From Gemmatimonadota bacterium (lineage in GTDB: Bacteria; Gemmatimonadota; Gemmatimonadetes; Longimicrobiales; Gaopeijiaceae), in NCBI GenBank assembly GCA_029262115.1, contig JAJCZZ010000091.1:1-64000 (forward strand): a DNA stretch of 64,000 bases. The letters run 5' to 3'. This document shows positions 1 to 64,000 of this stretch, piece after piece. The notes below the pieces were generated by a model. The model saw only the letters and a list, made by a program, of their open reading frames with translations. It searched no databases and was not told where the DNA came from. Positions within the stretch are counted from its first letter, which is position 1. Each line of letters opens with the position of its first letter. Position numbers and translations under genes: made by a program.

Positions 1-92
<92 letters not shown>

Positions 93-159
93 CTGACTGG
101 TGCCGTGGCCGCCCGCCCCCGGAGGCCCGGCCGTGGGCACCTCACGCCAGCGAGGGCTC

Positions 160-178
160 CGATTGCGCGTAGCAATCG
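160..178. terminator. Possible terminator hairpin downstream of ADOP operon
   Basis: The arms CGATTGC and GCAATCG are a perfect 7-bp inverted repeat around a 5-base loop. The hairpin lies about 100 bases beyond the stop of the minus-strand permease at 281. No T tract follows on either strand, so intrinsic termination is uncertain. The rest of 93-280 shows no convincing gene. Confidence 0.3.
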
Positions 179-280
179 AGCGACGCACCCCCGCGAAGCC
201 AGCCGACGCCCGCCCCTCAGCCGCGGAGCGGCCCGAGTCGGCGGGAGGTACCCACGACCGGGCCCCACCCAAAACGCCCC

Positions 281-3031
281 CTACTCGCTCCGCAACGCCC
301 GCACGGGATCCACCCGCGACGCCCGCATCGCCGGCACGAGAGCCGCAACGAACGCAACCGCCCCCAAAACGACCGGAATCCCCAAGAAGGTGGCGACATC
401 CGTAGATGACACGCCGTAGAGGAACCGCGCGATCAACACGCTCACTGCAGCGGCCATGACCATCCCCACCGCGCCCCCGACCATCACAAGTCGCATCCCG
501 CCGCCCACCGCCAAGGCGGTCACGTCCCGGGCGGAGGCGCCCAGCGACATGCGGATGCCGAGCTCCCGTGTGCGTTTCGACACGGCGTAACTCACGACGC
601 CGTAGATCCCCACGGCGGATAGGGTGAGCGCCAGGCCGCCGAACACGGTCAGAAGGAGCGCGGCCATTCGGGGAGGGAACAACATGAGCGCCAGATGCTG
701 GTCCATGGTCTTCTCCTCGAAGATCACCAGGTCCGCATCCACCTGATTCACGACATCCTTCGTGGCGGCCAGCAGTTGCTCATTGGACGCCCCCGCCCCC
801 CGCACGATGAACTGAGCGTCGAGGCCGGTGTGCTCCTTCATGGCTCGGTACACCATGGCGCGTGGGGCCTCGCCGAGCGTGCGCACCTTGGCGTCGCGGG
901 CGATCCCGACGATCGCGATGTCGAAGTCACCACCGGGACGGCCGAGCGACATGCCCAACACGTCCTGTTCCGGATAGAAGCGGCGGGCGAACGCTTCGCT
1001 GACAACGGCTACATCCGGACCGGTCACGTCGGCGTCCGTGAAGCCCCTGCCTCGCACGACCTCGACGCCCATCACGTCGAAGTACGAGGGGCTCACCCAC
1101 GCATCATCGATGTCGTAGTCGCCGTCCGGCTTGTTGGAGCGCACGCCGGGCAGCATGAAGCGGTTCGTCTGGACACTGCTGCCCAGAGGCGTGCGGTCCG
1201 TACGCGCTACCCGGTCGATGATCGCGTCAGCCAAGAGCCGCTCCTCGAGCGTGCGCACGAGCTCCGCTTTCTCCTCCGGGGTTTCGTAGCCCGACAGCTC
1301 GGGCATCGGCCAGATGAGGGCGGCCGGGCCGGTGTCGAAGCCGGTGTCGATCGCCTGAGCCTTCTGCAGGCTCCGTACGAAGAGGCCGGCACCGATGAGG
1401 AGCACGAAGGACAGCGCCACCTGCCCGACCACGAGCACGTTCCGAAGGTTGAAGCGTCGACGGCGCTCGCCTGTCGCCTCGTTCTTCAGGGTGGGCGCGA
1501 TGTCCGGATCCGTCGCCTGAAGCGCGGGGGCCAGCCCGAAGAGCAGTCCGGCAGCGAGCGACACGACGGCTGTGAAGGTCAGGACGGCACCGTCGATCCC
1601 GATGTCCATGGTCAGGGGTACGGGAATCGGCGGCTGGAAGGCCATGACCGCGTCCAGCGTCCACCGCGCAACGAAAACGCCGGCTACACCGCCCATGATT
1701 GCCAGCAGCGTCGTCTCGACCATGAGCTGCCGGATGAGGGCGCCGCGGCCGGCACCGAGCGCGAGGCGCACCGCGATCTCCTTCCTCCGATCCTCCGCGC
1801 GGGCGAGCAGGAAGCTGGCGAGGTTCGCGCAGGCGATCAGCAGCACGAGCCCGACGACCCCCAGCAACAGCCCCGCGACCGGAACCAGTGCTCCGTCCAC
1901 GATCGGATGAACCGATACGTCCTCGCTCGGAATCACCGACATGATCCGCTCGGTGTTGGTGTCGGGGAACGTCTCGGCCAGGCCGCGCGACACCGCGTTT
2001 ACCGCGGCGTCGGCTTGATCGGCGGTCACACCCGGGCTCAGGCGTGCCTTCAGGAACAGACTGCGGCTGCTCCGGCGTGTGAGTTGGTCGCCGCTCCCGT
2101 CGACCGCCATGTGGTCCGTGACCATGAGGGGCGCCCAGAACGCCGCCATGAGGACGGGCAGGCTTCCGCGGAACTCTTCGCCCGCCACGCCTACCACAGT
2201 GTAGGGTCGTCCGTTCAGGCGGACCTCCTGCCCGAGAACGTCCGGGTCTGATCCATGGTCCTGGGTCCAGGTCCGGTACGAGAGCATCACGACCGGGTGA
2301 GTGCCGGGCGTAGCGTCCTCCTCGGGCAGGAAGGCGCGTCCCAGTTCGATCGGTAGGCCCAGCGTCTGGAAGTAGTCCCACGACACGAGTTCGCCGAACG
2401 CGACCGCGGGACCGTCGTCCCGATCGACCCGCGCAATGAGCGAACGGCTGGCGACGACGCTTTCGAACACGTCGTCGGTCCTGGCGCGCAGATCCAGATA
2501 GTCAGGGTGCGACGAGGTCGAGTATTGGAAGCCGTTGGCCTCCGAGGTGTAGACCTCGACCACCCGCTCCGGCTCCGTCATCGGAAGCCCGCGCAGCAGC
2601 ACGGCGTTGACGACGCTGAACATGGCGGAGTTCGCGCCGATTCCCAGGGCGAGCGACACCACGGCAACCAGCGTGAAGCCGGGGCTCCGGGCCATGCGTC
2701 GAAGGGCGTACCGAAGGTCGTGACCGCTCATCTGCCAACTCCCGTTGCCGTTGTCGTATCCGTGGCCGCCGCCGGGCCGGTGTCGCTCCCACGTGGGTCG
2801 AACCGCCTGAACCCGCCGAGCTGCACGTCGGAGCGCGGATCGCCGGACCGCCATCGCCTGCAGCCAGAACCACACGTCGGCCTGCAGGCGCCCTCGATCG
2901 GGTAAGACGCGCGTCCGATACTCTTCCTCGAGATCGCCGATGAGTGCGTCGGCCACCTCGGCCGGCACACGCCAGGCCGCCAGACGGAGCGCGGCACCAG
3001 GGGGGCGCGAACGCCCATGCTCATCACGCAT
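281..3031 (-). CDS. ADOP-family ABC transporter permease (prefix domain 2 type)
   Basis: This is a 916-residue inner-membrane protein of the duplicated orphan permease (ADOP) type, with two MacB periplasmic core plus FtsX units in one chain. The N-terminal ~75 residues carry the cytoplasmic prefix with IGDLEEEYR. The first unit starts near DLRYALRRMARSPGFT, followed by the membrane motif LALGIGANSAMFSVV. A second FtsX block ends the chain at DPVRALRSE. The start at 3031 was chosen because it gives an 8-base overlap with the padR stop, whereas the longer frame runs through padR. The pairing implies control by that PadR protein. The substrate is unknown; the family is related to MacB efflux and lipoprotein-release systems but has no dedicated ATPase beside it here. 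Confidence 0.9.
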   Translation of the reverse strand: MRDEHGRSRPPGAALRLAAWRVPAEVADALIGDLEEEYRTRVLPDRGRLQADVWFWLQAMAVRRSALRRAARRVQAVRPTWERHRPGGGHGYDNGNGSWQMSGHDLRYALRRMARSPGFTLVAVVSLALGIGANSAMFSVVNAVLLRGLPMTEPERVVEVYTSEANGFQYSTSSHPDYLDLRARTDDVFESVVASRSLIARVDRDDGPAVAFGELVSWDYFQTLGLPIELGRAFLPEEDATPGTHPVVMLSYRTWTQDHGSDPDVLGQEVRLNGRPYTVVGVAGEEFRGSLPVLMAAFWAPLMVTDHMAVDGSGDQLTRRSSRSLFLKARLSPGVTADQADAAVNAVSRGLAETFPDTNTERIMSVIPSEDVSVHPIVDGALVPVAGLLLGVVGLVLLIACANLASFLLARAEDRRKEIAVRLALGAGRGALIRQLMVETTLLAIMGGVAGVFVARWTLDAVMAFQPPIPVPLTMDIGIDGAVLTFTAVVSLAAGLLFGLAPALQATDPDIAPTLKNEATGERRRRFNLRNVLVVGQVALSFVLLIGAGLFVRSLQKAQAIDTGFDTGPAALIWPMPELSGYETPEEKAELVRTLEERLLADAIIDRVARTDRTPLGSSVQTNRFMLPGVRSNKPDGDYDIDDAWVSPSYFDVMGVEVVRGRGFTDADVTGPDVAVVSEAFARRFYPEQDVLGMSLGRPGGDFDIAIVGIARDAKVRTLGEAPRAMVYRAMKEHTGLDAQFIVRGAGASNEQLLAATKDVVNQVDADLVIFEEKTMDQHLALMLFPPRMAALLLTVFGGLALTLSAVGIYGVVSYAVSKRTRELGIRMSLGASARDVTALAVGGGMRLVMVGGAVGMVMAAAVSVLIARFLYGVSSTDVATFLGIPVVLGAVAFVAALVPAMRASRVDPVRALRSE

Positions 3032-3380
3032 CGGAGCGCCCCTCGGCCGGGGCCGGCGTGTCTCCCGCACCGAGCCGGTTCCACAGGCGGTCGCGGACCT
3101 CCCGTCGCGATGCGAGCGCAGCCCGCCCCTCGTCTGTGACCGCAAAGAGCCGGCGGGCCTTTCCACCCCGTTGGCCGGAGGGGGCGCCCATGCTGGACGT
3201 CACGTAGCCCTTCTCTTCCAGGCGCATGAGCGTGACGTAGATGGTGCTGACGGAGGCACGGCGATCCGCTTCCTCGGCCAGGATACGACGCACGGAACTC
3301 CCATCCGTGGCTGGCGCTCCGCGCAGCGCGGCCAGCAAGACCAGCTCTTCGAGATCGCCCAGCTGTGACGTTCGACCCAT
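3024..3380 (-). CDS. PadR-family transcriptional regulator
   Basis: This is a 118-residue winged-helix regulator of the PadR type. The sequence shows the family pattern LGDLEELVLLAAL at the start, then a recognition region VSTIYVTLMRLEEKGYV, then a wing and a short C-terminal helix (LFAVTDEGRAAL). It is the first gene of a two-gene operon and overlaps the ADOP permease by 8 bases. Upstream, at 3403-3415, lies a small perfect inverted repeat that may be its own operator. PadR proteins usually repress their own operon until a ligand, often a toxic small molecule, binds; no ligand can be read from the sequence. Confidence 0.92.
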   Translation of the reverse strand: MGRTSQLGDLEELVLLAALRGAPATDGSSVRRILAEEADRRASVSTIYVTLMRLEEKGYVTSSMGAPSGQRGGKARRLFAVTDEGRAALASRREVRDRLWNRLGAGDTPAPAEGRSDA

Positions 3381-3402
3381 TCCGACATCTCCCGACGTTT
3401 TA

Positions 3403-3415
3403 TTGACAAAGTCAA
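3403..3415 (-). promoter_or_regulatory. Candidate PadR operator/promoter
   Basis: TTGAC-TTT-GTCAA, read on the minus strand, is a perfect 5-bp inverted repeat in an AT-rich patch just upstream of the padR start at 3380. TTGAC also resembles a -35 element, so repressor binding would block transcription. A GGGAG ribosome site lies about 10 bases before the ATG. Confidence 0.45.
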
Positions 3416-3446
3416 AAAGCCCTACGGGGGATGGCGCGGGCGAGTT

Positions 3447-5249
<1,803 letters not shown>

Positions 5250-5367
5250 GGCGCGGAAGATGACCCGTTGGCGCCGACTTGGAAGGGGGCCCGAGGAAAC
5301 CCCTGTCGTATTTATTTTAAGCTGTTAATTTTGATGTGTTAAGCAACTACTCCTATCGGCGACATAA
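5250..5367. promoter_or_regulatory. Divergent AT-rich promoter region (uup / old yellow enzyme)
   Basis: This 118-bp gap between two divergent genes contains a ~40-bp AT-rich block (5308-5345) with two copies of TTAAGC, in striking contrast to its GC-rich surroundings. Promoters for both genes probably lie here. No ribosome-binding sequence is seen immediately before the plus-strand ATG at 5368. Confidence 0.5.
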
Positions 5368-6465
5368 ATGACGAACAAGACTGAGGATCCCACGCTCTTC
5401 GACCCGGTCGACTTAGGGCCGCATCGGCTCCCGCACCGGGTCGTAATGGCCCCGATGACCCGTAGCCGCGCGGGAAGCGGCAACACCGCCACGCCTCTGA
5501 TGGAGCGGTACTACCGCCAGCGGAGCTCGGCCGCCCTGATCCTGACCGAAGCGACCCAGGTGTCGCCACAGGGCGTGGGGTATCCAGACACCCCAGGCAT
5601 CCACACCGACGAGCAGGTGAGGAGCTGGCGATCCGTGACAGACGGCGTGCACGAGGAGGGAGGACGGATCTTCCTTCAGCTGTGGCACGTGGGACGAATC
5701 TCTCACCCGATGTACCACGGCGGGGAGAAGCCGGTGTCCGCGAGCGCGGTGCGGCCCGAGGGTGAGGTGTACACCTCCGATGGAATGAAGCCGTTCGAGG
5801 AGCCGCGAGCGCTCACGACGGACGAAGTCGGTGGGGTGGTGGCGAGCTACCGCGACGGAGCGGCCCGGGCCCTCGAGGCTGGCTTCGACGGCGTCGAACT
5901 TCATGCGGCCAACGGATATCTGATCGATCAGTTCCTGCGCTCAGAGACCAATCTTCGTGACGACCGCTACGGTGGCTCGGTCGACAACCGCGTGCGTTTT
6001 CTGTTGGAAGCGACCGACGCGTTGATCGATGTCTGGGGCGCCGACCGTGTTGGGGTGCGCCTCGCCCCGCTGTCCGCCTTCAACGACATGGCGGACGCGG
6101 ACCCGAAGACCACCTTCACGGTGGCCGCGGCCCGCTTGGGCGAGCGGAACATCGCCTACCTGCACGTCGTCGAGCAGAACGACTTCGCGGACGACGCCCG
6201 CTCCTTCGACCTCGATACCCTACGCGACGCGTTTGGTGGGGCCTACATGGTCAACGGTGGCTACGATCTCGGGCGGGCCAGGAAGGCGGTCGCGTCGGGG
6301 CGCGCCGAGATGGTTTCGTTCGGTCGTGACTTCCTCGCCAACCCCGACCTACCCGAGCGGTTGCGGGAAGGCGCCGAGTTGAACGAGGCGGATCCGTCCA
6401 CGTTCTACGGTGGCGGCGCGGAAGGCTATACCGACTATCCGGAGCTGGAGGGAGCCCACGTGTGA
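5368..6465 (+). CDS. Old yellow enzyme / alkene reductase
   Basis: This is a 365-residue FMN-dependent NAD(P)H oxidoreductase of the NemA/OYE class, cytoplasmic, reducing activated C=C bonds or nitro compounds. The fold spans the full length. Diagnostic features are the N-terminal VVMAPMTRSRA, the substrate-anion pair H179/N182 in HAAN followed by Y184, the flavin-binding FLRSETNLRDDRYGGS stretch, and the late MVNGGYD and SFGRDFLANPDL segments. Length is normal for the family. The gene stands alone, convergent with the lipoprotein at 6494 with 28 bases between stops. The true substrate cannot be inferred. Confidence 0.95.
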   Translation: MTNKTEDPTLFDPVDLGPHRLPHRVVMAPMTRSRAGSGNTATPLMERYYRQRSSAALILTEATQVSPQGVGYPDTPGIHTDEQVRSWRSVTDGVHEEGGRIFLQLWHVGRISHPMYHGGEKPVSASAVRPEGEVYTSDGMKPFEEPRALTTDEVGGVVASYRDGAARALEAGFDGVELHAANGYLIDQFLRSETNLRDDRYGGSVDNRVRFLLEATDALIDVWGADRVGVRLAPLSAFNDMADADPKTTFTVAAARLGERNIAYLHVVEQNDFADDARSFDLDTLRDAFGGAYMVNGGYDLGRARKAVASGRAEMVSFGRDFLANPDLPERLREGAELNEADPSTFYGGGAEGYTDYPELEGAHV

Positions 6466-6493
6466 TCCGCCGGGGCATTGGGCTCGGTCCAGT

Positions 6494-7708
6494 TCAGGGA
6501 ATGCGGTACACCGTGACCTGGTCGAGCCCGGTGTCCGGATCGCGTGTGACGCCCACCATCAACTCCCGCGAAAGCCACGGGGCAAGATCGGGCACGAACG
6601 ACACGGGCACGACCACCACGCCGATCAGCCGGCGGTCCGCGTCGTACAGGTCGTAAAGCGTCTCCGAACGACCCGTGCGCGGCCACCGACGCACCCACAG
6701 GTTGTCGTCGCGGTCGAGCGATACGCCGATGATCTCGGGGGCCACGTCGGGCAGCTCGACCGCGCGGGCGGCGTCCGACATCCCCCGGACTCGGCTCAAG
6801 GGCACCGGCACCGAGTCGAGCCGTTCACGGAACGCGCGAAGACTGTCCCGAGCCTCTTCAGGGGTCACGGACCGCGGCACCGGAGCCCGCTCCACCGCGC
6901 GCAACGTGTCGCCCAGGGGCCCGACCTCGACGATGCGGTACGCCGTCCCCTCCGCCATGACCACGCGGCCATCCGGCGCCACGTCCCAACTTGCCGCCGG
7001 CTCGAAGGGCACGCGGTTGATCCCATCGACGTTCCGACCGCTGCTCTCGTCGACCGGATAGTTGGCCCGGCCGGCAAACTGCGGGTTGGGAAAGGGCGGC
7101 ACCCAAACCGTGTCTCCGGTCGGGCCGTCCGCATCAAAGGCGAGATAGTACGGGAGGCCCCTGCGGAAATTTCTCCAGACGTGGCTCGGGGCCAGGTAGC
7201 GCCCGGCTCGGTACTTCCCACGGAGGCCGGCGGGTGCCTGATGGCCAGCCACGGAAAAGGTGCCGGTGAGCGAATCCGCCCACTCCTGCCCCGCCGGCGC
7301 CTCGAACGTCGAGACGCGAAAGTGGCCCCGGACCAAGAGCGCCCCCGACCCGTCCACGCCGACACCGCGGAGGTACCGAAACTCCCCCGGCCCGTCTCCT
7401 CCGCTCCCCACCGTGCCGAGATAGCTCCCGGCCACTCCGTAGGCACGAACAACGTCGCCGATGCCGTCCGCCACGTAGACGGCCCGGTCACGATCTGCGG
7501 CCACGGCGACGATCCGGCCGAACAGCTCTTCCGGGGCGCCCTCCATCTTCCCAACGGTCGAGACCAGTTCGACGGAGAAAGTGTCCGGCCCAGTCCCGAC
7601 TGCAGCTCCGTCCCGCGCGTCGGTTCCACAGCCAGCCAGGCCCGAACTCACGCACATGGGCACGATCACCCGCAGGCCGCAGACCCTCAGGCAGGCGAGC
7701 GCCGCCAT
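6494..7708 (-). CDS. Secreted lipoprotein with six-bladed beta-propeller repeats
   Basis: This putative lipoprotein has about 404 residues from the chosen ATG at 7708; in-frame alternatives are 7735, 7753 and GTG 7771. A hydrophobic leader ends in the lipobox SGLAGC. The mature part holds NHL-like propeller repeats, including the signature GSGGDGPGEFRYL and later blades with VMAEGTAYRIVEVGPLG. The same GxGxGPGEF block recurs in the proteins at 19606, 58523 and 59674. Function is unknown; such propellers often bind ligands or partners in the periplasm. The nearest gene on the same strand is the GH20 enzyme, whose stop lies 87 bases upstream of this start. Confidence 0.8.
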   Translation of the reverse strand: MAALACLRVCGLRVIVPMCVSSGLAGCGTDARDGAAVGTGPDTFSVELVSTVGKMEGAPEELFGRIVAVAADRDRAVYVADGIGDVVRAYGVAGSYLGTVGSGGDGPGEFRYLRGVGVDGSGALLVRGHFRVSTFEAPAGQEWADSLTGTFSVAGHQAPAGLRGKYRAGRYLAPSHVWRNFRRGLPYYLAFDADGPTGDTVWVPPFPNPQFAGRANYPVDESSGRNVDGINRVPFEPAASWDVAPDGRVVMAEGTAYRIVEVGPLGDTLRAVERAPVPRSVTPEEARDSLRAFRERLDSVPVPLSRVRGMSDAARAVELPDVAPEIIGVSLDRDDNLWVRRWPRTGRSETLYDLYDADRRLIGVVVVPVSFVPDLAPWLSRELMVGVTRDPDTGLDQVTVYRIP

Positions 7709-7795
7709 CAGCCTCGAGCCGAGCAGGGTGGGCATCGCCTGGGTCAGTTGCATCCAATGAGACTTGATCACCCTCGAGATGCTACCCGCCTTCCC

Positions 7796-9427
7796 CTACC
7801 GAGGCCAGTCCACCCCGGACGCCCGGCGAAAATTCACGCCCATCGCTTGCCACCGCGCTCCATGCGACGCCACGCGGTAGCGGAACCCACTCCAGGAGCG
7901 GGCCGAGCGCGCGGTCCACCCCACCTCGGCCACAGCGGCGAGCCGCGGGAACGCCATGTACTCCACGTCGTCGAGGTTTCCGAGCGTTTCTGACCAGAGC
8001 GTGGCTTCGACGCCCGCGATGGCGCTTTCAGGAATGCCGTGAAACAGGTCGGCCGGGTCCCATGCATACGCGGTGCGCAGCGACGTGCGCCCCGCCCACG
8101 TCAGGCCGATGGCCGTATCCTCGTCGTACTTCATATCGAGGTACATCCGATCAGCGGGCGACAGGATCATCCGGGCACCCGCGCTGAGTGCGGTGTCCAC
8201 CTCCGCGCGCAGGCTCGCCGCCGCGTCGGCCAAACCATCCGGCAACTCGCTGCCCGGCGCCACCCACAGGGGTCGCCAAAGTTGCACGAGCGCCTCCGGT
8301 CCGAGATCCGCCGCCGCGGCCTCATCCCACGCGATCACCTGCTTTCCGTGGGCGCCCACGATGCCCTGAACCCGCGCGATGAAGTCGCGGTACTCCGTGT
8401 CGGTCAGGCGCCGAACTTCGTCGCCTCCGATGTGGAACCACGGACCGGTCGTGGCCGAGGCAATCGCGCCGATGACGTCATCCAGGAATTCGTAGGTGAT
8501 GCGCTTTCCGGGACACAGGGCGCTGAAGCCGACCTCCCGACCGGTGTAGAGCTCCGGCGCCACGCCGTCGCAGTTCAGCTCCGCGTAGGAGGCCAGCGCC
8601 GCATTGGTATGCCCGGGCACGTCGATTTCCGGGACGATCGTGACGAAGCGCTCGTCGGCGTAGCGGACCAGGTCGGCGTATTCCGCCAGCGTGTAAAAGC
8701 CGCCCGGCCCGCCGCCCACTTCGGTGCTTCCTCCGATCCGTGTCAGATCCGGCCAACCCGGGATCTCGATCCGCCATCCCTGGTCATCCGATAGGTGCAG
8801 GTGGAGACGGTTGAGCTTGTATGGCACCATGAGGTCGATGAACCGCTTGACGTCCTCGGGCGTGAGGAAGTGACGCGACACGTCCAGCATGGCCCCTCGC
8901 CAGCCGAACCGCGGCCCGTCGGCAACCCGCACGGTTTGGACGGGTAGCGTACGCGCATACGCGGCCGTGTACTCCACCCGCACGGGAAGCAGTTGGCGGA
9001 GCGTCTGGGCCGCATAGAAGAGCCCCGCCCCGTCCGATGCGACGAGCGTCGCCGACGAGTCCGTGACCTCCAGCTCGTAGGCCTCCGGTCCGAGGGTAGA
9101 ACCGGCCGCCGCCCGGGTGATCCGGATGGCACCCCGCGCCGCCGCCGTCCCGGCGGGCTCGGCGCTCACCGGCAAGGCGCTTTCCGGCGCGCTACCCACC
9201 AGTTCGGCCAGGAACATCGCCACCCGCCGCCCTTCTCCGTCTCCTTCGTCGTATACGACCGGGGTGCTGTCGGTGACTTCGAACGGGGTCCCGCCCGTCC
9301 ACTCGAGCGATGTCGGGGCGGGTACGAGATCGTGGATCGGATCCGCGGGACGGGGCGTCTCGACCGTGGCGCATGACGCCAGAAGCGCCGCGCCGCAGGT
9401 GAGCGCCAGAGTACGTAAGGTCGGCAC
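7796..9427 (-). CDS. Beta-N-acetylhexosaminidase, GH20
   Basis: This is an exported glycoside hydrolase of ~543 residues that removes terminal GlcNAc or GalNAc from chitin- or peptidoglycan-derived sugars. The leader from GTG 9427 ends in the lipobox LLASC. A GH20b-like N-terminal domain (PAPTSLEWTGG to LRQLLPV) precedes the TIM barrel starting at GWRGAMLDVSRHF. The catalytic Asp-Glu pair is in HIGGDEV and the substrate-binding Trp/Asp in LHLSDDQGWRIEIPGWPDLT. The open frame extends upstream into the hemolysin III gene, but the lipobox places the start near 9427-9445. No good ribosome site precedes either GTG. It may work with the GH84 enzyme at 47624. Confidence 0.9.
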   Translation of the reverse strand: MPTLRTLALTCGAALLASCATVETPRPADPIHDLVPAPTSLEWTGGTPFEVTDSTPVVYDEGDGEGRRVAMFLAELVGSAPESALPVSAEPAGTAAARGAIRITRAAAGSTLGPEAYELEVTDSSATLVASDGAGLFYAAQTLRQLLPVRVEYTAAYARTLPVQTVRVADGPRFGWRGAMLDVSRHFLTPEDVKRFIDLMVPYKLNRLHLHLSDDQGWRIEIPGWPDLTRIGGSTEVGGGPGGFYTLAEYADLVRYADERFVTIVPEIDVPGHTNAALASYAELNCDGVAPELYTGREVGFSALCPGKRITYEFLDDVIGAIASATTGPWFHIGGDEVRRLTDTEYRDFIARVQGIVGAHGKQVIAWDEAAAADLGPEALVQLWRPLWVAPGSELPDGLADAAASLRAEVDTALSAGARMILSPADRMYLDMKYDEDTAIGLTWAGRTSLRTAYAWDPADLFHGIPESAIAGVEATLWSETLGNLDDVEYMAFPRLAAVAEVGWTARSARSWSGFRYRVASHGARWQAMGVNFRRASGVDWPR

Positions 9428-9475
9428 GAGCAGAGGGGTCGGCACCAGCGGGGGAGTGGGTACGAGTAGGGGAGT
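9422..9475 (-). repeat. Three 18-bp tandem repeats before the GH20 gene
   Basis: Three degenerate 18-bp units lie between the hemolysin III stop and the GH20 leader. Each reads TPLLVP or a close variant in the GH20 frame. Two of the units contain an in-frame GTG that could start GH20, so copy-number change would alter the start region. Confidence 0.65.
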
Positions 9476-9480
9476 CGGAG

Positions 9481-10125
9481 TCAGGGGGCGTACCAGAGGA
9501 CCGCGGCAACGTGGCAGCCCGAGCCCGCCATCACGCAGAGGTGCCACAAGGCATGGCCGAAGCGGAGGCGGCGGGCAAGGTAGAAGCCTACCCCGACCGT
9601 GTAGAAGAGCCCCCCCGCCACGAGCCATCGAAGTCCGGCGGGCTCCATGCGCTGGACGAGCGGCACGATCGCGATCAGGATGAGCCACCCCATGATCAGG
9701 TACGCCGCCGTGGACACCCGAGGGTAGCGCACCCCCGCCAGCAGCTTCGTGGCGATCCCCACCGCCGCCACGCCCCAAACGACGCCGAAGAGGGACCACC
9801 CCCACGGTCCACGCAGCACCCCCAGGGTGAAGGGCGTGTAGCTCCCGGCAATCAGCACGTAGATGGCGGCGTGGTCCATCTTCTGCCACACGGCCCGTCG
9901 GTCAGGGGTTCGGCTGGCGTGGAAGCACGTCGAGGCGAGGTACAGGAGGATGAGTGACGCGGCGAACACGCTGCTGCCCACGATGTCGGCGGCGGTGCCG
10001 CGCGCGACCGCCCCGACCACGAGGACCGGCGTCAGCGTCAGGGCCGCCAGAAGGCCGACGCCGTGCGTGACCGTATTGGCCCACTCTTCGGCTCCGAGCG
10101 GCCCTGGCTCGGCCGCGGCGGCCAC
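9481..10125 (-). CDS. Hemolysin III family (PAQR-like) membrane protein
   Basis: This is a 214-residue integral membrane protein with about seven hydrophobic segments. Family hallmarks are GAEEWANTVTHGVGLLAAL at the N-terminus, the first-helix set with SLILLYLASTCFHAS, the DHAAIYVLIAGSYTPF motif and the C-terminal GSGCHVAAVLWY. The conserved His/Asp residues match the zinc site of PAQR-type hydrolases. The name 'hemolysin' is historical and real activity is unknown. It starts 2 bases after the sufE stop and is probably co-transcribed with it. Confidence 0.9.
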   Translation of the reverse strand: MAAAAEPGPLGAEEWANTVTHGVGLLAALTLTPVLVVGAVARGTAADIVGSSVFAASLILLYLASTCFHASRTPDRRAVWQKMDHAAIYVLIAGSYTPFTLGVLRGPWGWSLFGVVWGVAAVGIATKLLAGVRYPRVSTAAYLIMGWLILIAIVPLVQRMEPAGLRWLVAGGLFYTVGVGFYLARRLRFGHALWHLCVMAGSGCHVAAVLWYAP

Positions 10126-10127
10126 GG

Positions 10128-10556
10128 CTACGCTACCTGCTCTCGGACCTGACGCTTCAGCCGGTTGAGAATGGCCCCCATACCGCGCAGTCGGAGCGGA
10201 GAGACGACCTCTCCGAGGCCCATGCCGGAGTAGAAGTCATCAGGCACCGCCACGACATCCTCCCACGGCTCACCTTCCAGGCCTTCCCGCAGGATGCCCG
10301 CAAAGCCGCGCACGGTGGGGCTTTCCTTCGGCGCGTCGAAGAACAAGTGCACGCGGCCCTCGTCGTCGACCCGGGTGGCCAGAAAGAACGGGGTCTGGCA
10401 CTCGTGCACCTGCTCCAGCGCCGACCGGTCGTCCTGAAACTCATCCGGGAGGTCCGGGACTTTCTTCGCGTGCTGCAGAAGCGCCTGCACGCGAAGCTCG
10501 CGCGGCGCGCGACCGAAGCGGTCGACGATCTTCTCGAGGCGGGGTGGGAGACTCAT
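10128..10556 (-). CDS. sufE: SufE-family sulfur acceptor
   Basis: This is a 142-residue cytoplasmic protein of the SufE family, which accepts persulfide sulfur from a cysteine desulfurase and passes it to Fe-S assembly. The acceptor cysteine is C53 in VHECQTPFF. It is followed by the typical FAGILREGLEG helix and the C-terminal block SPLRLRGMGAILNRLK. The start at MSLPPRLEKIVDRF was preferred over an upstream in-frame ATG at 10604 because it matches the family length. No desulfurase is nearby. The divergent neighbour is a rhodanese, so two sulfane-sulfur carriers share one 149-bp intergenic region. Confidence 0.9.
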   Translation of the reverse strand: MSLPPRLEKIVDRFGRAPRELRVQALLQHAKKVPDLPDEFQDDRSALEQVHECQTPFFLATRVDDEGRVHLFFDAPKESPTVRGFAGILREGLEGEPWEDVVAVPDDFYSGMGLGEVVSPLRLRGMGAILNRLKRQVREQVA

Positions 10557-10705
10557 TCGAACGCCTACCCCTTGCCGGTTCAGGGTTTCCCTCAGGTGGG
10601 GCAAACCGATACCGTAGGACCGCGCCCGCCACGAGCCGGCACCGACCGAGCACGGCTCCGCACTGAACGCCCATCACCCGCAGCCCACCCGCGAGGGACA
10701 TCGAC

Positions 10706-11581
10706 ATGCCCGCTGCCCACGACCCGACCGACCTCTTCCAGCAGTATGCCCATCCGGAGCGACTCGTGTCGTCGGACTGGCTGGCCGACCACCTCGAAGA
10801 CCCGGACGTGGTCGTGGTCGAGTCCGACGAGGACGTGCTCCTCTACGACACGGGGCACATCCCCGGGGCGGTCAAAGTCGACTGGCACATGGACCTCAAC
10901 GATCCGGTCACGCGCGACTACGTCGGGGGCGAGGCCTTCGCGGAGTTGATGGCGTCGAAGGGCATCTCACGCGACAGCACGGTCGTCTTCTACGGCGACA
11001 ACTTCAACTGGTGGGCGGCCTACGCGCTGTGGGTGTTCACGCTGTTCGATCACCTTGACGTGCGCCTGCTCAACGGCGGCAGGAAGAAGTGGGTCGACGA
11101 GGGTCGCCCGATGACGACGGACTCTACGGAGCGACCCCGCACGGAGTATCCGGTGGTCCGGCGCGACGACGAGGTCGTGCGGGCGTTCCGAGAACACGTG
11201 CTCGGCCACATGGAGGTCGGCGGCAGCATGGTCGACGTGCGCTCGCCTCAGGAGTACAGCGGCGAGCTCTTGCACATGCCCGACTACCCCCAGGAGGGGT
11301 CCCTGCGCGGCGGCCACATTCCCGGTGCGGCGAACGTGCCGTGGAAGCGGGCCGCCAACGACGACGGCACCTTCAAGAGCGCGGACGACCTTCGCGCCAT
11401 CTACGTCGACGAACAGGGTCTGAGGAAGGATCAACCCGTCGTGACGTACTGCCGGATCGGCGAGCGCTCCAGCCACACGTGGTTCGTCCTGCATCATCTG
11501 CTGGGGTTCCCGCACGTGCGGAACTACGACGGGTCGTGGACGGAGTGGGGCAACGTGGTCGGGGCGCCGATCGAGCGCTGA
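10706..11581 (+). CDS. Thiosulfate sulfurtransferase (two-domain rhodanese)
   Basis: This 291-residue protein has two rhodanese domains. The N-terminal, catalytically silent domain begins at [11 protein letters not shown] and contains [14 protein letters not shown]. The C-terminal domain carries the active-site loop CRIGERS with nucleophile C249, preceded by [20 protein letters not shown] and the ending GSWTEWGN resemble thiosulfate-specific enzymes of the CysA2/SseA type rather than 3-mercaptopyruvate enzymes. A GAGGGA ribosome site lies 8 bases before the ATG. It is divergent from sufE. The pairing suggests sulfane-sulfur transfer, but a direct partnership is inference. Confidence 0.93.
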
Positions 11582-11668
11582 CGCGGGGAGGGGCCACCTG
11601 ACAGGGGCGGCGATTTCGAGCGCTGACCGGGACCGGAGTGGGGAACCACCGACGGCCCGCCGTCGCCT

Positions 11669-12760
11669 TCAGTCTCCGAGCGCCAACGCCTCCAGCGCGC
11701 CCATCGCCTCGGCCACGGTCGCGGCCGGTCCTCGCACGTTCACGTGCCCGACCTTCCGACCCGGCCGGGGAGACTTCCCGTACAAATGCACGCGGGCGCC
11801 CGCCACGGCCAACAGCTCCTCCACCGGTGGCACCGACCCGATCAGATTCACCATACCTGCATGGTCCGTGACGCCCGTGGAGCCAAGCGGCAGCCCGCAC
11901 ACCGCGCGGAGGTGGTTTTCGAACTGGCTCACGTCCGCACCGTCGAGCGTCCAGTGACCCGAGTTGTGGACGCGCGGCGCCATCTCGTTGGCCAACAGTC
12001 CGTCCTCAGTGTCGAAGAGCTCGATCGCGAGCACGCCTACGTAATCGTGCGCTTCGAGGACGCCGCGTGCATACCCCTCCGCGGTTCGCTGCACCGCGTC
12101 CGTCACGCCATCGGCCGGGGCGCGAGACGTCCACAGGATGCCCCTACGGTGAACGTTCTCGGTGAGCGGATAGAACGCACACGCACCGTCGCGCCCTCGG
12201 ACCGCCAGGATCGACAACTCCCGTCGGAACCGGACGAAGCCCTCCAGGATCAGGGGCTGGCCGGCGAGCACCTCCCACGCCTGATCAACGTGCTCGCGCT
12301 CCCGTAGGACGGCCTGACCCTTTCCGTCGTACCCGAACCGTCGGGTCTTGAGGACGGCGGGAAGCCCCAGCTCGTCCGCGGCGGCCCTCAAACCGTCGAG
12401 TGAGTCGATCGGGCGGAACGGGGCGGTCGGAATGCCCACGGCCGCGAAGCCCTCCTTTTCGACCACACGGTCCTGCGCGGCCGCCAGTGCCGACGGGTTT
12501 GGGTGCAGTTCCACCCGCCCGGCCAGTCGGTCCGTAGAGGCCGCCGGGACGTTCTCGAACTCGTACGTGACGACGTCGAGTCCCTCGGCGAAGCGGTCCA
12601 GGGCGTGGGCGTCGTCATAGGCCGCGCGCACCACGTCGCCGAGTCCGTCCGAGGGGGAGCCGGCGGTCGGCTCCAGGAACCGAAACGTCATCCCCAGGGG
12701 GATGCCGTCGAGGGCCAACATCCTACCCAGTTGGCCCCCACCGAGGATGCCGACCTTCAC
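11669..12760 (-). CDS. purK: 5-(carboxyamino)imidazole ribonucleotide synthase
   Basis: PurK (363 residues) uses ATP and bicarbonate to make N5-CAIR from AIR in purine synthesis. The N-terminal MKVGILGGGQLGRMLALDG is diagnostic. ATP-grasp elements follow: AVLKTRRFGYDGKGQ, EGFVRFRRELS and the metal-binding LLANEMAPRVHNSGHWT. Length is normal. It sits 33 bases after purE on the same strand, so the two consecutive steps are probably one operon. Confidence 0.97.
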   Translation of the reverse strand: MKVGILGGGQLGRMLALDGIPLGMTFRFLEPTAGSPSDGLGDVVRAAYDDAHALDRFAEGLDVVTYEFENVPAASTDRLAGRVELHPNPSALAAAQDRVVEKEGFAAVGIPTAPFRPIDSLDGLRAAADELGLPAVLKTRRFGYDGKGQAVLREREHVDQAWEVLAGQPLILEGFVRFRRELSILAVRGRDGACAFYPLTENVHRRGILWTSRAPADGVTDAVQRTAEGYARGVLEAHDYVGVLAIELFDTEDGLLANEMAPRVHNSGHWTLDGADVSQFENHLRAVCGLPLGSTGVTDHAGMVNLIGSVPPVEELLAVAGARVHLYGKSPRPGRKVGHVNVRGPAATVAEAMGALEALALGD

Positions 12761-12793
12761 GTCGGTGTGGCCGTCATGGCAAGGACCCGCGGC

Positions 12794-13294
12794 TCAGAAC
12801 GGACCTACTCTAGGATCGGGATCGTCAAGAACAGCCTGCGTACGTGCCACACGGTAGGCGCGAAGCGACTCACGGATCCGCGGGTGTTTCCCGCCAAGCA
12901 CCGCCGCGGCGAGGAGTGCGGCGTTGACCGCCCCGGCCTTGCCGATGGCGAGCGTACCGACGGGAACACCGCCGGGCATCTGGACGATGGACAGGAGCGA
13001 GTCCAACCCTTGCAACGCTTTGGACTGGATCGGTACGCCGAGGACGGGAAGCACCGTCTTGGACGCCGCCATCCCCGGCAGGTGAGCCGCGCCGCCCGCG
13101 CCCGCGATGATGACCTCGAGTCCGCGCCCTTCGGCCGATGCCGCATACTTGAACAGCAGATCGGGCGTCCGGTGCGCCGAAACCACACGGACTTCGTGGG
13201 GCACGTCGAGTGCGTCCAGGGTCTCGACGGCGTGCTGCATCGCCTCCCAGTCGGTGCGGGATCCCATGATGACACCCACCAACGGTGTGCTCAT
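12794..13294 (-). CDS. purE: N5-CAIR mutase
   Basis: PurE (166 residues) converts N5-CAIR to CAIR, the step after PurK. The conserved blocks are [15 protein letters not shown], the active-site [29 protein letters not shown] and [31 protein letters not shown]. The presence of purK and the bacterial-type loop argue for class I (mutase) activity. It is first in the purE-purK pair and divergent from the acyl-CoA dehydrogenase-like gene, with ~184 bp between them. Confidence 0.97.
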
Positions 13295-13478
13295 TCGAGT
13301 CGGAGGCTCCGGCGGACGGCCCGCCCGGACGCTCCGAACGGGTTCGGAGGCGCCGTGGGACCGGATGGGAAAGACGGCACGTTGGGTGAACCCTTCGGAG
13401 GGGTCAAGGGTTCGACACTTCCGGAGTCATCGGCAGCGCGCTCCCTCCCCGAGACTCCACCGCCCTTTCGGAATCGAG

Positions 13479-15812
13479 TTGGAGGTTCACCTGAGTCCCG
13501 ACGCGCCCGCGGCCCTGAGTTGGCCCGACGACCCCGCCTTGCTCCCGCTCCTTCCTCTGGTCCACTCGGCATGGGCCGACGGCGTGCTCACGGCGGAGGA
13601 AGTCCGGGCGTTCCGCGATTCCCTCGAGGGGCACGGCTGGCTGAACGATAGGGCACGCGCTGCCTTGAAGCCGTGGCTCGACCCCGAATCGCCCCCCGCG
13701 CCAAGTGATCTGTCCGCCCTCGAAAAGAGGATCCGCCTCGAAAAGGGGATCCGCTCGGACGGCGGCCGTAGTGGTGAGCATCGGTCGCTTACCGACATCG
13801 GTGTGGGGCTCGCCGGTCAAGCGAGTGGAGCTCCTACGCTCTCCGACGACGTGGTCGAGGCCCTCCGCGGACTCGAAGACCGTCTGGGTGTCCTCCCCCG
13901 CGAGGCCGCGGCCCGCCACCTCGGAGCCGACCGGCCTTCGACGACGCCCTCCCGTGCCACGCCGACCTTCGCGCCCGGGTCGCTCCGGCGCTTCCTCGAT
14001 GCCGACCGGATCGACGTCCGCGACCGCATCCTGGACACCCTTCGGCACCCCTCGCAGCAGATGGCGATGGGCCTGGAGTATCAAGAGTACCGCGACCGTG
14101 TGCTGGAGGCGGTTCGCCACCTCGCGGACGAAGGCATCGGCGCGCTGGCCTATCCTGAGACGTACGGCGGCGCTGGCGACCCCGGAGCGGCGGTAGCAGC
14201 CTTTGAGACGCTCGCCTTCGGAGACCTCAGCGTCCTGATCAAGTTCGGCGTGCAGTTCGGTCTGTTCGGCGGAAGCATCTACCAGCTCGGTACGGAAAAG
14301 CATCACCGGAAGTATCTGGGGGATGTCGGGTCGCTGGCCCTGCCCGGCTGCTACGCCATGACCGAGACGGGGCACGGCTCGAACGTCCGTGACCTCGAGA
14401 CCACCGCCACCTACGACGCCGAAGCCGACGAGATCGTGGTTCACACGCCCTCGGAGCAGGCGGGCAAGGACTGGATCGGCAACGCGGCACGGCACGGCCA
14501 GTTGGCCACGGTGTTCGCGCGGCTGATCGTGGCCGGTGAAGACCACGGCGTCCACGCCGTCCTGGTGCCCATCCGGAGCAAAAGGGGCAAGACCCTGAAG
14601 GGCGTCCGCATCGAGGACCGCGGGCTGAAGGAAGGCCTGAACGGCGTCGACAACGGGCGCATCTGGTTCGACTCCGTCCGGGTCCCACGGGAGAATCTCC
14701 TCGACCGCTTCGCCAGCATCGACGACAACGGGCGCTACTGCTCCGACATCCCCAGCGAGGGACGCCGCTTCTTCACGATGCTCGGCACGTTGGTCGCCGG
14801 ACGGATCAGCATCGGGGCCGGATCGCTCTCGGCCGCCAAGACCGGGCTGACCATCGCGGTGCGCTACAGTGAGCGGCGCCGCCAGTTCGGTCCCGAAGGC
14901 GCGCCGGAAGTGCCGCTCATGGACTACCTCGCGCACCAACGCCTTCTGCTTCCTCATCTGGCAACCACATACGGGCTGCACTTCGCCCTCCGTGGCCTCC
15001 AGAAGAGGTACTCGGACGCCGGTGGCGTGGCCGACCAGGAGATCGAGGTCGCGGCGGCCGGACTGAAGGCCTACGCGTCGTGGCACTGCCTCGACGCCCT
15101 CCAGGCCAGCCGGGAGGCGTGTGGCGGCCAGGGGTATCTCGCCGCCAACCGCTTCGGGCGCCTCAAGGCGGACACGGACGTCTTTGCGACGTTCGAGGGC
15201 GCGAACCCGGTGCTGATGCAACTCGTGGCGAAGGGTCTCCTGTCCCGGTATCGCCATGACATGGGCGATCTGCGCCTGTGGGGCATCGTGCGCTACGTGG
15301 CCGACCGCGCCCAGACGTCGCTGACCGAGTTGAACCCGGTCGTGACCCGGAAGACGGATCCGGACCACCTGCTCGATCCCGACTTCCACCGTAGCGCCTT
15401 CGCGTATCGTGAGGAGCGGCTGCTCCGCTCCGTGGCCATGCGCCTCAAGAGTCGATTGGACGACGGCATGGATTCGTTCCAGGCGATGAATGAGGTGCAG
15501 GACCACCTGCTGGAGCTGGCCGACGCCCACGTCGAGGGGCTCATCCTGACCGCCTTCCAGGAAGGGGTCGCCCGCGCTCCGACGCCGGGACTTTCGGAGG
15601 CGCTGGCCCAGTTGGCGGGCCTCTTCGCGCTGGAATCGATCGAGAGGAACCGCGGCTGGTATCTGGAGTCCGGGTATATCGAGGCCGGGAAGGCGCGAGC
15701 GGTCCGTGCCCAGGTGAACGCGCTGTGCCGCGACGTCCGAGAGAACGCGCGCTTTCTCGTCGACGCATTCGGTATTCCGGACGAAGTGCTGGCGGCACCG
15801 GCAGGGTTGTAG
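13479..15812 (+). CDS. Acyl-CoA dehydrogenase/oxidase-like flavoprotein with N-terminal extension
   Basis: This is a large (~777 residues) FAD-linked acyl-CoA dehydrogenase-superfamily protein. The core shows features closer to acyl-CoA oxidases: TETGHGSNVRDLETTATYD, the flavin-interacting VRYSERRRQFG, and ACGGQGYLAANRFGRLKADTDVFATFEGAN. An extra ~120-residue N-terminal region (LVHSAWADGVLTAEEVRAF) resembles a TerB-like helical fold. The start is uncertain. The frame is open to 13107, inside divergent purE. TTG 13479 is used here; CTG 13491 has a better-placed GGAGG five bases upstream; other options lie at 13368-13386. The likely role is fatty acyl-CoA oxidation. Confidence 0.87.
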   Translation: MEVHLSPDAPAALSWPDDPALLPLLPLVHSAWADGVLTAEEVRAFRDSLEGHGWLNDRARAALKPWLDPESPPAPSDLSALEKRIRLEKGIRSDGGRSGEHRSLTDIGVGLAGQASGAPTLSDDVVEALRGLEDRLGVLPREAAARHLGADRPSTTPSRATPTFAPGSLRRFLDADRIDVRDRILDTLRHPSQQMAMGLEYQEYRDRVLEAVRHLADEGIGALAYPETYGGAGDPGAAVAAFETLAFGDLSVLIKFGVQFGLFGGSIYQLGTEKHHRKYLGDVGSLALPGCYAMTETGHGSNVRDLETTATYDAEADEIVVHTPSEQAGKDWIGNAARHGQLATVFARLIVAGEDHGVHAVLVPIRSKRGKTLKGVRIEDRGLKEGLNGVDNGRIWFDSVRVPRENLLDRFASIDDNGRYCSDIPSEGRRFFTMLGTLVAGRISIGAGSLSAAKTGLTIAVRYSERRRQFGPEGAPEVPLMDYLAHQRLLLPHLATTYGLHFALRGLQKRYSDAGGVADQEIEVAAAGLKAYASWHCLDALQASREACGGQGYLAANRFGRLKADTDVFATFEGANPVLMQLVAKGLLSRYRHDMGDLRLWGIVRYVADRAQTSLTELNPVVTRKTDPDHLLDPDFHRSAFAYREERLLRSVAMRLKSRLDDGMDSFQAMNEVQDHLLELADAHVEGLILTAFQEGVARAPTPGLSEALAQLAGLFALESIERNRGWYLESGYIEAGKARAVRAQVNALCRDVRENARFLVDAFGIPDEVLAAPAGL

Positions 15813-15898
15813 GTACCGTTCCGTAGGGGCCATCCCCTCCCGAGCCGGCGCCGACTCGATCGGAAAACGGTTGTTTATTCGGGGGTCCCACGGCATTT

Positions 15899-15937
15899 TG
15901 GGCTGTATGCCCAGTGTGGTGTTTCGTAACACCACAC
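15899..15937. promoter_or_regulatory. Two abutting palindromes in the 5' region of the barrel gene
   Basis: The first inverted repeat (15899-15913) has TGGGC/GCCCA arms around TGTAT. It abuts a second, perfect one (15914-15937) with 10-bp arms GTGTGGTGTT and AACACCACAC around TCGT. They lie 83 bases before the ATG at 16020 and 87 bases after the previous stop. No T tract follows, so an operator or RNA structural element is favoured over a terminator. Confidence 0.5.
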
Positions 15938-16019
15938 GAAGGTGACGCCGCGAGACGCGCGGCCCGCCTGGGAAAGCCGTGTCACGCCGGCCCACGCACC
16001 GAGGCGGAGGAAGCTTCCA

Positions 16020-17072
16020 ATGGTTCGTAAGAGCCTACTCACAGCAACGCTCCTTCTGGTGGCCGCACCTCTGGCCGCCCAGCAGGATGACTTCATGTGG
16101 AACGCGGATCGGCCCGACGCTCACGCGCCGGTCGGTGTTCTGGGGGATCGCACGCTGCCGGGAGGATCGTTCCAGGCCAGCTATCGCTTCCAGCAGATCA
16201 ACAACCGGGGCGTCTGGTTCGACAACGACTCCCTCGGCCTGGCCCTCACTCAGGAATTCTACCGGGTGGCCCCCCTGTCGCTCGACAACCTCGTGCACCA
16301 GCTCGAGGTCGCCTACGGGATCACGGACGCGCTGACCGTCATGGGCCGCATGGACTACTCCCAGCGGGAGCGGCAACAGTTCACGACGGACGGGCTCTTC
16401 TACGTGACCGAAGCCAACGGCATCGGCGACGCGGAGGTCCTCGGTCTCTACGAGTTCTTCCGTCAGGCGGACACGCGGGCCCACATCCAGATGGGGGCGC
16501 TGATTCCGACGGGTGACGAAGCCGGCGCGATCGAGACTCCGTTCAGCTCGCCGGGCCTCGAGTCTCTGCCGTACGACATGCGACTGGGCTCCGGCGTTTT
16601 CGGGGTCCTTCCAGGCGCGGCCGCCCAAATCCAGAACGAAGTCGCGTCCGTCGGCATTCAGGCGCGCGGCGTGGTCTATCTGGGTGAGAACGACCTCCAG
16701 TATCGCCCGGGCAACCGGATGGAGGGCACGCTGTGGGCCGGGTACCGGCTGAATGCGTACTTCAGCGTCTCGGCCCGGGCACGGTACCAGACGTGGAGCG
16801 GTGTCGAGGGCTTCGACCCTGGTCTTCAGGTATTCAACGACCTGACCGGCGAGGACGACCCCCCGTTCTACGACCCGGGCAACGACGGCTTCAACCTGGG
16901 CGGTTCTCAGTTGGAGATCCCGATCGGGCTGAACCTCTACATGCCCGCCGGTTCTGCCCTCCAGGGTCATCGGGTCGCGATTGAGTACGTCTACCCGGCG
17001 CATCGCTCCTACGACGGCCCGCAGCTCGGTCTCCAGCGCGGCCTGATCGTCGGCTACCAGGTCGTGTTCTAA
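16020..17072 (+). CDS. Exported beta-barrel-like protein, putative outer membrane
   Basis: This is a 350-residue protein with a signal peptide (MVRKSLLTATLLLVAAPLAAQ, cleavage after AAQ). Alternating polar/aromatic strands follow, such as QASYRFQQINNRG and AVTAGYQ-like turns, and the chain ends in the strand IVGYQVVF with terminal Phe typical of outer-membrane barrels. The start is fixed by a strong GGAGGAAG ribosome site, although the frame is open further upstream. No specific family is recognised; the layout suits a transporter/porin-like 'phenol degradation meta' type barrel. The palindromes at 15899-15937 may control it. Confidence 0.75.
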   Translation: MVRKSLLTATLLLVAAPLAAQQDDFMWNADRPDAHAPVGVLGDRTLPGGSFQASYRFQQINNRGVWFDNDSLGLALTQEFYRVAPLSLDNLVHQLEVAYGITDALTVMGRMDYSQRERQQFTTDGLFYVTEANGIGDAEVLGLYEFFRQADTRAHIQMGALIPTGDEAGAIETPFSSPGLESLPYDMRLGSGVFGVLPGAAAQIQNEVASVGIQARGVVYLGENDLQYRPGNRMEGTLWAGYRLNAYFSVSARARYQTWSGVEGFDPGLQVFNDLTGEDDPPFYDPGNDGFNLGGSQLEIPIGLNLYMPAGSALQGHRVAIEYVYPAHRSYDGPQLGLQRGLIVGYQVVF

Positions 17073-17084
17073 GACCGTGTCGAC

Positions 17085-17693
17085 TTGAGTCGCGAGTGTA
17101 GGATCAGGACATGGAGGAGGGCCGGCCCGCGGAGGTCGGCCCTTCTCGCTGTGGCAGGGGCCGTGCTCGTCGTCGCGCCGGCGTGCGCGGTCGCCCAGGT
17201 CGAGGCCCACTGCGTCGAGGCGCATCGCTTCATGGTCGAGGCCCGGGGGATGGCCGCGGTGACGGAGCCCGACACGATCGACGATTGGCGCACGGACCTG
17301 ACCGTCGCCGGCTGTCGGGTCACCGCGGCCGGCGTGACGGCGCGTACCGCGCGCGATGAAGCCATCGGCTTCTTCGCGGAGTTACGTGAGGACGGATGGA
17401 GCCGTACGCCCGATCCCCAGGATGCGCCGAACGAGGCGTCGCTCCGCTTCCGCCGGGACGGCGTCGATTGCCTGTTCAGCTTCTACTCGGGCGGCCTGCT
17501 CGGGACGGAGGCCGAAGCCATCGTGGACGACGCGCGCGTGCCCGGACCCGGCGAGCGGCGCTACAACTTCGCGGCGCAGTGCATGCCGGCGGCGCCGGCT
17601 ATGCCGACAGGGGGCGCCTCGGCACCGACCGGGAGCGGCGCCACGCCGGCTGGGAGCGGCGCCCCGTCGACCGGGGGCGGATCGGCCCCGTGA
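17085..17693 (+). CDS. Hypothetical exported protein
   Basis: This protein has ~202 residues, starting from TTG 17085 or possibly GTG near 17151. A leader SALLAVAGAVLVVAPACAVAQ suggests export. The mature part has four cysteines, two of them in HCVEAH and AAQCMPA. It ends in a Gly/Ala/Pro/Ser-rich low-complexity tail (PTGGASAPTGSGATPAGSG...). No family is recognised. Its stop codon overlaps the next start by one base (TGATG), so translation of the DUF2177 gene is probably coupled to it. Confidence 0.6.
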   Translation: MSRECRIRTWRRAGPRRSALLAVAGAVLVVAPACAVAQVEAHCVEAHRFMVEARGMAAVTEPDTIDDWRTDLTVAGCRVTAAGVTARTARDEAIGFFAELREDGWSRTPDPQDAPNEASLRFRRDGVDCLFSFYSGGLLGTEAEAIVDDARVPGPGERRYNFAAQCMPAAPAMPTGGASAPTGSGATPAGSGAPSTGGGSAP

Positions 17694-18103
17694 TGCGGCT
17701 CGCCGCCCTGTACGGCCTGATGGCGGCCGTCTTCTTCGCCATCGACCTGGTGTGGCTCGGAGTGGTCGCGCGCGACTTCTACCGTGAGCATCTCGGGCAC
17801 CTCATGCGCCACGACGTGGTGTGGGGTGCCGCAGCGTTGTTCTACGCGCTGTACCTCACGGGTATCCTCGTCTTCGCCGTGCTGCCCGGGCTGGAAGCCG
17901 GGTCGCTCGCTCGGACGGTGGGGCTGGGCGCGTTCTTCGGGCTCGTCGCCTACGCCACCTTCGACCTCACGGCCATGGCCCTTCTCCGAGACTTCCCGCT
18001 GAAGGTCGTGGTGGTGGATCTCGCGTGGGGAACGGTGCTGACCGGCACGGTCGCCGCGGCCGGGTGGGGCATCGGTCGGTGGCTGGGCGTGGGAGCCGGG
18101 TAG
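17693..18103 (+). CDS. DUF2177 family membrane protein
   Basis: This is a 136-residue integral membrane protein with four predicted helices. The pattern AVFFAIDLVWLGVVARDFYREHLGHLM at the start and AFFGLVAYATFDLTAMALL in the middle are characteristic of DUF2177. The ending WGTVLTGTVAAAGWGIGRWL forms the last helix. Function is unknown for the family. It begins one base inside the stop of the preceding exported protein, implying coupling. Confidence 0.85.
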   Translation: MRLAALYGLMAAVFFAIDLVWLGVVARDFYREHLGHLMRHDVVWGAAALFYALYLTGILVFAVLPGLEAGSLARTVGLGAFFGLVAYATFDLTAMALLRDFPLKVVVVDLAWGTVLTGTVAAAGWGIGRWLGVGAG

Positions 18104-18108
18104 CCACG

Positions 18109-18174
18109 GCGGCCGGGCTCAGCCCTCTGCGGCCGGGCTCAACCCTCTGCGGCCGGGCTCAGCCCTCCGCGGCC
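18109..18174. repeat. 20-bp tandem repeat at the 3' end of tyrS
   Basis: About 3.3 copies of a 20-bp unit built on GCGGCCGGGCTCAGCCCTCT, with two substitutions, run from the intergenic space into the last codons of tyrS. The first full unit is at 18121-18140. GGGCTCAGCCC inside each unit can fold back weakly, so the array might aid convergent termination. Confidence 0.8.
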
Positions 18175-19436
18175 ACCAGGTGGTAGCGCTTCTTTCCCTT
18201 CCGTAGCACCACGAAACGCCCTTCGATCGCGTCGGAGGACGTGACGCGGCGGTCCACGTCGTCGACCCGGACGTTGTTCACGTACATCCCCCCACCCTCG
18301 ATGGCTCGCCGCGCATCGCCTCGAGACGACGTGAGCTCGGTCTCATCGAGGAGATCGAGCAGAGCCACCCCATCGCCGGAGAGGGCGTCCGCAGTAACCG
18401 TGGACGACGGCACTTCCGAGAACACGTCCGCCAGATCGTCCGCTCCCAGGCCGCTCAGATCGCCCCCGAACAACGCGTCGGTTGCCTGTTGCGCGCGCGT
18501 CAGGCCGTCCGCTCCGTGGACGCGCCGCGTGACGTCTTCGGCCAGCGCGCGCTGGGCCGCCCGCCGGTGAGGCTCGGAGGCCACCTGCTCCTCAAACGCC
18601 GTGATCTCTTCGCGTGAAAGAAGCGTAAAGTACTTGAGGTAGCAGACCGCGTCGGCGTCGTCGGTATTCACCCAGAACTGATAGAATCGGTAGGGGGATG
18701 TGCGCTTCGGATCGAGCCAGACGTTCCCGCTGTGCGACTTCCCGAACTTCGTGCCCTGGCTGTTCGTGACGAGCGGAAAGACGACGCCGAAGGCCTTGCC
18801 CGCGTCCACCCGCCGGATCAGATCCGTCCCCGCGGTGATGTTGCCCCACTGGTCCGAACCACCGGCCTGGACAGTGACTGACTCCCGCCGGTACAGCTCG
18901 AGGAAGTCGTAGGACTGGAGAAGGGCGTAGCTGAACTCCGTGAACGACAGGCCCAACTCGCTTCCGAGTCGTGACTTGACCGACTCCTTGGCCAGGAGTT
19001 GGCTCATGCCGAAGTGCTTCCCCACGTCGCGCAGGAAGTCGAGTAAGGACCACTCGGCCAACCAGTCGAGGTTGTTGACCATCCGCGCCGCATTGTCACC
19101 CCGGTCGAAATCCAGGAAGTGCGCGAGTTGCCGGCGTATGCCCCCGCCGTTGGCCGCCACGTCCTCCTTGGTCAGAAGCTGCCGCTCGGCCGTGCGCCCG
19201 GATGGATCGCCTATCAGCCCGGTCCCGCCACCCACCAGCGCGATCGGCGTGTGCCCCGCCCGCTGCATGTGAACGAGGCCCATGATCGGTACGAGGTTGC
19301 CAACGTGCAGGCTCGATGCTGTGGGGTCGAATCCGATGTATACGGCCCGGGGCTCCTCAGCCAGATGCGCGCCGGCGCCCTCAGTCGCGTCGTGCAGGAG
19401 GCCCCGCCAGGTCAGTTCTTCGAGTACGGAAGTCAT
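18159..19436 (-). CDS. tyrS: Tyrosyl-tRNA synthetase
   Basis: TyrS (425 residues) charges tRNA-Tyr. The class I HIGH-type motif is HVGN at residues 44-47 and the KMSKS-type loop is KFGKS at 230-234. The tyrosine pocket includes GFDPTASS and VQAGGSDQWGNI. The C-terminal ~65 residues form an S4 RNA-binding domain (GGGMYVNNVRVDDVDRRV). KFGKS in place of KMSKS is normal in bacterial TyrS. The gene stands alone, convergent with DUF2177; its last codons lie in the 20-bp repeat array. Confidence 0.97.
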   Translation of the reverse strand: MTSVLEELTWRGLLHDATEGAGAHLAEEPRAVYIGFDPTASSLHVGNLVPIMGLVHMQRAGHTPIALVGGGTGLIGDPSGRTAERQLLTKEDVAANGGGIRRQLAHFLDFDRGDNAARMVNNLDWLAEWSLLDFLRDVGKHFGMSQLLAKESVKSRLGSELGLSFTEFSYALLQSYDFLELYRRESVTVQAGGSDQWGNITAGTDLIRRVDAGKAFGVVFPLVTNSQGTKFGKSHSGNVWLDPKRTSPYRFYQFWVNTDDADAVCYLKYFTLLSREEITAFEEQVASEPHRRAAQRALAEDVTRRVHGADGLTRAQQATDALFGGDLSGLGADDLADVFSEVPSSTVTADALSGDGVALLDLLDETELTSSRGDARRAIEGGGMYVNNVRVDDVDRRVTSSDAIEGRFVVLRKGKKRYHLVAAEG

Positions 19437-19605
19437 GCGGGAAGGGTACGCCGGGGGGGTGGGCGGTCAAGTGAGGGGGGGTAGTATTGGTGATGCGCCG
19501 GCGTTCGCGAGATCCTCGCCTACCCGAAGGAGGGTCGTGCCGATTGGAGACATCATCAGAAAGAGGCGGCTCGATCTCGGGCTGCTCCGACGGGAACCCT
19601 GTCCG

Positions 19606-20808
19606 ATGAGAGGACACGCCCCTGAAGGCCGCCTCCGCGGTGCGGCGGCAGTGCTACTCACGGTCGCTGTGGGTTGCACTGCGCCGGACGGACATGAGGT
19701 GTCCGTCACCATTTCTGATTCGCTGGGAGTCAGGATGGCGGACGTGGTGTCGCTGGAGGGGCTCGACCTCCCGGAGTGGAAGGTGAGCCGACTCCTTCGG
19801 ACCGACCCTGACGCGGTGCCATTGCTCACCGTCGAAGACGGCGTCTTCTTGCCGGACGGTGGCCTCTTGCTCGTCAACCTCGGCACATCCGAATTGGTGC
19901 GTCTCGGTCCGGACGGGACGGAGGTCCGCCGTATCGGGCGGGCTGGAGACGGTCCCGGCGAGTTCCGTTGGCCGAGTTGGCTGGAGCTTCAGGGCGAGTC
20001 CATCGCAGTGTACGACAAGGCTCTTCGCCGATTGACGACGTTGGGACCGGAGTTCGAGGTCACCCATACCCGCCGGGTCGACGGGGGGGACGAGTTCATA
20101 CCGTTGGCGCCGTTGACGATGGCGGGGGATACGCTGATTGCCGTTCACGGCGTGAGCGGGCACGTCCGATCACAGGGCGAGATCCGTGACACGACTCCGC
20201 TGTACCGAGGGTTCGGGGACGGAACCTTGGATACGATAGGACTCTGGCCCGGTGAGGAACGCGCGTTCGCGACTGTACCACAAGGCCGTCTGGTCGTGCC
20301 TATCGTTTACGGGAGAACTCTCGTTGCGTCCGGCCGCAACGGCGCAACGGTAATCTCGTCGACGGACTCGTTGGCGATTCGGCGGTATGACCGAACGGGG
20401 CGTCTTTTGTGGCGGACAGGCGCCTCGGCCCCGCCCGAGGAAGTCGGGTCGAGGGAGGTGGAGGCGTATCGCGCGGCTCTTGTGGAGGCACTTCCGTTAC
20501 GGACGATCGACACAGAGACCGCATGGAGCAGCGGGCCGGTCAGGTCGACGGTGCCGCCGTTGGGTGCGCTGCTGCTGGACTCCGCCGGGCGGACCTGGAT
20601 TGGGGAGGCTTCACGTCCGGGTCAACGGCGCCGGAGATGGACGGTGCTCGACACGGACGGCACACCGATCGGGCGGGTCCGACTGCCGTCTCAGTTCCGT
20701 GCCTGGCCCAACAAGGTGGAACTCCTGGACGTCTCTGCCGACCGCATCGCGCTTCTCCTCCGCACGGACCTGGATGAGGAATTTGTTGAAGTGTGGCGGA
20801 TTCGTTGA
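19606..20808 (+). CDS. Secreted lipoprotein with six-bladed beta-propeller repeats
   Basis: This is a 400-residue putative lipoprotein with leader MRGHAPEGRLRGAAAVLLTVAVGC. The propeller signature GRAGDGPGEFRWPSWL occurs near residue 110. Later blades contain VYDKALRRLTTLGPEFEV and IGRVRLPSQF. The start at ATG 19606 places the lipobox correctly; the frame is open far upstream into tyrS antisense and that part is discounted. It is a paralogue of the proteins at 6494, 58523 and 59674. Function is unknown, probably envelope-located binding or scaffolding. Confidence 0.83.
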   Translation: MRGHAPEGRLRGAAAVLLTVAVGCTAPDGHEVSVTISDSLGVRMADVVSLEGLDLPEWKVSRLLRTDPDAVPLLTVEDGVFLPDGGLLLVNLGTSELVRLGPDGTEVRRIGRAGDGPGEFRWPSWLELQGESIAVYDKALRRLTTLGPEFEVTHTRRVDGGDEFIPLAPLTMAGDTLIAVHGVSGHVRSQGEIRDTTPLYRGFGDGTLDTIGLWPGEERAFATVPQGRLVVPIVYGRTLVASGRNGATVISSTDSLAIRRYDRTGRLLWRTGASAPPEEVGSREVEAYRAALVEALPLRTIDTETAWSSGPVRSTVPPLGALLLDSAGRTWIGEASRPGQRRRRWTVLDTDGTPIGRVRLPSQFRAWPNKVELLDVSADRIALLLRTDLDEEFVEVWRIR

Positions 20809-20900
20809 GCGGCCTCGCAGATGCGCCGCGAGGCCGAAAAAGTTGGGCGGCAGCCTCAGGCGGCGGATCCTTGGACGCGGACCGCCCTCGTGGTCTCAAG

Positions 20901-21449
20901 GTGATCCGCCAGCCCTCGGTGCCACGATTCCTGGCAGCGATGCTCATCGCGGCGCTGTCTGCCTGTCAAGCGCTGCCCGCGCATTCGACCAGTCCTGACA
21001 CGGGGCCGTACCGATCGGGCGCCCTCCGCCCCGGAGACCTTCGCGACGTGCAGATCTACACGGCCGCCTCCGCCTTTTTCGCGGAGGCGCTGACCGTCGG
21101 CCTGGGGAATGAGTGGATGTGCCCTCGCTCCTGGACCGACGCGGGCGGACGGACCGTCAGTTGCCCCGCCGAGACGCAGTCCACAGGGGTATTGGCGGCG
21201 GTCGCGCACGAACTCGGCCTCGCCCTGGCCGAACCAGGCTCGTGCGAGCGCGAGCCCGACAGCCGGCGATTCGTCCACTCCTACCTGACGCCGGTTCACT
21301 ACTCCTCTCCCACTCAGGCGTCCTTCCTCGTGGTCTCGATGTGCGCCGACCCGACACGCCGCTCCTTCCTGCGAGAAGACGAGGTTCACGTCGAACTGCA
21401 AGGAACGCGCTGGACGATGACCGAGGCGCGACTCCGAATGATCACCTGA
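20901..21449 (+). CDS. Hypothetical lipoprotein
   Basis: This is a 182-residue protein starting at GTG 20901. A short leader (VIRQPSVPRFLAAMLIAALSAC) ends in a lipobox ALSAC. The mature protein contains five further cysteines (including MCPRSW, SCPAE, GSCERE and SMCADP), which suggests disulfides. No known family is recognised. It follows the propeller lipoprotein by 92 bases on the same strand and converges with the DinB-like gene, 18 bases between stops. Confidence 0.7.
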   Translation: MIRQPSVPRFLAAMLIAALSACQALPAHSTSPDTGPYRSGALRPGDLRDVQIYTAASAFFAEALTVGLGNEWMCPRSWTDAGGRTVSCPAETQSTGVLAAVAHELGLALAEPGSCEREPDSRRFVHSYLTPVHYSSPTQASFLVVSMCADPTRRSFLREDEVHVELQGTRWTMTEARLRMIT

Positions 21450-21467
21450 GTCGAGAGGCGCCAGTCC

Positions 21468-21995
21468 CTACCAGCCGCGCTCTTTCCTCAGGCGCTCGAT
21501 GACGGACGTGTGGTGCGCGCCGTGCCACGCGTAGAGCTGGAGGAACCAGTCGAGGTCGACCTTGCCGCTCTCGGGGTGGACCACGGTCCGGGCCCAGTCG
21601 CCCTCGTCGAGATGCTCGAGCAGGTGGACCCACCGCTCGTGAAGCCCATCCAGGATCCCGAGCGACGGCTCCACCGCGAGGGAGGCGTCCGCCAGCTCGG
21701 CCCAGCGAGCCTCCTCGTAGCCCGTGATGGTCGGGTTGTCCTCCGTGAGCCCCTTCTTCATGCGCACGATGGCGTTCAGGTGGGAGTCGACGAGGTGGTG
21801 GACGATCTGGCGTGGCGACCACCCGTCCGTCCGGTACGGGGTGTCCAGCTCCGAGTCGTCGAGGCCGGCCACGGCCTCACGGACCCGGTCCGGGAGGTCT
21901 CGGATTTCGTCGATCAGGTCGGTACGGTCACTCGCGGACAGCTTCGAGTCGGACGGCGAAAACTTGCCGGTGGGGTAGCGTAGTTCGTCGGTCAT
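21468..21995 (-). CDS. DinB/YfiT-family putative metal-dependent transferase
   Basis: This 175-residue four-helix-bundle protein matches the YfiT/BstA branch of the DinB superfamily. It starts MTDELRYPTGKFSPSD, and shows the usual three-His metal ligands in QIVHHLVDSH and LYAWHGAHHTSVI. Family members transfer thiols (bacillithiol, mycothiol) or hydrolyse small substrates with a bound metal. It is the last gene of a four-gene minus-strand set. Its ATG overlaps the VOC stop by 4 bases (ATGA), indicating coupled translation. Confidence 0.88.
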   Translation of the reverse strand: MTDELRYPTGKFSPSDSKLSASDRTDLIDEIRDLPDRVREAVAGLDDSELDTPYRTDGWSPRQIVHHLVDSHLNAIVRMKKGLTEDNPTITGYEEARWAELADASLAVEPSLGILDGLHERWVHLLEHLDEGDWARTVVHPESGKVDLDWFLQLYAWHGAHHTSVIERLRKERGW

Positions 21996-22462
21996 CGGAT
22001 GTCTCGGCTGAAGGGTGAGGAGTCGTCTGAAGGGTCGGCATTTTCGCTGCTCACTCGCACGGATAGCTCGACGAGGTTGCCGTCGGGGTCGCGAATGTAC
22101 AGCGAACGGAGCGGTCCCGCGGCCCCGGTCCGCTCCACGGGGCCCGACTCGATGGGAACACCCCACTCCGTCAGCCCGGCGATGATGTCGGATACCGGAC
22201 CCTCGACCAGCAGGCAGATATCCGCCGATCCCGGTGTCGGGCGCCGCGCCACCGGGGGTCGGAGGGCGGCACTGTCGTGTACGTTGATCTTCTGGTCGCC
22301 GAAGTGGAGGGCGAATCGGGCGTCACCGTACGGCCGGGCAGCCATGCCCAGCACGTCCACGTAGAAGCGACACGTGCGCTCGAGGTCGCCCACGGTCAGG
22401 ACGAGGTGATCGAGCGCGAGCGGCCGGACCGCCGACCGCGACGGGCGGGAGGCGCTCACCAT
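21992..22462 (-). CDS. VOC (glyoxalase/dioxygenase superfamily) protein
   Basis: This is a 156-residue protein with two beta-alpha-beta-beta-beta units: LDHLVLTVGDLERTCRFYVDVLGMA followed by LRSLYIRDPDGNLVELSVR. Likely metal ligands are H in LDHLV and E in NLVELS. A C-terminal extension (SSENADPSDDSSPFSRDIR) is hydrophilic. It resembles 'virulence' VOC/bleomycin-resistance-like proteins, but the substrate is unknown. It overlaps PhzF by 7 bases and DinB by 4. With a neighbouring thiol-transferase-like gene, small-molecule detoxification is plausible. Confidence 0.9.
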   Translation of the reverse strand: MVSASRPSRSAVRPLALDHLVLTVGDLERTCRFYVDVLGMAARPYGDARFALHFGDQKINVHDSAALRPPVARRPTPGSADICLLVEGPVSDIIAGLTEWGVPIESGPVERTGAAGPLRSLYIRDPDGNLVELSVRVSSENADPSDDSSPFSRDIR

Positions 22463-23358
22463 TCGAGCTCCATGAAGGCGTCGAACACGGGCACGACGAA
22501 GCCGCCCACGTCGACAGCCGTCCGGTCCGGATGCACCCGCGTCCACACCCGCCCGTCGCGTCGCAGCCCCCCGCCCATCGCGGACCAGAACCCGGAGAGA
22601 GCGACGTCAGCCCACGCGCTCCCCCTGGCGGTGAGGTACGCCCCGAGAGGGCCGTGACCGGATCCGTTCACGGGATCCTCGGGCACGCCGATGGCCGGAC
22701 CGAACATGCGTGCCTCAGTGAACGCTCCATCCGGCGTGCCTTCGGTAGCGAAGACGAAGACACCACCGACCCCGACGTCCTCGCTGAGGATGCGGAGCGC
22801 GCCCATATCCGGAGTGATGGCCCGAAGGACATCGACGTGTGCGATCGGAACCATGATCTTGGCGTGTCCCGTGCCCACCGGCTGGATCGGCCAGCCTTCC
22901 CGAACGTTCTCGGGGGCAATTCCGAGCGCCCGCATGAGCTGAGCGGAATGGTCTCCGCCCAGCGGGTCACCCCATGTCACGGGCCCCTGAACCATCGTGA
23001 GGAAGGGGCCGCCCTCCCGGCGCTCCCACCGGACCTCCCACTCGCCGCCCGCTGCGGTCTGGACGACCCGACCTGACGTGCCATCGCCTTGGAACGCACG
23101 AACGAAGTGCGCCGCGAGCGTGGCATGTCCGCAGATCGGGACCTCTGCCGTCGGCGTGAAGAATCGGACGGGCACGCGACCCTGGTCGTCGCACGCGTGG
23201 ACGAACGCGGTCTCGGACAGGTTCATCTCCCGGGCGATGTCCTGGAGGATCCCGTCCGGGAGGCCGTCCGCGTCGAGAACCACACCGGCCGGATTGCCCC
23301 GAAACCGTGAGCGGGTGAAGACATCCACCTGATGGACGCGAACGGTGCGGCGTGGCAT
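22456..23358 (-). CDS. PhzF family isomerase-like protein
   Basis: This is a 300-residue protein of the PhzF/YddE fold with two diaminopimelate-epimerase-like halves. Diagnostic motifs are VDVFTRSRFRGNPAGVVLDA, the catalytic-region MNLSETAFV, ICGHATLAAHF, and late EDPVNGSGHGPLGAYL. The start MPRRTVRVHQVDVF lies 5 bases after the ADOP permease stop. PhzF in phenazine synthesis isomerises DHHA, but most members, as here with no phz genes, have unknown substrates. Confidence 0.92.
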   Translation of the reverse strand: MPRRTVRVHQVDVFTRSRFRGNPAGVVLDADGLPDGILQDIAREMNLSETAFVHACDDQGRVPVRFFTPTAEVPICGHATLAAHFVRAFQGDGTSGRVVQTAAGGEWEVRWERREGGPFLTMVQGPVTWGDPLGGDHSAQLMRALGIAPENVREGWPIQPVGTGHAKIMVPIAHVDVLRAITPDMGALRILSEDVGVGGVFVFATEGTPDGAFTEARMFGPAIGVPEDPVNGSGHGPLGAYLTARGSAWADVALSGFWSAMGGGLRRDGRVWTRVHPDRTAVDVGGFVVPVFDAFMELEW

Positions 23359-23363
23359 GATCG

Positions 23364-25763
23364 TCACTCCTCCCGTAGGGATCGGACCGGATCCACGCGC
23401 ACGGCTCGCCAGGTCGGAAGGGCGCTGGCGGCAAGGCCTACACCCACGGTCAGGAGCGCCGCGATGGGGTAGGCCCATGACGGGGGCGTGAGGGGCTCGT
23501 CGAGCGCCGAGGTGAGCGTGCCCAGGAGAAGCGGACCGAGGATGAGGCCGAGCACGAGGCCGGCTATGAGGAGGGTCATGCCACCGCGAAGCACGAGCGC
23601 CATCACCCCGGTCGTTCGTGCCCCGAGGGCCAGCCGCAGGCCGACTTCGCGCGTACGTTCTTGCACGGTACGCGCCATGACGCCGTACACGCCCAGAGCG
23701 AGTAGAAGAAGGCCGCCTACCGCGAAGCCGGCCAGAAGGCGACCGGACGCCCTCTGCTCGGAGATCGAGTCGGCGAGCAGGGACTCCAGGGTGGCCGCGC
23801 GGACCAACGGGGTCCGGCTATCGACCTGCGCCAGCACCTTGCGCGCCTCCGCCAGAAGCGTCGAAGCATCGCGGTCTCCGCGGATGACCACACTCATCTC
23901 CCGTCCGAGCCGCGTATCCTGTTGCCCGAACGGAAAGTAGACGGTGGCGCCGATCTCCGTGTCGAGACCGGAGTCCCGCACGTCGTCAACCACGCCGACC
24001 ACCATCATCCAGGGGAAGTCGCTGTCGTACGTGCGCCGCTTGATCCGCCGGCCGATCGGCTCCGCTCCGGGCCAGTACTTGTCCGCGAACGCTCGGCTGA
24101 CCACGATCACGGGGGCGCCGTCTGGCCCGTCAGAGGTCTCGATCCCTCGACCTGCGAGTAACGGCACGCCCAGCGCCTCGAAGTACCCGGGGGTAACCAG
24201 CCGGCCGCGGGCCACTTCGAACGCGTTCGGGTCCGCCGGAGGATGGTCCTCCACGGACAGCGCCCAGTTGACGCCCGGATCGCCCACCGGAAGCACGTCC
24301 GAACTTCCGACAGCGCGCACGCCCGGCACCGCGCGAAGGGCCTCTTCAAGCTGGCCCACGAAGCTGATACGCTGGGGGAACGTCCCATATCGGTCTTCCG
24401 AGATCGGAACCCGCAGCGTCACGGCGCCTTCCGCTCGGAAGCCGGGGTCGACCCGCACGAGCCCGAACAGTCGATCGACGCTGGCCGACGCCGCAAGAAC
24501 GAGAAGGACGCCGAGCACCGCCTGCGCCACGACCACACCGGCCTGGACCTGTCGGTCCCGCCGGGTGCCCGTGCCTCCACGGGTGCCACGGAGGAGGCTG
24601 GCCGGAGACACGCGCATGGACAGCAGTGCCGGGCCGACCGAAAAGAGGGCGGCCGTAACCAACGCGACGACCGCCGTGAAGACAAGGACACGCAGGTCGG
24701 CCACCGCGGCGGCCTCCCCCGGCGGCGGCGCGGATAGCATCGCCGCGAGACGCGGGACCGCGAGCGCCGCGCCCGCCGCTCCAAGCGCGGTGCCCACGCC
24801 GGCTAGTACAGCCCCCTCCACAAGCGTCTCCTTGAGGATCCGGCCTCGCGTGGCACCCAGCGCCGCGCGCAGAGCGACGCTACGGCTCTGCTTTCGGACG
24901 CGGACGAGGAACAGGCCGGCGACGTTCGCGCAGGCCACCGTCAGGAAGACGGCGACCGCCAACATGAGCGCAACCAGGACCGAGCGGCTGTTCGTCACGA
25001 ACGGCGTCCGTAGATCGTCGACCGCGATGCCACGTCCACCGTTGTTGGCCGGATACAGACTCTCGAGCGAGCGGGCGACCCGATCCATGTCCTGTTGCCC
25101 GGACGCAATCGAGGTGGCCGGCCGGAGTCGACCGACCACCTGGAGCATTCCGCCGTGCCGCTCGTTGTCGGGGGCGTTCTCCGCCAGGTAGGGGAGCCAG
25201 ACGTCCGTCGAAGGTGGGAACGCCTGGGCGTCGGCGACCACGCCGACCACCTCGGTCGGCGATCCTCCCAGGTCGAGCACCCGACCGAGCACGCTCGGGT
25301 CGGCACCGAAGACGCGCGTCCACGCGCCCTCCGACAGGACCGCGACGCCCGGAAGGTCGTCCGAGCGCAGCGTGCGTCCGCGAATCGGCCCCACCCCCAG
25401 CGTGGCGAACAAGCCGGGCGACACGCGGGCGCCCTGGAGTCGGGTTGCCTCCCCCTCGCCCATGAGGTCGACGGTCTCTGACCGCACGGCGTCGAGCGAT
25501 GAGAACGTGCGATTGTCCCAACGCATCTCCACGAAGTTCGCCGGCGATACCCCGAGCCTCTGAGGACCCTGCGCGGGAATGGTGGCGCGCACCAGGGTGA
25601 GCTCCGACGGTTCGGGATACGGAAGCGGGCGGAGGAGTACGGTGTCGACGAGGGTGAAGACCGCCGTGGTCGCCCCCACTCCCGCCGCCAGACAGAACAC
25701 GACGAGGGTGTAGAAGCCCCACTGCGACCGCACGCGCGCCACGATCCGGTTGACCAGGGTCAT
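23364..25763 (-). CDS. ADOP-family ABC transporter permease (no prefix domain)
   Basis: This ~799-residue permease has two MacB-core/FtsX units. The first begins LVNRIVARVRSQWGFYTLVVFCLAAGVGATTAVF; the last ends ALPTWRAVRVDPVRSLREE. It lacks the cytoplasmic prefix and the PadR partner of the other two ADOP genes here. ATG 25763 is preferred over 25772: GGAGG sits directly against the upstream ATG but nine bases before this one. Three genes follow within overlaps or 5 bases (phzF, VOC, DinB), suggesting one transcript from the AT-rich region near 25,860-25,900. Confidence 0.9.
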   Translation of the reverse strand: MTLVNRIVARVRSQWGFYTLVVFCLAAGVGATTAVFTLVDTVLLRPLPYPEPSELTLVRATIPAQGPQRLGVSPANFVEMRWDNRTFSSLDAVRSETVDLMGEGEATRLQGARVSPGLFATLGVGPIRGRTLRSDDLPGVAVLSEGAWTRVFGADPSVLGRVLDLGGSPTEVVGVVADAQAFPPSTDVWLPYLAENAPDNERHGGMLQVVGRLRPATSIASGQQDMDRVARSLESLYPANNGGRGIAVDDLRTPFVTNSRSVLVALMLAVAVFLTVACANVAGLFLVRVRKQSRSVALRAALGATRGRILKETLVEGAVLAGVGTALGAAGAALAVPRLAAMLSAPPPGEAAAVADLRVLVFTAVVALVTAALFSVGPALLSMRVSPASLLRGTRGGTGTRRDRQVQAGVVVAQAVLGVLLVLAASASVDRLFGLVRVDPGFRAEGAVTLRVPISEDRYGTFPQRISFVGQLEEALRAVPGVRAVGSSDVLPVGDPGVNWALSVEDHPPADPNAFEVARGRLVTPGYFEALGVPLLAGRGIETSDGPDGAPVIVVSRAFADKYWPGAEPIGRRIKRRTYDSDFPWMMVVGVVDDVRDSGLDTEIGATVYFPFGQQDTRLGREMSVVIRGDRDASTLLAEARKVLAQVDSRTPLVRAATLESLLADSISEQRASGRLLAGFAVGGLLLLALGVYGVMARTVQERTREVGLRLALGARTTGVMALVLRGGMTLLIAGLVLGLILGPLLLGTLTSALDEPLTPPSWAYPIAALLTVGVGLAASALPTWRAVRVDPVRSLREE

Positions 25764-25843
25764 CGTCGTCATCCTCCACTCACCATGTTCGTTCGAGGGC
25801 GGGCAGGTCCCACCCCCTCGTGGGAAGAACGGTCGCGCAACGC

Positions 25844-25885
25844 GTGCCATGCGCCTAATGCATATATTGGCTATGTGGCATGCGG
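25844..25885. promoter_or_regulatory. Direct repeat pair upstream of ADOP operon
   Basis: GTGCCATGCGC (25844-25854) and GTGGCATGCGG (25875-25885) are direct repeats (9 of 11 identical) spaced 31 bp, close to three helical turns. They bracket an AT-rich stretch (CCTAATGCATATATTGG) that could hold the minus-strand -10 region. A helix-phased regulator site is possible. Confidence 0.4.
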
Positions 25886-25960
25886 ATATTTGATGCTTAC
25901 GGAGGGAGTGTCGTACCGTTGGGGGGAGGGGGCCCGGTCGGAAATGGTGGAGGGAGGTGG

Positions 25961-26292
25961 GGAGGAGGGCCACCGGTGAAGGTGGGAGCCGTGGTGGCGT
26001 GGACGAGAGCCACCGGTGAAGGAGGGAGCCAGCCGCTGGCCCGAGGAGAGGGTCCCGGGTCGCCGACGGGCTCCCGCCGCCGACTCCATCACGCCTGACC
26101 CGATATAGCGTCGGTACGGCTACAGTCGTCGGCCCCGCCCACCACTCCATCACGCCAGACCCGAAATAGTGCTGGTACGGCGGCCGATCGAGCGGGGCGA
26201 CGACCACATGGGCCGCCGATCGAGTCGACCGCTCCGATCGAGCGGGGTGACGACTAGGCGAGGCGACCAGACGGGCGGCCGATCGCGTCGAC
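25961..26292. repeat. Mosaic of three decayed direct-repeat pairs
   Basis: Pair A spans 25961-25990 and 26001-26030 (30 bp, 27 identical, period 40; core CCACCGGTGAAGG). Pair B spans 26083-26120 and 26144-26181 (38 bp, 33 identical, period 61; core CTCCATCACGCC...GGTACGGC). Set C around CCGATCGAGCGGGG recurs at 26184 and 26234 (period 50), with a related CCGATCGNGTCGACC pair at about 26215 and 26279. The order A-A-B-B-C-C looks like successive local duplications. Function is unknown. Confidence 0.8.
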
Positions 26293-26378
26293 CCCGCCGA
26301 TCAGATCAGTCGTTCGCCACACACGCCGTGACCGACGTAAAATGCCGCCCTCGCATCGTCTCACTCGTGCCTACTCCC

Positions 26379-26684
26379 ATGACCTACGAGCAGTTTTACG
26401 CCGTCGTCCGACGGGTCCCGCCCGGTCGCGTGGTCACCTACGGTCAGGTGGCGCACATGGCCGGATTGCCGGGGCGCGCCCGGCAGGTCGGGTACGCCAT
26501 GGCCGCCCTGAGCGGTGAATCGGACGTCCCCTGGCAGCGAGTGGTCAACGCGCGCGGAGAGATCTCGACCCGCTCCGGGGGGTCGCCATTCGGGCGTATC
26601 CAGCGAGTCCTGCTCCAGGAAGAGGGCGTCGAATTCTCCGAGAGTGGGCGAATCGACCTGGAGCGTTATCGCTGGGAGGGGTGA
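26379..26684 (+). CDS. Alkyltransferase-like (ATL) protein
   Basis: This is a 101-residue DNA-binding protein homologous to the C-terminal domain of O6-alkylguanine-DNA alkyltransferase. It keeps VVTYGQVAHMAGLPGRARQVGYAM (helix-turn-helix and Arg finger). The reactive PCHRV motif is replaced by PWQRV at residues 51-55, so Trp52 replaces the acceptor cysteine. Such ATL proteins flip and flag alkylated bases for nucleotide excision repair instead of repairing them. Start MTYEQFYAVV at 26379 fits the family. It stands alone, upstream of padR. Confidence 0.93.
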   Translation: MTYEQFYAVVRRVPPGRVVTYGQVAHMAGLPGRARQVGYAMAALSGESDVPWQRVVNARGEISTRSGGSPFGRIQRVLLQEEGVEFSESGRIDLERYRWEG

Positions 26685-26905
26685 GCGGGCGGATGACCCG
26701 CTCGCCTCCTTCCTCTCCATCCACTCACAGGCTCGCCCTCCACCCACTCACCGGTCGCCCGCCGTCCAACCGCGCGGGATCCGCCTCGAACGGCCCGAAG
26801 AGGGAGGTCCGGCGGCGAACGGCCGGGAGGGAGGAGGTCCTTCCCTCCACCCGCTCGCCCAGTCGCCGGTCGCCCGCTCACCTCTCTCCACCCGTCGGCC
26901 CGACG
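26685..26905. other. Non-coding spacer with a CGGTCGCCCGC repeat
   Basis: No credible gene is seen in this ~220-bp pyrimidine-rich spacer. A short direct repeat around CCGGTCGCCCGC occurs at about 26751 and 26862. The candidate operator for the downstream padR follows. Confidence 0.5.
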
Positions 26906-26928
26906 CAACCCTATTTCAACTAGGGTTG
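26906..26928 (+). promoter_or_regulatory. Candidate PadR operator, perfect 8-bp-arm palindrome
   Basis: CAACCCTA and TAGGGTTG are perfectly complementary arms around TTTCAAC, ending 32 bases before the padR start at 26961. The dyad is AT-richer than its surroundings and well placed for autoregulation of the padR-ADOP operon. Confidence 0.65.
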
Positions 26929-26960
26929 TCTCTCTACCCGGAAGCGAATCCTCAGGCCGG

Positions 26961-27311
26961 ATGGGAACGATGGGTGGAAGCGATCTGTTCACGGGCACGT
27001 TGGAGCTCCTGATTCTCCGAACGCTCGGCCACGAAGCGACGCACGGCTTCGGCGTCGGCCGGGTGCTGCGTGAGGGCTCGAGCGGGGTCCTCGACGTCGC
27101 GGAGGGCGTGCTGTATCCCGCACTCCATCGCCTCGAGGAGCGGGGTCTGGTCACAGCGGACTGGCGGCGAACCGACCGCGGACGGCGTGCGAAGTTCTAC
27201 GAGCTGACCGCCGCGGGACGCGACCGGCTGCGCGCTGCAGAGCAGGAGTGGCGCCGCCACACCGCGGCGGTCGACGGGATCCTCGCGCCACGGCCCGGAG
27301 ACGGGTCATGA
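26961..27311 (+). CDS. PadR-family transcriptional regulator
   Basis: This is a 116-residue winged-helix repressor. It shows LFTGTLELLILRTLGHEATHGFGVGRVL, the recognition stretch VAEGVLYPALHRLEERGLV and the wing RAKFYELTAAGRDRL, a standard PadR layout with a short C-terminal helix. Its stop overlaps the ADOP start by 4 bases (ATGA). An in-frame second ATG (MGGSDLF) is a possible alternative start. It probably represses its own operon through the palindrome at 26906-26928. Confidence 0.95.
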   Translation: MGTMGGSDLFTGTLELLILRTLGHEATHGFGVGRVLREGSSGVLDVAEGVLYPALHRLEERGLVTADWRRTDRGRRAKFYELTAAGRDRLRAAEQEWRRHTAAVDGILAPRPGDGS

Positions 27312-30064
27312 CGGATCCCGTGAAAGACGAACTCGACTTCTACATCGAGGAGCGAACACGAGAGCTCGTGGCACAGGGGGTGGAGCCCGCCGAGGCACGG
27401 CGTCAGGCCAAGAAGGCCTTCGGGCCGCGGAGCGCGATCGAGGGCGAACTCGTCGGGATCCAGCGGCGCCGAGCACGCCGGGCCCGGACCGCCGGCCTGG
27501 CGTCCAGCGTCCGGCAGGCGGTTCGTAGCCTCGTGCGCCGGCCAGGCTACGCAGCTCTGGTCATCGGTACGCTGGCGCTCGGCATAGGTGCGGCCACCAC
27601 CATCTTCTCGGTCGTCGACGCGGTACTTCTGGAGGAGCCACCCTTCGCTTCGCCCGATCGCCTCGTGACCATCAACGAATCGGATGCGCGCCGACCGCAT
27701 CGGAACCCCTCCCCCGCCGACTTCCTCGACCTCCGCCGTGAGGTGGATGCCTTCGGGTCGATTAGCGCGTACGACACCCGGTCGGCCAACCTACTCGGCA
27801 CCGGAGAGCCGGAGAACATCGACTTCGCCGACGTGTCGGCCGACTTCTTCCGCACGCTCGGCGTGGAGGCCGCCGTGGGACGGACGTTCGGGCCGGAAAC
27901 CGTGCCCGAGGGCACCCGGCTCGCCGTCCTCAGCCATGGGTTCTGGGTCCGGCGGTTCGGCGCCGCGCCGGATGTGGTCGGGAGAACGCTCCGGCTCGAC
28001 GAACACAGCTACCAGATCGTGGGGGTGATGCCCGAGGAGATGAGCTTCCCGGCCGGGGTCGAACTGTGGACCGCCGCCACCTACGACGTCCCGGGCGCCG
28101 GTTTCTTCGGATTCGATCCCAGGGAGATGCGCGACATCTGGTACCATAGGGTCATCGCCCGACTGGCCCCGGGAGTGAGCGCTGAGGCGGCAGCAGATGA
28201 ACTGGCCGCCAAAGCCTCCGAATGGGCGTCTCGCTATCCGACGACGCACGCCGACGCGCAGATCTGGCTGCGATCGCTGACGGACGAGCGAGTCAGAGAC
28301 GTGCGCGGCACCCTGCTGCTCCTCCTCGGTGCCACCGGGCTGGTGCTCCTGATCGCGTGCGCCAACGTCGCCAATCTGGTCCTCATCCAGGCCGCCGGCC
28401 GGAGTCGCGAATGGGCGGTGCGTCAGTCCCTCGGGGCCCCGCGCGGCCGCATCGTCTTCCAGGTCCTCACAGAGAGCGCCCTTCTTGCGGTGGGCGGGGC
28501 GGTGGGCGGCATCGCCCTGGCATGGCTGGCGGTGGAGACTCTTCGGCCTGCTGTCGCCCCTTTGCTGCCTGCGGGCAGCACTGTCGCACTCGACGCCGGT
28601 GTGCTCGCGTTCTCGACCCTCCTGGCCGCCCTGGCCGCCCTCGCGTTCGGGACGCTCCCGGCATGGTCAGCCTCGCGCAGAGCTCCGGGCGAGGCCATCG
28701 ATCGCGGCGCCGGTTCTCGCTCCGCCTCACGGGCGGACCGCCGCATCCGAGAGGGGCTCGTGGCGGTCGAGATCTCCCTCGCGGTGGTGCTGGTGCTGGT
28801 GAGCGGACTGCTCCTCCGCAGCCTATGGGCGCTCAACGACGTGGACCTCGGGTTCGAGCCGGACGGGCTCGTCGCCGCCTATGTGGGGCTGCCCGGCGCC
28901 ACCGAACGCTCCCACGCCGAGATCTCAGCCTTCTACGGGGGAGTCCTGGAGCAGGTTGCGGCGCTCCCAGGCGTCGGGTCGGCGGCTTGGACGATGCGCG
29001 GTCCCCTGAGCCTGGGGCCGGGTGCCGGCCTGAGGATCCAGGGTGTGACCGACGGGAGCGACGACCTGGTGAGCACGCGCTGGCAGGTAGTGTCTCCGGG
29101 TTACTTCGACGCTGCGGGCACTCCGTTGCGGTCGGGCCGCGTTTTCACTGCGGGTGATGGGACCGACGGAGAACCGGTCGGGGTCGTCAACGAGACGCTC
29201 GCTCGGCGCTTCTTTCCGAGCGGCGGCGCGCTGGGTAGCCTCGTCAACACGGGGCTGGACGGGCGGGACGGCGACGCCCCCCGATGGGTGCGCGTGGTCG
29301 GGATTGTCGGCGATACGAAAAATCGGGGCCCCGCAGGCGTGACCGAGCCCGTGCTGTATCGACCCATGGGCCAGCCGACACCAGGATTTCGAGGCGATGG
29401 CGCGCTGTTGATCGTGCGCGGGGCGGGGCGAGCCCGAGCGGGCGCGGGCGCCGGAAGGGGCGCCGGAGCCGACGACGCCGCGGGCGACGGGGGGCGCACC
29501 GGTACCGTGCGCGGAGCGAGCGAAGCCGGCCCCGCCCGCACCGTCCGTGGGCCGAACGACGTCGCATCCCTCGGCTCCGCGATCCGCAGGGCCGTCGCGG
29601 CGGCGGAACCCGACGCCCCCGTCGGGGCCATCGTCCAGGGGAACGCCCTGGCCGACGGCTACCTGTCGAGCCGGAGGCTGATCCTGGCGCTCCTGGGCTC
29701 GTTCGCGGGTATCGCGCTGACGCTCGGTGCCGTCGGCATCTACGGTATCGCACGGTACGCCGTGCTTGTCCAGACCCGCGAGATCGGCGTGCGCATGGCG
29801 CTCGGGGCGGAAGAGGGACAGGTGGCCCGGATGGTCCTCCGCCAGGGCGCACGTCCGGCGCTGGTCGGCACGGCCCTCGGGCTGCTGGTTTCGTTCGGTG
29901 TGGTCCGCCTCCTGGCCAGCCGGCTCCACCAGATCAGCACGTCGGATCCGATCACCTGGGCGAGCGTCCCGGCCGTGCTCCTGGCCGTAGCGATGGTCGC
30001 GACTTGGCTGCCGGCCCGACGCGCCGCCAGCATCGACCCGGTCACGGCAATCAGGGGGGAGTGA
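27308..30064 (+). CDS. ADOP-family ABC transporter permease (prefix domain 1 type)
   Basis: This is a 918-residue duplicated permease. The N-terminal prefix (VKDELDFYIEERTRELVAQGVEP...AFGPRSAIEGE) is followed by two MacB-core/FtsX units. Helices include ALVIGTLALGIGAATTIFSVVDAVLL and, at the end, GIALTLGAVGIYGIARYAV with DPVTAIRGE. Between residues ~702 and 754, in the second periplasmic domain, lies a Gly/Ala/Arg-rich insert (GRARAGAGAGRGAGADDAAG...) not expected in the family. Its end overlaps the convergent FGE-like gene by 14 bases. The PadR pairing suggests ligand-inducible expression; substrate unknown. Confidence 0.92.
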   Translation: MTDPVKDELDFYIEERTRELVAQGVEPAEARRQAKKAFGPRSAIEGELVGIQRRRARRARTAGLASSVRQAVRSLVRRPGYAALVIGTLALGIGAATTIFSVVDAVLLEEPPFASPDRLVTINESDARRPHRNPSPADFLDLRREVDAFGSISAYDTRSANLLGTGEPENIDFADVSADFFRTLGVEAAVGRTFGPETVPEGTRLAVLSHGFWVRRFGAAPDVVGRTLRLDEHSYQIVGVMPEEMSFPAGVELWTAATYDVPGAGFFGFDPREMRDIWYHRVIARLAPGVSAEAAADELAAKASEWASRYPTTHADAQIWLRSLTDERVRDVRGTLLLLLGATGLVLLIACANVANLVLIQAAGRSREWAVRQSLGAPRGRIVFQVLTESALLAVGGAVGGIALAWLAVETLRPAVAPLLPAGSTVALDAGVLAFSTLLAALAALAFGTLPAWSASRRAPGEAIDRGAGSRSASRADRRIREGLVAVEISLAVVLVLVSGLLLRSLWALNDVDLGFEPDGLVAAYVGLPGATERSHAEISAFYGGVLEQVAALPGVGSAAWTMRGPLSLGPGAGLRIQGVTDGSDDLVSTRWQVVSPGYFDAAGTPLRSGRVFTAGDGTDGEPVGVVNETLARRFFPSGGALGSLVNTGLDGRDGDAPRWVRVVGIVGDTKNRGPAGVTEPVLYRPMGQPTPGFRGDGALLIVRGAGRARAGAGAGRGAGADDAAGDGGRTGTVRGASEAGPARTVRGPNDVASLGSAIRRAVAAAEPDAPVGAIVQGNALADGYLSSRRLILALLGSFAGIALTLGAVGIYGIARYAVLVQTREIGVRMALGAEEGQVARMVLRQGARPALVGTALGLLVSFGVVRLLASRLHQISTSDPITWASVPAVLLAVAMVATWLPARRAASIDPVTAIRGE

Positions 30065-30986
30065 GCGCCACCCGAAATCCCACATGGTAGGTCCGAAAGC
30101 CCGTAGGAATCCACGTCCTGAATGCCGCACGCACGACCGATGGGCGACTGACGAAATCGCCGCCCCGGATCACATGTCTGGTGCAGTCTCCCTCCGCAGC
30201 ATCGAGCCACTCCTCACCGTTCACCGGCGCACGGTCATACGTTTCATGCCAGCAGTCCTGAGCCCACTCTGAGACGTTTCCTGCAAGGTCGGAAAGCTCG
30301 GACCCCGGGTTTCGGAATGTCTCGACCGGCGCGGAGAACGCGTGGTGATCCTCACAGTCGGCCGTCGTTTGCCACGTCGGAAACACCGTGCGGAGACTCG
30401 AATCCGCCACATTCGCACCTCTACACAGGTCAGCGGTCCGCGAGGGTTCGAACGCCACGCGGGCGTGGGTACGGGCCGCGTACTCGAACTCGCTCTCCGT
30501 GGGCAGCCGATAGGGCCGGCCCGTCTCGCTGCGAAGCCAGGAGATGTACTGAGTCGCGTCGGCCCAGCTCACGCAGACCACGGGATGCCGATCATCCTGC
30601 GGATATCCGGGATCTCGCCATGATCGGCCCTCGACCCAGCCCGCGGACGGCTCCGTGAGGGTCCGGTGGGAAAAGCACCCCGGTGAGGGACCATCGCCCA
30701 CTCGGGTCCCCTTCTCCGCGTCCGTCACGTAGCCAGTCTGCTCCACGAACCGGCGGAACTGTCCAACCGTAACCTCCGTCCGGCCAAGCAGAAAGGTATC
30801 GATGGTTACCTCACGAACCGGACGCTCCCGGACCGAACCGATGGTATCGGACTCGCTCGTGCCTTGGATGAGCAGCCCAGCCGGCACCCGAACGAGGTCG
30901 GGCTCGATCTCCGCCCGGCACCCCGTGAGAGCGCCGGCGGTCGCCACGAGAGCGACGAGCCCCGTGCGCAGGCCGCCGCGCCCCAT
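30051..30986 (-). CDS. FGE/sulfatase-modifying-factor-like lipoprotein
   Basis: This is a 311-residue lipoprotein with leader MGRGGLRTGLVALVATAGALTGC. The FGE-sulfatase (SUMF1) fold follows: VRVPAGLLIQGTSESD, TEVTVGQFRRFVEQTGY, HPVVCVSWADATQYISWL, PYRLPTESEFEYAAR, LAGNVSEWAQDCW, RHVIRGGDF and TYHVGFRVAL. Whether it is a true formylglycine-generating enzyme is doubtful, since no sulfatase is nearby; many members are structural or iron-dependent. It begins 4 bases after the PAP2 stop and is last of four minus-strand genes (33691 to 30051). The longer ORF upstream overlaps PAP2 and was rejected. Confidence 0.88.
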   Translation of the reverse strand: MGRGGLRTGLVALVATAGALTGCRAEIEPDLVRVPAGLLIQGTSESDTIGSVRERPVREVTIDTFLLGRTEVTVGQFRRFVEQTGYVTDAEKGTRVGDGPSPGCFSHRTLTEPSAGWVEGRSWRDPGYPQDDRHPVVCVSWADATQYISWLRSETGRPYRLPTESEFEYAARTHARVAFEPSRTADLCRGANVADSSLRTVFPTWQTTADCEDHHAFSAPVETFRNPGSELSDLAGNVSEWAQDCWHETYDRAPVNGEEWLDAAEGDCTRHVIRGGDFVSRPSVVRAAFRTWIPTGFRTYHVGFRVALTPP

Positions 30987-30990
30987 GACT

Positions 30991-31833
30991 CTAGAGGCCC
31001 ACCGGGACCGACAGACCGGGCATTCCCGTTCGTCCATCCATCATCGGCCGGACGACCCCGCGGCCGCGGTCCGCGTTGGACAGGACGATCTTGCTGATGC
31101 CCCACCCCCATGCCGCACCGATCCATGTATCGGAAGCCCAGTGCGTGCCCGCGTCGACCCGCTGGAACAGGACCGTGCCCGCCATCCCCCAGACCGCGGC
31201 CTGTACGGGCCAGGCGTCGACATGGTGCGACACCACCGTGGCCACCTGAACGATGGACGCGGCGTGCCCCGACGGGAACGACTTGTACTCCCCGGGCTCG
31301 TACGTGTACGCCCCGACGCCGTCGGTCGGACGGGCCCGGCCAACCAACTCCCGCACAGGAATCCGGGTGAGCGTGGACAGGAGGTGCGACACGAGGAGAT
31401 CCTGCCCGATGTACTGGACCGGCTTCCAGTCCGCGACGTACCCGACCGCCAGCGCCCCCGCGTAAAACGGCGCCGTGTTCTTCATCAGGCCAACCGGCTC
31501 GAAGAAGTCACCCACGTCGCGCAGCCCCTCGCTCCAACCCTGGTCCTGACGCTCCACCAGACCGTCGTAGAGGTCGTCGTCGACCGAGTAGAGTAGCCCG
31601 CCTACAGCTAGAACGCCGGCAAAGCGGGCCCAGTCTCCGCCGTCCATGAGCTTCGGGAACGTGAGCACGTCGTACGCATCGGCGCCCACCGCCGAGATGC
31701 CATCGCCCAGATCAGACGCGACGTCGTCAAACTGCGCGGCGGCCGTCGCGGCGCCGATCGAGACTCCGACCGACACCGTACACGCCACGCCCACGGCACG
31801 ACGACAAGCACGCGCCATCGAATCGTTACTCAC
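30991..31833 (-). CDS. PAP2-family phosphatase
   Basis: This is a 280-residue exported or membrane-attached phosphatase. A leader (RRAVGVACTVSVGVSIGAATAAA) precedes a region with several hydrophobic segments. The catalytic motifs are RARPTDG (motif 1), FPSGHAAS (motif 2) and AGTHWASD (motif 3). The likely substrate class is lipid phosphates or pyrophosphates. It overlaps the LVIVD gene by 4 bases (ATGA) and lies 4 bases before the FGE-like gene. Its job within the operon is not clear. Confidence 0.9.
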   Translation of the reverse strand: MSNDSMARACRRAVGVACTVSVGVSIGAATAAAQFDDVASDLGDGISAVGADAYDVLTFPKLMDGGDWARFAGVLAVGGLLYSVDDDLYDGLVERQDQGWSEGLRDVGDFFEPVGLMKNTAPFYAGALAVGYVADWKPVQYIGQDLLVSHLLSTLTRIPVRELVGRARPTDGVGAYTYEPGEYKSFPSGHAASIVQVATVVSHHVDAWPVQAAVWGMAGTVLFQRVDAGTHWASDTWIGAAWGWGISKIVLSNADRGRGVVRPMMDGRTGMPGLSVPVGL

Positions 31834-33665
31834 ATACCCAGGCCGCGAAGGACACCGGCCAGCTTGGCCAGCTTATCAGCATCGCCGCCCATCTGGCCCG
31901 TGAGTACCGCGCTGGCGTCGCTGTCGAGCGACCGCGCTACGCGCTGAAGGTCCGCTCTGACCGAGTGTCCATACTCGACTTGACCGAGCACCTGATCCAC
32001 CTCTGCCGCCCGCAGGTCGAGGATCCGACCGCCCCGCACCAATTGATCCAGATAGGCTCGGGCGACCGGCACCGTGTTCGGCCACTCGACCATCGGCTGG
32101 AGCTGGGCGTTGAACTCGTCGAACATGACCATCTCGGCTGCGTCGATCTCCGACTGGGACAAGTGCTCGCTCGGGGTGAGGCGAAACACGTCCACCCCGC
32201 GGGAAATCTCCGCACCGTAGATGCGGCCGTTGTACCAGTACGCGGACCAGAAGCCGCCGGTGTACAGCCGATCATTGGAGAGCGGTCCGCGGTCGAAGAA
32301 CGCAACCTCGAATGGGTTGGCGGGATCGGTGAAATCCATGATCGAGATCCCGCCCTGATACCATGCCTGAACCATGAGGTCGCGGCCGGGAACGGGAATC
32401 AGCGAGCCATTGTGAGCCACGCAGTTCTCTGTATCGACCTGCGGCACCGGCAGCTTGTAGTAACCAGCGAGCGTCATGGCCGTCCCGTCGAGACGGAAGA
32501 GCGCGTTCGCTCCCCACGTGGGCGGGTCGCTCATCCGGCAGCGAGGCGCCGAACCGCCGCCCCACTCGTCCGTGAACACGATGGTCGAGCCGTCGTTGTT
32601 GAACGTGGCCGAATGCCAGTACGCGAAGTTCGGGTCGATGACCTCGTCCACGCGGCGCGGGTTCACCGGATCCGAGATATCCAGGAGGATGCCATTGCCC
32701 GAGCACGCGCCGCCGGCCAGTCCGAGGCCTGGATAGGCGGTGATGTCGTGGCACTGATGCGTCCGGCGTGTCGACTGCGTGCCCTCTCCGTGGTCTCCAC
32801 CCGTCCACAGCCCGGCGATCGCGCCGGTGGCCGGGTCCGCGAAGATGCGCGGCATGTTCACGATCTCAGACCGGCTCGGGTCGGCCAGCGGAACCCGCAC
32901 GACCTCGATCCGGAACAGCGCCGTGTTGGGGTCGTCCTCCGGCTCGGCCCCGGAGCAGCCCGCCAGCTCCTCGGCCGGACGCACGGAGCTCGTGCCCTGG
33001 ATGTAGACGTAGATGTTCTGGCTGTCGTTCGGGTCCGTCACGATCGTGTGCGTATGTGATCCACGGCACGACTGGATGGCCGCGACCTGCCGAGGCCGGT
33101 CCACGTTGCTGATGTCGAAGATGCGGATACCACGCAGGCGGTCCGTGCTGACCGAATCGGCCACGCCTTCCACCCCGCAGTCGAGGCGGCCGCGTGTCTC
33201 CTGCGCGGACATCACGACCAGGTTGCCGTACACGGAAACATCACCCTGACCACCTGGGCAAACGACCGAAACACGCAACTGCGGCGACTCCGGCCGCGAG
33301 ATGTCCAGGATCTGGAAGCCGTTGTAGTTGCCCTGGATGAGCATATCGCCACTGAACGCCACGTCCGTGTTGTTGAAGCGGCCGTCGCCCAATTCGTCGG
33401 GGTTGAAGAAGCCCTCCGCCCGTGTAATGAAGGCCAGATGCTCCATGTTGGAGATGGCTTCTCCGGCATCGAACCAACCGGCCCGCAGGCCTACCCGCGG
33501 ATCGTTTGGATCCCACGTCATGCGCGGCTCGGCGACCACGTCCGCGGCGTTCTGCGCCGCCAGGGACGCGGGGCCCAAAAGCGCGACCGCGACCAAGGCC
33601 ACAGCGCCGCCCACCAAGCGCACCGCGCGCGATTGAACCATCTCGAGAACACGTCGGAACGTCAT
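31830..33665 (-). CDS. LVIVD-repeat propeller protein
   Basis: This is a 611-residue secreted protein. The leader includes GGAVALVAVALLGPASLAAQ. Multiple LVIVD-type repeats are visible (GNYNGFQILDISRPESPQL, RGIRIFDISNVDRPRQ, GNGILLDISDPVNPRRV, GGISIMDFTDPANPFEVAFFD), typical of a seven-bladed envelope propeller. His- and Cys-rich loops (SCRGSHTHTIV, RRTHQCHDITAY, NCVAHNGSL) could bind metal. A helical C-terminal tail of ~90 residues follows. An AGGTGG ribosome site supports this start. It is 25 bases after the DUF305 gene and coupled to PAP2. Confidence 0.88.
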   Translation of the reverse strand: MTFRRVLEMVQSRAVRLVGGAVALVAVALLGPASLAAQNAADVVAEPRMTWDPNDPRVGLRAGWFDAGEAISNMEHLAFITRAEGFFNPDELGDGRFNNTDVAFSGDMLIQGNYNGFQILDISRPESPQLRVSVVCPGGQGDVSVYGNLVVMSAQETRGRLDCGVEGVADSVSTDRLRGIRIFDISNVDRPRQVAAIQSCRGSHTHTIVTDPNDSQNIYVYIQGTSSVRPAEELAGCSGAEPEDDPNTALFRIEVVRVPLADPSRSEIVNMPRIFADPATGAIAGLWTGGDHGEGTQSTRRTHQCHDITAYPGLGLAGGACSGNGILLDISDPVNPRRVDEVIDPNFAYWHSATFNNDGSTIVFTDEWGGGSAPRCRMSDPPTWGANALFRLDGTAMTLAGYYKLPVPQVDTENCVAHNGSLIPVPGRDLMVQAWYQGGISIMDFTDPANPFEVAFFDRGPLSNDRLYTGGFWSAYWYNGRIYGAEISRGVDVFRLTPSEHLSQSEIDAAEMVMFDEFNAQLQPMVEWPNTVPVARAYLDQLVRGGRILDLRAAEVDQVLGQVEYGHSVRADLQRVARSLDSDASAVLTGQMGGDADKLAKLAGVLRGLGM

Positions 33666-33690
33666 GCATCCACCTCGTGGAGAGTGAGAA

Positions 33691-34482
33691 CTAACGGAAG
33701 CCATCCAGCACGCTCTGCATGCGCTGGATTTCGGCCATCTGATCCGCGTCGACGTGCGACGCGAACTGGAAAATTTCGGACTCCTGACCCCCACCGCGGG
33801 CGGTAAAGAGGTCGCGCACCATCACGATGGCGCCCTGGTGATGCTGAATCATGAACTCGAGGAAGAGCCGGTCGAAATCCCGCCCCTTCGCGGCCCGGAG
33901 CTGCGCCATCTGCTGGGGCGTGAGCATGCCGGGCATCATCGGCATGGGCATCTCGCCCGAGTGGGCGGTGTGAGCCATCGTCGTCGAAGGCGGGATGTCC
34001 TCTCCACGCTCCTGGAGCCAGCGGGCCATCAGGCCGATCTCGTCGCGCTGGGAGATCTCCATGCGGAGCGCCATCTGCTGGACGGCCTTACTCTCCGATC
34101 GCTCGCCGACGAGCGCCGTCATCTGGAGCGCCTGGGCGTGATGCGGAATCATGCCCTGCATGAAGTGGACGTCCGCCTCCGTGTATTCGACGCCGCCCAT
34201 GTCGCTGATATCACCGGTGTCGAACATGCGGCTCGCCTCGCCGGGCGCGCCGGGCTGAACGATGGGGACGTCCGATGCAGGGCGGGGCGGTGTGGCGGAC
34301 GGGCGAGGGGCGACCGGAGCCGAGCGTGTGTCCCGGGGTGCGGCCTCCGAGGTCGGAGATTGCGCAGGCCCCGCAGATGACGGTGCAGGCGTAGCGCCCG
34401 AAGAGGAACAGCCCGCAATGCCGACCGCGAGGGTCGCAACAAGTGCTGCGCGCCGCCCGCGATGGTCCACACGAAAGTCCAT
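33691..34482 (-). CDS. DUF305 lipoprotein, putative copper-binding
   Basis: This is a 263-residue lipoprotein with lipobox IAGC (C25) and a Pro/Ser/Ala-rich linker. Two DUF305 half-units follow: DVHFMQGMIPHHAQALQMTALV and FDRLFLEFMIQHHQGAIVMVRDL. Between them lies a Met/His-rich stretch MAHTAHSGEMPMPMMPGM. Members of this family such as CopM bind copper in the periplasm, and the Met/His pattern here fits. It is the first gene of an operon with LVIVD, PAP2 and FGE-like genes. The start MDFRVDHRGRR was chosen for the signal length. Confidence 0.92.
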   Translation of the reverse strand: MDFRVDHRGRRAALVATLAVGIAGCSSSGATPAPSSAGPAQSPTSEAAPRDTRSAPVAPRPSATPPRPASDVPIVQPGAPGEASRMFDTGDISDMGGVEYTEADVHFMQGMIPHHAQALQMTALVGERSESKAVQQMALRMEISQRDEIGLMARWLQERGEDIPPSTTMAHTAHSGEMPMPMMPGMLTPQQMAQLRAAKGRDFDRLFLEFMIQHHQGAIVMVRDLFTARGGGQESEIFQFASHVDADQMAEIQRMQSVLDGFR

Positions 34483-34586
34483 AGGTACCCGAGGGTGTGT
34501 GACGGTTGGGGGTTGCCCTCCATTACCGACACTGGGTGCGCCGGTTCCCGATGGGCAAAAGAGCACGACCGCCGAGTGGCCCGCCG

Positions 34587-34853
34587 CAGCGCCGTGTCCC
34601 GGTGGATCACCTTGAAATGCCCGCCGGAAGGACGAGCAAGTTCATCAAGCGGAACGTAGAAGTCATTGCCCTGGAACACGTGGATGAACCCCTCGATCTG
34701 AGCCGACTCCAACTCCAGAACGACGTCCACATCTCGCGTGAAGCGTGGGTCTCCATAGATGACCGAGGCGACGCCCCCCGTGACCATGTAGGTAACGCCG
34801 ATCCGCTCCATCGGCTCGATGAAGAGCCGCACGAGGTCAGGGTCGCTCACCAC
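34587..34853 (-). pseudogene. Truncated nucleotidyltransferase-like gene
   Basis: The N-terminal ~89 residues look like a minimal nucleotidyltransferase: MVTGGVASVIYGDPRFTRDVDVVLE, with the GG-x(n)-DxD metal-binding pattern, ending at SGGHFKVIHRDTAL. After that the frame continues as unrelated sequence into antisense of the DUF305 gene, and the family's usual C-terminal half is missing. It overlaps the small upstream gene by 17 bases, as in MNT-type pairs. It is most likely a remnant of a deletion, although expression of a short protein cannot be excluded. Confidence 0.7.
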
Positions 34854-35055
34854 CCACCAACTCCCGTGCCCGAGCCTCCACGAGGTCGTCCGGGAGGCTC
34901 GGATCCCGAAGTCGGACGCCCGCCGCGGCCAGCGCGTACGCCTGCCGGATCAGCCCCGTCATGACCGCCGGCTTCTGGCTCGCGTCCATGCGTTTCAGGG
35001 CATCGATGTCTGCAGCGTACGAGTCATCCCCGACTCCGATGTCCTTTACGCTCAT
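34837..35055 (-). CDS. Small hypothetical protein paired with nucleotidyltransferase remnant
   Basis: This is a 72-residue soluble, charged protein starting MSVKDIGVGDDSYAADIDAL and ending RARELVGGERP. The middle (KRMDASQKPAVMTGLIRQAYALAAAG) is likely helical. Its small size, position just upstream of and overlapping a nucleotidyltransferase-like gene, and same strand suggest it is the partner half of a toxin-antitoxin-like or MNT pair, but no named family is recognised. The longer open frame upstream has no start-supporting features. Confidence 0.6.
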   Translation of the reverse strand: MSVKDIGVGDDSYAADIDALKRMDASQKPAVMTGLIRQAYALAAAGVRLRDPSLPDDLVEARARELVGGERP

Positions 35056-35131
35056 AATACCGATCCGGGTGATTGGGTTGGGGCCTAGAATGCGCGGCGA
35101 GAGTGGGGGGGCTAGTCCCGCGCGGGGACCT

Positions 35132-35572
35132 CTACCGCCCAGGAGGGGGCGGCGGTGGGCGCCCCCGGTCCGGCCCACCCCGCCCGGCCCCCGGCATCCC
35201 GGGCGGTGGTCGGCGCGCGAAGGTGTCCAGGCGACGGATCTGTGCATCGCTCAGGTGCGGGGCAAGACTCTCCTTCAGAGCGGTGACGGCGGCTCGCAAT
35301 TCCTCGTTCGCACCATCCATGACCGTGCGATTCCGCTCGTCGGTGGCCCGGATGGCCGGAAGAATCAGACCACGCTGTTCCTCCGTCGGCTGGATGATGT
35401 CCATCATGTGTTCAACGAAGCCGCCAGGCCGCCGTGCCTGATCAAGCTTGCGTGCCCGAACACCGCTCAGGCTCGCCGAGCCCAGGAATCCGATCGCGAT
35501 TCCGAGGACGAGAGTCGCCAGTAGCATCACCATGGCCCGCCGTGATGGGTTGCCGCCGGCCCGCGCGTTCAC
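35132..35572 (-). CDS. Periplasmic heavy-metal-sensor-like (CnrX/Spy-type) membrane protein
   Basis: This is a 146-residue protein starting at GTG 35572. One N-terminal membrane helix (AMVMLLATLVLGIAIGFLGS) leads to a periplasmic helical region (MMDIIQPTEEQRGLILPAIRATDERNRTVMDGANEELRAAVTALKESLAPHLSDAQIRRLDTF) typical of the metal-resistance/Spy-CpxP fold, then a Pro/Gly/Arg-rich tail. It is third in a sigma / anti-sigma / sensor operon and overlaps the anti-sigma stop by 4 bases (GTGA). By analogy with CnrX it may gate the anti-sigma factor, but no obvious metal-binding His/Met cluster is present. Confidence 0.8.
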   Translation of the reverse strand: MNARAGGNPSRRAMVMLLATLVLGIAIGFLGSASLSGVRARKLDQARRPGGFVEHMMDIIQPTEEQRGLILPAIRATDERNRTVMDGANEELRAAVTALKESLAPHLSDAQIRRLDTFARRPPPGMPGAGRGGPDRGRPPPPPPGR

Positions 35573-35982
35573 AGGACTCCCTCCCCGATGGAGTACACCG
35601 ACTCGACCGTGATCGGATCGAGGCCCGCGACAGCCTCCAACGTGGACTGCTCCGGCTGGCTGAATACGCTCACATTCAGGGCCAGCAGGACGATGGAAGC
35701 CGCGGCAGCCATGGGAGCGATCCATCGGAATTGGCGCCGGAGCGCATCGTCGAAGCTGAACACCGTGCCCCGCGAAACCCGCGCCATCACACGATCCGCG
35801 AAGCCACCCTCGAACGCGACCGACGGAAGCGCCTCGACCTCGGCCACCACGGGAACCAACGCATCGAAATCGAAGCGCACGGCCGGGCTCGCGACCCACC
35901 TGGCGTTCCACTCCCTCTCCTGGTCCGGCGTCAGTTCACCGACCAACGCACGGGCCATCAATTCGTCGTCACTCCAACTCAT
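35569..35982 (-). CDS. Putative membrane anti-sigma factor
   Basis: This is a 137-residue protein. The N-terminus (SWSDDELMARALVGELTPDQEREWNARWVASPAVR) matches the short cytoplasmic helical part of anti-sigma factors. A single transmembrane helix follows (FRWIAPMAAAASIVLLALNVSVF) and a short periplasmic end. No zinc HxxxCxxC motif is present. It overlaps the sigma gene stop by 4 bases (ATGA) and the sensor start by 4 bases, so the three are translationally coupled. The role is inferred mainly from this context. Confidence 0.8.
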   Translation of the reverse strand: MSWSDDELMARALVGELTPDQEREWNARWVASPAVRFDFDALVPVVAEVEALPSVAFEGGFADRVMARVSRGTVFSFDDALRRQFRWIAPMAAAASIVLLALNVSVFSQPEQSTLEAVAGLDPITVESVYSIGEGVL

Positions 35983-36545
35983 TGGTCTCTTTCTCCATCC
36001 AGCGTCTCACGCAACTTTGCGAGGGCCCTCTTCAAGCGCGACATCACCGTCCCCGGGGGGACGTCGAGCATCTCCGATACTTCGGCGGTGCTGTGCCCTT
36101 CACGGATGCGAAGGACGACGACCGCCCGGTGATCCGCACTGAGCGCGTTCAATGCCGCTTCGATGCGGTCTTGCTCTTCCTTCTCCACCACTTCATCGGC
36201 AGGGTGCGGGGCCGTGCTCTCCAGGTGGATCCCTTCCTCCGCGTCGAGCGACCTGTACCGCTCTGTTCGTCGCTTTCGGCGCTTCAGCGCGTTCAGCGAC
36301 AGATTCATGGCGATCCGCGTGAGGTACGTCCCGACGGCCGCGTCTCCGCGGAATGCATCGAGCGCTCCGAAAAAGCGGACGAAGGTTTCCTGTCCAACGT
36401 CGTCCGCCTCGTGGCCGGGCCCGAGCATCCGGATCACCACCGCAGCAACGCGATGCTGGTGACGGTCGACCAGCGCCCGGAACGAACGGTCATCCCCGTC
36501 CCGAGCGCCAACCACCAGCGCGTAATCGTCGCGGTCGTCACTCAT
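35979..36545 (-). CDS. ECF RNA polymerase sigma factor
   Basis: This is a 188-residue sigma-70 family ECF protein. Region 2 includes DRSFRALVDRHQHRVAAVVIRMLG and EADDVGQETFVRFFGALDAF. Region 4 includes LSADHRAVVVLRIREGHSTAEVSEMLDVPPGTVMSRLKRALAKLRE. The start MSDDRDDYAL at 36545 is more typical than the ATG 30 bases upstream. It heads a cassette with a membrane anti-sigma factor and a periplasmic sensor-like protein, the architecture of CnrYXH-type metal-responsive systems. It follows the SCO gene by 98 bases on the same strand. Confidence 0.95.
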   Translation of the reverse strand: MSDDRDDYALVVGARDGDDRSFRALVDRHQHRVAAVVIRMLGPGHEADDVGQETFVRFFGALDAFRGDAAVGTYLTRIAMNLSLNALKRRKRRTERYRSLDAEEGIHLESTAPHPADEVVEKEEQDRIEAALNALSADHRAVVVLRIREGHSTAEVSEMLDVPPGTVMSRLKRALAKLRETLDGERDQ

Positions 36546-36643
36546 TGGACAACCCGATCGGGCAGCCGATTCCACGGCGTTTGTTCCACCCGACGCGGTG
36601 CGGCCTCCTTCGCCACGTCAAGCCGACGCCCTGCCTCGGTGGC

Positions 36644-37354
36644 TCACTCCGTCGCCGACTCCCTCAGAAAACGGACGTCCTCGATCAACTGCGTGACGGC
36701 GGCAGCGTTCATCCCGTTGTAGACCCCGCGAATGCGTCGGTCCCGGTCGATGAGAAAGAAGCTCTCGGTGTGAAGGAAGTTGTCACTGATCGCCATCTCG
36801 CCGCCGACCCCCGGACCTTCACCCAGGTCCTCGTGAGCGAAGTAGGAGTTCTTGCCGAGCTCGTAGATCTGCTCGCGATCGCCCGTGGCCAGGAACCATT
36901 TGGACGAGACCACCTGCATTCGGGCCGCGAACGCCTGGAGCGCGGCCACGCTGTCCGCCTCAGGCGTGACCGAGTGCGAAAGCAGGACGACGTCGTCGAG
37001 GTCTCCGAACGCCTCCTGCAACCGCGCCATGCTCGCCATGGTCGTCGGACAGATCCCCGGACACGAGGTGAAGAAGAAGTTCGCGACGTACAGCTTCCCT
37101 TCGAAATCGTGCTCGGTAAGCGTCGCGCCTCGCTGGTCCACGAGGGCGAACGCCGGAATGGAATGGAAGTCCGCCGGAACCGCGGACGGCAAGGAAAACC
37201 ACCGGGGTGTGAAGCTCACGTCAGCGTAATATGGAAGCCCTACGCGCTCAACACGCGCATCCCCCGTGCTCGAACGAGGCCCGTCACTACACGCGCCCGC
37301 CGACAACCCGGCCAACGTCGCGAACCCTAGTCGTAACAGCCAGGTGGTCCTCAT
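36644..37354 (-). CDS. SCO1/SenC-family copper chaperone lipoprotein
   Basis: This is a 236-residue thioredoxin-fold protein. The lipoprotein leader ends at C22 (LSAGAC). The copper ligands of SCO proteins are present: C97 and C101 in SCPGICP, and H194 in NFLHTESFFLID. SCO proteins deliver Cu to or reduce cysteines at CuA sites, classically cytochrome oxidase, and in some denitrifiers nitrous oxide reductase. It overlaps the YwqK-like gene by 4 bases (ATGA) and lies ~2.6 kb from, and divergent to, nosZ, which carries a CuA site. A role in NosZ maturation is plausible but not proven. Confidence 0.93.
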   Translation of the reverse strand: MRTTWLLRLGFATLAGLSAGACSDGPRSSTGDARVERVGLPYYADVSFTPRWFSLPSAVPADFHSIPAFALVDQRGATLTEHDFEGKLYVANFFFTSCPGICPTTMASMARLQEAFGDLDDVVLLSHSVTPEADSVAALQAFAARMQVVSSKWFLATGDREQIYELGKNSYFAHEDLGEGPGVGGEMAISDNFLHTESFFLIDRDRRIRGVYNGMNAAAVTQLIEDVRFLRESATE

Positions 37355-37962
37355 GAGATCGATCCTCCCGCTTCAAGTCCCGGGCGGGGACCCAGCCCCG
37401 GGTCTTCACCCTCCAACTCATAGCACAAGTCGGCGCGCTTCAGACCGAAGATCCGGCCGTCGCGTGCCTCGTAGTTGGCGTACAGCTTACCGTTCTCCCG
37501 CCAGGCGCGCTGAAGGCCGACCTCCCGTCCAGCCTCCAGTCGGATCTCCTTGAACGGGGCGCCGCTCCGGTACCATTCGCGCTGCACGCCGTCCGCAACA
37601 CCCGCCACGTAGCGCGAGGCAGACCGGGGCGTGCCGTCCTCCCACCAGGTCTCGACGGTGCCGTGGCGCCGGTTGGCGTGGTACGTGGCGCGGTAGCTCC
37701 GTGTGCCGTCGACGTACCAACGCTCCAGACGCCCATCCTTGCGACCGGATCGATACTCCGTACGCTCGGCCACGGTGCCCGGGTCGTGGTAGCGCACAAC
37801 GACACCCGTAAACGGTGCACCTTCGTACGTGACCCACCCGTCTTCAGCCCGGGGGATGGCACTCTCGTAGTCGATGACCGCGGGCCGGGTGACCACCCAT
37901 GTCGTTCCCAGGAGTGCCAGCGCGGTCATCACGACCGCCGGGGGCCGGCTACCGGATCGCAT
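37351..37962 (-). CDS. YwqK/MORN-like repeat protein
   Basis: This is a 203-residue protein with an N-terminal membrane helix (AVVMTALALLGTTWVVT) followed by tandem YwqK-type repeats: VTYEGAPFTGVVVRYHDPGTVAERTEYRSGRKDGRLERWYVDGTR, then KSx-type units HGTVETWWEDGTPRS and DGVQREWYRSGAPFK. These beta-hairpin repeats (about five) are common in secreted or anchored proteins of unknown job. It overlaps the YHYH gene by 14 bases and SCO by 4, so the three are very likely one operon. Confidence 0.85.
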   Translation of the reverse strand: MRSGSRPPAVVMTALALLGTTWVVTRPAVIDYESAIPRAEDGWVTYEGAPFTGVVVRYHDPGTVAERTEYRSGRKDGRLERWYVDGTRSYRATYHANRRHGTVETWWEDGTPRSASRYVAGVADGVQREWYRSGAPFKEIRLEAGREVGLQRAWRENGKLYANYEARDGRIFGLKRADLCYELEGEDPGLGPRPGLEAGGSIS

Positions 37963-38695
37963 TGGGGCTCCCCTGGTAGTCGCCAGGGAACAGAATGTAA
38001 TACTGGTTGAGGTAGCGCTCGTTCTGGATGTGGTAGTGGTATTCACCCGCGGCGTTGTGGGGCGTCGGGCCGGTGTGCCCACCGGACGCATCCAGGTCAT
38101 CCGGGTGAGAACCATCCGCGTCGCGCCGTCCGTATAGGAAGAAGCCGTCGGAGATCACCCCGATGAGTTCTTCGTCATCGCTGGACCACGCAACCGGTTC
38201 CAGATGGTAGTGGTAGCTCTGCGGGCCGGTGTGGGCACCCGAGTAATCCAGAGAGCCGATCGCGTTGTCGAGCGGCACGTTGGGGCCCTCCTGATCATCG
38301 TAGATCATGGCGCCGCTCCGTGCGATCCCGATCGGACCGAGGCCGGTAGCCGTTGTCGAGGCCGCCCTGGCCGGGCTCGCGGGAACCGTCAGCGAATACG
38401 ACCCGCTGAAGTCGTCGATGAACCCGGGAGCGAGACCCTGGGCGACTTGGGGCGCGACGTAGAGCGGGTGGGTCGGTGACCAGTACGGGGAGGTATGGTC
38501 GGGATAGCCGTTGCTTTCGATGATGACGTCCGCGCCGTCCAGCACGACCGTCACGTTGTCGCTGTTGAATTCGGCATAGGCGGCGGACAGTTCACCCGTG
38601 GCCTCCACCTCGGTGACGGCGTCGTCGCAGGCCGTCCCGACGCAGAGGGCGAGAACCACGGGAATCACGGCGATCGAGCGGTATGCGTCGTTCAT
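37949..38695 (-). CDS. YHYH-domain lipoprotein
   Basis: This is a 248-residue lipoprotein with leader IAVIPVVLALCVGTAC. The YHYH domain is complete: an early IESNGYPDHTSPYW, the central motif QSYHYHLEPVAW, GVISDGFFLYGRRDADGSHPDDLDASGGHTGPT, and a second YHYH in GEYHYHIQNERY. Function of the family is unknown; the paired His motifs suggest metal binding. It is first in the YHYH-YwqK-SCO operon, divergent from the nos operon with ~290 bp between. GAGAGG upstream serves as ribosome site. Confidence 0.9.
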   Translation of the reverse strand: MNDAYRSIAVIPVVLALCVGTACDDAVTEVEATGELSAAYAEFNSDNVTVVLDGADVIIESNGYPDHTSPYWSPTHPLYVAPQVAQGLAPGFIDDFSGSYSLTVPASPARAASTTATGLGPIGIARSGAMIYDDQEGPNVPLDNAIGSLDYSGAHTGPQSYHYHLEPVAWSSDDEELIGVISDGFFLYGRRDADGSHPDDLDASGGHTGPTPHNAAGEYHYHIQNERYLNQYYILFPGDYQGSPNAIR

Positions 38696-38900
38696 GATGG
38701 AGCCTCTCGGGTCGGGTCGTTGAGTGGTGAGTCGAGCGGGGATCGGTCGCATGTTCGCCGTCCCTCACGTCCACTCGGACAACCGCATGGCCCAGCTCAT
38801 TCCATCGGGCGCCTTCCCACGCCGGGGCCCAGCCCCCGCACGGGGAAATCTCCCCACCTCCTGCCACGGAAGATCCCCGGCACCCCCCGCCTAACTCGGA

Positions 38901-38919
38901 CCTTATCATCCGATTAAGG
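38901..38919 (+). promoter_or_regulatory. Candidate Rrf2 operator between YHYH and nos operons
   Basis: CCTTA and TAAGG flank TCATCCGAT in the only AT-rich patch of the 286-bp divergent region (38696-38981), 62 bases before the Rrf2 start. Rrf2 regulators such as NsrR often bind imperfect AT-rich dyads in this position. The rest of the region shows no gene. Confidence 0.4.
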
Positions 38920-38981
38920 CAATTCGAGGCCCTGTCGAGTCCGGCAGGACCTACCAGCCGGGACCAGGAGTCACACGGACA

Positions 38982-39404
38982 ATGCTGTCACGGACCGGGC
39001 TGTACGCGCTTCGGGCGATGGTGCACCTGGCCGGCGCCGAAAATGGGTCGAACGTGAGCGCAGGGGAGGTCGCGGCCGCGCTCGACATGCCTCCAGACTA
39101 CCTCGCCAAGACCCTGCGAAGCCTCGCGAAGGAGGGGCTTCTCACCTCCTCGAGGGGCGCCGGCGGGGGCTACCGGATGGCACGCGATCCGGCCTCGGTC
39201 ACACTGGCCGAAGTGGTGTCGCCGTTCCAGCCGTCGTTCGCTCCCGGTATCTGCCTTCTCGAAGACCGACCCTGCGATCCCGCTCATCCGTGCCGGGCCC
39301 ACTCCGGATGGTCCGAGTGGACCCGGAACGCTCAGAGGATGCTCGAGCGGACGACTCTGGCCGACCTACTCGGGGGCACGCCCCCCTACTGGATGAACTC
39401 ATGA
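38982..39404 (+). CDS. Rrf2-family Fe-S regulator (NsrR/IscR-like)
   Basis: This is a 140-residue regulator. The winged helix is MLSRTGLYALRAMVHLA...LDMPPDYLAKTLRSLAKEGLL with RGAGGGYRMARDP as wing. Three cysteines, C91, C98 and C104 (CLLEDRPC and CDPAHPC), match the Fe-S cluster ligands of IscR/NsrR-type proteins. The spacing is X6 then X5. First gene of the nos operon, overlapping the cytochrome c gene by 4 bases. By position it likely senses NO or redox state and controls N2O reduction. Confidence 0.92.
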   Translation: MLSRTGLYALRAMVHLAGAENGSNVSAGEVAAALDMPPDYLAKTLRSLAKEGLLTSSRGAGGGYRMARDPASVTLAEVVSPFQPSFAPGICLLEDRPCDPAHPCRAHSGWSEWTRNAQRMLERTTLADLLGGTPPYWMNS

Positions 39405-39913
39405 CGCCGATCACACCGCGACTGATGGCCCTCCTGACCCTCGGTACCCTCGTCACCGCCTGCGGCGGCTCGGACGCGGGCGGGAACACCTCGTCCGCGG
39501 CGGACGATGCGCAGCCCGCCGGCGACGCCGCGCTTTCCTCCGTCGAATTGGAGCAGGGTATCGGTCCTATCCGGGACCTGACCCTTCCGGCGTTGGACCC
39601 GAATCTGGCCGCGACGGGAGAGACCGCGTTCGTCACCAAATGCTCGGCCTGCCACAAGCTGGACGAACGCTACGTCGGACCGCGTCTCGGCACGGTCCTG
39701 GCCCGACGCCGGCCGGAATTCGTCATGAACATGATGCTGAACTCGAACGAGATGGTCGCCAAGCACCCCGGCGTCCGCGACCTACTCGCGCAATTCTACA
39801 CGCCCATGCCGACCCAGGTCACCGACCGTGACGAAGCGCGGGCCATCCTCGAGTACCTGCGGTCCGCGCAGATCGACACGACCGCGGCCGCGCCGGGAGC
39901 GGACGGACCATGA
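39401..39913 (+). CDS. nosC: Monoheme cytochrome c lipoprotein (NosC-like)
   Basis: This is a 170-residue lipoprotein; the leader ends LVTAC (C21). One c-type heme motif CSACH (C81, C84, H85) is followed by a Met-rich stretch with MPTQVTDRDEARAILEYLRS, the likely axial Met region. Its position directly before nosZ and coupling to the Rrf2 gene suggest it delivers electrons to NosZ, as NosC proteins are thought to do in Sec-type (clade II) nos clusters. Gene name assigned by context. Confidence 0.85.
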   Translation: MTPITPRLMALLTLGTLVTACGGSDAGGNTSSAADDAQPAGDAALSSVELEQGIGPIRDLTLPALDPNLAATGETAFVTKCSACHKLDERYVGPRLGTVLARRRPEFVMNMMLNSNEMVAKHPGVRDLLAQFYTPMPTQVTDRDEARAILEYLRSAQIDTTAAAPGADGP

Positions 39914-39959
39914 CGCGTCCCCGCTCTCCCAGTGCACCCTCACAAAGGAGGATCGTGCG

Positions 39960-41936
39960 ATGAGATCGATAGTGAGCAGTTCCTACCGGACAATGGGCGT
40001 CGCCCTCGTTCTGGTTCCGCTAGCCACGTACGGCTGTGGCGGAGGAGGATCGGCTGAAGCCGGGGCCATGGCCGACGCGGCCCAGGCGGTCTACGTGGCG
40101 CCCGGCGAGTACGACGAGTTCTACGCCTTCATGTCCGGTGGCTTCAGCGGAAATCTCACGGTCATGGGCCTTCCGTCGGGGCGGCTCCTGCGTACCGTGC
40201 CGGTCTTCAGCCAGTACCCGGAGAACGGATGGGGATATTCCGAGGAAACCACGGCCATGCTCGAGACCTCCCACGGCTTCATCCCCTGGGACGACTCCCA
40301 CCATCCCGAGCTGTCCATGACCGACGGGGTTCCCGACGGTCGCTGGATCTTCATCAACGGGAACAACACGCCGCGGGTGGCCCGGATCGACCTGACCACG
40401 TTCGAGACCACGGAGATCATCGAGGTTCCGAACTCGGCGGGAAACCACGGATCGCCGTTCATCACACCGAATTCGGATTACCTGGTGGCGACCACGCGGT
40501 TCAGCGTACCGGTCCCGAACCGTGACATGCCCATCGATGAATACCGCGGCAATTTCAAGGGGATGTTGAGCTTCATCCGGGCAGGAGAGCCGGGCAACAT
40601 GGACGTGGCGTTCCAGATCCTCGTGCCGGGCTACAACTACGACCTGGCGCACGCAGGCAAGGGTCCGTCCGACGGGTGGATGTTCTTCACGTCGTACAAC
40701 TCCGAGGAGGAGCACACGCTCCTCGAGATCAACGCGTCGCGTAAGGACAAGGACTTCGTAGCCGCGGTGAACTGGCGTCGGGCGGAATCCTGCGTGGCGG
40801 AAGGCGTGGGACGAGCCATGCCGGCGGATTACCGGCACAACGTCATGGGCGAGGACCACATCGCCCGCTCGAACCGGCGCACGAGCGTCTGGGTCATCGA
40901 GCCGACCGACTGTGCGGATATGATCTACTTCCTGCCGACGCCCAAGTCACCGCACGGGGTGGACGTCGACCCGACGGGTGAGTACATCGCGGCCGGCGGG
41001 AAGCTGGCAACCGTGATTCCCGTCCACTCGTTCCGGAAGATGCTGGCCGCCATCGAGGCGGAGGACTACGAGACCGTCATCGACGGCATTCCCGTGCTCA
41101 CCTACGAGTCGGTCATCGCCGGCGAAGTGGAGAACGCGGGCCTCGGCCCCCTCCACACCGAGTTCGATGGTCGGGGCTTCGCGTACACGACGGCCTTCAT
41201 CTCCTCGGAAATCGTGAAGTGGGAGATCGGAACGTGGCAGGTGGTGGACCGCATTCCGGTCTACTACTCGGTGGGTCACCTGATGATTCCCGGCGGAGAC
41301 TCACGCGAGCCGGCCGGAAAGTACCTGGTGGCGCTGAACAAGATCACCAAGGACCGGTACCTGCCGACCGGGCCGGAGCTCGCGCACGCCGCGCAGCTCA
41401 TCGACATCAGCGGCGACAAAATGCGCCTTCTGCTGGACTTTCCCACGCAGGGTGAGCCCCACTACGCGCAGGCCATCGCAGCTGAGATGCTGATGGACAA
41501 GCAGGTGCAGTTCTTTTCGCTCAACGAGAACACGAATCCGAACGCGGCCCTGTCCGAAGCCGACGCCCGCGTGGAGCGGCGCGGCAACGAGGTTCATGTC
41601 TTCATGACTGCCATCCGCAGTCACTTCACGCCCGACAACATCGAGGGCGTGCACGTGGGCGACGAGGTCTACTTCCACGTCACCAACCTCGAACAGGATT
41701 GGGACGTGCCTCACGGCTTCGCCTCGTTCGGCGCGAATGCGGCTGAACTGCTGGTCATGCCGGGACAGACCCGCACGCTGAAGTGGATTCCAAAGCGCGC
41801 GGGAATCTACCCATTCTACTGCACGGACTTCTGTTCGGCGCTGCACCAGGAGATGCAGGGTTACCTGCGCGTGTCGGCGGCGGGTGCCAACACACCGCTT
41901 CGCTGGGGCACCGGCGGTGAGTGGAAAACGAACTGA
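39960..41936 (+). CDS. nosZ: Nitrous oxide reductase, Sec-type (clade II-like)
   Basis: NosZ (658 residues) reduces N2O to N2 in the periplasm using CuA and CuZ centres. The leader MRSIVSSSYRTMGVALVLVPLATYGC lacks a twin-Arg motif, so export is by Sec, the mark of clade II; C26 could be lipidated. The seven-bladed propeller has typical SYNSEEEHTLLE and HGSPFITPNSDY segments. The C-terminal cupredoxin domain carries CuA ligands C621, C625, H629 and M632 in CTDFCSALHQEM. A strong AAAGGAGG ribosome site lies 9 bases before the ATG. Confidence 0.97.
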   Translation: MRSIVSSSYRTMGVALVLVPLATYGCGGGGSAEAGAMADAAQAVYVAPGEYDEFYAFMSGGFSGNLTVMGLPSGRLLRTVPVFSQYPENGWGYSEETTAMLETSHGFIPWDDSHHPELSMTDGVPDGRWIFINGNNTPRVARIDLTTFETTEIIEVPNSAGNHGSPFITPNSDYLVATTRFSVPVPNRDMPIDEYRGNFKGMLSFIRAGEPGNMDVAFQILVPGYNYDLAHAGKGPSDGWMFFTSYNSEEEHTLLEINASRKDKDFVAAVNWRRAESCVAEGVGRAMPADYRHNVMGEDHIARSNRRTSVWVIEPTDCADMIYFLPTPKSPHGVDVDPTGEYIAAGGKLATVIPVHSFRKMLAAIEAEDYETVIDGIPVLTYESVIAGEVENAGLGPLHTEFDGRGFAYTTAFISSEIVKWEIGTWQVVDRIPVYYSVGHLMIPGGDSREPAGKYLVALNKITKDRYLPTGPELAHAAQLIDISGDKMRLLLDFPTQGEPHYAQAIAAEMLMDKQVQFFSLNENTNPNAALSEADARVERRGNEVHVFMTAIRSHFTPDNIEGVHVGDEVYFHVTNLEQDWDVPHGFASFGANAAELLVMPGQTRTLKWIPKRAGIYPFYCTDFCSALHQEMQGYLRVSAAGANTPLRWGTGGEWKTN

Positions 41937-42006
41937 TGGACGGCCGCGGGAGGGGGGCCGGTCGGCCTCCCTCCCGTACGACCCCTCATGAAGGAGACGG
42001 AAAATA

Positions 42007-43254
42007 ATGATGACCAAGGCGAGCCGGTGGCTGTTGGCCGCGGCCGCACTGGCGCTGGCGTTGACCTACGTCCTGCCGCTGTGGACGATCGATCTGGAGG
42101 CGCCGCAGTACCCGGAGGGCCTGGGCATGGTGATACGGATCGACGCGATCGAAGGTCAGGAGCCGCATCACCTGGGGAATATCAACAACCTGAATCACTA
42201 CATCGGGATGAAGCGCATCGTCCCCGAGTCGATTCCCGAGTTGAAGATCATGCCCGGCGTGGTGGGCCTGCTCATTCTGCTGGGGCTCGGAACGGCGGTG
42301 CTGGGGCGGCGCCGGCTCCTGTACGCCTGGACCGCGCTGTTCCTGCTGACGTCCGTCGTCGGCCTGGCCGACTTCTACAAGTGGGAGTACGACTACGGGC
42401 ACGACCTCGACGACGAGAACGCCATCATCAAGATCCCCGGGATGAGCTATCAGCCGCCACTCATCGGGTCGAAGCAGATCCTGAACTTCCGGGCGCACTC
42501 CTGGCCCGGTTCAGGGGGATGGATCGCGATTGCCGTGGGGGCCCTCGCGAGTGGTCTGACCGTGTACGAGTTCCGTCGGCGGCAAGAAGACGGTGGGGGC
42601 GACCGGGACGGGCTGAACAGTAAGGGGGGGGACCCGGACGGACGGAGTAGCCCCACACTGGTAGACCGTGCCGACGGCTCGGTTGGCTCGCCGCCCCGGG
42701 CGGTCGCGATCATCGCGACGGTCGGAGCTCTCGCCACGAACGCCGCCGCGTGTTCGCCACCGGGGCCGAGAGCGCTGGTAGCGGGGGTCGATGCGTGCGA
42801 GAGCTGTCTGATGCCGGTGGCGAACGACGGCCACGGCGCGGAAGTCGTGACGGAGACCGGTCGGATTCTGACCTTCGACTCCATCGAGTGCCTGGTCGGG
42901 TGGCTCCAGCGCGAGGGCGACGGGACGCCCGTCCGCTCGGCGTGGGTCACCGACCTGGAGGAGCCGGGCAGCTGGATCGTGGCCGACGAAGCGTATTACC
43001 TGGGCGGCGCGACGCTGCCTTCCCCGATGGGGCTCGGCCTCCACGCTTTCGCCCGTGAGGAGGACCGCGACCGCGCCAGGAGTGAGGTGGGAGGCAGCGC
43101 CCTCGACTGGATGGGTGTGAAGGGAGCGGTCGCGGAAGCATGGCCGGACGGTCGACCGCGCAGGGGACATGGCGGACACAGCGAGACGCTGGGGGCGCGA
43201 CGTGGGACGGACCACCCAGGCTCAGGCGGATCGTCGATCGCACCGGTGTCATGA
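42007..43254 (+). CDS. NosB-like membrane protein fused to NosL copper chaperone
   Basis: This is a single 415-residue frame. Residues 1-190 form a four-helix membrane protein like the NosB found after clade II nosZ (helices ~8-25, 84-100, 104-122, 171-188). A polar linker (190-231) leads to a fifth helix with an internal lipobox-like ALATNAAAC, then a NosL domain with Cu-ligand-like CESCLM (C264, C267, M269) and GRILTFDSIECLVGWL. No ATG, GTG or TTG precedes the NosL leader in frame, supporting fusion. A run of eight G at about 42624 in the linker needs checking. It overlaps nosD by 4 bases; the C-terminal ~45 residues are low-complexity. Confidence 0.8.
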   Translation: MMTKASRWLLAAAALALALTYVLPLWTIDLEAPQYPEGLGMVIRIDAIEGQEPHHLGNINNLNHYIGMKRIVPESIPELKIMPGVVGLLILLGLGTAVLGRRRLLYAWTALFLLTSVVGLADFYKWEYDYGHDLDDENAIIKIPGMSYQPPLIGSKQILNFRAHSWPGSGGWIAIAVGALASGLTVYEFRRRQEDGGGDRDGLNSKGGDPDGRSSPTLVDRADGSVGSPPRAVAIIATVGALATNAAACSPPGPRALVAGVDACESCLMPVANDGHGAEVVTETGRILTFDSIECLVGWLQREGDGTPVRSAWVTDLEEPGSWIVADEAYYLGGATLPSPMGLGLHAFAREEDRDRARSEVGGSALDWMGVKGAVAEAWPDGRPRRGHGGHSETLGARRGTDHPGSGGSSIAPVS

Positions 43255-44486
43255 TCGGCACCCTGACGGCCGTCCTGACGGTCGCCGCGGTACAGGTGGG
43301 GGCGGCACAGGCGAATGTGGTACCCGGCGGCCCGCAAGGCGCCATCGCCCGGGCCGTCGCGGCCGCCCGGCCGCACGACACCGTACGGGTGGGCCCGGGC
43401 GTCTATGCTGAGCCCACCGTCGTCATCGACCGACCGCTCGTGCTGGTGGGGCTGCCCGGAGCGATTCTCGACGGACGGGGGGAGCGCGGCCTCGTCCGCA
43501 TCGAGTCCGACTCGGTAACCGTGCGGGGCTTCACCTTCCGGGATACGGGTGTGTCGTTCACGGAGGACCGGGCCGCCGTCCATGTCGAGAAGGCTGGCTT
43601 CTGCCATGTGGCGGGGAACCACTTCGACGACACGTTCTTCGGCGTATATCTCGCGGGCGCCAGCGACTGCACGATCCGTGACAACACGTTCCAGGCGGTG
43701 GCCGACCGCGAGACCCGGGCCGGCAACGGCATCCACCTCTGGTACTCCGTGCGGGTCACGATCGAAGACAACGTGATCCGCGGTCACCGCGACGGGATCT
43801 ACTTCGAGTTCGTCGAAGACAGCCGGGTGTCGGACAACGTCAGCGAGCGCAACCTGCGCTACGGGCTCCACTTCATGTTCTCCGACGGCTGCACCTACGT
43901 GGGCAATCGCTTCGTGGAGAACGGCGCTGGCGTGGCGGTAATGTACACCGAGCGCGTCGTCATGGAGCGGAACACCTTCGAGCGGAATCGGGGCACGGCC
44001 GCATTCGGACTGCTGCTCAAGGACATCACCGACAGCCGCATCGAGGGGAACCACTTCGTGGGCAACAGCGTGGCACTCCACGCGGAGGGCGTGCGGCGGA
44101 TCGAGGTCACACGCAACCGCTTCCACGACAACGGCTGGGCCATTCAGGTCATGGCGAACGCGGAAGAGGCCGACTTCGTGGGCAACGACTTCGCGGGCAA
44201 CTCGTTCGACGTGTCCACGAACAGCCGCAGGACCGCCACCACCTTCACGTCAAACTACTGGGACCGGTACCGCGGGTACGACCTGGACCGGGACGGCGTG
44301 GGCGACGTGCCGTTCCATCCTGTACGCCTCTTCTCGTTGGTCGTCCAGCGGAATCCGCCGGCAATGGTGCTCATGCGTAGCTTCCTGGTCACGCTTCTCG
44401 ACCTGGCCGAGCAGCTCTTCCCGGTGCTCACGCCCGAGAACCTGGTGGACCCGTCCCCGGCCATGACCTCCCGGGTGGCGCCATGA
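43251..44486 (+). CDS. nosD: NosD, periplasmic copper-site maturation protein
   Basis: NosD (411 residues) has a signal peptide (MIGTLTAVLTVAAVQVGAAQA) and a right-handed beta-helix of CASH repeats: VTVRGFTFRDTG, DCTIRDNTFQAV, RVTIEDNVIRGHRDGIYFEF, RRIEVTRNRFHDNGWAIQVM. The ending SNYWDRYRGYDLDRDGVGDVPFHPV is typical of NosD. It works with NosF and NosY in building the CuZ centre of NosZ, probably handling sulfur. ATGA overlaps link it to the NosL fusion upstream and nosF downstream. The upstream in-frame extension to 43140 lacks a leader and was rejected. Confidence 0.95.
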   Translation: MIGTLTAVLTVAAVQVGAAQANVVPGGPQGAIARAVAAARPHDTVRVGPGVYAEPTVVIDRPLVLVGLPGAILDGRGERGLVRIESDSVTVRGFTFRDTGVSFTEDRAAVHVEKAGFCHVAGNHFDDTFFGVYLAGASDCTIRDNTFQAVADRETRAGNGIHLWYSVRVTIEDNVIRGHRDGIYFEFVEDSRVSDNVSERNLRYGLHFMFSDGCTYVGNRFVENGAGVAVMYTERVVMERNTFERNRGTAAFGLLLKDITDSRIEGNHFVGNSVALHAEGVRRIEVTRNRFHDNGWAIQVMANAEEADFVGNDFAGNSFDVSTNSRRTATTFTSNYWDRYRGYDLDRDGVGDVPFHPVRLFSLVVQRNPPAMVLMRSFLVTLLDLAEQLFPVLTPENLVDPSPAMTSRVAP

Positions 44487-45211
44487 ACGCCGCCGTGCGG
44501 TTCGAGAACGTCAGGAAGCGGTACGGGCCGCTTGAGGTTCTTCGGGGCATCGACCTGGCCCTCCGCGCCGGCCGCGTGACGGCGGTGCTCGGCCCGAACG
44601 GAGCGGGCAAGACGACGCTCCTCAAGATCCTCCTCGGGCTGGTCCGACCGGACGGAGGACAGGTGTATCTGGGAGCGCGGGCGGTGGGTACGGGTGCATC
44701 CTACCGGCGGGATATCACCTACATGCCCCAGCTCCCGCACTTCCCGAGCAACCTGAGCGCGCGGGAACTCGTCTCAATGCTGTCGGATCTCAGGGACTTC
44801 GACGGGCAGCCCGACACCGAGTTGTTCGAACGGTTCGGCCTGGCAGACCAAATGGACACGCCGTTCCGTTCGCTGTCCGGCGGCACCCGCCAGAAGGTGA
44901 ACGCCGCCCTGGCCTTCCGCTTCCCTGCTCCCGTGCGGGTGCTCGACGAGCCGACTGCCGGGCTCGACCCGGTGGCGGCGCGGATCTTCAAAGCGAGGAT
45001 TCTGCGCGAGCGTGGGGGGGGCCGCACCGTGATCCTGACCTCACACGACCTCGGGCAGGTGGAAGCCCTGGCCGACGACGTCGTGTTTCTGCTCGAGGGG
45101 CGCGTGCACTACGCCGGACCGCAGGCCGGCCTGCTGGAGGCGACAGGAGAGGATGACCTCGAAGGAGCCGTAGCCTCCCTGGCCGGGGAGGAGACATGGG
45201 TGACATGCTGA
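44483..45211 (+). CDS. nosF: NosF ABC-transporter ATPase
   Basis: NosF (242 residues) is the ATPase of the NosDFY complex. Walker A is GPNGAGKTT (residues 37-45), signature FRSLSGGTRQK, Walker B VLDEPTAGLDP, and the switch His in LTSHDLGQVEALAD. N-terminal FENVRKRYGPLEVLRGIDLAL is standard. It overlaps nosD by 4 bases and nosY by 16. All family hallmarks are intact. Confidence 0.95.
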   Translation: MNAAVRFENVRKRYGPLEVLRGIDLALRAGRVTAVLGPNGAGKTTLLKILLGLVRPDGGQVYLGARAVGTGASYRRDITYMPQLPHFPSNLSARELVSMLSDLRDFDGQPDTELFERFGLADQMDTPFRSLSGGTRQKVNAALAFRFPAPVRVLDEPTAGLDPVAARIFKARILRERGGGRTVILTSHDLGQVEALADDVVFLLEGRVHYAGPQAGLLEATGEDDLEGAVASLAGEETWVTC

Positions 45212-45984
45212 AGGTCCTGCGCTACGAACTGAGGAGCGTCGTGCGGGGTCGCACGGTCCTCGGACTCGGGCTCTTCTTCGCCCTGGCCGCAACGGGACTC
45301 GTACAACTCGCCGGGAGTGTGGCGCGAGCGCTTCCCAGCCTGGCCAATCTGGTCCTCTTGGCCGTCCCACTGGTCAGCCTGGTGTTCGGGACGGTGGCGG
45401 TCTACGAAGGACGCGACTTCACGGAGCTGGTAGTGTCGCACCCGGTGGGGCGACGGCCGTTCTTCGCCGGGACCTGGTTGGGCCGTACGCTCCCACTTGC
45501 GACGGCCTTCGTGGTGGGCGTCAGCGTGCCGCTCGCCCTGGCCGGCGTGCCCGACGGTTCGGTACGCCCCCTGCTGCTCCTGCTCGCCATCGGTGTCCTG
45601 CTGGTCGGGGTCTTCACCGCGCTCGCGTTCCTTGTGGCCTTCTACGTCCGGGACGCCGCCCGTGGGCTCGGCGCCGCCCTCCTTCTGTGGCTCGCGATGA
45701 CCGTGCTGTACGACGGCGCTATTCTCATGGCGGTCGGGGTGTTTGCACAGTATCCGCTGGAAGAACCGCTCCTGTGGGCCATGTTCTTCAACCCGGTCGA
45801 TCTGGCGCGGGTGACCGTGCTCCTCTCGCTGGACGCGTCGGCCATGCTCGGCTACACCGGCGCGGTCTTCCACCGCTTCTTCGGCAGCGGACTCGGCATC
45901 GTGGCCGCGGCGGTCAGCCTGGCCGTGTGGGTCGTGGTGCCGTTGGTGCTGGCGGGCCGCCGGTTCGAACGAATGGATCTGTAG
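45196..45984 (+). CDS. nosY: NosY ABC-transporter permease
   Basis: NosY (262 residues) is the membrane permease for NosF. Six hydrophobic segments are seen, beginning VLGLGLFFALAATGLVQLAG and ending LGIVAAAVSLAVWVVVPLVLAG. The conserved VVSHPVGRRPFFAGTWLGR loop lies between helices two and three. The ATG at 45196 has a GGGGAGGA ribosome site; a second ATG follows three codons later. Last gene of the nos operon; its stop abuts the convergent symporter gene with no intervening base. Confidence 0.93.
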   Translation: MGDMLKVLRYELRSVVRGRTVLGLGLFFALAATGLVQLAGSVARALPSLANLVLLAVPLVSLVFGTVAVYEGRDFTELVVSHPVGRRPFFAGTWLGRTLPLATAFVVGVSVPLALAGVPDGSVRPLLLLLAIGVLLVGVFTALAFLVAFYVRDAARGLGAALLLWLAMTVLYDGAILMAVGVFAQYPLEEPLLWAMFFNPVDLARVTVLLSLDASAMLGYTGAVFHRFFGSGLGIVAAAVSLAVWVVVPLVLAGRRFERMDL

Positions 45985-47532
45985 TTACGCCGTCTCCACC
46001 CCGTGCCGGTGCCTGAGCGTCGTCCCCTGAAGCCGATGGGGCTCGACCGCCGGTCCAAGCAGCGAGATCCCATACCCCACGAAGAACGTGACCACCAGCC
46101 CGACCGCCGTCGACCAGATGAACGGGATCGGCTCGAAGCCCATCACCTCGTACAACCGGGGGAGCGGGAAGTCGTTGGCCGTCACCATCAACACGACCAG
46201 CGTGCCGACGATGGCTCCGATGAACGCGCCGGTCCCGCTGGCCTTGCGGGTCAGCATTCCCAGGAGGAAGAGCCCGAGCAGGCCGCCGGCGAAGTAGCCC
46301 ATGAAGCTGAGAATCAGATCAATGAGCGGCGCGCCCGTCCGGGACGAGTAGATCCCGATGCCGATGCCCACGGCGCCCGCGGTGACGACGACGAACTTGG
46401 CGAACGTCATCCTTTTGTCCTCGGGCAGATCCGGCTTGAAGCGCACCAAGAAGTCGACCGTGAGGGCCGCCGCCAGGGAGTTCAGCGCGGAGTCCAGCGA
46501 CGACATGGCGGCGGCGAACACCGCGGCCACGAGGGCGCCCGTGAGGATCGGCGGCACCTGAGTGTTCACGAAGTGCGGCATCACCTGGTCGGGCGTGAGG
46601 CCCACAGGCATCAGGCCTGGGAAGTGCTCGTAGAAGACGAAGAGGAAGACACCGAGCAGCAGCGATAGTGTGACTCCGATGACCCCGGCTGACACTCCGA
46701 GGACGAGCGCCCGCTGGGCGTCCCTCGGCTCTTTGACGGTCATGTATCGCTGGACCGGCTGCTGGTTGGTGCCGAATAGCGACAGGGCCAGAAGCCCGTA
46801 GCCGAAGATCGCGGTCACGAGCCCCCGGCCTCCCAGGGGCTCTTCCATGTGCACGATATCGAGCTTCCCGAGCGCTGACGCCTCGGAAAACGCGCTGCCC
46901 CAGCCACCGGGCGTCCCTGCCACCACGACCCACATCGTCGCGACAACCCCGAAGCTCATGACCGCGAACTGGATGACGTCGGTCCAGATGACCGCGCTGA
47001 TCCCACCCAGGACGGTGTAGGTGATGGCGATGACCCCGAACACCACGACCGCCTCCTCCACGCCGGACAGCCCGGGGATCAGGTCGGTCGGGACGACCGC
47101 TGAAAAGAGGAGTGCCGCTCCGAACAGCAACGTACCCGCACGTAGCAACACGGTCATTGCGAATAGGGTCGAGCCGAGCAGCCGGGTCTTCGTGTCGAAG
47201 CGGACTTCCAGATACTCGTACGCGGTCGTCAGACCCTTCACTTTGTGGAAGAAGGGGATGAAGAGCACGACGACGATCAGCGCGGCCATCAGGTCGCCGA
47301 GCTGGTACTGCAGATACCACATGTCGGAGGAGTACGCGTAGCCCGGTACTCCGAGGATAGACGCGGCGGAGAACGACGTGGCGATGATGGACAGCCCCGC
47401 CGCCCACCACTTCATATTCCGGTTGCCGAGGAAGTACGCCTCGGTGTCCGTCTGTCGCCGGTTGGCCCAGACGCCCAATCCAACGATCACGGCGATGTAC
47501 ACACCGAGAACGATCCAGTCCAAGAAGTGCAC
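45985..47532 (-). CDS. Sodium/solute symporter (SSS family)
   Basis: This ~515-residue membrane transporter has about 13 helices. SSS hallmarks are DTEAYFLGNRNMKWWAAGLSIIATSFSAASILGVPGYAY in helix 1-2 and a late SSLDSALNSLAAALTVDF. GTG 47532 is chosen because GGAG lies eight bases upstream; the ATG at 47565 has no ribosome site. The gene is divergent from the GH84 enzyme, 91 bp apart, so uptake of an amino sugar or its product is a reasonable guess. The substrate is not readable from sequence. Confidence 0.93.
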   Translation of the reverse strand: MHFLDWIVLGVYIAVIVGLGVWANRRQTDTEAYFLGNRNMKWWAAGLSIIATSFSAASILGVPGYAYSSDMWYLQYQLGDLMAALIVVVLFIPFFHKVKGLTTAYEYLEVRFDTKTRLLGSTLFAMTVLLRAGTLLFGAALLFSAVVPTDLIPGLSGVEEAVVVFGVIAITYTVLGGISAVIWTDVIQFAVMSFGVVATMWVVVAGTPGGWGSAFSEASALGKLDIVHMEEPLGGRGLVTAIFGYGLLALSLFGTNQQPVQRYMTVKEPRDAQRALVLGVSAGVIGVTLSLLLGVFLFVFYEHFPGLMPVGLTPDQVMPHFVNTQVPPILTGALVAAVFAAAMSSLDSALNSLAAALTVDFLVRFKPDLPEDKRMTFAKFVVVTAGAVGIGIGIYSSRTGAPLIDLILSFMGYFAGGLLGLFLLGMLTRKASGTGAFIGAIVGTLVVLMVTANDFPLPRLYEVMGFEPIPFIWSTAVGLVVTFFVGYGISLLGPAVEPHRLQGTTLRHRHGVETA

Positions 47533-47623
47533 GCGGATTCTCCAGAAAGTCCAGGTAGCCGACACTAAGTCCAGGGTTGCCGACTCTTCGTCGTGATGTC
47601 AGCAAGATGCGCTCCACACCCCG

Positions 47624-48787
47624 ATGGCCGAGATTGTCGGCTCGGATCTGGCAGAGTCGACCCGAGACAGCACGCATACTACGCACTGTGAGGACGCCCT
47701 GGTGAGTGGTGACAGCCTCGGATTGCCCGAGTTGGGGGTCATCGAGGGATACTACGGAGAACCATGGAGTTGGGAGGAGCGAGCGGACACGGTCCGGTTC
47801 CTCGCGCCGCTCGGCTACGGCTTCTATCTGTACGCCCCGAAGACCGACCCGTGGCTCCGGGAACGGTGGGCCGAGGACCACCCGTCGGAGGCCACCCGGG
47901 AGCTGCGGCGCCTCTCGGCCGTATGCGCTGCCGAGGGTGTCCGGTTCGGGGTCGGACTGAGCCCGCTCAAGGTCTACCTCGATTGGAACGATGCGGCGCG
48001 AAACGCCCTGTCGCGACGGCTCAACACGCTCGATCGGCTGAACATCCAGGACATGGCCCTCCTCTTCGACGACATGCCGGGCGCCGTGGACGGACTGGCT
48101 GATCGACAGGTCGAGATCGCGGCCTTCGTCGCCGAGCGAACGAGCGCGGACCGCCTCATCGTGTGCCCCACCTACTACTCCGATGACCCGGTCCTCGACC
48201 AGGTCTTCGGCGAGCGGCCGAACGGGTACCTCCGCGCGCTCGGTCAGGGGCTGGACCGAAGTACCCACGTCTTCTGGACCGGACCTGAGGTCATATCACG
48301 CGCCATCTCCCCGAGCCATATCGACCGCGTGGCCGAGGAGCTAGGCCGCCCGCCCTTCCTCTGGGACAACTACCCGGTCAACGACGGCCGGAGGATGAGT
48401 GCATATCTGCACCTGCGCGGGTTCACTGGTCGCTCCGCCGACCTCGCGGGAAGGATCGCCGGGCACGGGGTGAACCCCGCGCTGCAGGCCACGCTGTCGC
48501 GCATCCCGATGGCAACGCTCCAGGACGTCTACCGCGACGGCGATGCGTATGAGTACTCGGAGTCGTTCCACCGTGCGTCGCGGTCCGTCCTGGGCGACGA
48601 GCTCGGGGACCGTGTGCGCGAGGACCTTCTCCAGCTACAGGATGTCGGACTGCCGCGGCTCGCCGCGGACAAGGAGCGGTATCTTCGCGACCGGTACGAG
48701 GGGGCGGATCACCCGGGCGCGAAAGAGATCGTCCGGTGGTTGGACGGTGGCTATGCGATGGACGAGGTGGAGGTGCCGACGGAATGA
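47624..48787 (+). CDS. GH84-type beta-N-acetylglucosaminidase (O-GlcNAcase-like)
   Basis: This is a 387-residue glycoside hydrolase. LGVIEGYYGEPWSWEERADTVRFL opens the barrel and the adjacent catalytic Asp pair D149/D150 lies in MALLFDDMPG. FLWDNYPVND and NPALQATLSRIPMATLQDVY complete the family pattern. Substrate-assisted cleavage of beta-linked GlcNAc is expected. No signal peptide is evident; the first ~30 residues are poorly conserved and a GTG at 47702 is a possible alternative start. It may act on amino-sugar products imported by the divergent symporter. Confidence 0.9.
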   Translation: MAEIVGSDLAESTRDSTHTTHCEDALVSGDSLGLPELGVIEGYYGEPWSWEERADTVRFLAPLGYGFYLYAPKTDPWLRERWAEDHPSEATRELRRLSAVCAAEGVRFGVGLSPLKVYLDWNDAARNALSRRLNTLDRLNIQDMALLFDDMPGAVDGLADRQVEIAAFVAERTSADRLIVCPTYYSDDPVLDQVFGERPNGYLRALGQGLDRSTHVFWTGPEVISRAISPSHIDRVAEELGRPPFLWDNYPVNDGRRMSAYLHLRGFTGRSADLAGRIAGHGVNPALQATLSRIPMATLQDVYRDGDAYEYSESFHRASRSVLGDELGDRVREDLLQLQDVGLPRLAADKERYLRDRYEGADHPGAKEIVRWLDGGYAMDEVEVPTE

Positions 48788-48896
48788 CCGACGGAAACCT
48801 CAGTCCTCTGCGCGCGTAGCTCGACCCCGAACACGTCGAACGAGCGGGCGCGGACGTCCAGATCGACGAAGCCCCGTCACGCGCAGCCCTGCCCCC

Positions 48897-51800
48897 CTAC
48901 GAAATAATCACCCCCATTCCGCGCTGCTGCAGCAACCGGTTGTACTCGGCCAGCTCCGTCGAGATCACCGCCCCGAGCCGACCCTGCGCGTCCCGCAGGA
49001 TGGCCCGCAGCACCTCGTGCACTTCGTGCTGCTGGTCGGTGGGCGCAAAGTCGGCAGACCGAACACCGTTGGCCAGGTGGCCGAGCTTCCCGATCAGCTT
49101 GGCGGGGTAGCGTACGCCGTCCTGCCCGGTCCCGGTGGTGCGGAGCTGAACGAGCTCCTCCTCCACGTCGATCAGGCTCTGCTCCAAGGTCCGCCCGGCC
49201 TCCACCACGGCCGCTGCACCCTCGTCGTTCTCGATCAGTTCGCGGATGTCGGCCAGTTGCCGGCGAATGCGCTCGATCCGATTGATGGCTTCCGCGGCCG
49301 CATCGTAGTCGGCAATCAGCGCGCGCATCATCTCCGTCTGGGCGGCGATGTCGGCGAGCGATCCCTCGGAGTTGGGATCCTTCAGGATCTCCAGGGGATG
49401 GCTCTCGGTCCGGCCTCCCAGCTCGAGGGTGACCGTGTAGGTGCCCGGAGGCATCACCGTCGTCAGCCCGCCTCCACGCACCCGTTGGCGCCGTGGTCCG
49501 AGGTCCACCCAGTCGGCGTACAGGGGCGGCGTGCGCATGACGACCTCGGTGCTGGGCTCGTTCTCGAGGTCCCACGTCACGCGGTTGACCCCGGGCTCGG
49601 ACGGACCCTCGAGCGTCCGCACTACCCGCCCCGCGGGGTCGGAAATCCGAATCGTGGCCGGGCCGCCCACCCCTTCCCCTGCCCAGTAGTTGATGGAGGC
49701 GCCGTACCGTGGGTTGTCTCCCGTACTCATGTCGACATCGGGCGCCTGCGGGCGCGTGCGGTTCTGGAACCGGTACGTGACCCTGGGCTCGAAGAGGTGG
49801 ACGTCGGACGCCGCGACGTCCGCGGTCATCTGCTGGAGAGGCGTGACGTCGTCGAGGATCCAGAACCCACGTCCGTATGTGCCGAGCACGAGGTCGTTGA
49901 AGTGCTCCTGCACGACGATTCCGTATATCGGCGCCGGGGGCAGGTTGCTCTTGAACAGCGTCCAGTGATCGCCGTCGTCGAACGAGACGTACAGGCGATT
50001 CTCCGTGCCCAGATAGAGCAGGCCGTTACGCTGCGGGTCCTCGTGGATCCATCGGGCGAAGGAAAGCGGGTGGTCCTCGATACCGGTGGTGATCTTCGTC
50101 CACGTCCGCCCGTAGTCCCGCGTACGGTACACATACGGGCGGAAATCCCCGACCTGGTGGTGCTCGACCGCCACGAACGCCTTGCCCCGGTCATGCCGGG
50201 AGATGTCCACGCCCCGGACCACGCCGTCCGGTGGCAACCCCGGCATGTTGGCCGTCACATTCGTCCAGTTGTCGCCGCCGTCACGGCTGACATGCACCAG
50301 CCCGTCGTTCGAACCGGCCATGAACACGCCGCGCTCGATGGGCGACTCGTCGAACGCATAGATCACGCAGCAGTACTCGACGCCGATGTTGTCCGGCGTC
50401 AGCCCCCCGCTGATGCCCGTCCGGGACGGTTCGTTGGTGGTGAGGTCCGGACTGAGGACGTCCCAGCTCTGCCCACCATTGGTGGTGCGGTGCACCACCT
50501 GGCTCGTCACGTAGATGGTGTTCGGGTCGTGAGGCGATATCAGGAGGGGAAATGTCCACTGGAACCGGTAGCGCAGCCCGTCCGCGGGCCATCCCCCGGT
50601 GCTCTCGGGCCACACCTCCACGTTGCGGAACTGGCGGGTACGCTCATCGTAGCGGACGACGATACCCCCGCGGGCCCCCGAGCCGGAGGCGCTCGACCAG
50701 ACGATGTTCGGATCGGTGGGATCGGGCGTGGCGAAGCCGCTCTCGCCGCCGCCCACGGAGTGCCAATCCCCGCGGGGTATCTGCCGGGCGCCGGAGCCGT
50801 ACAGCGAGTTCGACGGACCTCGGAAGCTGGGGCCGTCCTGTCGGTTCCCGAGCACGTTGTACGGCACCGCGTTGTCGACCGTCACGTGGTACATCTGCGC
50901 CACGGGAAGCTGCGTGCGGAGCCAGGTCACGCCACGGTTGTGGCTCACGGACACGCCCTGGTCATTGCCGACGACCCACCGGTCCGGATCGGTCGGATCG
51001 ATCCACAGGTCGTGGTAGTCTCCTCCCGGGCGGGACCGACCTTGAAGTGCCGTACCGGTCCGACCCCCGTCGATGGTGCGCGTGAAAGCCGCCGTCAGGA
51101 ACATGGCCTCGTCCGGGTCGTCCGGAAGCACACGGCAGTTGTTGTAGTAGCCGGTGCGCCCGCCGAAGTCGCGACTGTGCGTCATGAGGCGCCAATTCAG
51201 CCCGCCGTCATCGGAGCGCCACAGCTCGCCGGAGTCGGTCGCCTGCCCCTCCCAGGGAACGCCGTCGCCCGTCTCGATCAACGCGTAGATCCGGTCCGAA
51301 TCGGCGGGCGTCATGCACAGTCCGATCTTGCCGACCGGGCGCGTGGGCAAGCCGTTGCCCTCCAGCTTCGTCCACGTGTCGCCGCCGTCGCGCGACATGT
51401 AGATGCCGCTGTCGGGACCACCGCTCCGGCGTCCCCAGGTGTTGAACTGTACGGTCCACATCCCGGCGAACAGGATCCGCGGGTTGTTCGGGTCCATCAC
51501 CAGATCGCTGGCCCCGACGCCCTCGCCGACGAACAGCACGTGCTCCCAGGTCCGGCCCCCATCGGTCGTGCGGTAGATCCCCCGTTCGGCCTGCGGCCCG
51601 TGGACATGGCCGAGTGCCGCGACGTACACGATGTCGGGGTTGGTGGGATGGATCCGGATCTTGCTCACACGCCCCGTCGCGTCCAGCCCCATGTGCTCCC
51701 AGGTCGTGCCCGCGTCCAAGGAACGATGCACCCCGTCCCCGATAGTCACATTCGAGCGGATATGCGGCTCGCCGGTACCGATCCACACGACGTTGGGGTC

Positions 51801-52139
51801 CGAGTCCGCCACGCCGATCGATCCGATGGAGTGCACGTCCTGATCGTCGAAGAGCGGCTCCCACCACAGGCCGCCGTCCACGCTCTTCCACAAGCCTCCC
51901 GCGGCCGCTCCGGCGTAGTACACGAGCGGGTCGCTGACCACACCGTGGACCGACGCGACCCGGTTGCCCACCGGCCCGATGTGCCGGAACTCCAGGTTGG
52001 CCAGTTCGACGCTGCTCACGAGCTGGGCGGTCGCGATGGCCGGCACGGCGGCAAGGGCCATCAGCACAGTCGTGATGGTGCAGGTCAGAACGCGGCAGTG
52101 GAGGGTGGCGGCGAAGGCGGCGTGGCGTAGCATGGCCAA
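48897..52139 (-). CDS. Large secreted sortilin/BNR-repeat propeller protein
   Basis: This is a 1080-residue secreted protein. The leader includes TTVLMALAAVPAIATAQ. The mature chain is packed with sortilin/BNR Asp-box repeats, for example GGLWKSVDGGLWWEP, GVHRSLDAGTTWEHMG, GIYRTTDGGRTWEHV, IYMSRDGGDTWTKL and GLVHVSRDGGDNWTNV, enough for two propellers. The C-terminal ~180 residues are helical with SLADIAAQTEMMRALIADYDAAAEAINRIERIRRQ. It is often annotated as glycosyl hydrolase, but no catalytic residues are identified. An antisense frame of 1195 codons overlaps it and is considered a shadow. Confidence 0.88.
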   Translation of the reverse strand: MAMLRHAAFAATLHCRVLTCTITTVLMALAAVPAIATAQLVSSVELANLEFRHIGPVGNRVASVHGVVSDPLVYYAGAAAGGLWKSVDGGLWWEPLFDDQDVHSIGSIGVADSDPNVVWIGTGEPHIRSNVTIGDGVHRSLDAGTTWEHMGLDATGRVSKIRIHPTNPDIVYVAALGHVHGPQAERGIYRTTDGGRTWEHVLFVGEGVGASDLVMDPNNPRILFAGMWTVQFNTWGRRSGGPDSGIYMSRDGGDTWTKLEGNGLPTRPVGKIGLCMTPADSDRIYALIETGDGVPWEGQATDSGELWRSDDGGLNWRLMTHSRDFGGRTGYYNNCRVLPDDPDEAMFLTAAFTRTIDGGRTGTALQGRSRPGGDYHDLWIDPTDPDRWVVGNDQGVSVSHNRGVTWLRTQLPVAQMYHVTVDNAVPYNVLGNRQDGPSFRGPSNSLYGSGARQIPRGDWHSVGGGESGFATPDPTDPNIVWSSASGSGARGGIVVRYDERTRQFRNVEVWPESTGGWPADGLRYRFQWTFPLLISPHDPNTIYVTSQVVHRTTNGGQSWDVLSPDLTTNEPSRTGISGGLTPDNIGVEYCCVIYAFDESPIERGVFMAGSNDGLVHVSRDGGDNWTNVTANMPGLPPDGVVRGVDISRHDRGKAFVAVEHHQVGDFRPYVYRTRDYGRTWTKITTGIEDHPLSFARWIHEDPQRNGLLYLGTENRLYVSFDDGDHWTLFKSNLPPAPIYGIVVQEHFNDLVLGTYGRGFWILDDVTPLQQMTADVAASDVHLFEPRVTYRFQNRTRPQAPDVDMSTGDNPRYGASINYWAGEGVGGPATIRISDPAGRVVRTLEGPSEPGVNRVTWDLENEPSTEVVMRTPPLYADWVDLGPRRQRVRGGGLTTVMPPGTYTVTLELGGRTESHPLEILKDPNSEGSLADIAAQTEMMRALIADYDAAAEAINRIERIRRQLADIRELIENDEGAAAVVEAGRTLEQSLIDVEEELVQLRTTGTGQDGVRYPAKLIGKLGHLANGVRSADFAPTDQQHEVHEVLRAILRDAQGRLGAVISTELAEYNRLLQQRGMGVIIS

Positions 52140-52319
52140 CTCCCGTGGCGCGGGGGATCGATCACGTGTCTGCCCCGAGCGGCCGATGCTCCGGGCGCAC
52201 GGGGCAGAATGCGGATCGGGAGGGGGGCGGGCAACCTCACGCGCTCCGGCCCCTGGATGGCACGACCGGTCCCAGCCAGCCGGGGACGACGCGCGACCCG
52301 GTCCTTGGCTCAGGCCTGG

Positions 52320-52919
52320 CTAGTTCTCGATGCCCAGCAGCTTCTTGACCGCCGGCTCGAGCCGGGTCAGACCCGAGGCTCGCCCGAGCTCCAGCGCTTC
52401 GGGGGCAGGCATGTCCTGAAGCCACGCCGCGCGAAGCGCCAGCAGCGCACCCACACGGTTGCCGCTCGCGCAGTACAGCACGGTGTCGTCGTCTCCCGCC
52501 TCGCTCAAGAGGGCGTCCAGGGCCTCGACGTTCTCCCGCGTAAGGTCCGCAGCGCCCGCGATGGGGATCCGGGTGAATGTCGCTCCGTCCCCCAGGCCTG
52601 CTTCCTCCCAACCCGCTCCATTTTCGGACGTGGGGCGCAGCGAGATGAAGCGCTCGAAGCCGGTATCAATGAGGCTGCCGACCTGTGACTGGGTGGGTTG
52701 GCCACCCGTGACCACATGGTCGAGCGGCTGGCGGGCGTTCGGGAGCCCGGCGGACCTCGCGCTGGCGAGCGTCGCGGCAGACGCCGGGCCTACCGAAGCC
52801 GCCGGCGCCTCCGACGTCGCCTGGTTAGAGCTGGGCTCACCGGACGAGCACGCCGCAGCGAACGACCCGAAGAAGAGGAACGGTACGATCCTGAAGGTAC
52901 GGACGTGCATCGCTTTCAA
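52320..52919 (-). CDS. Dual-specificity-phosphatase-like lipoprotein (DUF442/Blh type)
   Basis: This is a 199-residue lipoprotein with lipobox FAAAC (C24) and a Ser/Ala linker. The fold resembles DUF442 phosphatases: GGQPTQSQVGSLIDTGFERFISLRP, then the Cys-x5-Arg loop CASGNRVG (C150, R155). The catalytic cysteine and arginine are both present, so activity is possible. In other bacteria Blh-type proteins are linked to sulfide or biofilm responses, but that cannot be assumed here. It lies 180 bp upstream of the BNR gene on the same strand. Confidence 0.85.
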   Translation of the reverse strand: MKAMHVRTFRIVPFLFFGSFAAACSSGEPSSNQATSEAPAASVGPASAATLASARSAGLPNARQPLDHVVTGGQPTQSQVGSLIDTGFERFISLRPTSENGAGWEEAGLGDGATFTRIPIAGAADLTRENVEALDALLSEAGDDDTVLYCASGNRVGALLALRAAWLQDMPAPEALELGRASGLTRLEPAVKKLLGIEN

Positions 52920-53031
52920 GTCTCCGAGCGCCAGATTCGGGGCGCCCTTGATGAGGACGAGGTCGGCCCGTGGGAGCCGAGTAAGGACCGAAGATAGCCA
53001 CGCTCACCCGGTCATGGACGACCCCGATGGA

Positions 53032-53063
53032 CCGCACGGGCTACAAACCGCACGGGCTACAAA
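53032..53063. repeat. Perfect 16-bp tandem duplication over a stop codon
   Basis: Two exact copies of CCGCACGGGCTACAAA lie end to end. The stop codon of the enhancer-binding protein (53057-53059) is inside the second copy, so a duplicate stop lies just downstream. It looks like a recent slippage event without coding effect. Confidence 0.9.
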
Positions 53064-54805
53064 CGGTACACCTTCATCTTCCGCCACAAGGTCGTGCGAC
53101 TCATTCCCAGGGCCTCGGCCGCCTGGCTGCGGTTGTAGCGGGACCGAGACAGGGCCGATTCGATGCGGGCCACCTCCACCGCTTCTTCCGGCGTGAGGTC
53201 GGCCAGCAGGGCTTCGGGCACGCGGCTCGCCTCGCCACGGGAGGCAAGCGGGGGTCTTTCCGGGTCGTCCGCACGTCGCGGGGCGACGTCCGACGTTCCT
53301 GAGCGAACGCCGCCGGGCAGGTCGCCGGAGTGGATGGTCTGCCCTTCGCACACGGTGACGGCGAACTCGATGGCGTTCTCCAGCTCACGCACGTTCCCGG
53401 GCCAGTCGTACGACAGGAGCGCTCGGCTGGCCTGGGGTGAGAGCCTCAACGCCCGGCGGTGATGCCGCGCGATCCGCCCGAGCAGGTGCTCGATGAGAGG
53501 CGGCAGATCCTCGCGACGCTCCCGAAGCGGAGGGATATGAATCGGGATGACCCGGAGTCGGTAGTAGAGGTCCTCGCGAAACCGGCGCTCCGCGACGGCC
53601 CTGCCGACATCCACATGGGTCGCGGCAATGACCCTCACGTCGACCGTGCGGGTCCGGGAGTCACCGACCCGTTCGAAGGTCCGGTCCTGGAGGACCCGGA
53701 GGATCTTGGCCTGAAGAGACGGGACGAGGTCCCCGATCTCGTCGAGAAAAAGCGTGCCCCCATCGGCCACCTCGAACCGTCCCGCCCGATCCCGGACGGC
53801 TCCGGTGTACGCCCCTCGGACGTGGCCGAACAGTTCGCTCTCCAGCAGCTCCGCGGGAAGCGCGGCGCAGTTCACGGCCACGAAGGGGCCGTTCTCCCGT
53901 CGGGAAGTGGCGTGGACGGCCCGCGCAACGAGTTCCTTGCCCGTTCCGCTCTCACCCGTGATCAGCACCGTGGAGTCGGACTCCTCGAGTTGATCGATGA
54001 GGTGGAAGATGCGCTGCATGGCCCGCGAGCGGGCGATGATTCCGTGGTACGAGGGAACCGCGGGCCGTGCCTCGTCGCCGTCCTCGTCCCGCCGCATCAT
54101 GACGACGAGCCGGACGTCCGGGCGACCACAGCGGCTGTCGGAGGAGAGGGGTCCGACCGAGAGCGACACCGGGATCCGCCGGCCATCCGTCGATTTCAGG
54201 AACGCACGCCACCCCTCCTTCCGCCTGCCCTCCTCAACCGCGCGCCGCAACACCCCTTCCTCGCCGAAGAGCTCATCGCCGAGCACGTCGGCGATCGATG
54301 CCGCCATCAACGCCTCGGCGGGCTTGCCGACGAGCTTGGCCAGCCGACGCGAGAAGGCGAGGATCCGGAAGTCGCCGTCCGCCGCAATGAACATGCGGCC
54401 GAGCCCGTCCATGAGCGAATCCACGGCCGCGGGGGCGACCCCCGAAGCCGAGCACTCGTGCGATATGGGCCGAAGCGCCTCCACCGCGGCCGTGATCCCA
54501 CCGTGTTCGTCCCGGACGCAGACACCCGAGCGCTCTACTTCAAGCTCCGATCCGTCCTTGAGGAAGATCCCGAGGCGGGCATCGTGAATACGACCCTCGT
54601 CGAACAGCCCGCAGCCGCGAAGGCAGTTCGGGCAACGCAGCAACGAGAAGCACGGCTTGCCCATAACCTCCGCTTCCGTGAAGCCGGTGATCCTCTCGAG
54701 TTCCGGGCTCACGGCCGTGATGTTGCGCTGCGAGTCGACCCGAAAGAAGCCCACGCCGGCGACTTCCTCCAGCAGCTTGAGATCCCCTTGGAACAAGGCA
54801 TCCAT
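53057..54805 (-). CDS. Sigma-54 enhancer-binding protein with cysteine-rich PAS sensor
   Basis: This is a 582-residue regulator. PAS 1 (residues ~10-110) holds four cysteines (C52, C58, C61, C65 in [16 protein letters not shown]), possibly an Fe-S or metal site; PAS 2 spans ~125-235. The AAA+ domain has Walker A GESGTGKE (284-291), the sigma-54 loop GAYTGA (331-336) and Walker [11 protein letters not shown] Fis-type helix-turn-helix ([25 protein letters not shown]) ends the protein. The start [14 protein letters not shown] fits the PAS domain; the longer frame upstream is not used. It probably activates the divergent FadL-like operon. Confidence 0.93.
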
Positions 54806-54930
54806 CGCAACCCTCCGTGCGGCCTGCGGAGCCTGCACACTTCGTTGAATCAAATTGTCGACATCCCCGGTTCGGCGCCGTGGGGAGGATGCTGTCATCC
54901 CTGTCGGGGATGTCCCCTCCGCCCGGAACA

Positions 54931-54975
54931 GGTGGTTCACCGGGGGGACACGATGTTGCGACACGGTGTTTCACC
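54931..54975 (+). promoter_or_regulatory. Paired GGTGNTTCACC palindromes, candidate activator sites
   Basis: GGTGGTTCACC (54931-54941) and GGTGTTTCACC (54965-54975) are the same palindrome with one base difference. They lie 34 bp apart, near three helical turns, and 75-120 bp upstream of the -24/-12 promoter. Spacing and symmetry match upstream activator sites of sigma-54 enhancer-binding proteins. Confidence 0.6.
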
Positions 54976-55048
54976 ACGGACGGAGCGCCCACCGGTGACT
55001 CCGCCGCAACCTGTTGTGGGACAATCACTTGACCCGCCGGCTTCGGGC

Positions 55049-55064
55049 TGGCACCCCCCATGCC
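55049..55064 (+). promoter_or_regulatory. Sigma-54 (-24/-12) promoter
   Basis: TGGCACCCCCCATGCC has the full TGGCAC -24 box and GC of the -12 box. GG and GC are separated by exactly 10 bases, as required. It lies 140 bases before the FadL-like start. Confidence 0.7.
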
Positions 55065-55203
55065 TTGGAAGGACGGTAGGGCCCGTCGGGCGAAGGGCGC
55101 CCCGACGAGCCTCACCCGCGGAAAACGGGACGCGATGTCGGTGCAGGCGTCACGTCGAGCGGGAATCGATGACGACAACGTCGTCCATAGGGAGGGTGAT
55201 ATC

Positions 55204-56703
55204 ATGAAACGAGGGATCGGGATCGGAATCGCCGCGGTGCTCACCGCATCTATGTTCGCGGAGCCAAGCGCTGGCCAGACGAACGGCTTCGTGCTCCAGT
55301 GCCTTTCGGCCCGCACCTCCGGTCAGGGGTGTGTCACCCGGGCCCAAGAGGCCACACCCACGAGCCTCTTCCGCGACCCCGCGGGGTTGGTGGCGTTCGA
55401 CGGTCCGGCGTTCGAAATCAACGCCGCTCCCTTTGTTCCGGCGCTGACCTTCGAAAACGCCGTGAACAGCCGGGTCGACGGGCATCGCCACATCTTCCCC
55501 CTGGGCAGCGTCGCGTACGTGGGGCCCAGGAAGGGTCGGTTCGCCTGGGCGGTCGGGCTGGAGCCGGTCGGGGGCTTCGGGTCGGACTTCGATCTGGAGC
55601 ACGCGCTCCTGAGCAGCGCGAGCGGAGGGCTCGTCGACTACGAGAGCTACTTCGCGGCGGCCAAGCTCGGTCCGGCCGTCGCTTGGGAGCTCGCCCCCGG
55701 CCTGTCGGTGGGCGCGAGCGCGAGCCTCGTCTACGGGCAGATCCGTGACTTCCGCATGCCCTTCACGATGCCGCCGTCCACGGCGCTGGGCATGGCCGGG
55801 GTCCCCCAACTCGACCCGGCGGTCTACGGACCGCTCTTCCAGCAGTTCACCGAGCTCACGGCTTACGGCGACTCCGACGGCTACGCCGGTCTGACGTGGT
55901 CGGCGGACGTGGGCGTGCGCTACCACCACGACTCGGGTTTGACCGTGGCTGGATCCTGGAGCCCCGAGCGGCCCCTCGACGTGGATGGCGGAACGGCGCT
56001 GATCGACATGGGCGCGCAGTTCGGCCAGATGATGGAAGCCATGGTCATGGCCCGGGCGCAGGCGTACGGCGAGAGCCCCGCTGAAGCCCAGTCGGTCGTC
56101 GTCTCGCAACTCGGAGCCGCGGGACTGGACCTCGGGGCGGGCATGGCGGCCACCTACGACGCATCCACGACCGTCACCCTCCCGATGACCGCGGGACTCG
56201 GCATGCGCCTTCCGTTCACCGGAGCGTGGACCGTCTCAGCCGAGGTCGAGTGGCGCCGGTGGTCCGAGGCGCAGGACGTGATGCCGTTCAGGCTCACGGA
56301 TGGCGGCAACCCCAACATCAACCTGCTGCTCAACGCCGACCCCACGGATGGCTCCTTCACCTACCCCTTCCCGCTGGAGTGGGAAGACACCTGGTCGGCC
56401 AAGGTCGGGACGGAATACGTCGTCGCGTCGGGCAACGCGGTTCGGCTCGGGTACCTCCAGGGCCAGAACCCGGTGCCGGATCGTTCCGTGTTCATCGCTT
56501 TCCCAGCCATCAGCACGCGAGCCGTGACGGCTGGCGCCACGATTCACCTGGGAAGCTTCCCTCTCAATGTCTCATACGTCCACGCGTTCGAGGAGGAGCT
56601 CGCGGGGTGCGACCACGGGCACCTGCTGGGCGCCGAGTACAACTCGAGCCGCACGACCATGAGTCAGAACGTCTTCACCCTCGGAACGGTCTTGAGGTTC
56701 TGA
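55204..56703 (+). CDS. OmpP1/FadL-family outer-membrane transporter
   Basis: This is a 499-residue outer-membrane barrel protein of the FadL family, which takes up hydrophobic compounds. The leader (GIGIAAVLTASMFAEPSAG) is followed by an N-terminal plug-like region with CVTRAQEATPTSLFRDPAGLVAFDGPAFEINAAPFVPA, a variant of the FadL start. The chain has many amphipathic strands and ends VFTLGTVLRF. The start 55204 has a GGGAGGG ribosome site. It sits under a sigma-54 promoter and is followed by a DUF302-like gene. Confidence 0.9.
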   Translation: MKRGIGIGIAAVLTASMFAEPSAGQTNGFVLQCLSARTSGQGCVTRAQEATPTSLFRDPAGLVAFDGPAFEINAAPFVPALTFENAVNSRVDGHRHIFPLGSVAYVGPRKGRFAWAVGLEPVGGFGSDFDLEHALLSSASGGLVDYESYFAAAKLGPAVAWELAPGLSVGASASLVYGQIRDFRMPFTMPPSTALGMAGVPQLDPAVYGPLFQQFTELTAYGDSDGYAGLTWSADVGVRYHHDSGLTVAGSWSPERPLDVDGGTALIDMGAQFGQMMEAMVMARAQAYGESPAEAQSVVVSQLGAAGLDLGAGMAATYDASTTVTLPMTAGLGMRLPFTGAWTVSAEVEWRRWSEAQDVMPFRLTDGGNPNINLLLNADPTDGSFTYPFPLEWEDTWSAKVGTEYVVASGNAVRLGYLQGQNPVPDRSVFIAFPAISTRAVTAGATIHLGSFPLNVSYVHAFEEELAGCDHGHLLGAEYNSSRTTMSQNVFTLGTVLRF

Positions 56704-56736
56704 GGCCGGACGGGATCCCGCGAGAGGACCACGGGC

Positions 56737-56754
56737 GCCCGGTCCGTTCCGGGC
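56737..56754. other. Hairpin between FadL and DUF302 genes
   Basis: GCCCGG and CCGGGC form a perfect 6-bp stem around TCCGTT in the 100-bp gap. It has no T tract, so it may partially attenuate or stabilise mRNA rather than terminate. Confidence 0.4.
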
Positions 56755-56803
56755 CGGGCGTCCGGTCTCGTTCCGACAACTTTCTTGAAGGAGTCCAGAG
56801 GAC

Positions 56804-57817
56804 ATGTTCAGGAATTCGATCGCAATGGTCGCCGCCGCGCTCGTCGCGGTGATGTGGTTGGGCCCCACGCCTGTGCGGGCCGACGATGACGACCCAGGGG
56901 TGTACCTCCGGCTGGCCGAAGGAATCGCCCAACCCCTCGACGAAGTGGTGCGGACGCTCGAAGCCGCGTTGGACGGCGCGGGCTGGAACGTCCTCACCAC
57001 GATGGGTGGTGGCGTCGTGGAGGACCGGTGCGAGCACCGCAGCCACGTGGTGGTGGCGTACAAAGACAGCCACCGCGACCGCCTGATGCAGTACGGCAAT
57101 CACGCCGCCTTCGCGGTTCCAATCCGCTTCGTCGTGTACGAGGACGAGAAGGGCGTGGGCATCGGCTCCACCAACCCCATGAACCTCAACCGGACCATCG
57201 TGGACGAAGAGAGCGAGCCGGAGACGTGGGCCGACATGGCCGCCGATATCCGCGCCGTGATCGCGGGGGCGTACCCGTCGTTCGTGTCCGCGCAGGAGTA
57301 CGGTCAGCGGCGGGGGAACGCTCGGATCGGCCGGACGTTCGGCATCATGGCCGGCGGCCGGTTCACCGACAAATTCAAGGAGGTGGTGACGCGCCCCGCC
57401 AACGGCGAGAGCGCCCTGACCGCGGCCCGCGCCATCTTCGAGTCGCTGCCCTCCGGCGGGGACTGGGAGTGGGGCATCAAACCGGTCTACCTGCTCGACC
57501 TCCCGGGCAACGACGTGGCGCTCGTGGGCGTGAGCGGCCGTCCGATGGAGGCGAAGGCCGCCGGCATCGTGAAACACGGTGGCGTCGACGAGCGGGAGAA
57601 CATGGCCTGTCCCGGCATCGACCACGCCGCGGCCTTCCCCGTGGCGATCTCGGTAGCCGTGATGGACGGGGAACTCCAGGTCCGCCTCGTCGACGTCATG
57701 TTCCGCATGAAGATGTTCTTCGAGGACGCGGGAAAGATGGCGTTCGCTCAGAACATGGGCATGCCCGGCTCGATCGAGGACGAGATCAAAGACAAGGTCC
57801 GGATGGTGCTCCGCTGA
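56804..57817 (+). CDS. DUF302-like exported protein
   Basis: This is a 337-residue protein with signal peptide (NSIAMVAAALVAVMWLGPTPVRA). The first half contains a DUF302-like domain: LDEVVRTLEAALDGAGWNVLTT, then FVVYEDEKGVGIGSTNPMNLNRTIV. The second half (residues ~150-337) resembles no family I can name, although KMKMFFEDAGKMAF suggests a helical surface. DUF302 proteins often occur with sulfur or metal genes but are uncharacterised. It follows the FadL gene by 100 bp and probably shares its sigma-54 control. Confidence 0.75.
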   Translation: MFRNSIAMVAAALVAVMWLGPTPVRADDDDPGVYLRLAEGIAQPLDEVVRTLEAALDGAGWNVLTTMGGGVVEDRCEHRSHVVVAYKDSHRDRLMQYGNHAAFAVPIRFVVYEDEKGVGIGSTNPMNLNRTIVDEESEPETWADMAADIRAVIAGAYPSFVSAQEYGQRRGNARIGRTFGIMAGGRFTDKFKEVVTRPANGESALTAARAIFESLPSGGDWEWGIKPVYLLDLPGNDVALVGVSGRPMEAKAAGIVKHGGVDERENMACPGIDHAAAFPVAISVAVMDGELQVRLVDVMFRMKMFFEDAGKMAFAQNMGMPGSIEDEIKDKVRMVLR

Positions 57818-57954
57818 CCCGGGGGGGAAGCGTAACCACCGCCGGCCCATCGGTGACGGCCGCGCGCGAACTGGAGCGAACGCCCGCGGCCCCGTACTGT
57901 GGTCGAAGCGACGTCCAACCCACGTCGCGTTCACCCGATCTCCTGAGACCGACC

Positions 57955-58446
57955 ATGCGTCCACGCTCCACGCTCCGCGCCGCCATCCTCCTGACGTCCC
58001 TGGTGGCGGTGCCGGGGTGCGCCACCTCCCAGATGACCACGTCCCCGATGCATGACCCCGCGCCCCGCTTCGGTGTGTGGGACATGCGCTCCGACAACCC
58101 GCCACCCTACAAGAACGTGATGACGTACGAGCCATGGGGTGAGGGGGGGATGCGCATCACCGTGGCATCGACGAACAACCAGGGCCGTGCTTCCGAGTGG
58201 GGGTACGCCACCCTCTTCGACGGCGAATTCCGCCCGGTCACTGGTCAGGAAGGCTCCGATACCGCCGTGGAATTCGTGGACGAGCGGACCACTCGCATTA
58301 CCAACCGTCGCGGGGGTCGAGTCACGCAGGTTATCATCAACACGTTATCCGACGACGGCAACACCATCGAGAACGAATACGTGCGGATGGACGCCGACGG
58401 GAAGATCATCGGCGTCGGTCACGCCACGTACGTGAGGCGGCGATAG
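57955..58446 (+). CDS. Small hypothetical lipoprotein
   Basis: This is a 163-residue lipoprotein. The leader AAILLTSLVAVPGC ends in a lipobox (C22). The mature protein forms a possible small beta-barrel/lipocalin-like sheet (FGVWDMRSDNPPPYKNVMTYEPWGEGGMRITVAST...NEYVRMDADGKIIGVGHATYVRR). No named family is recognised. It is 137 bases downstream of the DUF302-like gene. Confidence 0.7.
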   Translation: MRPRSTLRAAILLTSLVAVPGCATSQMTTSPMHDPAPRFGVWDMRSDNPPPYKNVMTYEPWGEGGMRITVASTNNQGRASEWGYATLFDGEFRPVTGQEGSDTAVEFVDERTTRITNRRGGRVTQVIINTLSDDGNTIENEYVRMDADGKIIGVGHATYVRRR

Positions 58447-58522
58447 GCGGGGAGGCGGTAGTATCGTGGTGTGAGCGCGAAGGGCGCAGCGCGGCGTAGG
58501 CGCGAAAAGGAGGGATCGGATC

Positions 58523-59665
58523 ATGGCATGGGCACTTCTCATCCTGGCGATAGCGGCATTGGATGCGAGCGCCCAGGTCCCGGAATGGCGGCTGGGCTCC
58601 AGTCCGGCTGTCTCGGTTGGGGACGGAGCGGGCGAAGGCCAGGAGTTGTTCGACGTGAGGGACGCGACGCGCCTTCCAGACGGCTCATTGGCCGTATTGG
58701 ACGCCGGGTCCGACGAAGTGCGGATCTTCTCACGGGACGGCCGCCTTCGGAAGACGCTCGGCGGCACGGGAGAAGGCCCCGGCGAGTTCCAGGGGCCCAC
58801 TTCCATGCGCGTGATCGCGCCCGATGCCCTGCTCGTGTACGACCGCGCCGGTGGAAGGATGACTGCCTTCACGCTGGACGGCGATGTCCTCGAGACCCGG
58901 CGCCTTCTATACGACATCAGCTCCTCCGTGCCCGTCCAGGGCCACCCCCGCCCGATGGCCTCGGGACTCATGCCGATCGTCCGCATCGACATCCAGATCT
59001 TCACGGCGGTCCGGCGCCCGGACGGCCTACACGAGAAGGACAGCCTGGTGTTCATGGTGCACGACGGAGAGGAAGTGCGACCGATCGCACGGCGACCCAT
59101 GCATGCGCGGTACACCGCCAAGGACGGCCAGAACGGCGTCACGATGGCGCCTCCCTTCGGAGAGGAGCCGATCTGGGCCGTAGGGCCGAGCGAATTCGTG
59201 ACCGGCACGAGCCATGGAGTGGACTTCCGCGGCTTCGACTCGAAGGGCAGCCCGACGACGTCGTGGACCGCCCTGGGCGCCCCCCGTAAACCCACGCGCG
59301 GGGACTGGGCCGCGTTCGAGGACGCCTACCGTGACGAAGGCAGCACGGACGTCCGCATCCGCGGGCGCGTCATGTCGTCCGGACGGGCGCGCGACTTCTT
59401 TCTGGAACAGGCTCCACGGGGCGACCGTGTTCCGCTCTTCGACACGGCCTACCTGAGCGACGACCGCACGCTGTGGCTGCGTGAGTACGTGCTCGGCAGC
59501 TCCACCGCGACCTGGCAGGTCGTGGCCCCCGGAGGCACCACGATCGCGCGGATCGAGATGCCGGCCGACGCTACGCTGTTCGAGGCGGGCTCCGACTACG
59601 TGCTGCTCCGGGAACGGGACGAGCTCGATGTTCCGATCGTCCGGGAATACCCCCTTATCAAGTGA
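58523..59665 (+). CDS. Exported six-bladed beta-propeller protein
   Basis: This is a 380-residue protein with signal peptide (MAWALLILAIAALDASA). The propeller core holds RLPDGSLAVLDAGSDEVRIFSRDGRL and the signature GGTGEGPGEFQGP. Later blades end IVREYPLIK. It is a paralogue of the gene directly downstream, of 6494 and of 19606. An AAGGAGG ribosome site lies 9 bases before the start. Function is unknown. Confidence 0.82.
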   Translation: MAWALLILAIAALDASAQVPEWRLGSSPAVSVGDGAGEGQELFDVRDATRLPDGSLAVLDAGSDEVRIFSRDGRLRKTLGGTGEGPGEFQGPTSMRVIAPDALLVYDRAGGRMTAFTLDGDVLETRRLLYDISSSVPVQGHPRPMASGLMPIVRIDIQIFTAVRRPDGLHEKDSLVFMVHDGEEVRPIARRPMHARYTAKDGQNGVTMAPPFGEEPIWAVGPSEFVTGTSHGVDFRGFDSKGSPTTSWTALGAPRKPTRGDWAAFEDAYRDEGSTDVRIRGRVMSSGRARDFFLEQAPRGDRVPLFDTAYLSDDRTLWLREYVLGSSTATWQVVAPGGTTIARIEMPADATLFEAGSDYVLLRERDELDVPIVREYPLIK

Positions 59666-59673
59666 GGCCGCCC

Positions 59674-60855
59674 ATGCGAGCACGCTCCATCGCATCGATC
59701 TTTCTGGTCACGAACCTGCTCGCGGGATGCGGTGACGCTCCGACGGGCTCGATCGAATCCGCCTCCTCATGGACGGCGCACCGCTCCGTCAGGTTCGGAG
59801 ATGCCGAGGGTCCGGGAGCGCTGTCGAGCGTCTTCGACGTGGACGTATCGTCGGACGGTCGGGTCATCGTGTCGGAGCCGACCTTCGGGCGGGTGGCAGT
59901 GTTCGATCCTGACGGCACCTACTCGCACGAAGTGGGCAGGAAGGGCCAGGGACCCGGCGAGTTTCAGTATCCGGGGAACCTCGGGTGGCGGGCAGACACC
60001 CTGACGGTTCTCGACTTCAGCTCGGGCATCTACCTGTTCTCCGTGGACGGGACGTATCACGAGAAGATCGGATTCGCCGGGCCTGCGCCGGATGGTCACA
60101 CGCTCCCGGTGCGTCCGATACTCGCTCTGGCCGATGGGACCGTGCTGGCTATGTCGCCCGTCGGTGTGAGTACCGCGATCTCGGGAAGGGTTGCGGACGA
60201 AGTATGGCTGAAGACCGCGAGAGACGGCGCCGTGCTCGACACGGTGTTGAGCCTTCCTCTCGCGGGCCGCTATGTCTCCATTACCGGCGCGGGTCCCAGC
60301 GGAGAGGCGGTGTCCGCGGGGACCCACCCGATCGTCGGTCCCCCAACCGTCACGGCTCCGGCCAACGGGGCGTTCCTCCTCACGTGGAATCCGGTTCCCG
60401 AACCCGACGGGGACGGGGGGCACTCGATATCGGTCATGCGTGTCGACCTCCACGGGGACACCATCCTGTCGGCCCCGATACCCCTCACGCCCCTGCCCTT
60501 CACAGACGCCCATGCGGATAGCATCTCGGCGGCCCGGGCGCCCGGGCTGATCCGCCGTGGCCTGACTGAGGGAGCTGCGACGTCCGCGTGGCGGAGCCAG
60601 GCCGAGTGGCCGGACTACTGGCCCGCCGTGTCCGCCGTCTTGGTGGCCGACGACGGAGAAGTCTGGCTGCGCCGTGAGCTCGCGGCAGGCGACTCGATCC
60701 GGTGGGATGTGCTCGGCTCCGACCTCGATCGGGTCGGGACCGTCGTTCTACCCGCCGCCCTCGACGCGAAAGTCACCACCGGTCGCGCGGTCTACGGCGT
60801 CGAACTGGACTCGCTGGATGTACCGACCGTCGTGAAGTACGAGATCCGGCGGTAA
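59674..60855 (+). CDS. Secreted lipoprotein with six-bladed beta-propeller repeats
   Basis: This is a 393-residue lipoprotein with leader MRARSIASIFLVTNLLAGC. Propeller repeats include VDVSSDGRVIVSEPTFGRVAVFDPDGTY and GRKGQGPGEFQYPGNL. It follows the previous propeller gene by only 8 bases, indicating tandem duplication and co-transcription. The start 59674 is chosen over GTG 59662 because GAGG precedes it and the signal fits. Confidence 0.83.
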   Translation: MRARSIASIFLVTNLLAGCGDAPTGSIESASSWTAHRSVRFGDAEGPGALSSVFDVDVSSDGRVIVSEPTFGRVAVFDPDGTYSHEVGRKGQGPGEFQYPGNLGWRADTLTVLDFSSGIYLFSVDGTYHEKIGFAGPAPDGHTLPVRPILALADGTVLAMSPVGVSTAISGRVADEVWLKTARDGAVLDTVLSLPLAGRYVSITGAGPSGEAVSAGTHPIVGPPTVTAPANGAFLLTWNPVPEPDGDGGHSISVMRVDLHGDTILSAPIPLTPLPFTDAHADSISAARAPGLIRRGLTEGAATSAWRSQAEWPDYWPAVSAVLVADDGEVWLRRELAAGDSIRWDVLGSDLDRVGTVVLPAALDAKVTTGRAVYGVELDSLDVPTVVKYEIRR

Positions 60856-60903
60856 CCGGGCGTTGGCGCCGGGCGGTTCATTGCGGAAGCTTCGCCCATC
60901 CGT

Positions 60904-61833
60904 TCAGCGCCGAAGGAGAAACGCCTCGAGCGCGGCAAGGAAGTACGGGCGGGGCGTCTCCAGGAACGCGGCGTGATCGCCACCGGCAACGACCACCCAC
61001 GCTTTGTCCGGCGTACCCAACCCACGGAACAGCGCCGCCTGAGCCTCTTCGGGCGCCAGCGGATCATGCTCGCCGTGGATGACCAGGGTGGGCACGGTCA
61101 CCATCGAAGGATCGAGTGCGTTCCACTGGTGAAGCGCCGTCCAATCCGCACGCACCGGGTCGGCCGACAGCGCGTGGCGCACATACTCGGCCACCGCCGC
61201 CTCGCTGATGGAGCCCTCGACGATGAAGTCGCTCGCCGCGCCCTCCGCCGTGGTGAGGTTCGCCGGAGGCGCCCCCCCGACAGTCTCCTCCGGCACCGTC
61301 GTGCCGGGCGTCCACGGATAGCCGAAAAGTACCAGGCGGTCGACGAGGTCGGGATACCGCTGCGCAAAGAGCTGACCGACCATCGAGCCGTACGACCACC
61401 CAAAGACGTGCACGGGGCCCGTCTCCCGGGCGCGCACCCATTCGACCACTCGCGCCACGTCCTCCACCGCCTCGTCCGGCGTCTGCCAGCCGTCACTGTC
61501 GCGCGGCGTCGCGCCATATCCGCGCTGGTCGACCCCGTACGTGTTGAAGCCGCGAGCGATCAGTCCGTCCATCAAGGAGAGGTCTTCTCCCTCGACCTGT
61601 AGATCGAAGTCGGGGAGCGTGCTCCAGGTTCGACCGTGGAGGAGCACGACCGTGGCGGCCGCGTCAGCCCCCGACTTCTCCCAAACGGTGATGGGGTGTC
61701 CGTCATCCGCCGCCACCGAGTGCCGGACGGGCCGGGTGGCGATCGTCTCGTCGGGCGTCTGGGCCGTCAGCGGCCGCGGGACCGTGAGGAGCGCGACCGC
61801 GACGACCGTCAGAATCAGTGTCCCGAACTTCAT
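60904..61833 (-). CDS. Exported alpha/beta hydrolase
   Basis: This is a 309-residue hydrolase with signal peptide (LILTVVAVALLTVPRPLTAQ). The catalytic serine is S148 in GWSYGS. The acid is in VIHGEHDPLAP and the His in GGDHAAFLE. An oxyanion region is VVLLHGRTW. The substrate is unknown; the lid domain (PEETVGGAPPANLTTAEGAASDF) resembles proline-iminopeptidase or haloperoxidase-like members. It is preceded on the same strand by a LysR regulator, 60 bases apart. Confidence 0.9.
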   Translation of the reverse strand: MKFGTLILTVVAVALLTVPRPLTAQTPDETIATRPVRHSVAADDGHPITVWEKSGADAAATVVLLHGRTWSTLPDFDLQVEGEDLSLMDGLIARGFNTYGVDQRGYGATPRDSDGWQTPDEAVEDVARVVEWVRARETGPVHVFGWSYGSMVGQLFAQRYPDLVDRLVLFGYPWTPGTTVPEETVGGAPPANLTTAEGAASDFIVEGSISEAAVAEYVRHALSADPVRADWTALHQWNALDPSMVTVPTLVIHGEHDPLAPEEAQAALFRGLGTPDKAWVVVAGGDHAAFLETPRPYFLAALEAFLLRR

Positions 61834-61893
61834 GCGGTGCGCCCTCGAGTGCGGTGCGTGAGTGTCCCCGAACGGGGGCCGGTCAGACGGCCA

Positions 61894-62826
61894 TCATGGC
61901 CCGCTCGCCGACCCCGACGCCACCCCCTCGCTCCCGCGCTGGAGCCCGTTCTCGTCCTTCAGCAGTCGAGCGAGCTCCTGGATCGTCGCACGACGAGCAC
62001 GATCGCGTCGGGTCACGAGCCGCCACGTCCGATGCAGACCGCCGCGGCCGAGGTGGAGACCGACGAGTTCCCCGGCATCGAGGCGGGGTCGGAGGACCCA
62101 CGAGGCCATCACCGTGACCCCCAGTCCCGACATCACCGACGCGATCAGTGCCTCGGTCAGGCGAAGCTCCAGGATCCGTAGCGGTCGAACGCCGGCGGGC
62201 TCCAGGAATTCCTGAACGACCACGCTGTTGCCTGGATCAGAATGGAGAAGGAGAACCTGATCGGAGAAGTCGCTCGGCTCGATCCTCTGCCGCGAGGCAA
62301 GGGGATGGCTCGGCGGGACCGCCGCGAGGAGTTCGTCCTCGTACAGAACCTCCGACACCAGGTCGGGGTGCTCGACTGCCGTGTGCACGATGGCCGCGTC
62401 CAACGTCTCGTCGACGAGCGCCCCAATCGGGTCGTCCGTGGCCTCGGTGGCGATCTGCACCGCCACCTCCGGAAAGCGCTCCTGGAAGTGGGCCAGGATC
62501 GGAGGAAGCCAGTGGTAGCACGTGTAGCACTCCGTGGCGATGCGCATCGAGCCCACGTGACCGTCCCGGAAGAGTCGAAGATCCGCCTCGGCGTCACGGA
62601 CCTGGTCGAGAACCACCCGCGCCGTGTCGGCCAGGCGGGTGCCCTCCGGCGTGATCTCCATTCCGCGGGGCTTTCGCCGGAAGAGCGAGACTCCGAGACG
62701 CCCTTCGAGGTCGGCCAGCGCGTGGCTGACAGCGGGTTGCGTCAGATGGAGCCGGCGAGCGGCGGCAGTCACACTGCCGGCTCGGGCAATCGCGTCGACG
62801 ATCTCAAGGTGGCGGACTTCGATCAT
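61894..62826 (-). CDS. LysR-family transcriptional regulator (MetR-like)
   Basis: This is a 310-residue regulator. The winged helix is HLEIVDAIARAGSVTAAARRLHLTQPAVSHALADLEGRLG. The effector domain begins MRIATECYTCYHWLPPILAHF, typical of MetR and relatives. Start MIEVRHLEIV fits; the longer ORF upstream overlaps the next gene. It lies between two minus-strand genes (hydrolase downstream, winged-helix regulator upstream), with no obvious methionine genes nearby, so its target is unknown. Confidence 0.93.
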   Translation of the reverse strand: MIEVRHLEIVDAIARAGSVTAAARRLHLTQPAVSHALADLEGRLGVSLFRRKPRGMEITPEGTRLADTARVVLDQVRDAEADLRLFRDGHVGSMRIATECYTCYHWLPPILAHFQERFPEVAVQIATEATDDPIGALVDETLDAAIVHTAVEHPDLVSEVLYEDELLAAVPPSHPLASRQRIEPSDFSDQVLLLHSDPGNSVVVQEFLEPAGVRPLRILELRLTEALIASVMSGLGVTVMASWVLRPRLDAGELVGLHLGRGGLHRTWRLVTRRDRARRATIQELARLLKDENGLQRGSEGVASGSASGP

Positions 62827-62908
62827 TCCCCCCGCTACCGAGACACCTCGCTCATGTTCCGGAGGCCGGCCATGCATCCTCTGCATGGCGCTCACCACCG
62901 CACCCCGA

Positions 62909-63667
62909 TCAGGCCAGCGCCAACTCCCGCAGGCGATACCCTCGGTTTCGGACCGTCTCGATCTCCAGCGTGAGGTCCGGGTGATCCTGGAGCGCCCGGC
63001 GAAGGCGGTAGACACAACTCCTCATCGCCGCGTCACCATCGGGCTGATCGGCCCACTGCACCGACTGCAACTCATCGAACGGGACGACCCGGCCTGTGGC
63101 TTGGACGAGTTGAAGAAGAACGCCGAATTCCCGAGGCCTCAGTTCCAGCTCGACCGGACCCAGGCGGACAGTCCTCGACCGCGGGTCGAGCTCGACCGCG
63201 CCATAGCGTTCGGACGGATCCGCTTCTCGCGGCACTCGTGCCAACGAGCGGAGCCGTCCCGAAACGCGCGCCGTGTCGTCCTCCAGGTGGAGCACATCGT
63301 CGGCGCCACGGTCGACGAGCGTGTCCGTGCGCGATTCGTCGGTGTCGTGGACGAGCGCGAGGAACGGCACGGATCGGTCAGAGCACCGAACCTCCACGGC
63401 CGCCGTCTCGGGGCCGCGGTCGCAGAAGCCGTCTCCGGAAAGGACCGGGCAGCGGCCGAGAAACCGGCTCGCCTCGACCGCCGCTTCCGGCGACGCCGCC
63501 AGGGTCACGAAGTGCCCCCGCTGACTGAGCGCGGTGGCCCACTCGGTGCCGACCGGACGCGTGGCAAGAACCACGACCGGCTGGGCAGGAAGCGCCCCGC
63601 CACCCTCTGCAGTAGTACCAGGAAATCCCACCATATCGTCGTCCACCCCCGCTCCCGTCATCGTCAA
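62909..63667 (-). CDS. Winged-helix regulator with degenerate receiver domain
   Basis: This is a 252-residue protein. The C-terminal ~90 residues form an OmpR/PhoB-type DNA-binding domain (LELRPREFGVLLQLVQATGRVVPFDELQ, MRSCVYRLRRAL, ETVRNRGYRL). The N-terminal ~120 residues align loosely with a receiver (VVVLATRPVG..., DRGADDVLHL) but the usual phospho-acceptor Asp position reads RCPVLSGDGFC. It may act without phosphorylation. No sensor kinase is next to it. Confidence 0.82.
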   Translation of the reverse strand: MTMTGAGVDDDMVGFPGTTAEGGGALPAQPVVVLATRPVGTEWATALSQRGHFVTLAASPEAAVEASRFLGRCPVLSGDGFCDRGPETAAVEVRCSDRSVPFLALVHDTDESRTDTLVDRGADDVLHLEDDTARVSGRLRSLARVPREADPSERYGAVELDPRSRTVRLGPVELELRPREFGVLLQLVQATGRVVPFDELQSVQWADQPDGDAAMRSCVYRLRRALQDHPDLTLEIETVRNRGYRLRELALA

Positions 63668-63813
63668 TGTGGAATCGCGTGCCCAAGCTCCGGCGGCCGC
63701 CCTTTATACTGCACCATACGATAGCCTACCCTATGGCTTCGACTCATCCAAGCCCCAACCGGTTGCCCGGGGAGGAGACCCCCGCTCGCCGAACAGGCCG
63801 GTTCACGACGACC

Positions 63814-64000
63814 CTACGGGCCCTGCCGCGCGCGTGTTGCAACCGAAAGGAACTCGTTCACTGTACGCGCGAACCCACCCGGATCTTCGATGAACGGGAA
63901 ATGCCCTACCCCAGGCAGGACGACCAAGCGGGCGGAAGGAAGCGCGTCGCGTAGCCTCTCGTGCGCTTCCTTGGGGAAGATGGAACGGTCGCCGGTGAGG
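63814..64000 (-). CDS. Alpha/beta hydrolase, 3' end (partial)
   Basis: Only the C-terminal ~61 residues are in the window; the frame runs off the edge. LTGDRSIFPKEAHERLRDALPSARLVVLPGVGHFPFIEDP carries the Asp and His of the catalytic triad (TGDRS and GVGHFPF). A TAG stop is at 63814. It is upstream of and on the same strand as the winged-helix regulator, with ~146 bp between. Confidence 0.85.
   Translation of the reverse strand, partial: LTGDRSIFPKEAHERLRDALPSARLVVLPGVGHFPFIEDPGGFARTVNEFLSVATRARQGP

Follow-up and report, generated by a model that had tools for sequence, protein, structure and literature searches.

The window, a stretch of 64,000 nucleotides from a Gemmatimonadota genome, carries a nos cluster on its forward strand with the gene order nosZ, nosBL, nosD, nosF and nosY. 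The first gene (39828–41936; ORF bounds, start approximate) encodes a clade II, Sec-dependent N2O reductase and matches TIGR04246 with 925 bits against a cut-off of 625. nosD (43251–44486) matches TIGR04247 with 426 bits. Its longest ORF begins at ATG 43140 and overlaps nosBL by 115 bases (43140–43254). The start is likely ATG 43251, which forms an ATGA overlap with the nosBL stop codon, because the translation from this position opens directly with a signal-peptide-like stretch. nosF (44483–45211) codes for an ABC transporter ATPase and nosY (45196–45984) for an ABC-2 type permease, assigned from PF00005 and PF12679, respectively, and from their place in the cluster. Upstream of nosZ and on the same strand are an Rrf2-family regulator (38982–39404, PF02082) and a cytochrome c (39290–39913, PF00034; ORF bounds, start approximate). 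Near the cluster, on the reverse strand at 36644–38752, an SCO1-like copper protein, a MORN-repeat-like protein and a YHYH-domain protein stand in a row.

The frame at 42007–43254 is a NosB-NosL fusion gene (NosB-L) that sits between clade II nosZ and nosD in this operon. NosB and NosL are helper proteins needed for the maturation of N2O reductase, which breaks down the greenhouse gas N2O. The first-pass annotation had read both proteins from one frame, and this is confirmed: the frame is stop-free over 415 amino acids, with NosB homology and motifs in its first part and PF05573 in its second, and relatives share the fusion. The NosB part covers residues 1–195 (42007–42591). A polar linker, predicted to be cytoplasmic, follows at residues 196–230 (42592–42696) and contains a run of eight G at 42624–42631. 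The fifth helix, residues 231–248 (42697–42750), is a signal-peptide-like hydrophobic region seen both in the structure model and in hydropathy. It runs directly into the lipobox cysteine C249 (42751–42753; NAAA–C), the predicted site of Lgt and LspA, which is conserved among fusions. The NosL copper-chaperone domain occupies residues 262–372 (42790–43122) and includes the CESCLM motif at residues 264–269. The AlphaFold model of the whole chain has a mean pLDDT of 86 and places long helices at residues 4–21, 78–99, 102–132, 169–199 and 231–248, so that the lipobox-bearing fifth helix of the earlier description is found as proposed. Helix positions are those of the model; a simple hydropathy scan missed helix 3 owing to its step rule. 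The linker is disordered in the model, and its residues 212–229 have pLDDT values below 50.

The NosB part is recognized by homology, by structure models and by two motifs, LNHYIGM at residues 62–68 and YGH at residues 130–132 (YGHD here, YGHN in Flavobacterium). NosB homologues align across residues 1–195. The searches of Pfam and NCBIfam models gave no convincing family match for this half, and a sequence search found no homologue with a known structure. The separate NosB proteins of clade II nos clusters in Wolinella and Gemmatimonas share with it the sequence, the motifs, the four helices and the gene position, while the NosB of the window adds a C-terminal linker, the fifth helix and NosL. 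In Wolinella, NosB is reported to be essential for clade II N2O respiration. The predicted fold consists of four transmembrane helices and a periplasmic β/helix insert, and the model of NosB alone (42007–42606) is very confident, with a pLDDT of 96. The best solved Foldseek matches to this model are TARP and claudin proteins, with E about 1e-4, Z about 10 and rmsd about 4 over 140–160 aligned residues, while the unrelated LRRC8, Rogdi and pannexin reach Z of 8.8–9.8 with worse rmsd. The order of elements in the model (TM1, strands and a helix, TM2, TM3, strands, TM4) fits a claudin-like arrangement. The modeled NosB thus appears to resemble the claudin/TARP arrangement, a lead only, as the likeness is not clearly separated from that to unrelated four-helix proteins. 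A claudin link of NosB was also sought in the literature, with no useful result.

The NosL half matches PF05573 with 42–45 bits against a curated cut-off of 24. Its CESCLM motif is of the clade II type, CxxCxM, and together with a second conserved methionine, M341, it is invariant in 27 copper-type fusions. The predicted model of this half superimposes on the NosL structure 7og7 with a Z of 16.6 and an rmsd of 2.3 over 125 aligned residues. NosL serves the CuZ site as a Cu(I) chaperone, and its N-terminal cysteine is believed to anchor it in the membrane; its conserved residues are the CXM motif with a role in copper (CXXCXM in clade II) and one further methionine (PMC6530538). The domain, the fold, the clade II CxxCxM, the second methionine and the lipobox cysteine are all common to the window and known NosL (PF05573; 7og7, 7osf; PMC6530538). 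The difference from ordinary NosL is that NosB precedes it in the same chain. A PF05573 profile search of the whole 5.45 Mb assembly found no second NosL above the Pfam cut-off, and the fused copy is the only NosL found. A weak match on another contig (C53, L002), considered as a second NosL, does not resemble NosL and was rejected.

The eight-G run is the sole homopolymer of six or more in the nosBL frame, and it falls in the linker of a gene from a draft assembly of 110 contigs. A true run of seven or nine G would make nosB and nosL separate genes, with NosB ending at 218 or 214 amino acids. We consider such an assembly artefact extremely improbable and reject it. In other assemblies, seven near relatives (L003, L004, L005, L033, L035, L036 and L037) have the same fusion, with identities of 56–62% across the searches and 56–61% in a single alignment, which also answers the earlier suggestion to look for it in Gemmatimonadota homologues. 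In addition, neither altered run would leave NosL an ordinary start (ATG, GTG or TTG) ahead of its signal region: with seven G, starts are absent from frame 2 between 42560 and the run, and with nine G the sole candidate, GTG 42593, reaches TGA after seven codons. A related question is whether NosL is additionally made alone, from an internal start such as GTG 42562 or a non-standard codon. GTG 42562 is in frame, but it lies inside helix 4 and lacks a clear ribosome-binding site, and between it and the lipobox cysteine the present frame contains no further ATG, GTG or TTG. The claim that NosL has no separate start holds to this extent, and internal initiation is very unlikely.

The fusion is real and its kind is already known; the window adds one member. 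The first-pass annotation implied that such a gene was new, and this does not stand. Passages of PMC9697520 describe a NosB of Dyadobacter fermentans that is joined to NosL (with reference to van Spanning 2011 and Hein 2017), infer NosB-L for three species of Flavobacterium (F. azooxidireducens, F. denitrificans and F. crocinum), and give LNHYIGM and YGH as NosB motifs. These genes and the window have in common NosB followed by NosL in one gene, placement in a clade II cluster with nosZ on one side and nosD on the other, and both motifs. They differ in phylum, and the passages on NosB-L are without discussion of the internal lipobox and its meaning. The parts worth following are this lipobox and a clade of fusions that lacks copper ligands.

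The distribution of the fusion was surveyed with the query protein (P0001). The search covered 98 genomes of relatives, 395 of the phylum, of which 131 gave a match, and a set of 84,980 species genomes, with further regions fetched. Loci were classed by whether NosB and NosL share one stop-free frame. The 180 distinct NosB comprise 35 fused to NosL and 103 with NosL immediately downstream in a frame of its own; a further 37 are without a recognized NosL nearby, and contig ends truncate the remaining 5. Of the 138 distinct loci at which the neighbor of nosB could be resolved, 35 are thus fused, a count that comes from non-random sampling and is hence no frequency. Recurrence of one architecture at 35 distinct loci goes far beyond chance. 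By record title, the fusions come from at least four phyla, namely Gemmatimonadota, Bacteroidota, Bdellovibrionota (Oligoflexia) and Krumholzibacteriota. On the NosB tree of 138 rows, the backbone of which has weak support, the fused loci are scattered and require a minimum of 18 state changes, at least four of them forced by well-supported branches. The tree of 70 rows under a mixture model also gives a minimum of 18, with six forced. A single origin, with all fused NosB as one clade, is rejected (AU p 9e-54, 70 rows). By these trees, fusion or fission has evidently occurred repeatedly, and the direction could be either way. The repeated joining of NosB to NosL, a copper chaperone, is a hint that NosB cooperates in supplying NosZ with copper. 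Two Neomarinimicrobiota loci (L052 and L068) have separate nosB and nosL, and their NosB groups, with weak support, within the fused Gemmatimonadota clade of the window, so a fission after transfer is possible there.

The lipobox cysteine is found in all 35 fusions with G, A or S at position −1 each time, and in 102 of 103 separate NosL, although the finder chose the best cysteine per protein, which biases the result towards G, A or S at −1. All 27 copper-type fusions also share C249, one of only a handful of positions in the NosL half that do not vary among them. Mean identity in the fused clade of the window is 72% for NosB, 55% for NosL, 22% for the hydrophobic region and 16% for the linker, and the cysteine is invariant. 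Some of this conservation could simply be inherited, where fusions are recent and independent. The lipobox of the window itself, NAAAC, is weak, with alanine at −3; the small residue at −1 and the cysteine are present. The linker is net acidic (−1), and an arginine stands directly ahead of the hydrophobic stretch. Lgt and LspA are both present in the genome.

We propose, and think it rather likely, that nosBL encodes a one-chain precursor whose internal lipobox is lipidated by Lgt and cut by LspA to yield NosB and the lipoprotein NosL. This reading is favored because a purely tethered domain would need no lipobox, yet the cysteine is conserved, and both enzymes are encoded in the genome. The four NosB helices of the single polypeptide would enter the membrane so that both termini of this part face the cytoplasm, the linker would stay inside, and the fifth helix would act as an internal lipoprotein signal peptide that takes the NosL domain to the periplasm. 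The periplasmic location, claimed from the start, is judged right on this predicted topology. Lgt would then lipidate C249 and LspA would cut between A248 and C249. The products would be a normal membrane-anchored NosL and a NosB with a spare C-terminal helix; NosL would pass Cu(I) to NosZ for the CuZ site, in its chaperone role from the literature, while NosB would act at the membrane. The benefit of fusion may be equal amounts and co-localization of the two proteins. FbcH of Bradyrhizobium, a cytochrome b-c1 precursor, also joins a polytopic membrane protein and an exported domain in one chain that is cut at an internal signal sequence. The proposed nosBL precursor would work like FbcH, which is cut by signal peptidase I and is unrelated to NosB and NosL. 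Nothing useful came from literature searches on the FbcH precedent or on polytopic proteins with an internal lipobox.

Alternatively, the fusion may stay whole. NosL, tethered to NosB by the fifth helix, would then be a chaperone arm anchored in the membrane and would hand over copper next to NosB, with the cysteine perhaps lipidated and uncut. The fused frame, the topology and the flexible linker are consistent with this, and in the passages on NosB-L the authors of PMC9697520 treat the fusion as one multidomain protein with both functions. However, a tether does not need a lipobox, yet the cysteine and the small −1 residue are kept in 35 of 35 fusions amid freely drifting sequence, and fusions without copper ligands still retain it. 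We therefore regard a permanently tethered NosL as possible and rather unlikely. For the cleaved precursor, the conserved internal lipobox predicts two mature proteins, so the detection of a single protein by immunoblot, suggested in the first-pass annotation, may fail. The lipobox allows a sharp and cheap test: two proteins or one.

Eight fusions (L008, L009, L013, L015, L017, L156, L175 and L178) group together as a single clade, in the NosB tree and in the NosL tree alike. Their NosL part has neither CxxCxM (the residues are, for example, YCGGT or YCHVP) nor the second methionine in the SPMG stretch, and the members scanned score under the Pfam cut-off. All of them retain the lipobox. A canonical NosL lies directly downstream in all six ligand-less fusions with enough flanking DNA, versus none of 25 copper-type fusions (Fisher p 1.4e-6, in which the relatedness of the rows overstates independence). 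From the sequences, this looks like a division of labor, with the fused NosL as a partner domain and the separate NosL as the chaperone. Limited literature searches found no description of a ligand-less fused NosL beside a canonical one. With this clade it could become possible to tell a partner role apart from copper binding. Taken together, we put forward, with confidence evenly divided for and against, that NosB-NosL fusions would be cut mid-chain by way of Lgt and then LspA, releasing a polytopic protein and a lipoprotein, that they arose repeatedly, and that the fused NosL of one clade then gave up copper binding to serve as a non-copper partner domain, next to a second NosL that still works.

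Five minimal fusions (L007, L127, L161, L184 and L193) have linkers of only 18–23 amino acids, and basic residues and the NosL signal stretch come almost directly after NosB helix 4. In these proteins the basic tail of NosB seems to serve also as the n-region of the signal peptide.
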